From Novosphingobium sp. (lineage in GTDB: Bacteria; Pseudomonadota; Alphaproteobacteria; Sphingomonadales; Sphingomonadaceae), in NCBI GenBank assembly GCA_031285165.1, contig JAITWR010000102.1:1-37101 (forward strand): a DNA stretch of 37,101 nucleotides, given 5' to 3'. The notes under the pieces were generated by a model, which searched no databases, had not been told where the DNA came from, and saw nothing but the letters and a program-made list of their open reading frames with translations. This document shows, piece after piece, positions 1-37,101 of this stretch (the stretch's first letter is position 1; each line of letters opens with the position of its first letter). A program made the translations under genes and the position numbers.

Positions 1-15
1 GGGAGGTTTCCCGTT

Positions 16-90
16 TGGTGACCCCAGCGGGAATCGAACCCGCGTTTCAGCCGTGAGAGGGCCGCGTCCTGACCGCTAGACGATGGGGCC
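16..90 (-). tRNA. tRNA-Glu (anticodon CTC)
   Basis: On the minus strand the sequence begins GGCCCCATCGTCTAGCGG and ends TGGGGTC-A-CCA. The 7-bp acceptor stem pairs completely, with one G-U. The anticodon loop is CTCTCAC, giving anticodon CTC, which reads GAG (Glu). The T-arm GGTTCGATTCC is canonical and CCA is encoded. Just downstream on the minus strand, at the window edge, is a short GGGA/TCCC inverted repeat (1-12) that may be part of a terminator. It is cut off by the window, so this is uncertain. Confidence 0.96.
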
Positions 91-249
91 GTTACCGTCG
101 TCGCGATGGTCGTGACGGGGCCGGATCGGCTCGCGGCCATTACCGGGGGGGAGGGGAAAGGTAAACCCCCGAAATGGCGGCCGGGGCGGTGGCCATATTC
201 GCGGCTTTCGCCTACCGTTGCGGCAGGGTCATTGCGGCGGAACGGCACC

Positions 250-1533
250 GTGTCTTCGTACTTCAGGTTCATCGCGGCGAGCAGCTTCCTGGCGGCGCGA
301 TGGCGGGCGCGGCGCTTGCGCGATCGCGCATCGCTGGAGCGTTACCAGGCGCAGCGGATTGAGGCCCTGCGCAGCCATGTCGTGCGCCGGATGGCCTGTT
401 ACCGCCCCTTTCGCGACCGGCCGTTCGCCCGGTGGCCGGTCATCGACAAGGCCGGGCTCATGGCGCATTTCGCCGGGATGAACGTCGGCGGCATCGGGAT
501 CGCCGCGGTGCGCGATGCCATCGCGGCAGGTGCGGACCGGGTCGGCGGCTTCGTCGTCGGCCAGAGCACCGGCACCAGCGGCAATCGCGGGTACTATCTG
601 ATCAGCGATGCCGAGCGCTTCATGTGGCTCGGCACGATTCTGGCCAAGGCCCTGCCGGATGCCCTGTGGCGCCGGCATCGCGTGGCGCTGGCATTGCCGG
701 GGCTGTCCTCGCTCTACCGCGCGGCGAGCAGCGGCAGCCGCATCACGCTCGGCTTCTTCGACCTGGCGGAAGGGATCGCGCGCGGGGCGGACGGGCTGGC
801 CGCTTTCGCGCCGGATACGATCGTCGCCCCGCCCAGGGTGCTGCGCTGGCTGGCCGAGCGCGGAATGCTGCGGGCGAGGCATATCTTCAGCGGCGCCGAA
901 GTGCTGGACCCGCTGGATCGGCAGATCATCGAGGCGGCCACCGGCCGCATCGTGCGGGAAATCTACATGGCGACCGAGGGATTGTTCGGCGTGAGCTGCC
1001 CGCTCGGCACGCTGCATCTCGCCGAGGACGTGGTGCATTTCGCATGGGAGCAGCCGGCGCCGGGCAGTGCGCTGCAAGCGCCTGTCGTCACCGATTTCAC
1101 CCGGCGCGCCCAGGCGCTGGTGCGCTATCGCATGAACGATCTGCTCGAACTGGCGGCCGGGCCTTGCGCCTGCGGCTCGCCATTTCAGGCCGTGCGCCGG
1201 ATCGAGGGGCGGGCCGACGACATCTTTCATCTGGCCGGTCCCGATGGCGCGATCCGCATGGTGACGCCCGACGTGCTGCGCAATGCCGTTGTCGACAGCC
1301 ACCCGGCCATCCAGGATTTCCGTATCGAGCAGACCGGCCCGGCGAACGTCCGCGTCAGGCTGGACAGCCGGTTGCCGCCGGAAGCCGACGCGCTGGTCCG
1401 GGCGCGGCTCGCCGCACGCTTCGCCATGCTGGGGCTCGCGCCCGGGATCGTGGTGATCCGCGGGATCGAGCCGGGCTTCGATCGCAAGCTCCGGCGAGTT
1501 TGCCGGATCTGGCAAGGCTGTGGCTTACCGTGA
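250..1533 (+). CDS. CapK/F390-synthetase-like adenylate-forming enzyme
   Basis: Predicted adenylate-forming protein of the CapK/phenylacetate-CoA-ligase branch, the family often annotated 'putative adenylate-forming enzyme' or 'F390 synthetase-related'. Such proteins activate a carboxylate with ATP, but the substrate is unknown here. Visible motifs are the phosphate-binding loop 'GQSTGTSGNRG' near residue 104, 'MATEGLFG' near 240, 'VRYRMNDLLEL' near 291 and a 'CACGSPF' cysteine pair near 305, all in the order of the PaaK/CapK family. The ORF opens at 106, but the first 48 codons have low-complexity shadow-like composition. The GTG at 250 gives 427 aa, close to the roughly 430 aa usual for the family, so I place the start there; the ribosome site is weak (GCGGA). 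The gene stands alone, with tRNA-Glu upstream on the other strand and an SDR downstream. Family is confident, substrate is not. Confidence 0.85.
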   Translation: MSSYFRFIAASSFLAARWRARRLRDRASLERYQAQRIEALRSHVVRRMACYRPFRDRPFARWPVIDKAGLMAHFAGMNVGGIGIAAVRDAIAAGADRVGGFVVGQSTGTSGNRGYYLISDAERFMWLGTILAKALPDALWRRHRVALALPGLSSLYRAASSGSRITLGFFDLAEGIARGADGLAAFAPDTIVAPPRVLRWLAERGMLRARHIFSGAEVLDPLDRQIIEAATGRIVREIYMATEGLFGVSCPLGTLHLAEDVVHFAWEQPAPGSALQAPVVTDFTRRAQALVRYRMNDLLELAAGPCACGSPFQAVRRIEGRADDIFHLAGPDGAIRMVTPDVLRNAVVDSHPAIQDFRIEQTGPANVRVRLDSRLPPEADALVRARLAARFAMLGLAPGIVVIRGIEPGFDRKLRRVCRIWQGCGLP

Positions 1534-1678
1534 TCGCGCCAGTCGCCGGATAATGCGCATCCGCCGTGCCATCGCCCCGGCGCCTTCCGGCTCACCGGCG
1601 TTTTTTGCCGATGGACAAGTGCGGGGCGCGGATTAGGCTGGCCCGGTATCAATAACCGGAAAAAAAGAGGATCGGTCT

Positions 1679-2578
1679 GTGACGGATATCAGCGGCAAGG
1701 CGGCAGTGGTGACGGGCGGTGGCAGCGGCATCGGCATGGGGCTTGCCAGGGAACTGGCCAGGCAGGGCGCCCCGGTCGCGGTGGCGGACATCATCTTCGA
1801 AAACGCGCAGAAAGTCGCCGATGCGATCAACGCCGCGAACGGCAGGGCGGTGGCGATCCGGTGCGATGTCTGCGATCGCGAATCGATCCGGCGGATGCAG
1901 CAGGAGGCGACTGCGGCGCTCGGGCCGATCCAGCTCGTTTTCGCCAATGCCGGCGCCACTTCGTTCGATCCGCTGACGGAAATGTCGGACGACGATGTCG
2001 ACTGGATCATCGATGTCAACCTGATGGGCGTGATGCGCACCGTCCGCGCCTTTCTGCCGGGCATGATCGCGGCCGGAGGCGGGCATATCTGCGCCACGGC
2101 TTCGATGGCCGGGCTGCTGCCGGGATGGATTCCGGCGCACGCGCCCTATTCCGCGGCGAAAGCGGGCATCATCGGCCTGATGATGAATCTCCGGCTCGAG
2201 CTTGCCGGGCACGGCGTCCATACCACGAGCTATTGTCCGGGCGGCGTCGCGACGGGGATGAAAGTGAACAATGCCAGATATCGCCCGGCGAAATTCGGCG
2301 GTCCGGGCACGGGCGAGGTGCATGTCGGCGAGGAATCGCACGATGTCGCCGCCAGCCAGGCGTTCTACCGCCCCGAGGACATCGCGCCGATCGTGCTGAA
2401 CGCGGTCAGGAACAACCGCGCCTTCGTTTTCGACCATGCCGAGCAGCGCCCGCTGTTCCGCGAGACTTATGCGGATATCGTCGAGGGCTGCTATGACGAT
2501 ATCGCGGCCTGGGAAAAGGAGCACGGCCTGCCCGCCGCGAACCCGACGGGCGCGATGCTGGTGAATCCGGCGGGGTAG
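1679..2578 (+). CDS. SDR family NAD(P)-dependent oxidoreductase
   Basis: Classical short-chain dehydrogenase/reductase of 299 aa, a cytosolic Rossmann enzyme oxidising or reducing a hydroxyl/carbonyl group. The cofactor loop 'TGGGSGIG' lies at residues 12-19, 'ANAG' near 90, a serine in 'ATASMAGL' near 141, and the catalytic 'YSAAK' near 157. It is longer than the usual 250 aa because of a C-terminal tail of about 50 residues, as in several SDRs linked to lipid or steroid-like substrates. It starts at GTG, preceded by AAAGAGGA with about 7-nt spacing, which decides the start. No operon partner is seen. A dispersed intergenic repeat follows the stop. Substrate unknown. Confidence 0.93.
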   Translation: MTDISGKAAVVTGGGSGIGMGLARELARQGAPVAVADIIFENAQKVADAINAANGRAVAIRCDVCDRESIRRMQQEATAALGPIQLVFANAGATSFDPLTEMSDDDVDWIIDVNLMGVMRTVRAFLPGMIAAGGGHICATASMAGLLPGWIPAHAPYSAAKAGIIGLMMNLRLELAGHGVHTTSYCPGGVATGMKVNNARYRPAKFGGPGTGEVHVGEESHDVAASQAFYRPEDIAPIVLNAVRNNRAFVFDHAEQRPLFRETYADIVEGCYDDIAAWEKEHGLPAANPTGAMLVNPAG

Positions 2579-2609
2579 GCGCTGCCGGTGCGGTTCCGGT
2601 TCAGGCTGG

Positions 2610-2724
2610 GCCGGATGGAACCGCTTCGCCCCCTTTCTTCGTCCCCCTGAAACAAGTTCAGGGTGACGGTGTGGGGGGAGGGGCCGCGAAGAAGAAGGAA
2701 CGGGTGCGGGGTGAGTGGTGCCGG
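2610..2724. repeat. Dispersed intergenic repeat, copy 1 (REP-like)
   Basis: Intergenic block containing 'CCCTGAAACAAGTTCAGGG', an imperfect palindrome (CCCTGAA/TTCAGGG arms). The left side reads 'GGAACCGCTTCG' and the right side ends 'GGGGTGAGTGGTGCCG'. The same left and right ends flank the related element at 30850-31016. It lies between the SDR stop (2578) and the M14 peptidase stop (2732), so between convergent genes, where it may also act as a terminator-like hairpin. Confidence 0.75.
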
Positions 2725-2731
2725 CGATGCT

Positions 2732-3892
2732 TTAAGCCGGGCCGGGCCGCTTTCCGCGCTCATCCAGCCATTCGGCCAGCGCCGCCAGGCATTCGCGGCC
2801 CAGCAGGCGGCTGCGCTCGGGGCTCCACCCCCGGACCGGGTCGGGCAGGTCGTCATGGTCCTTGAACGGCATTTCCAGCGTCATCGCGACGGCGCCGAAG
2901 CGTTCGGCGATCTGGTTGGTCGACATCGACAGGTCGGCCTTGCCCGGCGGTGCCACCGGATAGCCGCGCCGCATCTGGAAATCGGGCGTGCGGCGGGCGA
3001 GGATTGCGCGGTAGAGGTGATAGGCGGAAAGCTGTTCCTGCTTCAGCGAGGGGATGCCCTCGAAGCCGGCGAGGAACACGGCGGGGATCGCCTCGTCGCC
3101 ATGGATGTCCATCGAGAAATCGACGCCGCTTGCATCCATGGCACCCAACAGCGCCAGCACTTCGGGCGAGCGTTCGGCGCTCGGTCGGTGCCATTCGCGG
3201 TTGAGATTGATGCCGACGGCATTGGTCCGCAAGTGCCCGCGGCGCGATCCGTCGGGATTGGCGTTGGGCACGATATGCAGCCGGCAGCGGCGGCGCAGTG
3301 TGCGGCCGACGGGATCGGCGGGATCGGTCAGCGCCGCAAGCGCGCCTTCCATCCACCATTCGGCCATGGACTCGCCGGGATGCTGGCGCGCGTAGAGCCA
3401 GACCCGGACCGGGCCGGTGCCCATTTCGAGGCAGTCGATCGGCTGGTCGTCGAGACTGGTGCCGAGGCAGCGGTAATCCACGCCGTCGCTTGCCGCCGTC
3501 CGGGCGATGAGGTCGTGGTGCCGCTCCATCGTATAGGGGGCGAAATAGGCGAACCAGCAGACATCGCTGCGCGGCGTGTAGCGGATCGTCAGCGTGCCGC
3601 CATCGGCCCCTTCCTCCCAGGTCGTCCCGGCGCGGCTCCAGCAATGCCGGTCTTCGGAAACGCAGGCGCGGTAGCCCGGCCAGCCCATCGGGTAGGCCGA
3701 GGCGCCGAGCCCGCCGATGCGCAGTTGCAGTTCACGTCCCTTGCCGCCGGTGACGCGGAAGTGGAACCACTGGAAGAAAGCGGAATCGCGGTCGGGCCGG
3801 ATCGCCAGCGCGGCCGTGGCGCCGGCAACCCGGAGAACCTCGATATTGCCGGAATCGAATGCGGAGGAGATGGCGATGTCGGTGCTGTTCAT
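2732..3892 (-). CDS. M14 family zinc carboxypeptidase (cytosolic carboxypeptidase type)
   Basis: Zinc metallocarboxypeptidase of 386 aa, resembling the cytosolic carboxypeptidase (AGBL/CCP-like) subgroup, with an N-terminal beta domain of about 120 residues before the catalytic domain. Visible elements are the zinc motif HxxE in '[11 protein letters not shown]' (near 171-174), 'NPDGS' near 212, 'GINLNREW' near 226, the third zinc ligand in 'DIHGDE' near 260, and the catalytic glutamate in 'TLEMPFKDH' near 339. All catalytic residues are therefore present. The ORF track extends to 4024, but the ATG at 3892 forms an ATGA overlap with the upstream gene stop and is the natural start. No signal peptide is seen, so it should be cytosolic. 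Bacterial members are presumed peptidases or peptidoglycan-peptide processors; the target here is unknown. Confidence 0.92.
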
Positions 3893-4593
3893 CGCACCTG
3901 GATAGTTTCCCCCGAGGTGCCGGGAAAGCCCCTGAACAGCGCTTCGGCCAGCCGCGCGGCGATATCCTGCTCCGTCCAGCCCTTGCTGCCCTCGCGCACG
4001 GCGACTTCGGCGCGGCCTTCCCACAGGGTCTGGCCGGTCGCACGGTCGCGGATGCGGGCTTCGAGCCGGGTCGCGACCAGCGGCGGCCGGGGCTTCGACA
4101 GATCGATGTTGAGCCCCAGGCCATAGGCGGTGCCGCGATTGCCGATCGACATGCCCATTTCGCCGCTCACCGGCCTGCGCCTTTCCCCGGCCGCCTCGAC
4201 CGTGGTGCGCGTCACGGTGAGTTCCGCGAGCTGGCCGTCGTCGGCATCGGCGTGGGCGGTGTCATAACCGGCGCGCACCAGTTGGTCGATCACCGCCGCC
4301 TCGAAAGCGGCGCGGTCGCCCTGCGGCACGTAGTCCTGGCCGCGCGTGTCGGCGGCCACGGCGATGCGGCCGTGACCCAGAGCCCTGGCCGCATCGTCCC
4401 CGGCGACGAAGCGGTTGACCTCGATCCGGCCTTCGCGGCGGCCGGCGGTGGAGCGCGATGCGTCCCGGTCCGGCCCACCCCATGCGGCACCGTCCCAGCC
4501 GCCCCAGCCGCCGGGACGGGCCAGGGCGGGCACGGAGCCGGAAGCGGCGAGAATCAGGCCGGCAAGAACTGCCAATGTCGATCGAACGGGCAT
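3889..4593 (-). CDS. Exported DUF4136-like protein
   Basis: A 234-aa protein with a clear signal peptide: a basic start 'MPVRS', a hydrophobic stretch, and a likely cleavage after 'VPALA'. A Gly/Trp-rich segment ('[10 protein letters not shown]') follows, then a domain resembling DUF4136. That family shows a beta-rich fold with '[10 protein letters not shown]...LTVT' and '[18 protein letters not shown]' near the C-terminus. There is no lipobox cysteine, so it is more likely periplasmic than a lipoprotein, unlike many DUF4136 proteins. The ATG at 4593 is chosen because it starts the signal peptide. The stop overlaps the M14 peptidase start (ATGA), implying translational coupling. Function unknown. 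Confidence 0.85.
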
Positions 4594-4650
4594 GGAAACT
4601 CCGGGCAGCGAGAGTCGTCTGCCTAGGCCGCCGGCGCTTTCCGCAAAATG

Positions 4651-4693
4651 AACGGGCGCGGCATCCGGGCGCCCGTTGTGCACCCGTTGTGCA
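4651..4693. repeat. Hairpin and 11-bp tandem repeat in divergent intergenic region
   Basis: Between the exported DUF4136-like gene (minus) and L36 (plus) sit a 9-bp inverted repeat, AACGGGCGC at 4651-4659 and GCGCCCGTT at 4669-4677, and two perfect tandem copies of CCCGTTGTGCA (4672-4682, 4683-4693). The region is divergent, so a regulatory role is possible but not shown. Confidence 0.5.
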
Positions 4694-4739
4694 TGGGCGC
4701 CGGCCCGGCGAAAAAGCGCTGCCCAATCCGCCGTGCCGC

Positions 4740-4767
4740 TTGACTTGGCGGCGCTGGCCCCCTAACG
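4740..4767 (+). promoter_or_regulatory. Candidate sigma-70 promoter of the L36 gene
   Basis: TTGACT at 4740-4745 and CTAACG at 4762-4767 are separated by 16 bp, placed 47 bp before the L36 start. The -35 is near-consensus; the -10 is weak. Called by eye only. Confidence 0.4.
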
Positions 4768-4813
4768 GCCCGGCTTCGATTTTTGGGCGGCCCGCGCCGC
4801 GAAAGAGACAGCC

Positions 4814-4939
4814 ATGAAGATTCGCAACAGCCTCAAGTCGCTCAAGGGCCGCCACCGGGACAACCGCGTCATCCGCCGCCGTGGCCGGACCTATGTGATC
4901 AACAAGACCAACCGCCGCTTCAAGGCACGCCAGGGCTGA
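4814..4939 (+). CDS. rpmJ: 50S ribosomal protein L36, type B (zinc-free)
   Basis: A 41-aa highly basic protein ([20 protein letters not shown]..., ending [10 protein letters not shown]) missing from the ORF track because of its length. It matches the L36 family, a small protein of the large ribosomal subunit. It has no cysteines where the zinc-ribbon form carries CXXC...CxxxxH, so it is the C-minus, YkgO-like type. In many alphaproteobacteria this is the only L36 copy. In species with both forms it is a zinc-starvation alternative; the window cannot say which applies. No Zur-box is obvious. The gene is preceded by a candidate promoter and AAAGAGAC-like purine stretch. HAD hydrolase follows after 55 bp. 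Confidence 0.96.
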
Positions 4940-4994
4940 AGCCTGCCGTTCCGCGCGCTTTGCCGGTGTTCCCGGTCCGGTCCGGGGTGACGGC

Positions 4995-5624
4995 ATGGTC
5001 GAGGCAGTCGTATTCGATGTCGGCAAGGTTCTGTTCGAATGGGACTTGCGGCATCTTTTCGCCAAGCTGATCGATGACCGCGACGAGCTGGAATGGTTCG
5101 TCGCCTATGTCGTCACGCCCGAATGGCATTACGAGCATGACAAGGGCCGGATGCTGGCGGACACGATCCCCGAGCGGATCGCCCTGTTTCCCCGCTATGA
5201 ACCGCTGATCCGCGCTTTCGCGGCGCGCTTCGACGAAACCATTCCCGGCCCGGTGCCGGGCAGCATCGAACTGGTCGAGGAACTTTCCGCTGGCGGCGTG
5301 CCGCTTTACGCGATCACCAATTTCAGTGCCGATTTCTGGCCGCCGTTCCGCGCCGGGCAGCCGGTGTTCGACCGCTTCCGCGACATCGTCGTGTCCGGGG
5401 TGGAGAAGCTGTACAAGCCCGATCCGGCGATCTTCGCGCTGGCGGCCGGGCGTTTCGGCCACGCGCCGGGCGCGATGCTGTTTATCGACGACAATGCCGA
5501 CAATGTGGCCGCGGCGCGCGCCTGCGGCTGGCAGGCGCATCACTTCACCCATGCGGCGGGCCTTGCCGCCGAGCTGCGCGAGCGCGGCCTGATTGGCCGA
5601 GAGCCCGTTGCGGGCCGGCAATAA
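4995..5624 (+). CDS. HAD family hydrolase (HAD-IA)
   Basis: Haloacid-dehalogenase-superfamily phosphatase-like protein of 209 aa, presumed cytosolic. Motif I is 'VFDVGKVLFEWD' at residues 6-17, with Asp8 as nucleophile. Motif II is 'AITNFS' near 105, the motif III lysine is in 'KLYKPDP' near 139, and motif IV is 'FIDDNADNV' near 163. A helical cap of about 70 residues lies between motifs I and II, as in subfamily IA. The second motif I position is Gly rather than Asp (DxG), as in the YihX-like or dehalogenase-type branch; YihX is an alpha-glucose-1-phosphate phosphatase in E. coli. Substrate cannot be assigned. The start ATG follows GGGGTGA. Confidence 0.9.
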   Translation: MVEAVVFDVGKVLFEWDLRHLFAKLIDDRDELEWFVAYVVTPEWHYEHDKGRMLADTIPERIALFPRYEPLIRAFAARFDETIPGPVPGSIELVEELSAGGVPLYAITNFSADFWPPFRAGQPVFDRFRDIVVSGVEKLYKPDPAIFALAAGRFGHAPGAMLFIDDNADNVAAARACGWQAHHFTHAAGLAAELRERGLIGREPVAGRQ

Positions 5625-5717
5625 AGGCATTGTGCGCAAATTTCCGGGCCGCATCGATTGACCCGCGGGCAAATAGGCGACAGTGCTGTTCACTTGTCGG
5701 GGCCGAGGCGGAGCATA

Positions 5718-6410
5718 ATGGAGACACGAGCCAGGCGGCGCCCGCGCGATCCCGAAGCCACGCGCGAGGTGATTCTCGAGGCGGCGGGCACCCTGCTGGC
5801 CAAGGACGGGCCGGAGGGCGTCAGCCTGTCCGAAGTCGCCCATCTCGCCGGTGTCAACCGCGGCACCGCCTACCAGCATTTCGAAACGCGCGAGAAGCTG
5901 ATCCAGGCGGCGGTCGACTGGGCTTCGGACAAGCTGTTCCGCGCCGCTTTCGGCGACCCCGCGACGATCGGCGAGCGCCGCATCGAGGAAGTCGACATTG
6001 CCGGCATGACCGGGCGGCTGACCCAGTTCGCCATGGACAACCCGGAGCTTTGCCGCGTCTGGCTGATGCAGGTGCTGTCGTCGGCCGATCCGGCGCGCGA
6101 TCCGTTCTGGCGTGAATATTGCGGCTCGCTCGAACGCTTTGCCGCCAGCGATCTGGCAGTGCCGGGAGTCGATGCCGAAGTGCTTTCGGTGATCAACCTC
6201 GCCGGCATCTTCCTCTGGCCGATCTGGGCACGCGCCCATGCCGAAACTGATCGGGGGCGCACCGTGCTGGCGCGCCGCTTCGCCGACGAATGCCTGCGCC
6301 TGTCGATGTATGGCTCCTTGCGGGCCGAGGCTTATCCCGGCATAGCCGAACGGCTTCGCCGGCCGCGAGCTCCGGCTGCGGCATCATCCGCTTCACCGGC
6401 CGCCGATTGA
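5718..6410 (+). CDS. TetR/AcrR family transcriptional regulator
   Basis: A 230-aa repressor-type regulator. The N-terminal helix-turn-helix is visible as 'VSLSEVAHLAGVNRGTAYQHFETREKLI' (about residues 34-61), followed by an all-helical ligand domain. The ORF opens at 5658, but ATG 5718 has GGCGGAG upstream and places the HTH at the normal distance from the N-terminus. It is the first gene of a forward run of five closely spaced genes (27 bp to the next), so it probably controls this operon, with an acyl-CoA or related metabolite as likely ligand (inference). A small dyad ACAGTGCTGT lies at about 5680-5690 upstream. Confidence 0.92.
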   Translation: METRARRRPRDPEATREVILEAAGTLLAKDGPEGVSLSEVAHLAGVNRGTAYQHFETREKLIQAAVDWASDKLFRAAFGDPATIGERRIEEVDIAGMTGRLTQFAMDNPELCRVWLMQVLSSADPARDPFWREYCGSLERFAASDLAVPGVDAEVLSVINLAGIFLWPIWARAHAETDRGRTVLARRFADECLRLSMYGSLRAEAYPGIAERLRRPRAPAAASSASPAAD

Positions 6411-6437
6411 CCGGCCATTTGTTTGAGGGAGATCCCA

Positions 6438-7421
6438 ATGTTTTCCGCGATCCTGATCGAAAAGACCGACGACGGCCAGAAAGTCTCGCTGACGCAGCTC
6501 GATGAGAGCCAGTTGCCCGAAGGCGATGTCACTATCGATGTCCAGTATTCGACGATGAACTACAAGGACGGCCTCGCCATCACCGGCGACGGTCCGGTCG
6601 TGCGCCGCTGGCCGATGGTTCCGGGTATCGATCTGGTCGGCACTGTCAGCGAATCCTCCAACCCGCAGTTTCAGGCCGGGGATGCGGTCCTGCTCAACGG
6701 CTGGGGCGTGGGCGAGGTGCATTGGGGCGGCTTTGCCACCAAGGCGCGGCTCAAGGGCGACTGGCTGGTCAAACTGCCCGCGACGTTCACCGGCCTTCAG
6801 GCAATGGGCATCGGCACTGCCGGCTACACCGCCTCGTTGAGCGTCGATGCGCTGATCAATTTCGGCGTGAAGCCGGAAGACGGCGAAGTCCTGGTTACGG
6901 GTACGCCCGGCGGTGTCGGTTCGGTCGCGGTTGCGCTGCTCAAGAAGGCGGGCTTCACTGTCGTCGCTTCCTATGGCGAGGAATCCGAGCAGGAATACCT
7001 GAAGACGCTCGGCGCCGATTCGTTCATCCAGCGCGCCGAACTGTCGGAGTCCGGCAAGCCGTTCCAGAAGGAGCGCTGGGGCGCCGTGGTCGATTCGGTC
7101 GGCAGTCACACGCTGGCCAATGCCATCGCGCAGACCAAATACCGCGGCACCGTCACGGCTTGCGGCCTGGCGCAAGGCAGCGACCTTGCCACCACCGTCA
7201 TGCCGTTCATCCTGCGCGGCGTCTCGCTGCTCGGCATCGACAGCGTGATGTGCCCGCAGAAGCCGCGCCAGGCCGCCTGGGACCGCCTCGGCCGCGATCT
7301 CGATCCGGCGCTGCTCAATACGATCGCGCACGAGATCAGCCTGGCCGAGACGATCCCCGCCGCGCGCGATCTGATCGACGGCAAGGTCCGCGGGCGTCTG
7401 ATCGTCGACGTTCGCCGCTGA
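6438..7421 (+). CDS. acuI: AcuI-type acryloyl-CoA/enoyl-CoA reductase (MDR family)
   Basis: Zinc-free medium-chain dehydrogenase/reductase of 327 aa, very like AcuI/YhdH, which reduces acryloyl-CoA to propionyl-CoA with NADPH. The sequence shows the family hallmarks 'MNYKDGLAITGDGPVVRRWP' near 35-54, 'PGIDLVGTV', the Rossmann loop 'TGTPGGVGSVA' near 154, and 'ALNT..' replaced by 'LLNTIAHEISL' near the end. The track starts at a TTG (6423), but ATG 6438 follows GAGGGAGA and matches the family start. It is second in the TetR-led operon, 26 bp before the dehydratase gene. In this setting it may act on a larger 2-enoyl-CoA or detoxify acryloyl-CoA released from a side chain; that is inference. 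Confidence 0.88.
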   Translation: MFSAILIEKTDDGQKVSLTQLDESQLPEGDVTIDVQYSTMNYKDGLAITGDGPVVRRWPMVPGIDLVGTVSESSNPQFQAGDAVLLNGWGVGEVHWGGFATKARLKGDWLVKLPATFTGLQAMGIGTAGYTASLSVDALINFGVKPEDGEVLVTGTPGGVGSVAVALLKKAGFTVVASYGEESEQEYLKTLGADSFIQRAELSESGKPFQKERWGAVVDSVGSHTLANAIAQTKYRGTVTACGLAQGSDLATTVMPFILRGVSLLGIDSVMCPQKPRQAAWDRLGRDLDPALLNTIAHEISLAETIPAARDLIDGKVRGRLIVDVRR

Positions 7422-7447
7422 GAGACGCGCCAGCCGGGAGAGACAAG

Positions 7448-8641
7448 ATGGCGGATATCGAAAGCAATCAGGGCGTCCGGATGGACCTTTCCGATGTCGA
7501 CCACCGGGTCGGCAAGCTCGTCGGCGGGGGGCAATTGTGGGAGCCTTGCGCCAAGTCCGATATCCGCCGCTGGGTCATGGCGATGGACTATGTGAACCCG
7601 ATCCACTGGGATCAGGAGTTCGCCGCCAGCAGCCGGTTCGGCGATATCGTCGCGCCGCAGTCGATCGCCGTGGCGCTCGACTACGGCCACGGCTGCCAGC
7701 CGGCCTGTGTCGGCCATATTCCGGGCTCGCACCTGATCTTCGGCGGCGAGGAGTGGTGGTGGTACGGCACGCTCGTCCGCCCCGGCGACAAGCTGTTCCA
7801 GGAGCGGCGCTTCTTCGACTACAAGGTCGCCGACACCAAGTTCGCCGGGCCGACGATGTTCTCGCGCGGGGACACGATCCATCGCAACCAGCGCGGCGAC
7901 ATGGTTGCCAAGGCGCGCTCCACCGCGATCCGTTATCTTGCCGCCGAGGCCGAGAAGCGCGGCATGTACGAAGCGATGGCGGGCACGCCGAAGCGCTGGA
8001 CCCGCGACGAGATCAGGGAGATCGACAGGCTCCGCCACGCCTGGCTGCTGTCGAACCGCGAGGGCAGGTCGCCGCATTTCGAGGAAGTGAAAGTCGGCGA
8101 CAGGTTGCCGCGCCGGGTGATCGGGCCGCATTCGATCGCCAGTTTCACCACCGAATACCGCGCTTTCCTGTTCAACATCTGGGGCACGTTCCACTGGACC
8201 GCGCCGGCCGGGGTGGAGGATCCGTGGATCAACCAGGATCCGGGCTGGGTCGAGGGCTTCGGTTTCGACGAGGATCTGGCCCTGGTCGATCCGCGCGCGC
8301 GTGACGGGCTCTATGTCGGCCCTTCGCGCGGGCATATCGACGACAGCTACGCCAGCGAGGTCGGCATGGCGCGGGCCTATGGCTATGGCGCGACGATGGC
8401 GGCGTGGAACACCGACTATCTGGCCTTCTGGGCCGGGCACGACGGCATGGTCCGCCATGCCAGATCGGATTTCCGCTCGCCGGCCTTTGAGGGCGACGTG
8501 ACGTTCATCGACGGCGAGGTGATCGACAAGATCGAGAAGTCCGAATGGGGCTTCCCGGTGGTCCAGGTGAAAGTGACCATGACGAACCAGGACGGCGCCA
8601 AGGTCGTCGTCTCCACCAACGAAGTGCAGTTGCCCTATTGA
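7448..8641 (+). CDS. FAS1-like dehydratase domain protein (MaoC/hotdog hydratase)
   Basis: A 397-aa protein with an N-terminal FAS1-like dehydratase hotdog ('WVMAMDYVNPIHWDQEFA' near 38-55, 'IVAPQSIAVAL') and a second hotdog-like half from about residue 215 ('RVIGPHSIASFTTEYRAF', then 'DTDY..F' type sequence 'NTDYLAFWAGHDGMVRH'). Proteins like this hydrate or dehydrate 2-enoyl-CoA thioesters, including bulky substrates. The ORF track shows 639 aa because the frame is open upstream through acuI; the ATG at 7448 follows GGGAGAGACAAG. Both halves are retained, as in double-hotdog MaoC enzymes. It sits between AcuI reductase and an acyl-CoA synthetase (22 bp downstream), which supports a beta-oxidation-like role. 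Confidence 0.87.
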   Translation: MADIESNQGVRMDLSDVDHRVGKLVGGGQLWEPCAKSDIRRWVMAMDYVNPIHWDQEFAASSRFGDIVAPQSIAVALDYGHGCQPACVGHIPGSHLIFGGEEWWWYGTLVRPGDKLFQERRFFDYKVADTKFAGPTMFSRGDTIHRNQRGDMVAKARSTAIRYLAAEAEKRGMYEAMAGTPKRWTRDEIREIDRLRHAWLLSNREGRSPHFEEVKVGDRLPRRVIGPHSIASFTTEYRAFLFNIWGTFHWTAPAGVEDPWINQDPGWVEGFGFDEDLALVDPRARDGLYVGPSRGHIDDSYASEVGMARAYGYGATMAAWNTDYLAFWAGHDGMVRHARSDFRSPAFEGDVTFIDGEVIDKIEKSEWGFPVVQVKVTMTNQDGAKVVVSTNEVQLPY

Positions 8642-8663
8642 GGGGCAGGGAGCGAGCGGAAAG

Positions 8664-10373
8664 ATGACGGGTTGGAACTATGTCGGCGGGGATTTGTCGA
8701 TCTCGCGCGGCATTCCGCTTGCCGATGAAGCGGGCATCGGCGCGCTGACTCTGGGCGGCTACCTGCGCGAAGTGACGCAGGCTTACGGCCCGCGCGAGGC
8801 GCTGGTCCTGCGCGAGGGCGACAAGGTCGTGCGCTGGACTTACGACGAGTTGTGGCAGCGCGCGATGGCAGTGGCCCGCGCGCTCGTCGCCTGCGGCGTG
8901 GGCAAGGGCACGCGCGTCGGCGTGCTCCAGACCAATCGCCCCGAATTCCTTGCTTCGCTGTTCGGCGCGGCTCTGGCGGGCGGCGTGGCGACGACGATCA
9001 GCACTTTCTACACCCCCACCGAGCTTGAGCAGGTGCTCCAGATGTCGGGCATCTCGGTGCTGCTGCTCGAACGCAGCGTGCTGAAGAAGGACTTCGCCGA
9101 CATCGTCACCGGCCTTGAGCCGGAAATCTCGACGGCGGCTCCGGGCGCGCTGGCTTCGCTCAAGTTCCCGTTCCTGCGCCATCTCGCCATGGTCGATAGT
9201 GATCGGGGGCAGGGCGCCATCGAGGGCTGGTCCACTTTTCTGGCGCGGGGCAATGACGTTGCACCCGAACTCGTCGCGGCGGCGAGTGCTGCGGTTGCGC
9301 CGGCCGATCCCGGCATTCTCAAGTTTTCCTCCGGCTCGACCGGCAAGGCCAAGGGCATCCTTTCCGCCCATCGCGGTGTCTGCCTGCAATTGTGGCGCTG
9401 GGCGCAGTGGTACGCGGTCGATCCGGCGATTCCGGTGCGGATGTGGTCGGCCAACGGCTTCTTCTGGTCGGGCAATTTCGCCATGGCGCTCGGCGGCACG
9501 CTGTCGCGCGGCGGATCGCTCGTGCTCCAGCGCTGGTTCGATGCCGAAGCGGCACTCAAGCTGATGGAAGTGGAGAAAGCCACGTTCCTCAACGCCTGGC
9601 CGCACCAGTGGGCTCAACTCGAAGCTGCGCCGAACTATGCGACCGCCGATCTTTCCGCGCTGCACTACATCGACGCCATGACCCCGATCGCGCGCCACCC
9701 GACGATTGCGACCACCTGGCGCGAGCCCGCGCAGGCCTATGGCAATACCGAGACTTTCACGCTGATCTCGGTCTATCCCTCGGGAACGCCCGACGCGGTC
9801 ACGGTGAACAGCCACGGCCTGCCCACGGCCGGCTCCACGCTCAAGATCGTCGCGCCGCTGACCGGCGAGACGATGCCGCTGGGCGAACGCGGCGAGATCG
9901 CGGTCAAGGGGCCGACGCTGATGCTCGGCTATGTCGGCATCCCGCTGGACCAGTCGCTCGATGACGAGGGCTTCCTGCGCACCGGCGACGGCGGCTGGAT
10001 CGATGCCGAAGGCAGGCTGTTCTGGGAAGGCCGGCTCAACGACATCATCAAGACTGGCGGCGCCAATGTCTCGCCGCTGGAAATCGACGCGGTCATCCGC
10101 GAGCATCCGGGCGTGAAGCTCTCGCAGACGGTCGGCGTGCCCGACGAACTGCTGGGCGAACTGGTGGTCGGCTGCATCGTGCCGCGTGAGGGCGCGGTGT
10201 TGAACGAGGACGAGATCAAGGGGTTCGCCCGGGAAAAGCTCGCCAGCTACAAGGTGCCGCGCCGCGTGCTGTTCTTCGCCGAGGCGGATCTCGAAACCAC
10301 CGGCAGTGCCAAGGTCAAGACCGCGGAACTGCGCAAGCTGGTGTCCGAACGGCTGGCGGGGGAAGCGGCATGA
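8664..10373 (+). CDS. AMP-binding acyl-CoA synthetase
   Basis: A 569-aa ANL-superfamily ligase that would activate a carboxylic acid as its CoA thioester through an acyl-AMP. The P-loop 'FSSGSTGKAKG' is near residue 221, 'YGNTETFT' near 359, 'TGDGGWIDAEGRLFWEGR' near 439, the hinge 'DIIKTGGANVSPLEI' near 460, and the catalytic lysine lies in 'TTGSAKVKTAEL' near 548. All core motifs are complete. It starts at ATG after GAGCGGAAAG. Its stop overlaps the next gene start (ATGATG). Placement behind TetR, AcuI and a dehydratase suggests it supplies the acyl-CoA used by this operon. The substrate is unknown. Confidence 0.93.
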   Translation: MTGWNYVGGDLSISRGIPLADEAGIGALTLGGYLREVTQAYGPREALVLREGDKVVRWTYDELWQRAMAVARALVACGVGKGTRVGVLQTNRPEFLASLFGAALAGGVATTISTFYTPTELEQVLQMSGISVLLLERSVLKKDFADIVTGLEPEISTAAPGALASLKFPFLRHLAMVDSDRGQGAIEGWSTFLARGNDVAPELVAAASAAVAPADPGILKFSSGSTGKAKGILSAHRGVCLQLWRWAQWYAVDPAIPVRMWSANGFFWSGNFAMALGGTLSRGGSLVLQRWFDAEAALKLMEVEKATFLNAWPHQWAQLEAAPNYATADLSALHYIDAMTPIARHPTIATTWREPAQAYGNTETFTLISVYPSGTPDAVTVNSHGLPTAGSTLKIVAPLTGETMPLGERGEIAVKGPTLMLGYVGIPLDQSLDDEGFLRTGDGGWIDAEGRLFWEGRLNDIIKTGGANVSPLEIDAVIREHPGVKLSQTVGVPDELLGELVVGCIVPREGAVLNEDEIKGFAREKLASYKVPRRVLFFAEADLETTGSAKVKTAELRKLVSERLAGEAA

Positions 10374-10789
10374 TGCCGGGCGGTGCCGACTTCGCCGACT
10401 GGCTGGCGATCGCCAATCTCAAGGCCGCCTATTGCCGGCTGCTCGACACGAAGGACTGGGAAGGCTGGAGCCGGCTGTTTACCGAGGACTTCGTGCAGGA
10501 TGTCTCTCCCGGCGGCGGCGGCGTGTACCACGGGCGCGAGGCGGCCGTGGCGGCGACCCGCGCCTCGATCGAGACTGCCAGGACCGCGCATCAGGTCCAT
10601 TTCCCCGAGATCACGATCGCAGGGGACGAAGCGCGGGCGATCTGGCCTTTGCAGGACCGGCTGATCTGGGAAGACGGCCGCTCGCTCACCGCCTACGGCC
10701 ACTATCACGAACGCTACGTCCGCACCGCCGCCGGCTGGCGCATCGCCGAACAGAAGCTGACGCGGCTGCTGATGGATTTCGACAGATAA
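10370..10789 (+). CDS. NTF2-like (SnoaL-type) protein
   Basis: A 139-aa cone-fold protein with the typical N-terminus of the SnoaL-like/NTF2 group: 'DWLAIANLKAAYCRLLDTKDWEGWSRLFTEDFVQDV'. 'AYGHYHERYVRTAAGWRIAEQKLTR' is near the C-terminus. Members can be isomerases, dehydratases or hydratases (for example ketosteroid isomerase relatives) or simple binding proteins. Overlap of ATGA with the acyl-CoA synthetase stop shows translational coupling. Two ATGs (10370, 10373) could serve as start. It is the last gene of the TetR-led operon, followed by a convergent TetR gene 30 bp away. Confidence 0.87.
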   Translation: MMPGGADFADWLAIANLKAAYCRLLDTKDWEGWSRLFTEDFVQDVSPGGGGVYHGREAAVAATRASIETARTAHQVHFPEITIAGDEARAIWPLQDRLIWEDGRSLTAYGHYHERYVRTAAGWRIAEQKLTRLLMDFDR

Positions 10790-10819
10790 AGCCTGCCGGC
10801 CTGCCCGATTGCCCTCGTC

Positions 10820-11569
10820 TCAGCCGGCCGTGCGGGTGTCGGCTATGACCAGTTCCATCAGCCGCGCTGCGGGTTGCAGGTAATAGTCCGGGTCGCGGCG
10901 GCGGGCTTCGCCGAACAGGCCGATCAGGATGGAATCTGTGGCGACGGTCACGGTGCGTTCGATGCCCGTCATCAGCACGGTCGCCACGCCGCGCAGCGGT
11001 GCCTGCATGTCGTCGCCCTCGCCGTCCATCTGCGCGACGAACAGCCCGATCAGCGGCTCGGTCGATCGCACGCGATGGATCAGCATCCGCTCGTCACCGC
11101 TGTCGGCCATGGCATTGCGCAAGTGGAGCAGCCGCGAATGCCTTGCCCAGAATCCGTGATAGGCATTGATGAAAGCATGACAGCGATGCCTCAGCTCTGC
11201 ATCGGGCCAGCGCTCGCGCAGGATGGCGAGATAGCTTTCCTCCGCCGTGGCCATCACCGGATCGAGCACTGCCAGCAACACTTCGGTAAGATCGCCGAAG
11301 TAGTTGTAAAGCGAAGTCATGCCGAGCGAGGCCCGGCGGGCAATGGCGCTCATCGAGATCGGCGCATCCGCGGGATCGGCCAGCAGCGCGGCGCAGGCGG
11401 TCAGGATGCGGTCACGCGTTCCCCTGCCCTTGCGGCCGAGCCGTTGGCCGTTGAGGTTGTGGCTGACCCGGCCAGTTGTGCCGATCGTCGCGCCGGCCGC
11501 AGCGCCATGCGGTTCGGCGGTGCGATCGGCCTTCCTGCTGCCCGCCGCCATTACCCCCGTTCTTCCCAT
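10820..11569 (-). CDS. TetR/AcrR family regulator
   Basis: Helix-turn-helix 'PISMSAIARRASLGMTSLYNYFGDLTEVL' is preceded by the usual amphipathic first helix 'RGTRDRILTACAALLADP', with an all-helical C-terminal domain. The open frame begins at 11644 inside the upstream aldehyde dehydrogenase gene. ATG 11569 (8 bp after the ALDH stop) or ATG 11551 are the realistic starts; I list 11569 (249 aa), which still leaves an N-terminal arm of about 50 residues, longer than usual. It is the last gene of the reverse SDR-ALDH-TetR group and probably regulates it. Confidence 0.88.
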   Translation of the reverse strand: MGRTGVMAAGSRKADRTAEPHGAAAGATIGTTGRVSHNLNGQRLGRKGRGTRDRILTACAALLADPADAPISMSAIARRASLGMTSLYNYFGDLTEVLLAVLDPVMATAEESYLAILRERWPDAELRHRCHAFINAYHGFWARHSRLLHLRNAMADSGDERMLIHRVRSTEPLIGLFVAQMDGEGDDMQAPLRGVATVLMTGIERTVTVATDSILIGLFGEARRRDPDYYLQPAARLMELVIADTRTAG

Positions 11570-11577
11570 GCCCCTGC

Positions 11578-13047
11578 CTATGCGCCTGCGGGATAGGCGA
11601 TCATCTTGGTTTCGAGAAATTCCTCGATCCCCTCGACCCCCCATTCACGGCCGATGCCGCTGGCCTTGTAGCCGCCGAACGGGATATCGCCGGCGATGCA
11701 CATGCCGTTGTTGACGCCCACCGAGCCGGTGCGGATGCGCCGGGCGATTTTCATCGCGCGGTCGAAACTACCCGAAACGCCGCCCGAAAGGCCATAGGCG
11801 CTTTCATTGGCGATGCGGATCGCGTCCTCGTCGTCCTTGTAGGGGATGACCACCAGAACCGGGCCGAAAATCTCCTCCTGGGCGATGCGCATGTCGTTCC
11901 TCACGTCGACGAAGACGGTCGGCTCGACGAAATAGCCGCTGCCCTTGTCGGGCCGCGCCCTGCCGCCGTACAGCAGCGTCGCCCCTTCGTCCTGGCCGAT
12001 CTGGATATAGCCCAGCACACGCTCCATCTGCCGCTTGTTGATCACCGGCCCCATCAGGTGCGCGGGATTGGCCGGATCGCCCCAATTGTCGCCCAGCCCC
12101 TCATAGCCCTGCTTGAGAATGGCTCTGGCTTCCTCATAGCGGCTTTCCGGTACCAGCAGGCGCGATTGCACGGCGCAGCCCTGGCCTGCGTGGAAAATCA
12201 GCATCGTGGTCAGCACGTCCATGGCGAAGTTCGGCGCATCGTCGAGCACGATCTTGGCCGACTTGCCGCCGAGTTCGAGGAACACGCGCTTCAGCGTCGG
12301 CGCGCCCTGTTCCATGATGCGCTTGCCCACGGCGGTCGAGCCGGTGAACGAGACGAGATCGACGCGCGGATCCTTGACCAGCATCTCGCCCGCTTCGGCC
12401 GGGTTCTGGCCGAACACGACATTGATGACGCCATCGGGGAAGCCGGCTTCCCTGGCAAGCTCGCCGAAAATGGCGCCGGCGCCGGGGGTGTCGGGCGCCG
12501 GCTTCAGAATCACGGTGCAGCCGGCGAGCAGCGCCGCGACGACCTTGCCGATATTGACATAGAGCGGGACGTTCCACGGAGTGATCGCGGCGACGACGCC
12601 GACCGGCTCGTAAACGGCGATGCGGTGGCTTTCGTAACCATAGCCGAACTTGTTGCCATAGTCCTTTTCCCACTGCACCCGGTCGAACACCTCAAGGTAA
12701 TCGTCCCAGCCCTGCAAGGCCAGGGCGACATGGGCCTTGTCGATCGCGCCCATGGCGGCGCCGGCTTCGTGGATGGCCAGCTCGGCCAGGCGCGGGCGGG
12801 CGGCTTCGAACAGCTCGCGGTATTTCCTGACCAGCGCGAGGCGCTTTTCCCGGTTGGTCGACCAGTCGGTCTCGTCGAAGGCGCGGCGCGCGGCGGCGAT
12901 CGCCGCCTCGACATCGCCGGCAGTGGCATCGGCGGCCTTGCCGACCGGCTCGCCGGTCCAGGGGCTGATGACATCGTAGGTGCGGCCGCCGGCGGCATCG
13001 CGCAACTGGCCGTCGATGAAAAGCTTGGCTTCGGGAAGTGTCGTCAT
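11578..13047 (-). CDS. Aldehyde dehydrogenase family protein
   Basis: A 489-aa NAD(P)-dependent aldehyde dehydrogenase, oxidising an aldehyde to the acid in the cytosol. Visible are 'TPWNVPLY' near 155, the cofactor-binding 'FTGSTAVGKRI' near 230, the general-base Glu in 'LELGGKSAKIV' near 256 and the nucleophilic Cys in 'GQGCAVQSRL' near 290, and 'EEIFGPVLVVIPY' near 390. Length is normal and all catalytic residues are present. It starts at ATG 13047. The neighbours are an SDR 57 bp upstream and TetR 8 bp downstream; an SDR plus ALDH pair fits stepwise alcohol-aldehyde-acid oxidation, though the substrate is not evident. Confidence 0.95.
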   Translation of the reverse strand: MTTLPEAKLFIDGQLRDAAGGRTYDVISPWTGEPVGKAADATAGDVEAAIAAARRAFDETDWSTNREKRLALVRKYRELFEAARPRLAELAIHEAGAAMGAIDKAHVALALQGWDDYLEVFDRVQWEKDYGNKFGYGYESHRIAVYEPVGVVAAITPWNVPLYVNIGKVVAALLAGCTVILKPAPDTPGAGAIFGELAREAGFPDGVINVVFGQNPAEAGEMLVKDPRVDLVSFTGSTAVGKRIMEQGAPTLKRVFLELGGKSAKIVLDDAPNFAMDVLTTMLIFHAGQGCAVQSRLLVPESRYEEARAILKQGYEGLGDNWGDPANPAHLMGPVINKRQMERVLGYIQIGQDEGATLLYGGRARPDKGSGYFVEPTVFVDVRNDMRIAQEEIFGPVLVVIPYKDDEDAIRIANESAYGLSGGVSGSFDRAMKIARRIRTGSVGVNNGMCIAGDIPFGGYKASGIGREWGVEGIEEFLETKMIAYPAGA

Positions 13048-13104
13048 TGTCCTGGTTTCCTGACTGGAATGCCTGATGAAATGATTGCGGGGGCCGGGCC
13101 GCGA

Positions 13105-13842
13105 TTACGGGTGGCGTGCCTCGATCGAGGCGTGCGTGACCCGCACGTCGGGCGGCAGGTCGATCAGTGCGCGGAACACGCCGGTCACAGAATCGACCCG
13201 GCTGATCGGGCGGCTGCGGAAATCGATGCCCACTGCGGCGCAAAGCCCGGCGAAGCGCATCGCCGCCTCGGGATCCCAGGCGTTGACCTCCTTGCCTTCC
13301 TCGTACATCGGCCCGGCGCGCACGGTGGAAACGCGGATGCCGGCCGGCTCCAGTTCCCTGGAAAGCGATTCGGTGAACCGCTCGAGCCCGGTCTTGGTGC
13401 TGGCGTAGAGCGAGAGCATCGGGAATTCGAGCGCGACCGCCTCGCTGGTGACATTGATGATCGCGCCGCCCTTTGCCATCATCGGAATGGCCGCGCGGCT
13501 GGTGAAGATCGGCCCGGCGAAATTGGTGTTCATGATCTTGAGGATCTGGTCGTCGGTGGCATCGGCGACCATGAACGGCTCGTAAATCGCGGCATTGTTG
13601 ATCAGCACGTCGATTCCGGGCAGGCGCTCGGCGATCCGCGCGAAAGCGGCGCGCACCGAATCGGGCTGGCCGACATCGCATTCGATCGCAAAATGCGGCT
13701 CGCCCAGTTCCTCGGCCAGCGCCTGCACTTTGGCATAGGTCCGGCCAAGCAGCACGACCGTCTCGCCCTCGCGCGCGAAGCGCCGCGCAAGCGCCCGTCC
13801 CAATCCGATCCCCGCGCCGGTAATGACTATCGCCTTGCCCAC
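13105..13842 (-). CDS. SDR family oxidoreductase
   Basis: A 245-aa classical SDR: cofactor loop 'TGAGIGLGRAL' at residues 8-18, 'DVLINNAAIYEPFM' near 85, a serine in 'INVTSEAVAL' near 130, and 'YASTKTGLERF' near 143. It starts at GTG 13842; the only nearby in-frame ATG (13854) runs into a stop two codons later, so GTG is forced. It is upstream of the aldehyde dehydrogenase on the same strand and likely cotranscribed. Reaction direction and substrate unknown. Confidence 0.92.
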   Translation of the reverse strand: MGKAIVITGAGIGLGRALARRFAREGETVVLLGRTYAKVQALAEELGEPHFAIECDVGQPDSVRAAFARIAERLPGIDVLINNAAIYEPFMVADATDDQILKIMNTNFAGPIFTSRAAIPMMAKGGAIINVTSEAVALEFPMLSLYASTKTGLERFTESLSRELEPAGIRVSTVRAGPMYEEGKEVNAWDPEAAMRFAGLCAAVGIDFRSRPISRVDSVTGVFRALIDLPPDVRVTHASIEARHP

Positions 13843-13950
13843 AGTTCAACCCATCCATGACAAACAGGATCGCACGGTTCCCAAAATCCGGCGCCGACGA
13901 CAAGGGAAATCGCGCAACGCTATGGCGATGGTTGCGCCTCCCGCCGTCCC

Positions 13951-14400
13951 TCAGCCGCCGGTGGGGGCCGTATCGAGCGCCTGGCGGCGCGAAAGGTTGC
14001 CGCGCATGCGCGCAAGAACTGCCATCGTCACCGCGCGATCCTCCTCGCTCACCCCTTCGAGCGCCATCTCGTAAGTCTCCAGCGCGAAAGGGTGCAGCCC
14101 GTCGAGCAGCGTTTGCCCTTTCCCGGTCAGGAACAGGCGCCAGGCGCGGCGGTCGGCCGGGTCGGGCCGGCGCTCGACCAGTTGCGCGTCCTGTAGCCGG
14201 TCGATCATCCGGCCGAGCGTGATCGGCTCCACCTCGAGCAGTTCGGCGAGGCCGCCCTGGTTGATGCCGCCGTTGAAACTGAGCAGGCTCAACACCAGCC
14301 ATTGCGGCCGGGTCGCGCCGATGCCGCGGGCACGCTCGTCGAAGCGGCGTCGCAAGAGGCGTGACACCTGGGCCAGCATTGTGCCAATATTCTCGTCCAT
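13951..14400 (-). CDS. MarR family transcriptional regulator
   Basis: A 149-aa winged-helix regulator. 'TRPQWLVLSLLSFNGGINQGGLAELLEVEPITLGRMIDRLQDAQLVERRPDPADRRAWRLFLT' follows the MarR pattern: recognition helix near 55-75 and the wing with 'DPADRRA' near 85-90. It reads away from the cupin gene, with 80 bp between the two starts holding repeated CTTATTNTAA motifs. MarR proteins usually repress themselves and a divergent gene until a small aromatic or acidic ligand binds, so the cupin gene and the downstream SDR-ALDH group are candidate targets (inference). Confidence 0.93.
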   Translation of the reverse strand: MDENIGTMLAQVSRLLRRRFDERARGIGATRPQWLVLSLLSFNGGINQGGLAELLEVEPITLGRMIDRLQDAQLVERRPDPADRRAWRLFLTGKGQTLLDGLHPFALETYEMALEGVSEEDRAVTMAVLARMRGNLSRRQALDTAPTGG

Positions 14401-14417
14401 GGCTGCGAGATAATAGC

Positions 14418-14448
14418 AAGGCTTATTATAATCCAGCCTTATTCTAAG
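14418..14448. promoter_or_regulatory. Candidate MarR operator / divergent -10 region
   Basis: The 80-bp divergent gap contains a 10-mer direct repeat, CTTATTATAA (14422-14431) and CTTATTCTAA (14438-14447). The second copy with its next G is a perfect dyad, CTTA-TTC-TAAG. Around the first copy, arms AAGGCT and AGCCTT (14418-14423, 14435-14440) form an inverted repeat, and ATTATAAT gives TATAAT on both strands, usable as overlapping -10 boxes. Confidence 0.5.
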
Positions 14449-14470
14449 CTGGTTGACCTTTTCGGCGCTG

Positions 14471-14530
14471 AAGGACGGCTATGGGAAGGACGGCTATGGG
14501 AAGGACGGTAATGGGGAGAACGGCAATGGC
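14471..14530 (+). repeat. 15-bp tandem repeat carrying successive in-frame start codons
   Basis: Units of the type AAGGACGGCTATGGG recur with 15-bp periodicity. ATG codons fall at 14481, 14496, 14511 and 14526, each in the same frame and each with an AAGGA/GGAGA purine stretch just upstream. The last units are degenerate (GTA, GAGAACGGCA). Confidence 0.85.
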
Positions 14531-15047
14531 AGCAGGCGACGCACCGGGCTTCGAGATCTTCCGCGCCCGCGACGCGCAGGACTATGCCGCGGGCGGCCCG
14601 ATGGAAACCGCGCCGATGACCGCGGCCGAGGCCGCCGGCATGGCCGGCCTGATGCAGCACGGGATGATGGACGGCGGCGCCGTCAAGCTGCTCTACGCGC
14701 GCCCCGGCATGAGCCTGACCTATTGCTGGTTCAAAAGCGGCTATCCCCTGCCCCGCCACAGCCACAGCGCCGACTGCCTCTATTTCATCGTCTCGGGCAG
14801 TCTCAGGATCGGCACCGAGGAACTCGGTCCCGGCGACGGCTTCTTTCTCGGCACCGACGTACCCTACAGCTACGTGCCGGGCGAGAACGGAGTCGAGGTG
14901 ATGGAATTCCGCACTTCGGACAAATTCGATTTCAAGGCGCTGGCGAACAACCGCGCCTATTGGGACAAGGCCCTGGCCAACCTGCTGGCCGCCAAAGTAA
15001 AATGGCCGGAGGAAACCGCGCCACCTTCAGGAATGCAAATAGCCTGA
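14481..15047 (+). CDS. Cupin domain-containing protein
   Basis: A 188-aa protein (from the first ATG) with one cupin beta-barrel. Motif 1 reads 'LPRHSHSADCLYFIVSGSLRIG' near residues 90-111, with two metal-ligand histidines, and motif 2 is 'LGPGDGFFLGTDVPYSYVPG' near 115-134. Cupins of this size may be ligand sensors, isomerases or dioxygenases. The N-terminus is repetitive (MGRTAMGRTVMGRTAMAAG) because it is encoded by a 15-bp tandem repeat, so the true start could be 14481, 14496, 14511 or 14526; the conserved part begins after the last. It is divergent from the MarR gene and probably under its control. Function not assignable. Confidence 0.85.
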   Translation: MGRTAMGRTVMGRTAMAAGDAPGFEIFRARDAQDYAAGGPMETAPMTAAEAAGMAGLMQHGMMDGGAVKLLYARPGMSLTYCWFKSGYPLPRHSHSADCLYFIVSGSLRIGTEELGPGDGFFLGTDVPYSYVPGENGVEVMEFRTSDKFDFKALANNRAYWDKALANLLAAKVKWPEETAPPSGMQIA

Positions 15048-15082
15048 TCGCCCCGTTTATCCCCCATCGGGGGAGGAGCAGC

Positions 15083-15120
15083 ATGTTGGAAAATGTTTCA
15101 TGTGGAACATTTTCCAACAT
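15083..15120. repeat. Long palindrome with parS-like core between convergent genes
   Basis: Perfect 15-bp arms ATGTTGGAAAATGTT (15083-15097) and AACATTTTCCAACAT (15106-15120) enclose TCATGTGG. The centre, TGTTTCATGTGGAACA, differs at one base from TGTTTCACGTGGAACA, a form of the ParB site parS. No U-run follows on either strand, but its position between the cupin stop and the enoyl-CoA hydratase stop also fits a bidirectional transcription stop. Confidence 0.7.
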
Positions 15121-15146
15121 TCAGGCAGGCGCTGCCCCCCTGTCGG

Positions 15147-15965
15147 CTATTTCCCCTTGCCGCCCACGCCTTTGAGGTATTCCTCCATGCCCTTGAGGTA
15201 GCTGGGATTGAGCATGAGGCCCGAATTGCCCATGCGCTCGATATGGCGGCCGGCGTCGCGGCCGACTTCGGCGCACAGTTCGATCGCCACTTTCGCCGCG
15301 CCCATCTGCTCGCCGTTCTGTTTGGCGAGGTGGCGGCAGAAGTCCATGACTTCGGCCTCGAACGTCTCGTCGGGGAACACCTGGTGGACCAGGCCCATGG
15401 TGAAAGCCATGTCGGCGCTGGCCTGCTTGTTAGCCATGACCAGCCAGCGCGCCCAGTGCGGGCCGCAGACGCGGGTGAGGCGGCTGACGCCGTTTGATGC
15501 CGGCAGCACGCCGAACAGCCCTTCGGGGAAAGCATAGCCCGCGCTTTTCGCGGCCAGGCGGAAATCGCAGGACAGGCTCATTTCCAGCCCGCCGCCGACG
15601 CACATGGCATGGTGGGCGATGACGAAGGGCTTTTCGATATGCTCCATCTCGTCCCACAACTGCTGCATGTTGTTGAGATTGAGACGGTGGTTCTCGCGGA
15701 TCGCCCGCGCGCTCTGCACCCCGCTCACCGACGGCGAGACGACGCGCTGGCCGCCGGCCTTGAGATCCGCGCCGGCGCTGAAATAGCGCCCGGTGGCGCG
15801 GATCAGCATGACCTTGAGCGCGTCGCTGTCGCGAAAGTGCAGCACTGCCTCGGTCAAGAGGTCCATCATCTGCCGCGATATGGCGTTGAGTTTTTCGGGC
15901 CGGTTCAGCGTGGCGATCAGGATGCCGTCGCTTTCCTCGGTCAGCAGGTGGGGGGCATCGGACAT
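15147..15965 (-). CDS. Enoyl-CoA hydratase/isomerase family protein
   Basis: A 272-aa crotonase-fold enzyme acting on 2-enoyl-CoA. The oxyanion-hole segment 'YFSAGADLKAGG' is near residue 62, the second oxyanion glycines and first catalytic Glu are in 'CVGGGLEMSLSCDF' near 122-135, and the second Glu is in 'FPEGLFGVLPASNG' near 145. Both glutamates of the hydratase pair are present. The open frame starts at 16010; I choose ATG 15965 because GGGAG lies 7 bp upstream, whereas ATG 15971 is too close to it. It lies 69 bp downstream of a double acyl-CoA dehydrogenase on the same strand, giving consecutive beta-oxidation steps. Confidence 0.93.
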   Translation of the reverse strand: MSDAPHLLTEESDGILIATLNRPEKLNAISRQMMDLLTEAVLHFRDSDALKVMLIRATGRYFSAGADLKAGGQRVVSPSVSGVQSARAIRENHRLNLNNMQQLWDEMEHIEKPFVIAHHAMCVGGGLEMSLSCDFRLAAKSAGYAFPEGLFGVLPASNGVSRLTRVCGPHWARWLVMANKQASADMAFTMGLVHQVFPDETFEAEVMDFCRHLAKQNGEQMGAAKVAIELCAEVGRDAGRHIERMGNSGLMLNPSYLKGMEEYLKGVGGKGK

Positions 15966-16034
15966 TTGCATACTCCCATGAATTTTCCGTCGTCTGTCAT
16001 GCGCGGCCATAAGGCCCCGGTGAGCCGCCGCTCC

Positions 16035-18239
16035 CTAGGCGCGGGTGCGGGGGAGCCCCAGGCCTTTTTCAGCGATCATGCTGCGGTGGACTTCGCTGGA
16101 GCCGCCGTAGATCGTCGTGCCGTGGGCGTGGCGATAGTCCTGGTTGATCGCGCCGGCCGGCCCCTTGCGCTTCGACAGCGACCAGGGGGCGGTGAGATCC
16201 AGCAGGTCGCGCGAATCGGTGGTGAACCTTTCGGACGAGAACATCTTGGTCATCGGGCCGTAGGCGTGGTTCGCCTTCTTTTCCACCTGCGCCCAGTTGG
16301 CGCGGTATTGCAGCAGTTCGGCGGCGAGGTAGTTGGCGTAACTGCGCGCGAGGCGGCCCTGCGCGTTGGCCTGGTCGATCAGCCTGGCGCCGCCCGGCAC
16401 GGGGATCTGCCGGCACAGTTCCACCGCTTCCTCCAGCATCACCCGTTGCACTTTGGCGAAGCCGCCGCCGTGTTCCAGTTCGAGGCTGGCCGCCATCGTC
16501 CGGGCGCCGCCGTCGACTTCGCCCAGCCGCCAGGAATCGGGGATCTTCACCCCGTCGTAGAAAGTGATGTTGGTGCGCTCGTCCATGAAAGTATGGACCG
16601 CCTGCACTGTCACTCCCTCGGCTTTCAGCGGCACGATGAACATGGTCAGGCCCTTGTGTTTGGGCGCTTCGGGATTGGTTCGCGTCAGCATCAGGACATA
16701 GTCGGTCAGGTTGGCGCCGCTGGTCCACATCTTGGTGCCTTCGATCTTCCAGCCGTTCCCGTCAGGGATCGCGCGGCACTGCGCGGCGAAAACGTCCGAG
16801 CCGCTGCCCGGCTCCGAATAGCCGAGCGAGCAGATGGCATCGCCCGACATGACCCTGGCCAGCACGTCCTGCTTCAGTTCCTCGGTGCCGAAGCGGTGCA
16901 TGATCAGCGCTACCATCTGCGCGACGCTGGCCACCGGGTTGTTCCAGCCTTCTTCCTCGAAAGCATCGCGCGCGGCGGTGACGGCATAGGGGCTGAGGCC
17001 GCGGCCACCGACATCCCTGGGCAGTTGCAGATAGGCGAGATTCGCCTCGACCAGCTTCTTGTGGATGCGCGGGTTGTGGCCTTCCCACGAATAGTGGAAC
17101 TTCGCCCGTTCCTCGTCGGTCACGTTTTTGGCGAAGAATTCGTGGATTTCCTTCTGCACCTGGCGCGCTTCCTCGCCCAGGTCGAATTCGATCGGCACGG
17201 CGCCGGCATCGGGCAGGCTGGTGGTTTCGCCCGCATAGAGGCGGCGGCCGGCTTCGGCGAGAAGCTGCTCGGGATCGCCCAGCACCAGCGGCCAGGCTTT
17301 CGCGCGCAGGTTGTAGAGGTGGATGTCGTGCTCGATGGTAAGGCCGATGCCGCCGAAAGTGTGGACCGCTTGGGTGACGGTGCGCGCGGCGGCCTGCGCC
17401 GTCCACCAGCCGGCCAGCGAGACTTGCGCGGCGGCCTCCGCCTCGCCGTCGGCGATCGAGCGGATCGCTTTCCAGACGAGCAGCTTGCCACTGTCGATCT
17501 CGCAGATGAGATCGGCCATCGGGTGCGAGATGGCCTGGAACGTGCCGATCAGCACGCCGAACGCCTTGCGCTCACCGGCATAGGCGGCGGCCATTTTCAG
17601 CGCCTCGCGCGACAGGCCCGAAAGCGCGGCGCTGATCAGCAGCTTCCATTCCTCGATGCCCGCGGCGAAAGTAGCCAGCGCGGCATCGCCGCTGCCGAGG
17701 ACAGTGGCCGGCAGGCCGGCAAGGTCGATTTCGGCGATCGGCGTGGACGCCAGGTTGTCTTCGGCCACGCGCGCCTCGGCCGGCACGGTGACGAGCACCA
17801 CGTCGCTGCCCCGGCGTGCCACTACCACCTCGGCGACGAGCCCGCCGGCAACCCACTGGCGCGGCAGATCGGCAATGTCGCGCATGGCGATGGTGGCCAC
17901 CGTTTCACCGGCGATGACCCGGCCGAGCAGGTCTTCCGCGCCGCCCAGTTGCGCCAGCAGCCGCGCGGCGACGAGCGCTTCGGCCATGGGGCCGGATGCC
18001 AGCGTGCGGCCGGCTTCTTCCAGCACGATGGCGGCGTCGAACAGGCCGAGGCCAAGCCCGCCGGCCGCTTCCGGCACGCGCAGGGCGAAAGCGCCCAGTT
18101 CGGCCAGGCCGCGCCACAGCGCCGGGTCGAAACCGCTCGGCAGGGCCGCGCGCACGCGCGCGCTCGACGAATTTTCATCGAGGAAACGCGCGAAAGTGTC
18201 GCGGACCATTTCCTGTTCTTCGGTCAGGTCGAAATTCAT
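16035..18239 (-). CDS. Fused two-domain acyl-CoA dehydrogenase
   Basis: A 734-aa protein made of two acyl-CoA dehydrogenase units in tandem. The first (about 1-345) starts 'MNFDLTEEQEMVRDTFARFL' and ends with 'VHTFGGIGLTIEHDIHLY'. The second (about 355-734) starts 'IEFDLGEEARQVQKEIHEFF', has the flavin/substrate segment 'LGYSEPGSGSDVFAAQCRA' and 'EGTKMWTSGA', and ends 'TTIYGGSSEVHRSMIAEKGLGLP'. A single ACAD is about 380 aa. In steroid degraders the two unlike halves are usually separate genes forming alpha2beta2 enzymes; here they are one chain. ATG 18239 follows GAGAGGAAACCC, so the track start (18335) is too long. FAD-dependent alpha,beta-dehydrogenation of a bulky acyl-CoA is likely; the substrate is inference. 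Confidence 0.92.
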   Translation of the reverse strand: MNFDLTEEQEMVRDTFARFLDENSSSARVRAALPSGFDPALWRGLAELGAFALRVPEAAGGLGLGLFDAAIVLEEAGRTLASGPMAEALVAARLLAQLGGAEDLLGRVIAGETVATIAMRDIADLPRQWVAGGLVAEVVVARRGSDVVLVTVPAEARVAEDNLASTPIAEIDLAGLPATVLGSGDAALATFAAGIEEWKLLISAALSGLSREALKMAAAYAGERKAFGVLIGTFQAISHPMADLICEIDSGKLLVWKAIRSIADGEAEAAAQVSLAGWWTAQAAARTVTQAVHTFGGIGLTIEHDIHLYNLRAKAWPLVLGDPEQLLAEAGRRLYAGETTSLPDAGAVPIEFDLGEEARQVQKEIHEFFAKNVTDEERAKFHYSWEGHNPRIHKKLVEANLAYLQLPRDVGGRGLSPYAVTAARDAFEEEGWNNPVASVAQMVALIMHRFGTEELKQDVLARVMSGDAICSLGYSEPGSGSDVFAAQCRAIPDGNGWKIEGTKMWTSGANLTDYVLMLTRTNPEAPKHKGLTMFIVPLKAEGVTVQAVHTFMDERTNITFYDGVKIPDSWRLGEVDGGARTMAASLELEHGGGFAKVQRVMLEEAVELCRQIPVPGGARLIDQANAQGRLARSYANYLAAELLQYRANWAQVEKKANHAYGPMTKMFSSERFTTDSRDLLDLTAPWSLSKRKGPAGAINQDYRHAHGTTIYGGSSEVHRSMIAEKGLGLPRTRA

Positions 18240-18355
18240 GGGTTTCCTCTCTCCCGCAATAAAGACCGGCGGCCCGGCGCGAAAATCCGCAACAGCACGG
18301 AATGGCCGCCGGCGGCAACGGGAATCTCGCACCATCGCCGCGGCGATCGGGCAAT

Positions 18356-18390
18356 AAAAAGGCGGCGCCTCCCCAGGGGGAGACGCCGCC
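18356..18390 (-). terminator. Rho-independent terminator of the TonB-dependent receptor gene
   Basis: Read on the minus strand: GGCGGCG-T-CTCCCC...GGGGAG-G-CGCCGCC followed by TTTTT. The stem is 7 + 6 bp with one mismatch and a short loop. It starts about 30 bp after the receptor stop, as expected for an intrinsic terminator, and separates the receptor from the acyl-CoA dehydrogenase gene. Confidence 0.85.
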
Positions 18391-18422
18391 AGGTGCGGAA
18401 AAAGCCCGTGTGGCGCCCGGCC

Positions 18423-21029
18423 TTACTGGCCGAACTTGTAGCGCAGGCGGAAACCCCACATGCGCGGTTCGCCGACGATCGACGAGATAAAGCCGCGCGC
18501 GGTGTTGTCGTTGATTTGCTGGATGACTTTCTCGTTGGTCACGTTGGTCATGAAGAACGATGCGTCGATCGGCATCTGCGCGACGTTTTCCCAGTTGACG
18601 GAAAGGTTCAGCACGCTGGACGAAGGCGCAATGCCGCCGCCCGATCCCGGCACGCTGTCGGCAACGATGCGCCGGCGCGACTGGTAAACGAACGTGCCGC
18701 CCAGGCTGATCCTGCCGACCGAGGGATCGAGCGGCAGGGTGTAATTCGCCGAAGCGACCACCTGATGCGGCGGCCCGGAATTGGGCAGCGTATCGCACTG
18801 TTCGCCCGAGCAGCCTTTCGACAGCGGCGCCGTGATATCGTTGTACGGCCCCGGCACCACCGGGATGGTTACTTTCAGCAGCCGCGCATGGATATAGCCA
18901 TAGGACAGGTCGAGCCGCATTCCCTCGAAAGGCGAGACGTTCAGGTCCGCCTCGATGCCCCAGATCCGCGACTTGCCGGCATTGATGATCGTGGCGTTGC
19001 CGGTGCAGATGATGAAGTCGGTCTGGCCGGGAGGAAGCGGCTTGTTCTGATTGCAGGCGACGCCCAGTTGCAACTGCTGGTTACGCAAATTGTTGTAATA
19101 ACCAGCAATATTGAAGCTGCCCGGTATGGAGCCGCGCCAGCTCGTCTTGGCGCCGACTTCGAACGTATCGACCGTTTCCTTGTCATAGGGCTGGAGCGGG
19201 TCGGGACCGTAAACGGCGAGGCCGCCCTGGCGGTAGCCGCGCGACCATTTGCCATAGAGCATGACATTGTCGACCGGCTTGTAATCCGCCTGCAACAGCC
19301 AGGTCGGCGCCCGGGTGTTCTTGTGCAGGTTCTGCCGGCAGTCGGTCAGGGCGTCGGTGAGGCTGAGATAGGTCGCATAGTTTGCAGGATTGGGGGCACC
19401 GTTGTAGCCGGGAGCCTTGGGGTTTGTGCAGGCGAACCGGACATTGCTGGGCACCAGCGTGAACACCGGCGTCAGGTTGATCAGGTCCGTATTCATCTTG
19501 TCCCAGGTGTAGCGGATGCCGCCGGTCAGCGTCAGTTGCTCGGTCAGCTTGTAGCTGGCCTGGGCATAGAGCGCATAGTCGCGGAACCGGGACTGTTGCA
19601 GCGAGTAGGCGCCGGTGCCGCCGGAAATGGTCAGCGCGTTGTAAAGGGGGTTTCCAGACGGTACGAAGGAGGGGCCGCCGAGCACGGCCGCAGGCAGGCA
19701 GTTGAATACCAGGACATCGGTGCAGGCGGTGAACGATGCGGTCTGCACGCCCGACCAGCCCAGCGGATCGTTCAGCTCGGCATAGCCGCCGGCCTGCCAG
19801 GTGAAGCGGCCGTCACCCGGATGGCCCTGGAATTGCAGCTCTGCGACGAAAGAGCTTTGGGCGTTGGTATAGCCGGCCATGCCGTTGTTGTGGGTAAAGG
19901 CGAAGCCGCGAACGTCACGGCTCGTTTCATTGCCGAAAGTCACGCCCGGCAGCAGGGCATAGTTGCCGAACAGGTCGAGGTTGGTCTTGCCGCGCATTTC
20001 CCCGTAGGACAGGATGTTCTTGACCGTCAGGCTGTCGCTGGCGGTCCAGGTCAGCGTATTGATCACTTGCCAGGTTTCGGCGATCGACTGGGAATCGGGC
20101 ACGCGGTTCGATACCGACCAGAACCCATAGGGCGCTTCGCGCACCATCTGCGCCACCGATTCGTTGCCGAAAGCTGCCTGGTTGGAATTTCCGGGGAAGG
20201 CCGCGGTGATCTTCGGGATCATGCCGTTGCTTTGCGAATGGGTGTAGGAGAATATCGTGTAATTTTCCAGATTGGGCGTCAGTTCGCCAAGCATGCTGAG
20301 GCGCGCGGCCCAGTAGTTGACATCGCCCATGTCGCGGCCGTCGAATTTGCCGTCGCCGAGATTGCCGACATTCTTGAGATAGCCGTGGCGATCCTGATGA
20401 TCGACGCCGGCACGGATGCGGAACGTATCGGACAGCGGCACGTTGATCACGGCCTGTGCGCGCCACATATCGTAATTGCCAGCGCTGCCCTCGACATAGC
20501 CTTCAAGCTTGTCTGTCGGCTTTTTGGGGACCAGCAGCACCGCGCCGCCAGTGACGTTGCGGCCGAACAGCGTGCCTTGCGGCCCTTTCAGCACCTGCAC
20601 GTTCTGCAAATCGAACATCGCGCCCGGACCGGCGCCATCGCCGCCGAAAGTCGCGCCGCTGCCGCGCGGGGCAACGACATCGGCGAAGAACACGCCCACC
20701 GTCGCGAAGCTGCGCTGTTCCTGATAGAAGCCGCGGATGGTGAACGTGGTGTTGTCCGCGCCGTAACGGTTGTTGACTGCGAAGCCGGGCGTGAAGGAGG
20801 CGATGTCCTTCAGGTTCGAGATATTGTTGTTGGCCAGCTTGTTCTGGTCGAGCACGGTGATCGAGATCGGCACGTCTTGCAGGCGCTGCTCGATGCGCTG
20901 CGCGGTCACGACGATGTCATTGGCGGAGGTGTCCCCCCCCCCCCCCGTATCCTGCGCCCAGGCGGGCAGAGCGTTGCAGGCGGTGAGTATGGTTGCAGCG
21001 GCGAGCGCCGCTTTCCTGGTAATGGCCAT
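18423..21029 (-). CDS. TonB-dependent receptor
   Basis: An 868-aa outer-membrane receptor. Signal peptide 'MAITRKAALAAATILTACNA...WAQ' with cleavage probably after AWA. A Gly-Asp stretch 'DTGGGGDTS' follows, then the TonB-box-like 'DIVVTAQR', the plug ('DVPISITVLDQNKL', 'NVQVLKGPQGTLFGRNVTGGAV') and a beta-barrel to the C-terminal strand 'MWGFRLRYKFGQ'. The start ATG 21029 has AGGGGAAATATC upstream; the track start at 21182 ignores it. The four glycines are encoded within a run of 14 G (coding strand), where a length change would frameshift the gene. Sphingomonads use many such receptors for hydrophobic or aromatic nutrients, and its place between two beta-oxidation groups suggests uptake of their substrate (inference). 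It has its own terminator. Confidence 0.95.
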   Translation of the reverse strand: MAITRKAALAAATILTACNALPAWAQDTGGGGDTSANDIVVTAQRIEQRLQDVPISITVLDQNKLANNNISNLKDIASFTPGFAVNNRYGADNTTFTIRGFYQEQRSFATVGVFFADVVAPRGSGATFGGDGAGPGAMFDLQNVQVLKGPQGTLFGRNVTGGAVLLVPKKPTDKLEGYVEGSAGNYDMWRAQAVINVPLSDTFRIRAGVDHQDRHGYLKNVGNLGDGKFDGRDMGDVNYWAARLSMLGELTPNLENYTIFSYTHSQSNGMIPKITAAFPGNSNQAAFGNESVAQMVREAPYGFWSVSNRVPDSQSIAETWQVINTLTWTASDSLTVKNILSYGEMRGKTNLDLFGNYALLPGVTFGNETSRDVRGFAFTHNNGMAGYTNAQSSFVAELQFQGHPGDGRFTWQAGGYAELNDPLGWSGVQTASFTACTDVLVFNCLPAAVLGGPSFVPSGNPLYNALTISGGTGAYSLQQSRFRDYALYAQASYKLTEQLTLTGGIRYTWDKMNTDLINLTPVFTLVPSNVRFACTNPKAPGYNGAPNPANYATYLSLTDALTDCRQNLHKNTRAPTWLLQADYKPVDNVMLYGKWSRGYRQGGLAVYGPDPLQPYDKETVDTFEVGAKTSWRGSIPGSFNIAGYYNNLRNQQLQLGVACNQNKPLPPGQTDFIICTGNATIINAGKSRIWGIEADLNVSPFEGMRLDLSYGYIHARLLKVTIPVVPGPYNDITAPLSKGCSGEQCDTLPNSGPPHQVVASANYTLPLDPSVGRISLGGTFVYQSRRRIVADSVPGSGGGIAPSSSVLNLSVNWENVAQMPIDASFFMTNVTNEKVIQQINDNTARGFISSIVGEPRMWGFRLRYKFGQ
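20933..20946 (-). repeat. Homopolymer tract, 14 C on plus strand (14 G coding)
   Basis: Uninterrupted run of 14 C at 20933-20946. It falls in codons about 28-32 of the TonB-dependent receptor, just after the signal peptide, and with 14 bases the frame is intact. The neighbouring frame (ORF 20906-21535 minus) stops shortly after the tract. Confidence 0.95.
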
Positions 21030-21311
21030 GATATTTCCCCTGATGAAGCGGACGGTGCCTCTATAGCCTTGAACGGAATAATCCATGAGCCCGCCCTGCT
21101 TACGCGACGGGTGCGGGATGGCCATGCCCATTCCCGCGGCGGGCGATGAAATTTCCGGCAGCGTTGCCGAGATGCAACGCATTCCGCAGGATATGAGAAA
21201 CAGTGTCTCTTTACTCCCGGCCCGGAGGGTGATTGTCCGCCCGTATCGTGGCGATCAGTGTCTCGGGGCAGCGGCGGCAAATGCGCTGAAAGCGCGTTTC
21301 GCAACGGTCTT
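21030..21311. promoter_or_regulatory. Upstream region of the TonB-dependent receptor gene
   Basis: Gene-free stretch of 282 bp between the receptor start and the IclR stop. It contains the imperfect dyad GAGAAACAGTGTCTC (21195-21209), similar in its outer GAGA/TCTC arms to GAGAATATCTC upstream of the IclR gene. No clear -35/-10 pair could be called. Confidence 0.35.
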
Positions 21312-22121
21312 TCAGGCCGCGTTGGAAAGCCGTTCCACCGTGGCGGTGAGCGTTTCGCCGGGGGCGAAGCATTGTTCGACTGCCTCGCCGATGCAGTGCA
21401 GCAGGCTTTCGCGGTTGACCCTGTCCTCCTGGCCGTAAACGAGGCCGACTGCCATCGGGTGCGGCTCGTCCTGACCCGGCAGCAGGACCGCCAGCACTTC
21501 CGCCGTCGCGCCGAAGCCGGCCTTGCCGTGGACATGGCCCCGATCCTGGCAGGCCTGCACCCGCGCGGCCATTTCCGCCAGGGCGAACTTGCGGCTCTCG
21601 CTCGCTTCGGCGTTGAGCCGGCGCAGGATGCCGTCGCGGCGCGGCTGGGCGATGGTGGAAAGCAGCAGCCAGCCCGCGGCGCTGTCGGTCAGCGGCTCCT
21701 GCAATCCGCCGAACAGGCCGCAGGTCGCCTGTGCCGCGGCGCGGGAGCCGGCGTGCCAGCTTACGATCTGCGCTTTCAGTTCGACGCGGCCGAACAGCGC
21801 CACCGAAAGGCCGGTCTGCGCGACCAGCCGGTCGATCAGCCCGACCAGCCTGCCGTCGCGGATCGCGCTGGTTTGCCCGGCGGTGCCGAGCAGCGCCGCG
21901 CGCGGCGCCAGGCTGTAGGAGCGTGAATAGGGATCCTTGTAGAGCAGGCCCAGCTCGACCAGGCTCGACAGCAGTTCGGACGTGCTCGACTGCGGCCGAT
22001 TATAGCGGCGCACGATATCCATCACCGTCGCTTCGCGATGCGTGTCGTCGAAATATTCGAGAACCTCGATAACGCGACGGGCGATCTTCGCCTTGTTCGA
22101 CGGGGCCGATGCGGCAGGCAT
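21312..22121 (-). CDS. IclR family transcriptional regulator
   Basis: A 269-aa regulator with an N-terminal winged HTH ('ARRVIEVLEYFDDTHREATVMDIVRRYNRPQSSTSELLSSLVELGLLYKD', about residues 13-62) and a C-terminal effector domain of IclR type. ATG 22121 has a strong AAGGAGAGG ribosome site. It lies between the receptor and the N-extended crotonase gene, which is divergent from it, with GAGA-ATA-TCTC in the shared gap. IclR proteins in catabolic loci typically respond to a pathway acid and may act as activator or repressor; control of the crotonase, receptor or CoA-transferase operon is inference. Confidence 0.88.
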   Translation of the reverse strand: MPAASAPSNKAKIARRVIEVLEYFDDTHREATVMDIVRRYNRPQSSTSELLSSLVELGLLYKDPYSRSYSLAPRAALLGTAGQTSAIRDGRLVGLIDRLVAQTGLSVALFGRVELKAQIVSWHAGSRAAAQATCGLFGGLQEPLTDSAAGWLLLSTIAQPRRDGILRRLNAEASESRKFALAEMAARVQACQDRGHVHGKAGFGATAEVLAVLLPGQDEPHPMAVGLVYGQEDRVNRESLLHCIGEAVEQCFAPGETLTATVERLSNAA

Positions 22122-22187
22122 GGAACCTCTCCTTCCATTTTTATGGCGGCGGGATTGCGCGATTTGCCCGTCATGTCAACAATAAAT

Positions 22188-22198
22188 GAGAATATCTC
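22188..22198. promoter_or_regulatory. Candidate IclR operator dyad GAGAATATCTC
   Basis: Perfect 4-bp arms GAGA/TCTC around ATA within the 171-bp divergent gap between the IclR gene and the crotonase gene. A related but wider dyad occurs upstream of the TonB-dependent receptor (21195-21209). Short motif, so weak on its own. Confidence 0.3.
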
Positions 22199-22292
22199 TT
22201 TTTTCCCTTACCCTGGTTAGCTTTGCCGGGGCCGGGGCGGTGCGGAATTTGCTCTTTTGCGCATTGCGAATCGGGCGCCTAAAGGAGCGGGA

Positions 22293-23270
22293 GTGTCTAT
22301 CGACGACCTTTTTATCGACGCGCGGCGGCTATGGCCGGGCGAAACGGTCTGGGACGGGGCAATCGCCTTCGTCGATCTCGACCGGACGGCGGATGGGCCG
22401 GATGTCCTCGCCCTGCCGCCTTGCCCGGTGATCGGCATCGGCGATCCGGCCCATCCGCTCGGGCCGATGCTCGATGCGGTTGTCCAGCCGCCGGTCGGTG
22501 CCGGACTGCTGGCGCGGCAGGTGCTTGCCACGCCGCGGGCGGCCGCGATCACGGTGCAACTGCTGCGCCTGCTGCCGTCGCTGCCGGAAGGGCTGGGGCT
22601 CACGGCGGAATCGCTGGCCTATGCCGTCCTGCAAGGCAGCGAGGAACACACCCGCTGGCGGGCAGCGAATGCGCGGGCCTGCGACCGGAGCGAGGGGCGG
22701 GTTGCGGTGACGCGTGAGGATGCGCGGCTGACGATAACGCTCGATCACCCGGAAAGCGGCAATGCCATGGATCGGGCGATGCGCGATAGGCTGTGCGAAG
22801 CCTTCACTCTGGCCGCGCTCGATACCGGGATCACGCGGATCGTCCTCAGGGCCAATGGCAGGGTATTCAGCCTTGGCGCGGAGTTGAGCGAATTCGGCAT
22901 CACCACCGACCCGGCCTCTGCGCACGCCATTCGCGCCCGGACCCTGCCCGCCCATGCGGCGGCGCGTTGCGCCGACCGGCTCGAAGCGCGTGTCCAGGGC
23001 GCCTGCGTCGGTGCGGGGCTGGAACTGGCGGCCTGGGCGCGCCGGATCACCGCCTTGCCGAATGCCTGGTTCCAGTTGCCGGAGCTTGCCATGGGCATCC
23101 TGCCGGGGGCGGGGGGCTGTGTTGCGCTGACGCGGCGGATCGGGCGGCAGCGGGCCGCGCTGATGATCCTTTCGGGCAAGCGCCTCAGCGCGCGGCAGGC
23201 GCTAGGCTGGGGGCTGGTCGATGCGGTGGTGGACGAGCCGGCCCGCCACGAAAGTCGCGCACACGGCTGA
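22293..23270 (+). CDS. Enoyl-CoA hydratase/isomerase with N-terminal extension
   Basis: A 325-aa protein whose crotonase domain begins only near residue 135 ('VAVTREDARLTITLDHPESGNAMD'). It has the oxyanion segment 'VFSLGAELSEFG' near 190, 'CVGAGLELAAWA' near 240 and 'FQLPELAMGILPGAGG' near 260, so both catalytic glutamates are present. The first 130 residues include 'PRAAAITVQLLRLLPSLP' and 'LTAESLAYAVLQGSEEHTRW', an extension I recognise from some actinobacterial homologues, of unknown function. GTG 22293 follows AAAGGAG and sets the start; the track start is a TTG further upstream. Its 3' end overlaps the convergent amidohydrolase gene by 69 bp. Confidence 0.88.
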   Translation: MSIDDLFIDARRLWPGETVWDGAIAFVDLDRTADGPDVLALPPCPVIGIGDPAHPLGPMLDAVVQPPVGAGLLARQVLATPRAAAITVQLLRLLPSLPEGLGLTAESLAYAVLQGSEEHTRWRAANARACDRSEGRVAVTREDARLTITLDHPESGNAMDRAMRDRLCEAFTLAALDTGITRIVLRANGRVFSLGAELSEFGITTDPASAHAIRARTLPAHAAARCADRLEARVQGACVGAGLELAAWARRITALPNAWFQLPELAMGILPGAGGCVALTRRIGRQRAALMILSGKRLSARQALGWGLVDAVVDEPARHESRAHG

Positions 23271-24581
23271 CGATGACAGGGCGCCGCGTGCCGCCGCCCA
23301 GGGCCGGTCGAGCAGGCAGAGGTCGGCAATTGCGCCCGGCGCAATTCGGCGCGGGCGGGCGAGGTCGGCCGGATCGGCCAGATAGAGCGCCAGCGCCTGT
23401 TCCGGCGTGAGCGATTCGCCGGCGCCGATGACTTTTCCCGTGCGGGTGCGGCGTGAAACGGCGGCTGCCATTGCCTCCCACGGATCGGCGCCGGCGAATG
23501 GCGCATCGCTGCCGCCGGCGAGCGGGACGCCCGCTGCGATCAGGCTGCCCAGGCGATAGAGATCGGGATGATGGCGCGGCTCGACATCGGCCAGATAGCG
23601 GTCGCCGCGCTCGCCGACGAAGTGGGGCTGCGTCACGACCGCGAGCCCGAGTGCGGCTATCCGCGCCACCAGTTCGGGCGCGGCGATGGAGGCATGTTCG
23701 ATCCGGTCTCCGGGCAGCGCGCCAGCTTCCTCCAGCACGGCCAGGGCGAAGACCAGTTCTATTTCCGAAACGCAATGCACCGCGGCCGCGCGCTGCCGGT
23801 GATGCGCGGCGGCGACGAAGGTAACGGCATCATCGAAGGCCGGAAAAGTGGCTTCATGCAGATGGAGCTTGGCCGGGCCGAGCCGCCAGGGGCCGGCGGG
23901 GGCATCCGCCAGCGCCGCTTCCCCCGCGAGCAGGCAGTGCTGGAGCAATGCGCCGCTTTCCATCTGGCGGGTGAAATGCGCGGCCATGGCGGGATCGTTG
24001 CGCGGGGTCATGTCGGTGGCGCCGGTGACGCCGCAGCGCGCCAGCTCTGCCGAAACCTGTCCGAAATCGGGCGGGTGGCCGGCCAGCGCGGCTTGCAGCC
24101 AGCGGTCCTCGTCGAACAGGTGGCCGGTAGCGCGATCGAGGCCCGGCGGCGGTTCGGCGCGGGCCAGCAGTTCGGCAAGCGCCGGCGAATTGAGCAGCCA
24201 CAGCCGTCCCGAGCGATGCTGGATGCGTATGGGGCGGTCGGGAACCAGCCGGTCGAGCGCTGCGGCATCGGGCAGGCCCATCACGCTCTCGTGATAGCCG
24301 ATGCCGCGAATCCAGCCCGTGCCCGGCCGGCGGAGTTGCGCGGCGAGTTGTTCGGGCGTGTTTACCTCGGGCGGGCCGCAGGGCAGTGACGCCGCGCGCA
24401 CGGCCAGGCCGGCGAGATGGATGTGGTGGTCGTGGAGGCCGGGCAGGAGCGCCCCGCCGGAAGCGTCGATCACGGCCTCGCCGGGGCGCGGCGGCAAATC
24501 GCCGATTTCCGCGATCAGCCCTGCGGCAAGCCGGACATCGGCGCGCTTTCCCGCCCGGACTTCCGCGTCGCGGATCAGCAC
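23202..24581 (-). CDS. Amidohydrolase family protein (YtcJ/amidohydrolase-3-like)
   Basis: A 459-aa metal-dependent hydrolase. The N-terminal beta strand region leads to the HxH metal motif 'LLPGLHDHHIHLAG' near residue 48-58. 'PAKLHLHEATFP' near 235, 'AAVHCVSE' near 268, 'DRIEHASI' near 295 and 'LAGGSDAPFAGADPW' near 355 supply the remaining metal-site histidines and aspartate. The C-terminus returns to the small domain ('IAPGAIADLCLLDRPW'). It could cleave an amide, or a cyclic C-N or C-C bond in a pathway intermediate; substrate unknown. It is the last gene of the six-gene reverse operon, overlapping the permuted CoA-transferase gene by 7 bp, and its 3' end overlaps the crotonase gene from the other strand. 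Confidence 0.9.
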   Translation of the reverse strand: MLIRDAEVRAGKRADVRLAAGLIAEIGDLPPRPGEAVIDASGGALLPGLHDHHIHLAGLAVRAASLPCGPPEVNTPEQLAAQLRRPGTGWIRGIGYHESVMGLPDAAALDRLVPDRPIRIQHRSGRLWLLNSPALAELLARAEPPPGLDRATGHLFDEDRWLQAALAGHPPDFGQVSAELARCGVTGATDMTPRNDPAMAAHFTRQMESGALLQHCLLAGEAALADAPAGPWRLGPAKLHLHEATFPAFDDAVTFVAAAHHRQRAAAVHCVSEIELVFALAVLEEAGALPGDRIEHASIAAPELVARIAALGLAVVTQPHFVGERGDRYLADVEPRHHPDLYRLGSLIAAGVPLAGGSDAPFAGADPWEAMAAAVSRRTRTGKVIGAGESLTPEQALALYLADPADLARPRRIAPGAIADLCLLDRPWAAARGALSSSAVCATFVAGRLVHHRIDQPPA

Positions 24582-25780
24582 GGCACGATGGCCGGAAAAT
24601 AGCGCGCGGTATCGGCGCCGGGTTTTCGGACCGGCGCGAACATCTCGCGCCGTCGGACATACGGGAATTTTTGGCCGAGCGCGGCGCCCCAGGCGTGCAG
24701 TTCCGCATGGAGCGCGGCCGGATCGTGCTCGCGTTCCTCTTGCAGCGCGCGTGCGGTGATTGCGCTCATGGCGAGGCCGATGCGGCGGGCCTGGCCGCTG
24801 CCGTAGGCACGCCAGCCCTCGATAGCGCCGGTAATGCCGGTCAGCGGGTCGGCGATGGCGTCGCCGACATAGCCGATCTCTCCGCTCGCGTCGGCCAGCG
24901 CGCGGCTGAGGCCGGCGGCGACGCCGCAGTCGTTGCCGATGCCGGTCCAGTCCGACGCCTCGCCGGTGGCGCCATGGCCGGTGACACTGAGCCAGACGAG
25001 GCCCGGTGTCTCGCGCACCAGCGCCCCGGCATCGATGCCGAGATGCCGGAGAGCGCGCACGCGCGAGGATTCGATGACGAAATCGGCGCGGCGGATAAGG
25101 GCGATCAGCGCCGCTTTGTGCGCTGCATCGGTGAAATCGACAGTCGCGCTGGCCTTGCCCTGGTTGATCAGGTCGAAGGTCGCGGGGTCATCGCGCCGGA
25201 TGAGATCGGGGCGTGTCGGGCTTTCGACTTTCACGACTTCGGCGCCCGCGAGCCAGAGCAGGTGCCCGATCAGCGGCCCCGCCCAGATGGCGGAAAGGTC
25301 GACCACCAGCGGGCGGTGGCCGGCGGGACGCTTGCGGTGCGGCCCGCGCGTCATCACTTCGACGGGCGGGGAGGGGGGCGCCTCGTCGGCCGAGGCGACG
25401 GGCAGGCCGAGCAGGCGGCCGCGCATCAGGAGATCGGCGCAATCGTGTCGCGCGACGGCAGCGGCGATCGCGTCGTTGTCGCGGATGTCGAGGCCGGCGT
25501 CGAGGAACAGTGCCGGCAGCAGTTCGCGGTCCTCGGCACGGATCAACGTCAGCGCGAACCAGCCGCCGTCGGCCGCCGGCATCAGGCGGCTGCCGCCGAT
25601 GCCGGCCGAGATCCGGCCGCCGATCACATAGCCGCCGTTCGCGCCGCGCTCTCCCACGATCGTCGCGCCGTCGAGCGCGGCGATGCGGGGGGAGCCGGTT
25701 TCTTTGGCGAGCAGGCGCAATCGGCGATCAGCCCAGCGCGCGAGGGGGATAGCGGGGCCGCTGCCGCCGTCAGTCGCCAA
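24575..25780 (-). CDS. CaiB/BaiF-type CoA-transferase with apparently permuted domain order
   Basis: A 401-aa family III CoA-transferase in which segments occur in unusual order. The first 140 residues resemble the small/middle domain of this family ('ADGGWFALTLIRAEDRELLP' near 70, 'GRLLGLPVASADEAP' near 120). The usual N-terminal start of the large domain appears only at about 158 ('PLVVDLSAIWAGPLIGHLLW', then 'AGAEVVKVESPTRPD'), followed by 'DFVIESSRVRALRHLGID' and the Asp-containing 'DAIADPLTG' near 310. I recall actinobacterial proteins with this layout. The start is uncertain: the frame begins at TTG 25780, overlapping the ligase stop by 11 bp, and no in-frame ATG or good ribosome site lies nearby. 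CoA transfer between acids is the family reaction; partners unknown. Confidence 0.82.
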   Translation of the reverse strand: MATDGGSGPAIPLARWADRRLRLLAKETGSPRIAALDGATIVGERGANGGYVIGGRISAGIGGSRLMPAADGGWFALTLIRAEDRELLPALFLDAGLDIRDNDAIAAAVARHDCADLLMRGRLLGLPVASADEAPPSPPVEVMTRGPHRKRPAGHRPLVVDLSAIWAGPLIGHLLWLAGAEVVKVESPTRPDLIRRDDPATFDLINQGKASATVDFTDAAHKAALIALIRRADFVIESSRVRALRHLGIDAGALVRETPGLVWLSVTGHGATGEASDWTGIGNDCGVAAGLSRALADASGEIGYVGDAIADPLTGITGAIEGWRAYGSGQARRIGLAMSAITARALQEEREHDPAALHAELHAWGAALGQKFPYVRRREMFAPVRKPGADTARYFPAIVPC

Positions 25781-27269
25781 GGAGCTTCTTGACCTCGCGG
25801 CGCAGCAGCTTGCCCATCTCGTTATAGGGCAGCTCGGCGACGAAGGTGATTCTGTCGGGCACGCGGCTGGAGCGCAGCCGGGCGCGGATCAGTTCCTTGA
25901 TCTCGTCCACGGCGGGTTCCAGATGGCCGTCGCGCAGCACCAGCGCCACGCCCACCGCTTCGCCCCATTCGACCGAGGGCACCGCGCAGGCGCAGGCATC
26001 GGCGATGGCCGGATGCGTGAGCAGCACGTCCTCGATCTCGCCCGGCGACATATTCTCGCCGCCGCGCACGATAACATCGTCGGCCCGGCCCGACAGGAAG
26101 ATGTAGCCGTCCTCGTCCATGTAGCCGGCGTCGCGGGTCGGGAACCAGCCGCCATCGACGAGCGCGCTCTTTTCCTTGTACTCACCCGAAACCTGCTCGC
26201 CGCGCACATAGATCTCGCCGTGCTCGCCGGGGCCAAGCACCTTGCCGTCCTCGTCGCGGATCTCGATCTCGACAGTTGGCAGCGGCTGGCCGAGCGAGGC
26301 GAGGCGCGCGCGGACTTTCGGATCGTCCGAGGCAAGCGCGGCGCGGTGGTCGTCGGGGCCGAGCAGTGCGATGGTCGAGCTGGTTTCGGTCAGGCCATAG
26401 GCGTTGGTGAAGCCGGCGTGCGGAAACAGCGCCAGAGCTTTCTGGATCACCTCGACCGGCATCTTGCCGCCGCCATAGGCGATCGCGCGCAGTGAGCCGG
26501 TTTCGACCGGGTTCCTGTCCTGTTCGGCGATGATGCGGCCCAGCATCGTCGGCACGACGAAGGCGTTGGTCACTTTCTCGCCCGCGACGAGCGAGAGCCA
26601 GCCTTCGGGGCTGAATGCCGGCAGCATGACCATGCGGCGCCCGGCGTAGATCGAGGACATGATCGCCGAAATGCCGGCGATATGGTACGGCGGGACCACT
26701 ACCAGCGCCGCGTCGTCCTCGTCGGCCGAAGCGAATTCGACCGAGCCGAGAATGTAGCCGAGCAGGTTAGAGTGCCGCAGGATCGCTGCCTTGGGGGCCG
26801 CGGTCGTGCCGCTGGTGAACAATTGCACGGCGACGCCTTCCGCGCCGGGATCGTATTCGCGATCCTCCGCTTCGGGCACCGGTTCCTGTGCCTGGAGCGT
26901 GAACTCCCTGCGCGGGAGCACGGTATGGCCCTGGTCGCCAGCGATCCGGGCCACGCGTTTCCCGTCGCCCACGACCAGCGCGGGCGCGATGCGGCCGAGT
27001 AGCGCCGCCAGATCGGCATCGGCCAGGCGATAGTTCAGCGGGCAATAGGGCACGCCGGCCAGGGCCGCGCCGAACAGCGCGATCACTGCCGCCTCGCTGC
27101 TCTCGTCGAGCAGCGCGACATAGTGCGCGCCGCTCCGCTCGATCAGCGCGCAGGCGCCGCGTGCGGCGCAAAGCAGTTCGCCATATGTCCAGCGCTTGCC
27201 GTCGCAGACGAGGCCGACGCGGTCGGGAGCGGCCTGCGCCGCCATTTCGAGAAGAAGCGCGATGTTCAT
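25770..27269 (-). CDS. AMP-binding acyl-CoA ligase
   Basis: A 499-aa ANL-superfamily ligase, shorter than the 569-aa paralogue at 8664. 'QLFTSGTTAAPKAAIL' near residue 145 is the P-loop, 'YGLTETSST' near 289, 'TRDAGYMDEDGYIFLSGR' near 380, 'DDVIVRGGENMSPGEIE' near 400 and the catalytic lysine in 'YNEMGKLLRREVKKLL' near 486. All motifs are intact. The track starts at 27503, but that N-terminus is a shadow of the small upstream gene; ATG 27269 is the family start. It is fourth in the reverse operon, 23 bp after the 96-aa gene, and overlaps the CoA-transferase start. CoA activation of the pathway acid is likely. Confidence 0.93.
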   Translation of the reverse strand: MNIALLLEMAAQAAPDRVGLVCDGKRWTYGELLCAARGACALIERSGAHYVALLDESSEAAVIALFGAALAGVPYCPLNYRLADADLAALLGRIAPALVVGDGKRVARIAGDQGHTVLPRREFTLQAQEPVPEAEDREYDPGAEGVAVQLFTSGTTAAPKAAILRHSNLLGYILGSVEFASADEDDAALVVVPPYHIAGISAIMSSIYAGRRMVMLPAFSPEGWLSLVAGEKVTNAFVVPTMLGRIIAEQDRNPVETGSLRAIAYGGGKMPVEVIQKALALFPHAGFTNAYGLTETSSTIALLGPDDHRAALASDDPKVRARLASLGQPLPTVEIEIRDEDGKVLGPGEHGEIYVRGEQVSGEYKEKSALVDGGWFPTRDAGYMDEDGYIFLSGRADDVIVRGGENMSPGEIEDVLLTHPAIADACACAVPSVEWGEAVGVALVLRDGHLEPAVDEIKELIRARLRSSRVPDRITFVAELPYNEMGKLLRREVKKLLGD

Positions 27270-27292
27270 GCGGTTAACCGGCGTTCCTCTGT

Positions 27293-27583
27293 TCAGTCCG
27301 AAGCCGGCAGCGGCTTGGCGTCCTTGACGATAAGCGCCACGCCGTCGACCGACAGCGAGCCCTTGCCCGGCTTGACGCAGAGCAGTTCGTACTGGCCGCC
27401 GGCGTCGACATAGCGCTTGCCCATCAGTGTGCCGGCGGAGAAATCGGGGTTGAGCGCTGCGGGCTCGGCGGGCTTGGCCTCGCCCATCGGGGCGCCGCCG
27501 CATTCGATCGTGCCGCCGCCGGTGCGGATCACCATGACTTCGGTGTCGTCGGCAGCGCTTTTCAAACGGGTTCCAGGCTTCAT
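27293..27583 (-). CDS. Small conserved-looking protein of unknown function
   Basis: A 96-aa protein without signal peptide or membrane segment: 'MKPGTRLKSAADDTEVMVIRTGGGTIECGGAPM', then a Pro/Ala linker and 'GTLMGKRYVDAGGQYELLCVKPGKGSL'. It contains two cysteines (CGG and LLC), and the pattern suggests a small beta-rich fold. ATG 27583 has AAAGGAAG upstream, a strong ribosome site, so the gene is real although the track begins at 27631. It sits between a CoA-transferase (34 bp) and an AMP-ligase (23 bp). I recall similar short proteins beside acyl-CoA ligases in actinobacteria and sphingomonads. An accessory or metal/CoA-binding role is possible but not shown. Confidence 0.82.
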   Translation of the reverse strand: MKPGTRLKSAADDTEVMVIRTGGGTIECGGAPMGEAKPAEPAALNPDFSAGTLMGKRYVDAGGQYELLCVKPGKGSLSVDGVALIVKDAKPLPASD

Positions 27584-27617
27584 ATCACTTCCTTTGTAAT
27601 TTCTGACGATCGAACTC

Positions 27618-28844
27618 TCAGGCGATCGCACCGGACGCCTTTAGGCTTGCGATGCGATCCCAATCAAGGCCAAGCTCCAACAGTACCGTTTCAGTATGTT
27701 CGGAGTGCTCGGGCGCACGGGGTGTATCGACTGCGGCATGGTCGAATTGCACGGGGCTGCGCACGACACGGACCGGGGCGGAACCGTCGATCGGCGCGAT
27801 TTCGAGGAAGGCGTCGTTGGCGATCGCCTGCTCGTCGGCGCCGAGATCCAGCAGGCTTTGCGCTGCCGCCCACTGGCCTTTCATCGTCTTCAGGTGCTCG
27901 CGCCAGTAGTCGAATGTCTGCGCGGCGAAGGCGCCGATGATAAGCTTGCTCACTTCCTCGCTGTGTTTTGCCAGGCCCTTGGCATCGGCGAAGCGGGGAT
28001 CGCTCGCCGCTTCCGGCAGGCCGAGATGCTCGAACGTGTCGCGGATATAGTGATCGGGCACCATGATGAACAGGCTGATGACGCGCCCGTCCGATGTCTG
28101 GAAATGGCCCATGAACGGGTTGACCGCAGCCCCGCCGGTTTTGGGAATGCCGATGCGCATCATGCCGCCGCCGTGCAGATAGGGCGCGATGACCATGCCC
28201 GACATCCACATCGCGCTCGACAGCAGCGAGACATCGACCTCGGTGGGCTCGCCGGTCTGCGAGCGGTGGAACAGCGCCGCGGCGATGCCGCCGGCAAGGT
28301 TCATGCCGCTCATCGAATCGCCCATGCCGCCGATGCCCATCTGTAACGGCACGTCGAATTCCTGCGGTGTCATCGCATCCGCGACGCCGCTGTGGATCCA
28401 GAACGCGGTCATGTCGTAGCCGCCGCGGTCACGATCCGGTCCCTTGTCGCCATAGCCGCTGCCGCGCGCATAGATGATGTCCGGGTTGACCGCGCGGATG
28501 TGCTCGACATCGATTTTCAGCTTCTGCCGCGCGGCGGGCAGGTAGTTGGTGAGGAAGACATCGGCATCCCTGGCCAGATCGTAGATCAGTTGCTGGCCCT
28601 CGGCGGTCGAGATATCGATGCCGATGCTCCGCTTGCCCCGGTTGGGGTGCTGGATCATCGGATTGGCGACCGGGTCGAAAGTCATTCCGCCGATCGACCG
28701 GGCGCCGCGCTGGGCATCGCCGCGCACCGGATGCTCGACCTTGATGACGTCCGCGCCCCAATCGGCGAGAACCGCGCCGGCGGCGGGTACGAAGACGAAC
28801 TGGGCCACCTCGATAACCCTTACGCCTTTCATCACCTGCGTCAT
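27618..28844 (-). CDS. CaiB/BaiF-type CoA-transferase (paralogue 2)
   Basis: A 408-aa family III CoA-transferase of normal layout: '[20 protein letters not shown]' at the N-terminus, '[17 protein letters not shown]', '[20 protein letters not shown]', the segment with the predicted catalytic Asp '[19 protein letters not shown]' near 173, and '[18 protein letters not shown]' at the end. ATG 28844 is preceded by GGGAGAG. It closely resembles the gene upstream along its whole length, including the last 25 residues, so the two are tandem duplicates. It is second in the reverse operon. Family members move CoA between carboxylic acids in the cytosol; the acid is unknown. Confidence 0.94.
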
Positions 28845-28924
28845 CGCGAAACTCTCCCGTTCGGATCGCGCCCTGCGGGCCTGCCGCCCCCCCGCCATGG
28901 CGGGTCAGGGTTGCCGTGTGCGCG

Positions 28925-30160
28925 TCAGGCGATAGCGCCTTTCGCTTTCAGCTCCTCGATGCGATCCCATTCCATGCCCATTTCCATGAGCACGATCTCG
29001 GTATGCTCGGATGCCTGCGGGGCGCGGGTGGTTTCGAGCGGCTCGCCGTTCCACTGCACCGGGCCGCGCACCAGACGGAGCGGTGCGCCGCCGTCGGCGC
29101 CCTCGACCTCGATGATCATGTCGTTGGCTACCGTCTGGTCGTCGGTGATGAGGTCGCGCACGGTCTGGATCGGCGCCCACTGGCCCTTCATGGTCTTGAG
29201 GTGCTGGCGCCAGTATTCGAACGGCTTCTTCGAGAAGGCGTCGACGATGTAGCCGCTGGCGATCGCCGCGTTCTCGAACAGCTTGACCGGCTCGGAGAAG
29301 CGCGGGTCGTCGGCCAGTTCGGCAAGGCCCAGATGTTCGAAGATGTCGCGGATCAGCCCGGTCGGGCTCAACGTGCACAGGTTGATCCAGCCGCCATCGG
29401 AAGTGCGGAAGTTGCCCATGAACGGATTGACGCTGACGCCGCCCGACTTCGGCATCGAATTGGGGCGGTACTGGTCGGTTTCCATGACCTGCGCCAGCAG
29501 CGCGCCCTGCGCCCACCAGGCCGAGGACAGCAGCGAAACGTCCATCTCGACCGCTTCGCCGGTCTGCGAACGGTGGAACAGCGCCGCCGAAATGCCGCCG
29601 GCGATGAACATGCCGCCGATCGAGTCTCCGAAAGCCGGCATGCCCTGACTGAGCGGGCCGTCGAGTTCGGACGGCGTCATGGCGTGGGCGATGCCGCTGC
29701 GGTTCCAGAAGCAGGTGCCGTCGAAGCCGCCGACATGGCGTTCCGGCCCCTTGTTGCCCAGCGCGCTGCCGCGGGCGTAGATGATATCCGGGTTGACCGC
29801 GCGAATGTGTTCGACGTCGAACTTGTTCTTCTGGCGCACTTGCGGGAGGTAGTTGGTCAGGAAGACATCTGCGGTTTTGGCCAGTTCGTAAAGCACTTCC
29901 TGGCCTTCGGGTGTCGCCAGATCGATGCCGATGCTGCGCTTGCCGCGGTTGGGGTGCTCGATCAGCGTGTGGCGCAGCGGGTCGAGCTTGATGCCGCCCA
30001 TGTTGAGAAAGCCGCGCTGCGTATCGCCGCGCACGGGATGTTCGACCTTGATCACATCCGCGCCCCAATCGGCGAGGATCGCGCCGGCCGCCGGCGTGAA
30101 GGTGAACTGCGCCACCTCGAGAATGCGAACGCCCTGCATCACCTTTGTCGTCATGGTCAT
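28925..30160 (-). CDS. CaiB/BaiF-type CoA-transferase (paralogue 1)
   Basis: A 411-aa family III CoA-transferase and the first gene of the reverse operon. 'VMQGVRILEVAQFTFTPAAG', '[21 protein letters not shown]', 'FLTNYLPQVRQKNKFDVEHIR' and 'AFGDSIGGMFIAGGISAAL' (predicted catalytic Asp near 176) align with the neighbouring paralogue. 'MGMEWDRIEELKAKGAIA' ends the protein. The start is ATG 30160 or ATG 30154; both have the CAGGGACAGG stretch upstream. The gap to the paralogue is 80 bp. Two intact, diverged copies could form a hetero-oligomer or serve different acids. Confidence 0.94.
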   Translation of the reverse strand: MTMTTKVMQGVRILEVAQFTFTPAAGAILADWGADVIKVEHPVRGDTQRGFLNMGGIKLDPLRHTLIEHPNRGKRSIGIDLATPEGQEVLYELAKTADVFLTNYLPQVRQKNKFDVEHIRAVNPDIIYARGSALGNKGPERHVGGFDGTCFWNRSGIAHAMTPSELDGPLSQGMPAFGDSIGGMFIAGGISAALFHRSQTGEAVEMDVSLLSSAWWAQGALLAQVMETDQYRPNSMPKSGGVSVNPFMGNFRTSDGGWINLCTLSPTGLIRDIFEHLGLAELADDPRFSEPVKLFENAAIASGYIVDAFSKKPFEYWRQHLKTMKGQWAPIQTVRDLITDDQTVANDMIIEVEGADGGAPLRLVRGPVQWNGEPLETTRAPQASEHTEIVLMEMGMEWDRIEELKAKGAIA

Positions 30161-30468
30161 CCTGTCCCTGTGAGGTTGGGGGAGGGCGGTGCGACCGCCG
30201 ATGGCCTGTCCTGCGCGGATTCCGCCTGCGGATCAACCTTTCGGGCATCGCTGAGACGATTATAGGGCCGGCACTGCGCGATCCGTCCGCTCGCAGGATG
30301 ATGCGTTGCGGCATTCAGACGCTGCGCCGCAATAACTAGTGAGCATACTTATCTGTTTGCGAAAAATGCGACATTTGTTGCAAATTATGCAATTGACAGA
30401 TGGCTTATACTAAACTAGGTTAGTTTTTGTAAGGCACCTCCCCCATATTCCACCATCGGAGATTTTTT
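30161..30468. promoter_or_regulatory. Divergent AT-rich regulatory region
   Basis: Gene-free 308-bp gap between the CoA-transferase operon (minus) and a small exported protein (plus). From about 30330 it becomes clearly AT-rich. It holds TTGACA at 30393-30398 with TAGGTT 17 bp on (candidate plus-strand promoter), a dyad TTGCA-AATTA-TGCAA (30378-30392), and a dyad AAACTA-GGT-TAGTTT (30412-30426) overlapping the candidate -10, which could be an operator. No promoter could be called on the minus strand. Confidence 0.45.
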
Positions 30469-30786
30469 ATGAAGAAGTTTGCCGCTCTCGCCGCTGTGGC
30501 GACCCTTGCCGTTTTCTCCATCCCGGCGGCTTTCGCCGCTGAATCGTCGCAGACGGTTCGCGCCGCTACCGAGGCAGCTTCGGGCAGCGTTGCCGTCAAC
30601 GCCGGCAAGATGCTCTATGCCGGCAACGGTCAGCGCATCGCCCCGATCTACCGTGTCAGCTCGGAAGGCAATCCGCAGGTCATCCTGAACGGCAAGCTCG
30701 TCACCGTGCCGGCTTCGACGCTGTCGGATGTCGACGGCAAGGTCACGACCTCGCTGACCAAGCAGGAACTCGGCCGCGCCCAGTAA
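30469..30786 (+). CDS. Small exported protein of unknown function
   Basis: A 105-aa protein with a signal peptide 'MKKFAALAAVATLAVFSIPAAFAA', cleaved probably after AFA, and a mature part of about 80 residues. The mature part has 'GKMLYAGNGQRIAPIYRVSSEG', 'PQVILNGKLVTVPASTLS' and a C-terminal 'VTTSLTKQELGRAQ'. The middle resembles the PRC-barrel-like small secreted proteins common in sphingomonads, whose role is unknown. GGAGA 7-8 bp before the ATG is the ribosome site. It is monocistronic: AT-rich promoter region upstream and a strong terminator 23 bp after the stop, a layout typical of well-expressed genes. Confidence 0.88.
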   Translation: MKKFAALAAVATLAVFSIPAAFAAESSQTVRAATEAASGSVAVNAGKMLYAGNGQRIAPIYRVSSEGNPQVILNGKLVTVPASTLSDVDGKVTTSLTKQELGRAQ

Positions 30787-30810
30787 GCGCTGGCTGAATA
30801 CCAGGCATGA

Positions 30811-30841
30811 AAAAAGGGTGGTGCATTGCGCCGCCCTTTTT
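30811..30841 (+). terminator. Rho-independent terminator (bidirectional form)
   Basis: AAAAAGGGTGG, a 9-nt loop and CCGCCCTTTTT form an 11-bp stem with one G-T pair. Runs of A and T at the two ends allow termination from either strand. It directly follows the small exported protein gene. Confidence 0.85.
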
Positions 30842-30849
30842 GTTTGTCC

Positions 30850-31016
30850 GGCGGAACCGCTTCGTTCCCTTCCTCGTCACCCTGAACTTGTTTCAGGGTC
30901 CATCGGGCAGTTTTGTCCCTGTGGGCGCGGTGTCGGCGGAGGGATGGACCCTGAAACAAGTTCTGGGTGACGGGTGTGGGATGATGAGACAGGTGTGGGG
31001 CGAGTGGTGCCGAATA
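30850..31016. repeat. Dispersed intergenic repeat, copy 2 (inverted double element)
   Basis: Two 30-bp arms, CGTCACCCTGAACTTGTTTCAGGGTCCATC (30875-30904) and its reverse complement with one mismatch (30943-30972), are separated by 38 bp. The left flank 'GCGGAACCGCTTCG' and right flank 'GGGGCGAGTGGTGCCG' match the ends of the element at 2610-2724, which has only one inner unit. It lies between convergent genes. Confidence 0.8.
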
Positions 31017-31029
31017 TCCGCGTCCTGCC

Positions 31030-31740
31030 CTAGCTGACGGTTTCCCTGTGTCCGCTGTCGAAGGGTTCGGCCAGAAGCGCAACGAGCCGCCGGGCGACCG
31101 CTTCGGGCGGCTTTAGCGAAGCGGGATCTTCGCCCGGATAGGCGCGTGCGCGCATCGCCGTGCGGGTGGCGCCGGGATTGACGATGGCGACGCGCAGCTT
31201 CGAGATGTTCCGCGTTTCCTGCGCATAGCAGTCGAGCAGGGTTTCGAACGCCGCCTTGGTTGCGCCATAGGCACCCCAATAGGCGCGCGGCTTCATCCCG
31301 ACCGAGCTGCTCAGTCCCACTACGCGAGGGTTCTCGCTGCGCCGCAGCATGGGGTCGAAATTGGCGATCAGCGCCTGGGTGGCGAGTACGTTGACTGTCA
31401 GCGCCTTGTTGAAGGCGCCCTGATCGATATCGGCGACCGAGGAAAGCTGCGGCAGGATCGCGGCGTTGATCACCAGCATGTCGAGTGCCTGCCAGCGCTG
31501 CGAGATGGCGGCGGCCAGCCGGGCGATGCCGTCGGGCTCGGACAGGTCGACGGGCGCGATCGTGGCCTTGCCGCCGGCCTGGAATATCCGTTCCTCGACC
31601 TGTTCGAGCCCTTTGGCGGTGCGCGCGGTCAGCACGACATGCGCGCCGGCTGCGGCCAGCGCCTCGGCGGTCGCTGCGCCGATGCCGCGGCTGGCGCCGG
31701 TGACGAGCGCCAACTGGCCGGAGAAAGGCCCTTCTACCAT
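31030..31740 (-). CDS. SDR family oxidoreductase
   Basis: A 236-aa short-chain dehydrogenase: 'LVTGASRGIGAATAEAL' at residues 12-28, 'MLVINAAILPQ' near 88, 'VVGLSSSVGMK' near 138, and the catalytic 'YGATKAAFETLL' near 158. It starts at ATG 31740 after GGGAG. It is 13 bp downstream of purF on the same strand and probably cotranscribed with it, although SDR function is not part of purine synthesis. Substrate unknown. Confidence 0.93.
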   Translation of the reverse strand: MVEGPFSGQLALVTGASRGIGAATAEALAAAGAHVVLTARTAKGLEQVEERIFQAGGKATIAPVDLSEPDGIARLAAAISQRWQALDMLVINAAILPQLSSVADIDQGAFNKALTVNVLATQALIANFDPMLRRSENPRVVGLSSSVGMKPRAYWGAYGATKAAFETLLDCYAQETRNISKLRVAIVNPGATRTAMRARAYPGEDPASLKPPEAVARRLVALLAEPFDSGHRETVS

Positions 31741-31753
31741 GCGAAAACTCCCG

Positions 31754-33223
31754 TCACGCGACGCTTTTGACTGGCAGCGTCAGCAGGTCGGGCAATTCCC
31801 GTTCGGCCAGGTCGGTGAGCCGGGTGGGGTAGTCGCCGGTGAAGCAGGCGTCGCAGAACTGCGGGCAGGCATTGGCGCGGCCGCTTTCGCCGACGGCGCG
31901 GTAAAGGCCGTCGATCGAGACGAAGGCCAGGCTGTCGGCGTGGATGAAGGCGGCCATCGCCGCGATGTCCATGCGCGCGGCGAGCAGTTTCGATCGCTCG
32001 GGCGTGTCGACGCCGTAGAAGCAGCTATGCTCGGTCGGCGGGCTGGCGATGCGCATGTGGATTTCGGCGGCGCCGGCATCGCGCATCATCTGGACGATCT
32101 TCAGCGAGGTGGTGCCGCGCACGATCGAATCGTCGATCAGGACGATACGCTTGCCTTCCACGATTGCGCGGTTGGCGTTGTGCTTGCGTTTGACATCGGC
32201 ATGACGCGCCCCGTCCGAGGGCTGGATGAAAGTGCGGCCGACATAGTGCGAGCGGATGATGCCCAGCTCGAACGGAATGCCCGATTGCTGGGCATAGCCG
32301 ATTGCCGCGGGCACGCCGCTGTCGGGCACCGGGATGATGAGATCGGCCTCGGCCGGCGCTTCCCTGGCCAGCTCGACGCCGATCCGCTTGCGCACTTCAT
32401 AGACCGAGCGGCCATCGAGCACCGAATCGGGCCGGCTGAAATAGACGTGCTCGAAAATGCAGGGCCGCGCCGGGAAGAGGCCGAAGGGCCGGTGGCTCGA
32501 GATCGTGCCCTGGTGATCGACCTGGACCAGTTCGCCCGGCTCGATCTGGCGGATCAGTTCCGCCCCGACGATGTCGAACGCCACGGTTTCGCTGGCGAAG
32601 ACGATCGCGTCGCCGATCCGGCCCATCACCAGTGGACGGATGCCCAGCGGGTCGCGGCAGGCGATCATGCCTTCTTTCGTCATGCAGATCAGCGAATAGG
32701 CGCCCTCGACCATGCGCAGCGCGTCGACGAAGCGGTCGAGCAGCGTCGGATAGCGGCTGGTGGCGACGAGGTGGATGATCACCTCGGTATCGGAGGTCGA
32801 CTGGAAGATGGCGCCGCGCTGCACCAGTTCGTGCCGCAGGGTCATCGCGTTCGAGATATTGCCATTGTGCGCGATCGAGAAACCGCCCGAGGCGAGGTCG
32901 GCGAACAGCGGCTGGACGTTGCGCAGGCCCGAGCCGCCGGTGGTCGAATAGCGGACATGGCCCGAGGCCATGTGGCCGGGCAGTTCGGCCAGCGCTTCGG
33001 CCGAGGCGAAGACTTGCGCGACATGCCCGAGGCCGCGGCGGGAATAGAATTCGCTGCCGTCGAAGCTGGTGATGCCGACAGCCTCCTGGCCGCGATGTTG
33101 CAGCGCGTGCAGCCCCAGTGCTGCCATGGCCGAGGCATCCCTGGCGCCGATAACGCCGAAAATGCCGCATTCCTCGCGCAGCTTGTCGCCGTCGCGATCG
33201 AGGAAAGGGTGAGTGAGGTTCAT
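31754..33223 (-). CDS. purF: Amidophosphoribosyltransferase
   Basis: PurF, 489 aa, catalyses the first step of purine synthesis: PRPP + glutamine to phosphoribosylamine. The N-terminal glutaminase nucleophile is Cys19 in 'EECGIFGVIG', so an 18-residue propeptide must be removed. The PRPP loop 'RIVLIDDSIVRGTTS' is near residue 360. Cysteines in 'PCIFEHVYFSRP', 'EHSCFYGVDT' and 'CDACFTGDYP' match the four [4Fe-4S] ligands of Bacillus-type PurF, so this is the iron-sulfur form. The track starts 22 codons early; ATG 33223 follows GGAAGATCCT. A hairpin between it and the flavin reductase suggests it begins its own transcript. Confidence 0.97.
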   Translation of the reverse strand: MNLTHPFLDRDGDKLREECGIFGVIGARDASAMAALGLHALQHRGQEAVGITSFDGSEFYSRRGLGHVAQVFASAEALAELPGHMASGHVRYSTTGGSGLRNVQPLFADLASGGFSIAHNGNISNAMTLRHELVQRGAIFQSTSDTEVIIHLVATSRYPTLLDRFVDALRMVEGAYSLICMTKEGMIACRDPLGIRPLVMGRIGDAIVFASETVAFDIVGAELIRQIEPGELVQVDHQGTISSHRPFGLFPARPCIFEHVYFSRPDSVLDGRSVYEVRKRIGVELAREAPAEADLIIPVPDSGVPAAIGYAQQSGIPFELGIIRSHYVGRTFIQPSDGARHADVKRKHNANRAIVEGKRIVLIDDSIVRGTTSLKIVQMMRDAGAAEIHMRIASPPTEHSCFYGVDTPERSKLLAARMDIAAMAAFIHADSLAFVSIDGLYRAVGESGRANACPQFCDACFTGDYPTRLTDLAERELPDLLTLPVKSVA

Positions 33224-33289
33224 AGGATCTTCCGGCCGGGGACACGCCTTGTTGCAGGCGCATTTGGTCTTTGTCGGCCGCGAAAGCAA

Positions 33290-33320
33290 GGGGAAGGGCG
33301 GCGGTGCCGGCCGCTTCCCC
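33290..33320 (-). terminator. Possible terminator hairpin after the flavin reductase gene
   Basis: GGGGAAG and CTTCCCC arms with further GC pairing inside form a stable stem in the 145-bp gap between the flavin reductase stop and the purF start. On the minus strand it is followed by TTGCTTT rather than a clean U-run, so it is a weak call. Confidence 0.4.
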
Positions 33321-33368
33321 GGATTGTCCTTGAATCCGCTACGGCACGGAGTTTCGGATCGGACACTT

Positions 33369-33872
33369 TCAGCCGCCGTAGAACACTTTCTCGCCCAGAT
33401 CCTTCATGTGCAGGACCGCCTCGTCGGGCCGGCCCTCGATCGCCTGGTTGAGCCGGGCGTTCGTAACTTCGGCGATGAAAGTGTGATGGTCGCCCAGCTC
33501 TACCACCTGCACGACCTTGCATTCGACCGCTGCCGGAGCCGAGGTGAGGACGGGCGCGCCGTTCGCGGCCCATGCCACCGCTTCGCCTGAAAGCTTGCCG
33601 TCGGCATATTCGGCGGGCTTGAAGAAAGTGAAAGCGGGACCGGCCTGGCCCTGACCGAGCAGGTTGAGCACGAAAGCGCCTTTCTTGCGCGCGATCGCAT
33701 AGACGCCCGAATCGCTCTTGACGCCGAGCGCGAGCAGCGGCGGTGCGAAGCTGGTCTGCGTCACCCAGTTAACGGTGGCGGCGGCGACCTCGCCGTCCCT
33801 GTCGCCCGCAGTCATCACGTAGATGCCGTAGGGAATCATGCGCAGCGCGGTTTTCCTGGCCTGGTCGTCCAT
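33369..33872 (-). CDS. Flavin reductase family protein
   Basis: A 167-aa flavin-reductase-like (FMN-binding split barrel) protein. 'GIYVMTAGDRDGEVAAATVNWVTQTSFAPPLLALGVK' near residues 17-53 is the family signature, and 'GDHHTFIAEVTNA' near 125 the usual downstream flavin-site segment. Such proteins bind FMN and reduce it with NAD(P)H, often for a partner monooxygenase, or carry other FMN functions. ATG 33872 has GGGAGAGGA upstream and replaces the track start (33992). No oxygenase is next to it, so its partner is not in the window. Confidence 0.9.
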   Translation of the reverse strand: MDDQARKTALRMIPYGIYVMTAGDRDGEVAAATVNWVTQTSFAPPLLALGVKSDSGVYAIARKKGAFVLNLLGQGQAGPAFTFFKPAEYADGKLSGEAVAWAANGAPVLTSAPAAVECKVVQVVELGDHHTFIAEVTNARLNQAIEGRPDEAVLHMKDLGEKVFYGG

Positions 33873-34037
33873 GGCGAATCCTCTCCCGGTTGTTCCTGTC
33901 GCAGCAAGGATGGGGCAGCCGCGCACCCCGTGTCCAGAGGGGATCGGCGCGCCGGTGTTGCGCCAGGCCGCTTGCCAGCCGGATTCAGGCACCCTAAACC
34001 GCGGGCGACCCCAACGATATCCACAGGCAGCTCAAGC

Positions 34038-35279
34038 TTGATCCTCAGCCCTTTCGAATGGACCATAGCCAAGCGCTACATGCTGCCGGGGCGCGGCGAG
34101 GCTTTCATAGCGCTCGTCGCGGGTATCAGCCTCGTTGCGGTGATGCTTGGCGTTGCCGCGCTGGTCATCGTGATGAGCGTGATGAACGGCTTCCGCGCGG
34201 AGCTGTTCGACAAGATCGTGGGGCTGAACGGCCACGCCATCATTCAGGCCTATGGCGGCCGGCTGGAGAACTGGCAGGATGTCCTGCGGGACGTGCGCAG
34301 GACTCCCGGCGTCACCCGCGCCTCGCCGCTGATCGAGCAGCCGCTGCTGGCGAGTTTCAACGGCAGGGTCGAGGCGATTCTGCTGCGCGGCAACACGCCT
34401 GCGGATATCCGCCGCATCCGGCCGCAAGTGAAGGCGGGCCGGCTCGACGACTTGCGCCCCGGTGAGGGCAACGTCGCGATCGGCGCGCGGCTGGCCGAGA
34501 ACCTCGGCGCGCAAGTGGGCGACAGCATCACCATCATCAACCCGCAGGGCCGTTCGACACCATTCGGCACCGTCCCACGCCAGATCGCCTATCACGTCTC
34601 GGCGATTTTCGAGATCGGTGTCTATGACTATGATCAGGCTTTCGTCGTCATGCCGATTCCCGATGCGCAGACGCTGCTGCTCACCGGCGATTCGGTGGGC
34701 ATGATCGAGGTGACGACCGATGACCCCGACCGGGTTTCGCAGATCCTGCACCCGCTTGCCGAACGGCTTCGGGGCCAGGCGGTAGTGACCGACTGGAAGA
34801 CGATCAATGCGTCGCTGTTCGAGGCCCTGGCGGTCGAGCGTGTCGCCATGTTCGTCGTGTTGTCGATCATCGTGCTGGTGGCGGTGTTCAATATCCTGTC
34901 CTCGCTGATCATGCTGGTGCGGGCCAAGACGCGCGACATCGCGATCCTGCGCACGATGGGGGCGACGCGGCGCTCGCTGCTGAAGATCTTCGTGACGACG
35001 GGTTTCATCATCGGCGCGCTGGGAACGGCGGCCGGGCTGATCCTGGGCTTCGTCTTCCTCTATTTCCGCCAGCCGATCGTGCGCCTGGTCGAGATCCTCA
35101 CCGGCCAGAACCTGTGGGATCCGTCGATCCGCTTCCTTACCGAACTGCCCAGCCGCTCGGACCCGGTCGAGATCGCGGTGATCTGCATCATGGCGCTGGT
35201 GTTCAGCTTCCTGGCCACGCTCTACCCCGCGTTCCGTGCGGCGAGCACCGATCCCGTGCAGGTGCTGCGCTATGAGTGA
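34038..35279 (+). CDS. lolC: Lipoprotein-releasing ABC transporter permease LolC/E
   Basis: A 413-aa inner-membrane permease of the Lol system that extracts lipoproteins from the inner membrane for passage to the outer membrane. Topology fits LolC/LolE: TM1 '[27 protein letters not shown]' near 18-45, a periplasmic domain of about 220 residues, then TM2 near 270-295, TM3 near 317-343 and TM4 near 378-398, ending '[14 protein letters not shown]'. Start codon is TTG 34038 ([14 protein letters not shown]), the family N-terminus, with AGGCAG upstream. The lolD start overlaps the stop by 8 bp. A single permease with LolD is normal for alphaproteobacteria, where LolC/E forms a homodimer (LolF-like). 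Confidence 0.93.
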
Positions 35280-35946
35280 TCCGATCGTTGCCGTCACCGG
35301 CCTTGAACGCAGCTTCCAGCAGGGCGGCGTCACTATCGACGTGCTGCGCGGTATCGACCTGGCCGTGCAGCCGGGCGAGATCGTCGCGCTGCTCGGCCCT
35401 TCGGGTTCGGGCAAGTCGACGATGCTCCAGGCGATCGGCCTGCTGGAAGGCGGCTTTGCCGGCAGGATCGAGATTGCCGGTGTCGATGCCACCAGCCTTG
35501 ACGGCGACGATCGCACGACGCTGCGGCGCGACCATCTCGGCTTCGTTTACCAGTTCCACCACCTGCTGCCCGATTTCAGCGCGATCGAGAACGTCGTGCT
35601 GCCGCAACTCGTTGCCGGCAAGACTCAGGGTGAGGCGAGAGGGCGAGCTATCGAGCTGCTTTCGGCGCTCGGCCTGGCCGAGCGGCTGGACCATCGGCCC
35701 AGCCAGCTTTCGGGCGGTGAGCAGCAGCGCGTTGCGGTGGCCCGCGCGCTGGCCAACAGGCCGCGGCTTGTCCTCGCCGATGAGCCTACCGGCAATCTCG
35801 ACGAGACGACCGCCGACCGCGTGTTCGGTGAGTTCCTCAAGCTGGTGCGGGGCGAGGGCAGCGCCGCGCTGGTCGCAACGCACAACGAGCGGCTGGCCAG
35901 GATGATGGATCGCGTGGTACGGCTGCACGACGGCAAGCTGGAATAG
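35272..35946 (+). CDS. lolD: Lipoprotein-releasing ABC transporter ATP-binding protein LolD
   Basis: A 224-aa ATPase that powers LolC/E. Walker A '[11 protein letters not shown]' near residue 41, '[19 protein letters not shown]' (the LolD-typical Q-loop region) near 87, signature '[15 protein letters not shown]' near 145, Walker B '[14 protein letters not shown]' near 164 and H-loop 'VATHNERLA' near 201. Start ATG 35272 overlaps lolC by 8 bp; the track start 35236 is inside lolC. Its stop TAG shares a base with the next gene's GTG, so the three genes are translationally linked. Confidence 0.96.
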
Positions 35947-36497
35947 TGCGCGGTCCGGCGGCCCTTGCTCTCGGCATGCTTGCGACGCCGGCAGCGGCGC
36001 AGATGTCGCCGCCGGTGCCGCCCGCGGTGATCCCGACGCAGTGCACGGGCGCAGTGCACGGCCAGTTCGATTTCTGGATCGGCAACTGGAACGTCTTCAG
36101 GACGAACGATGCGCAGTCGCTGGTCGGCACCAGCACCGTCGACAAGATCTACAACGGCTGCGCGATCCGCGAAACCTGGAGCCCGTTCACGATGCTGCTC
36201 GGCGGCAGCCTCAACACCTGGGACAAGCACCGCGGCAAGTGGCGCCAGATCTGGATCGATGCCGACAATTCTCTGGTCGATTTCGAAGGCGGGCTGGCGG
36301 ACGGCAGGATGGTGCTGACCGGGCTGTGGCGCGGTCTGTTCGGTGCCGGCAAGGATGCGCTGATGCGGATGAGCTATGCGCCGCTGGCGGACGGCTCGGT
36401 GCGGCAAGTGGGCGAAACCTCGATCGACGGCGGCAAGACCTGGCAAGCCGCGTTCGATTTCACCTATCGCCGCCGCCCCGATTTCCCCCACCCGTGA
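35946..36497 (+). CDS. Exported DUF1579-like protein
   Basis: A 183-aa protein with a signal peptide 'MRGPAALALGMLATPAAAQ' and a mature beta-rich domain: 'FDFWIGNWNVFRTND' near 42, 'CAIRETWSPF' near 73, 'NTWDKHRGKWRQIWIDADN' near 90 and 'GKTWQAAFDFTYRRR' near the end. This pattern matches exported proteins annotated as DUF1579-like; function unknown. The start is GTG 35946, overlapping the lolD stop (TAGTG), with no room for a separate ribosome site, so translation probably depends on lolD. The glutathione peroxidase gene begins 7 bp after its stop. Confidence 0.85.
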   Translation: MRGPAALALGMLATPAAAQMSPPVPPAVIPTQCTGAVHGQFDFWIGNWNVFRTNDAQSLVGTSTVDKIYNGCAIRETWSPFTMLLGGSLNTWDKHRGKWRQIWIDADNSLVDFEGGLADGRMVLTGLWRGLFGAGKDALMRMSYAPLADGSVRQVGETSIDGGKTWQAAFDFTYRRRPDFPHP

Positions 36498-36504
36498 TGG
36501 ATTC

Positions 36505-36984
36505 GTGACCACGATCGCCGACTTTTCGGCGACGCTGCCCGGCGGCGAGCGGTTGAACCTGGCCGACAAGGCGGGCAAGGTGCTGCTGATCGTCAACACC
36601 GCCAGCAAATGCGGCTTCACCCCGCAATATGCCGGGCTTGAGGCGCTGTGGCGCAAGTACCGCGATCGCGGTTTCGAGGTGATCGGCTTTCCCTGCAACC
36701 AGTTCGGCGGTCAGGAGCCGGGCGACGCCGGGGAAATCGCGCGCTTCTGCGAGGTCAATTTCGGCATCAGCTTTCCGCTGATGGCCAAAGTGGAAGTCAA
36801 CGGCCCCGGCGCCGTGCCGCTGTACGCCTGGCTGAAGTCGGAAGCGCCGGGCATCATGGGCACGCGGGGGATCAAGTGGAACTTCACCAAATTCCTGCTT
36901 GGACGCGACGGCAAAGTCGTCCGCCGTTATCCGCCGACGGTCAGGCCGGAGCGGCTGGAGCGGGATATCGAGGCGCTGCTCTAG
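36505..36984 (+). CDS. Glutathione peroxidase family protein
   Basis: A 159-aa thiol peroxidase of the GPx family, reducing hydrogen or organic peroxides. The peroxidatic residue is Cys36 in 'NTASKCGFTPQY', so this is not a selenoprotein. Gln70 ('FGGQEP') and the Trp-Asn of 'KWNFTKFLL' near 133 complete the catalytic set. Cys82 in 'FCEVNFGISFPL' sits where the resolving cysteine of thioredoxin-dependent GPx occurs, so thioredoxin may be the true donor (inference). Start is GTG 36505; the ATG at 36497 is in another frame and stops at once. It is last in the lolC-lolD run. Confidence 0.93.
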   Translation: MTTIADFSATLPGGERLNLADKAGKVLLIVNTASKCGFTPQYAGLEALWRKYRDRGFEVIGFPCNQFGGQEPGDAGEIARFCEVNFGISFPLMAKVEVNGPGAVPLYAWLKSEAPGIMGTRGIKWNFTKFLLGRDGKVVRRYPPTVRPERLERDIEALL

Positions 36985-37101
36985 ATCGTGCGGTTGTGCA
37001 GCCACGAGCCTTTCGGACAGGCTTCCCGAACTTCCCGAACTTCACCCATAACGGCCACGGCGAACTTTTTGCCGCGGCCGGAAATACGGCTGATAATCAA
37101 C
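36985..37101. other. Window-end intergenic stretch with small repeats
   Basis: After the glutathione peroxidase stop there are two tandem CTTCCCGAA units (37022-37039) and an inverted repeat CGGCCACGGC/GCCGCGGCCG (37052-37061, 37071-37080) with one mismatch and T5 in the loop. No gene is visible before the window ends. Confidence 0.5.

Follow-up and report, generated by a model that had tools for sequence, protein, structure and literature searches.

Small GIY-YIG nuclease genes associated with CGTC-2 palindromes, the repeat family of a Novosphingobium intergenic palindrome pair

Introduction

Between the 3′ ends of two convergent genes of Novosphingobium sp. lies an inverted pair of palindromes, and its presence raises the question of which repeat family it belongs to and which enzyme spreads that family. 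In many alphaproteobacteria, and outside this class too, intergenic DNA is full of CGTC-type palindromes. The CGTC-2 family is known in N. aromaticivorans, where it forms homodimers (Di Nocera et al. 2013, PMC3733652). The same study found no transposase for CGTC REPs and no CGTC-flanked RAYT, and proposed that the CGTC enzyme died out or was replaced. We analysed the palindrome pair in its window, that is, the whole stretch of 37,101 nucleotides (contig JAITWR010000102.1 of assembly GCA_031285165.1), in the remainder of the genome and in related and distant genomes.

Results

Structure of the palindrome pair

The pair consists of a 30-bp left arm (30875-30904, + strand) and a 30-bp right arm (30943-30972, − strand), the latter an inverted copy with one mismatch in the stem, separated by 38 bp as the earlier note had described. 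A repeat search extended the arms to 39 nt at 87% complementarity. The left arm is composed of a CGTC head, the stem-loop ACCCTGAA-CTTGT-TTCAGGGT and a CCAT tail, and a single arm folds by itself into an 8-bp stem with a 5-nt loop. The spacer (30905-30942) is of the family-typical form CGGGCRGTTTT...GGCGGAGGG and recurs, in both orientations, in 36 pairs. The two arms together form a single long hairpin (−72.5 kcal/mol as RNA, z −11.3; z −11.4 against shuffles for the DNA fold). The 19-nt core CCCTGAACTTGTTTCAGGG is found three times in the window at ≤3 mismatches, versus none in 100 dinucleotide shuffles.

Outside the arms, a linker and a worn form of the outer end ..GGATAATCGGAACCGCTTCG.. 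occupy the left side (30850-30874, + strand); the genome holds 52 such ends at ≤2 mismatches (control, 0), many of them flanking arm pairs. The right side (30973-31019, − strand) is made of a linker with TGACGGGTGTGGG units and a worn form of the outer end ATATCGGCACCACTCGCCCCGC, with 33 such ends in the genome at ≤2 mismatches (control, 1). A second copy, in single form (CGTCACCCTGAACTTGTTTCAGGGGGACG), lies at 2641-2668 on the − strand, and the two copies share, as had been claimed, the ends ..CGGAACCGCTTCG.. and ..GGCACCACTC.., both of which are degenerate in the window.

Both copies are also placed between convergent gene ends. The pair is preceded by a gene for a 105-aa protein without Pfam match (30469-30786, + strand) and an intrinsic-terminator-like hairpin (30810-30843, + strand; −24 kcal/mol, z −4.6) followed by a T run, and is followed by a short-chain dehydrogenase gene with its 3′ end at 31030 (31030-31740, − strand; PF00106, 9e-42). 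The single copy lies between another short-chain dehydrogenase gene, ending at 2578 (+ strand), and an M14 carboxypeptidase gene, ending at 2732 (− strand). Searching the feature against Rfam returned chance miRNA matches only, far below gathering scores.

The repeat family in the Novosphingobium genome

Across the genome (2.59 Mb in 208 contigs, 84% complete), 147 arms were detected at ≤2 mismatches, against 0 for a reversed-pattern control; the likeness is thus not confined to the two window copies, as a local duplication would have left it. Sorting of 70 loci, which the earlier note had proposed, gave 36 close pairs and 32 singles. All 36 close pairs run + then −, with a spacing of 67-69 nt in 35 of them, and the genome-wide listing of arms contains no close pair in the − then + order. 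A CGTCA head precedes the core in 98 of 104 arms, and a TCCAT tail closes 66 of 72 dimer arm ends. Among the singles, thirteen have a TGAC end and the sequence GTCACCCTGAACTTGTTTCAGGGTGAC, the product expected of a pair that has lost everything from one to the other of its two TTCAGGGT (or ACCCTGAA) direct repeats. These singles look like collapsed pairs, a resemblance that the earlier note had passed over, and such a deletion would be the route to them.

The arms are followed outwards by degenerate linkers, and two ends recur there, ..GGATAATCGGAACCGCTTCG.. (52 times) and ..ATATCGGCACCACTCGCC.. (33 times), often one per side, so that the description as a modular dispersed repeat with single and inverted double forms is right. 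Spacer orientation relative to the outer ends is mixed (7+6 versus 5+3), which makes a fixed composite formed in one step unlikely; the composite may have arisen by inversion or by independent insertion, both of which fit. Arm-free outer ends also occur (for example L142, with CGTC|TGACG), and the few clean cases are too few to prove nesting. In three pair variants (L009, L121 and L126) the right arm is split by ∼21 nt, GAGCCGCAGGCCAGCGCAGCTA, and extra sequence similar to theirs is found in other worn copies (L132 and L133). A separate AGAGCATCGTGCGCAAAAGTGGGAACCG repeat (L031-L033, at the ends of G000:C198 and C55) is similar to one of the outer ends of the composite in the window, and these contig ends also carry IS200-type TnpA genes that are truncated or frameshifted.

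According to a simple gene caller, the 49 classifiable sites are convergent in 25 cases, codirectional in 19, divergent in 4 and inside a gene in 1. This bias, together with the very stable hairpin, would suit repeats that are retained because they serve the host at gene ends, as terminator, mRNA stabiliser or supercoiling site, in which case the GIY-YIG genes described below would only tolerate the hairpins. The same placement is, however, expected of any insertion forced to avoid promoters, and a host function leaves unexplained the two-sided framing of these genes at fixed distances, the matching of enzyme clades to palindromes and the shared inner ends. We therefore regard it as a highly improbable explanation of the association, although it can hold in addition to a role of the nuclease.

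Relation to known repeat families

Taken by itself, the pair in the window belongs to a known repeat family and is unremarkable within it. Its arms have in common with CGTC-2 REPs (PMC3733652) the CGTC head, an 8-bp stem, a 5-nt loop and the CCA tail, and the fold of ACCCTGAA-CTTGT-TTCAGGGT shows the stem starting with an A-T pair. They also share the head-to-head pairing, the conserved spacer, the intergenic position downstream of genes (convergent or codirectional in 44 of the 49 classifiable sites) and the lack of a RAYT. Two differences stand out: the published family has no dedicated transposase, whereas here a GIY-YIG gene is found inside arm pairs; and the Novosphingobium copies are part of a larger composite whose inverted ends are imperfect. 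REP dimers inside larger palindromes have been described in other species (PMC3733652).

The earlier comparison with BIMEs stands as a loose analogy. Like the BIMEs of E. coli, the repeats form a mosaic of alternating palindromes at gene ends, next to a terminator-like hairpin in the case of the window pair, but BIMEs are built of GTAG REPs with a RAYT and their sequence is unrelated to that of these arms, which are of the CGTC-2 type and placed head-to-head. The dRS3 repeats of Neisseria (CGTC-1 in Di Nocera 2013) belong to the same superfamily; their stem sequence differs and in Neisseria they form clustered mosaics. MITEs are marked by terminal inverted repeats and a target-site duplication; here the arms are inverted, and no duplication was recognisable in two comparisons of occupied and empty sites.

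The REPIN/RAYT systems of Pseudomonas and enterobacteria (PMC3116915, PMC2817692) resemble this family in having many short inverted palindrome pairs and few enzyme genes, framed by the same palindromes. They differ in combining an HUH tyrosine transposase with a GTAG head, instead of a GIY-YIG nuclease with a CGTC head. The REPIN-like layout (PMC3116915) might suggest that the pairs are spread by a RAYT-type tyrosine transposase and that the GIY-YIG link is a side effect, a reading that we consider very improbable given the CGTC head in place of GTAG and the failure of Di Nocera 2013 (PMC3733652), too, to find a CGTC-flanked RAYT. Framing was seen at 1 of 18 RAYT loci, by unrelated sequence. 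As a mobiliser, RAYT was searched for directly and rejected: the family NF047646 has no match in the genome, which at 84% completeness could be missing the gene, and the RAYT loci of relatives have no copy of the repeat nearby. The PF01797 matches in the genome are truncated IS200-type TnpA fragments and not RAYT.

GIY-YIG genes framed by arm pairs

Some arm pairs of related genomes are set 374 nt apart and enclose the coding sequence of a small GIY-YIG protein. The Novosphingobium genome itself has such a gene on contig C100 (6530-6751), between facing arms at 6424 and 6866. This framing of a nuclease gene by the arms had escaped the earlier note.

As a second approach, GIY-YIG genes were sought by protein, independently of the repeat. 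A locus was scored as framed when an inverted match with a score of ≥14 was found between the 150 nt preceding the domain and the 200 nt following it, and windows shifted 550 nt outwards served as controls. Among small GIY-YIG domains, nearly all from the host's order, 58 of 75 were framed, versus 0 of 74 shifted windows; random intervals within the same loci gave 0 of 1,080. In a set of named genomes from several phyla, framing was found at 46 of 80 loci, versus 1 of 71 shifted windows (1 of 145 for the order and the named set pooled). The framed cases include Novosphingobium, Sphingomonas, Erythrobacter, Dyella, Rhodanobacter, Pseudoxanthomonas, Sulfuritalea, Nitrosomonadales, Tistlia, Planctomycetota and others. 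Sampling the best Pfam matches across the phylum gave 8 framed genes out of 30, versus 0 of 28 shifted windows; the remaining 22 small GIY-YIG genes were unframed, and not all GIY-YIG genes therefore belong to this association. A null made of mismatched flanks, taken from different genomes, reached the score of ≥14 in 9% of cases; being inflated by shared palindromes, it was replaced as a control by the shifted and random windows.

The geometry of the framed loci is regular. Arms of the window's type stand at fixed distances from the domain, ∼55 nt upstream and ∼48 nt downstream, and those of the CCCGCG type mostly at 41-50 and 15-37 nt, respectively. Just inside the arm, nuclease units read TCCA-tcgtgCCGCa. 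One inner end of each of the 36 short pairs of the Novosphingobium genome fits this motif better than 95% of shuffles, as is also the case in 19 of 21 pairs from relatives. The shared inner ends suggest that one sequence serves for recognition in both, and that the short pairs are related to the unit but have no gene; this is the best reading of the window copy as well.

Some GIY-YIG loci have peculiarities of their own. A second small GIY-YIG gene of the Novosphingobium genome (L148, G000:C79:3411-3629) is framed by a different palindrome, of the CCCCCGCGAAAGCGGGGG type. At another locus (L165, G081:C5:159053-159852) the gene is in tandem, two copies with identical proteins 578 bp apart. At four loci (L149, L172, L195 and L209) the open frame extends upstream into the arm, with an ATG inside CATGCTGAAC, and the annotated starts may therefore be misplaced, or translation may reach into the arm.

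Nuclease clades and palindrome types

The framing palindromes were sorted by simple patterns into seven types and mapped onto a tree of 146 GIY-YIG proteins, built from short alignment rows of 108 columns. Palindrome type changes 25 times on this tree, versus 66-80 times in 200 shuffles. Several GIY-YIG genes with different palindromes are often present in the same genome, and for this reason types were also shuffled within genomes: 14 changes were observed, and none of 500 shuffles gave fewer than 25. A group of 36 proteins, including that of the Novosphingobium genome, is framed only by the arm type of the window.

The arms are also distributed according to the nuclease, in per-genome counts made by hand from tables. 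Further exact copies of the window's arm type (CTGAACTTGTTTCAG arms) are present in 10 of 11 genomes with a matching framed nuclease, versus 10 of 50 without one (Fisher 2e-5, kinship ignored), and those of the ATTCCCGCGAANGCGGGAAT arm in 8 of 8 matching genomes, versus 5 of 53 (Fisher 4e-7, kinship likewise ignored).

Other common palindromes (CTGAGCTTGTCGAAG, TCGAGCGAAGTCGA, TTGCGAG..GCAA and CCCGTGCTTGACACGGG) frame further GIY-YIG clades in the same way, and the link is therefore wider than the CTGAAC-type arms (loci with other palindrome types: L153, L155, L158, L173-L176, L187, L201, L202, L204, L213, L214, L215, L217 and L218). A gonococcal GIY-YIG gene (L300, Neisseria gonorrhoeae NZ_CP119140.1, 1882281-1882538), in a record without gene annotation at that place, is framed by dRS3-type ATTCCCGC..GCGGGAAT arms.

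Occupied, single-palindrome and empty sites

Comparison of related replicons revealed sites with and without the unit. Azospirillum lipoferum 4B has a unit with arms on both sides between sufB and sufC, and this site is without the unit in A. ramasamyi, A. oryzae and strain B510. On Sphingobium megaplasmids, the gap between fnrL and a response regulator gene contains CGTCACCCCGGGCTTGACCCGGGGTCCC - GIY-YIG - GGGACCCCGGGTCAAGCCCGGGGTGACG in the aligned locus L305, with L318 and L316 near-identical. At the same gap, TomTYG74 and TomTYG64 have only a single palindrome (such as CCGTCACCCCGGGTCAAGCCCGGGGTGACGG), which is the exact collapsed form in TomTYG64 and carries changes in TomTYG74, and TomTYG72 and TomTYG65 are without this palindrome. 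The Sphingobium plasmid records thus present the full unit, the single palindrome and the empty site as alternative states of one locus. At both Azospirillum and Sphingobium sites the differences may reflect gain as well as loss.

These states bear on the strongest rival explanation, namely that the GIY-YIG gene is a homing-type parasite that invades existing arm pairs, the pairs themselves being spread by something else. In favour of this reading, homing is driven by GIY-YIG domains in other settings, the gene occupies exactly the place of the spacer in a head-to-head pair, and the Sphingobium sites display both palindrome-only and gene-bearing states. On the other hand, many gene-less pairs are found beside one or two gene units per genome, so that invasion of pairs would have to be very inefficient, and the match of clade to palindrome persists within genomes. 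Invasion by a homing gene is, on balance, unlikely.

The nuclease protein

The GIY-YIG protein of the Novosphingobium genome (L149:1411-1743, − strand) is intact (PF01541, 3e-13). An alignment of 24 small GIY-YIG proteins shows no variation at residues Y10, Y21, R31, E68 and N87, and we take these Tyr, Tyr, Arg, Glu and Asn positions to be the expected GIY-YIG active site, with catalytic roles. In a structure model of mean pLDDT 88, the nearest folds, with modest scores, were UPF0213-type single-domain GIY-YIG proteins, Slx1 and the UvrC nuclease domain (nearest solved structures 1zg2, 6seh and 1yd6; the best fold match reached only E 0.003). No link of UPF0213, Slx1 or UvrC to repeats was found in the literature searched, and the protein had no PADLOC match and no NCBIfam match above the curated cut-off. 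Slx1 cuts branched DNA, an activity that, by analogy, would fit a hairpin or cruciform as the substrate of this nuclease.

Discussion

As an association, the link of GIY-YIG genes to the CGTC-2 family is well supported; a role of the nuclease as mobiliser is what it leads us to infer, in testable form. We think it probable that the GIY-YIG nuclease is the dedicated enzyme of window-type palindromes, which would recognise and cut the arms and drive the copying or movement of units and pairs. The full unit of the family would be arm - GIY-YIG nuclease gene - arm, of which the Novosphingobium genome holds one with an intact nuclease (contig C100), the other ∼150 arms being presumably gene-less pairs or singles derived from pair collapse. 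The window pair represents head-to-head CGTC-2 REP palindromes inside what is probably an older composite repeat, and the nuclease would play for CGTC palindromes the role that RAYT plays for GTAG REPs.

Recognition would most likely involve the inner TCCATcgtgCCGC motif together with the arms, the latter extruded into hairpins or cruciforms. The nuclease would then cut its own palindrome, perhaps in the extruded form, and repair or some joining step would copy or move the DNA bounded by the arms. Short gene-less pairs would be mobilised in trans, and a pair could collapse to a single palindrome. Copying of the nuclease unit itself would have to be rare, because there are few such units per genome. 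This low number speaks against a simple mechanism, as do the type-A arms found in 10 of 50 genomes without a matching framed nuclease and the failure to recognise a target duplication at the compared sites.

A broader proposal, to which we give an even chance, is that there exists a distinct class of minimal bacterial mobile elements, built as arm - nuclease - arm and driven by single-domain GIY-YIG nucleases, which also move gene-less pairs in trans. This class would underlie CGTC REPs and many other common dispersed palindromes (CTGAGCTTGTCGAAG, TTGCGAG..GCAA and CCCGTGCTTGACACGGG types), each with its own nuclease clade. The question left by PMC3733652, what spreads CGTC palindromes, becomes directly testable in vitro and in laboratory strains with this nuclease as a specific candidate enzyme, which is widely conserved and corresponds to palindrome families clade by clade. 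The candidate would also supply a function for the many proteins whose only annotation is 'GIY-YIG nuclease family protein'.

As far as checked, the link between GIY-YIG and CGTC-2 is unreported. Among the titles and abstracts listed we found no paper linking GIY-YIG with REP, RAYT, REPIN, dRS3, BIME or MITE in bacteria; preprints and subscription papers lay outside this search, and a prior report is therefore possible. One paper (PMC9465073) names GIY-YIG, RAYT and BIME merely as separate items, and the arm sequence as a literature query gave no match. Among the more distant loci, a GIY-YIG gene of Planktothrix agardhii p1 (L308) lies between the gene of a type IIL restriction enzyme and DISARM drmA, with GTCATTCTGAG..CGAAGAATCTC repeats around it.
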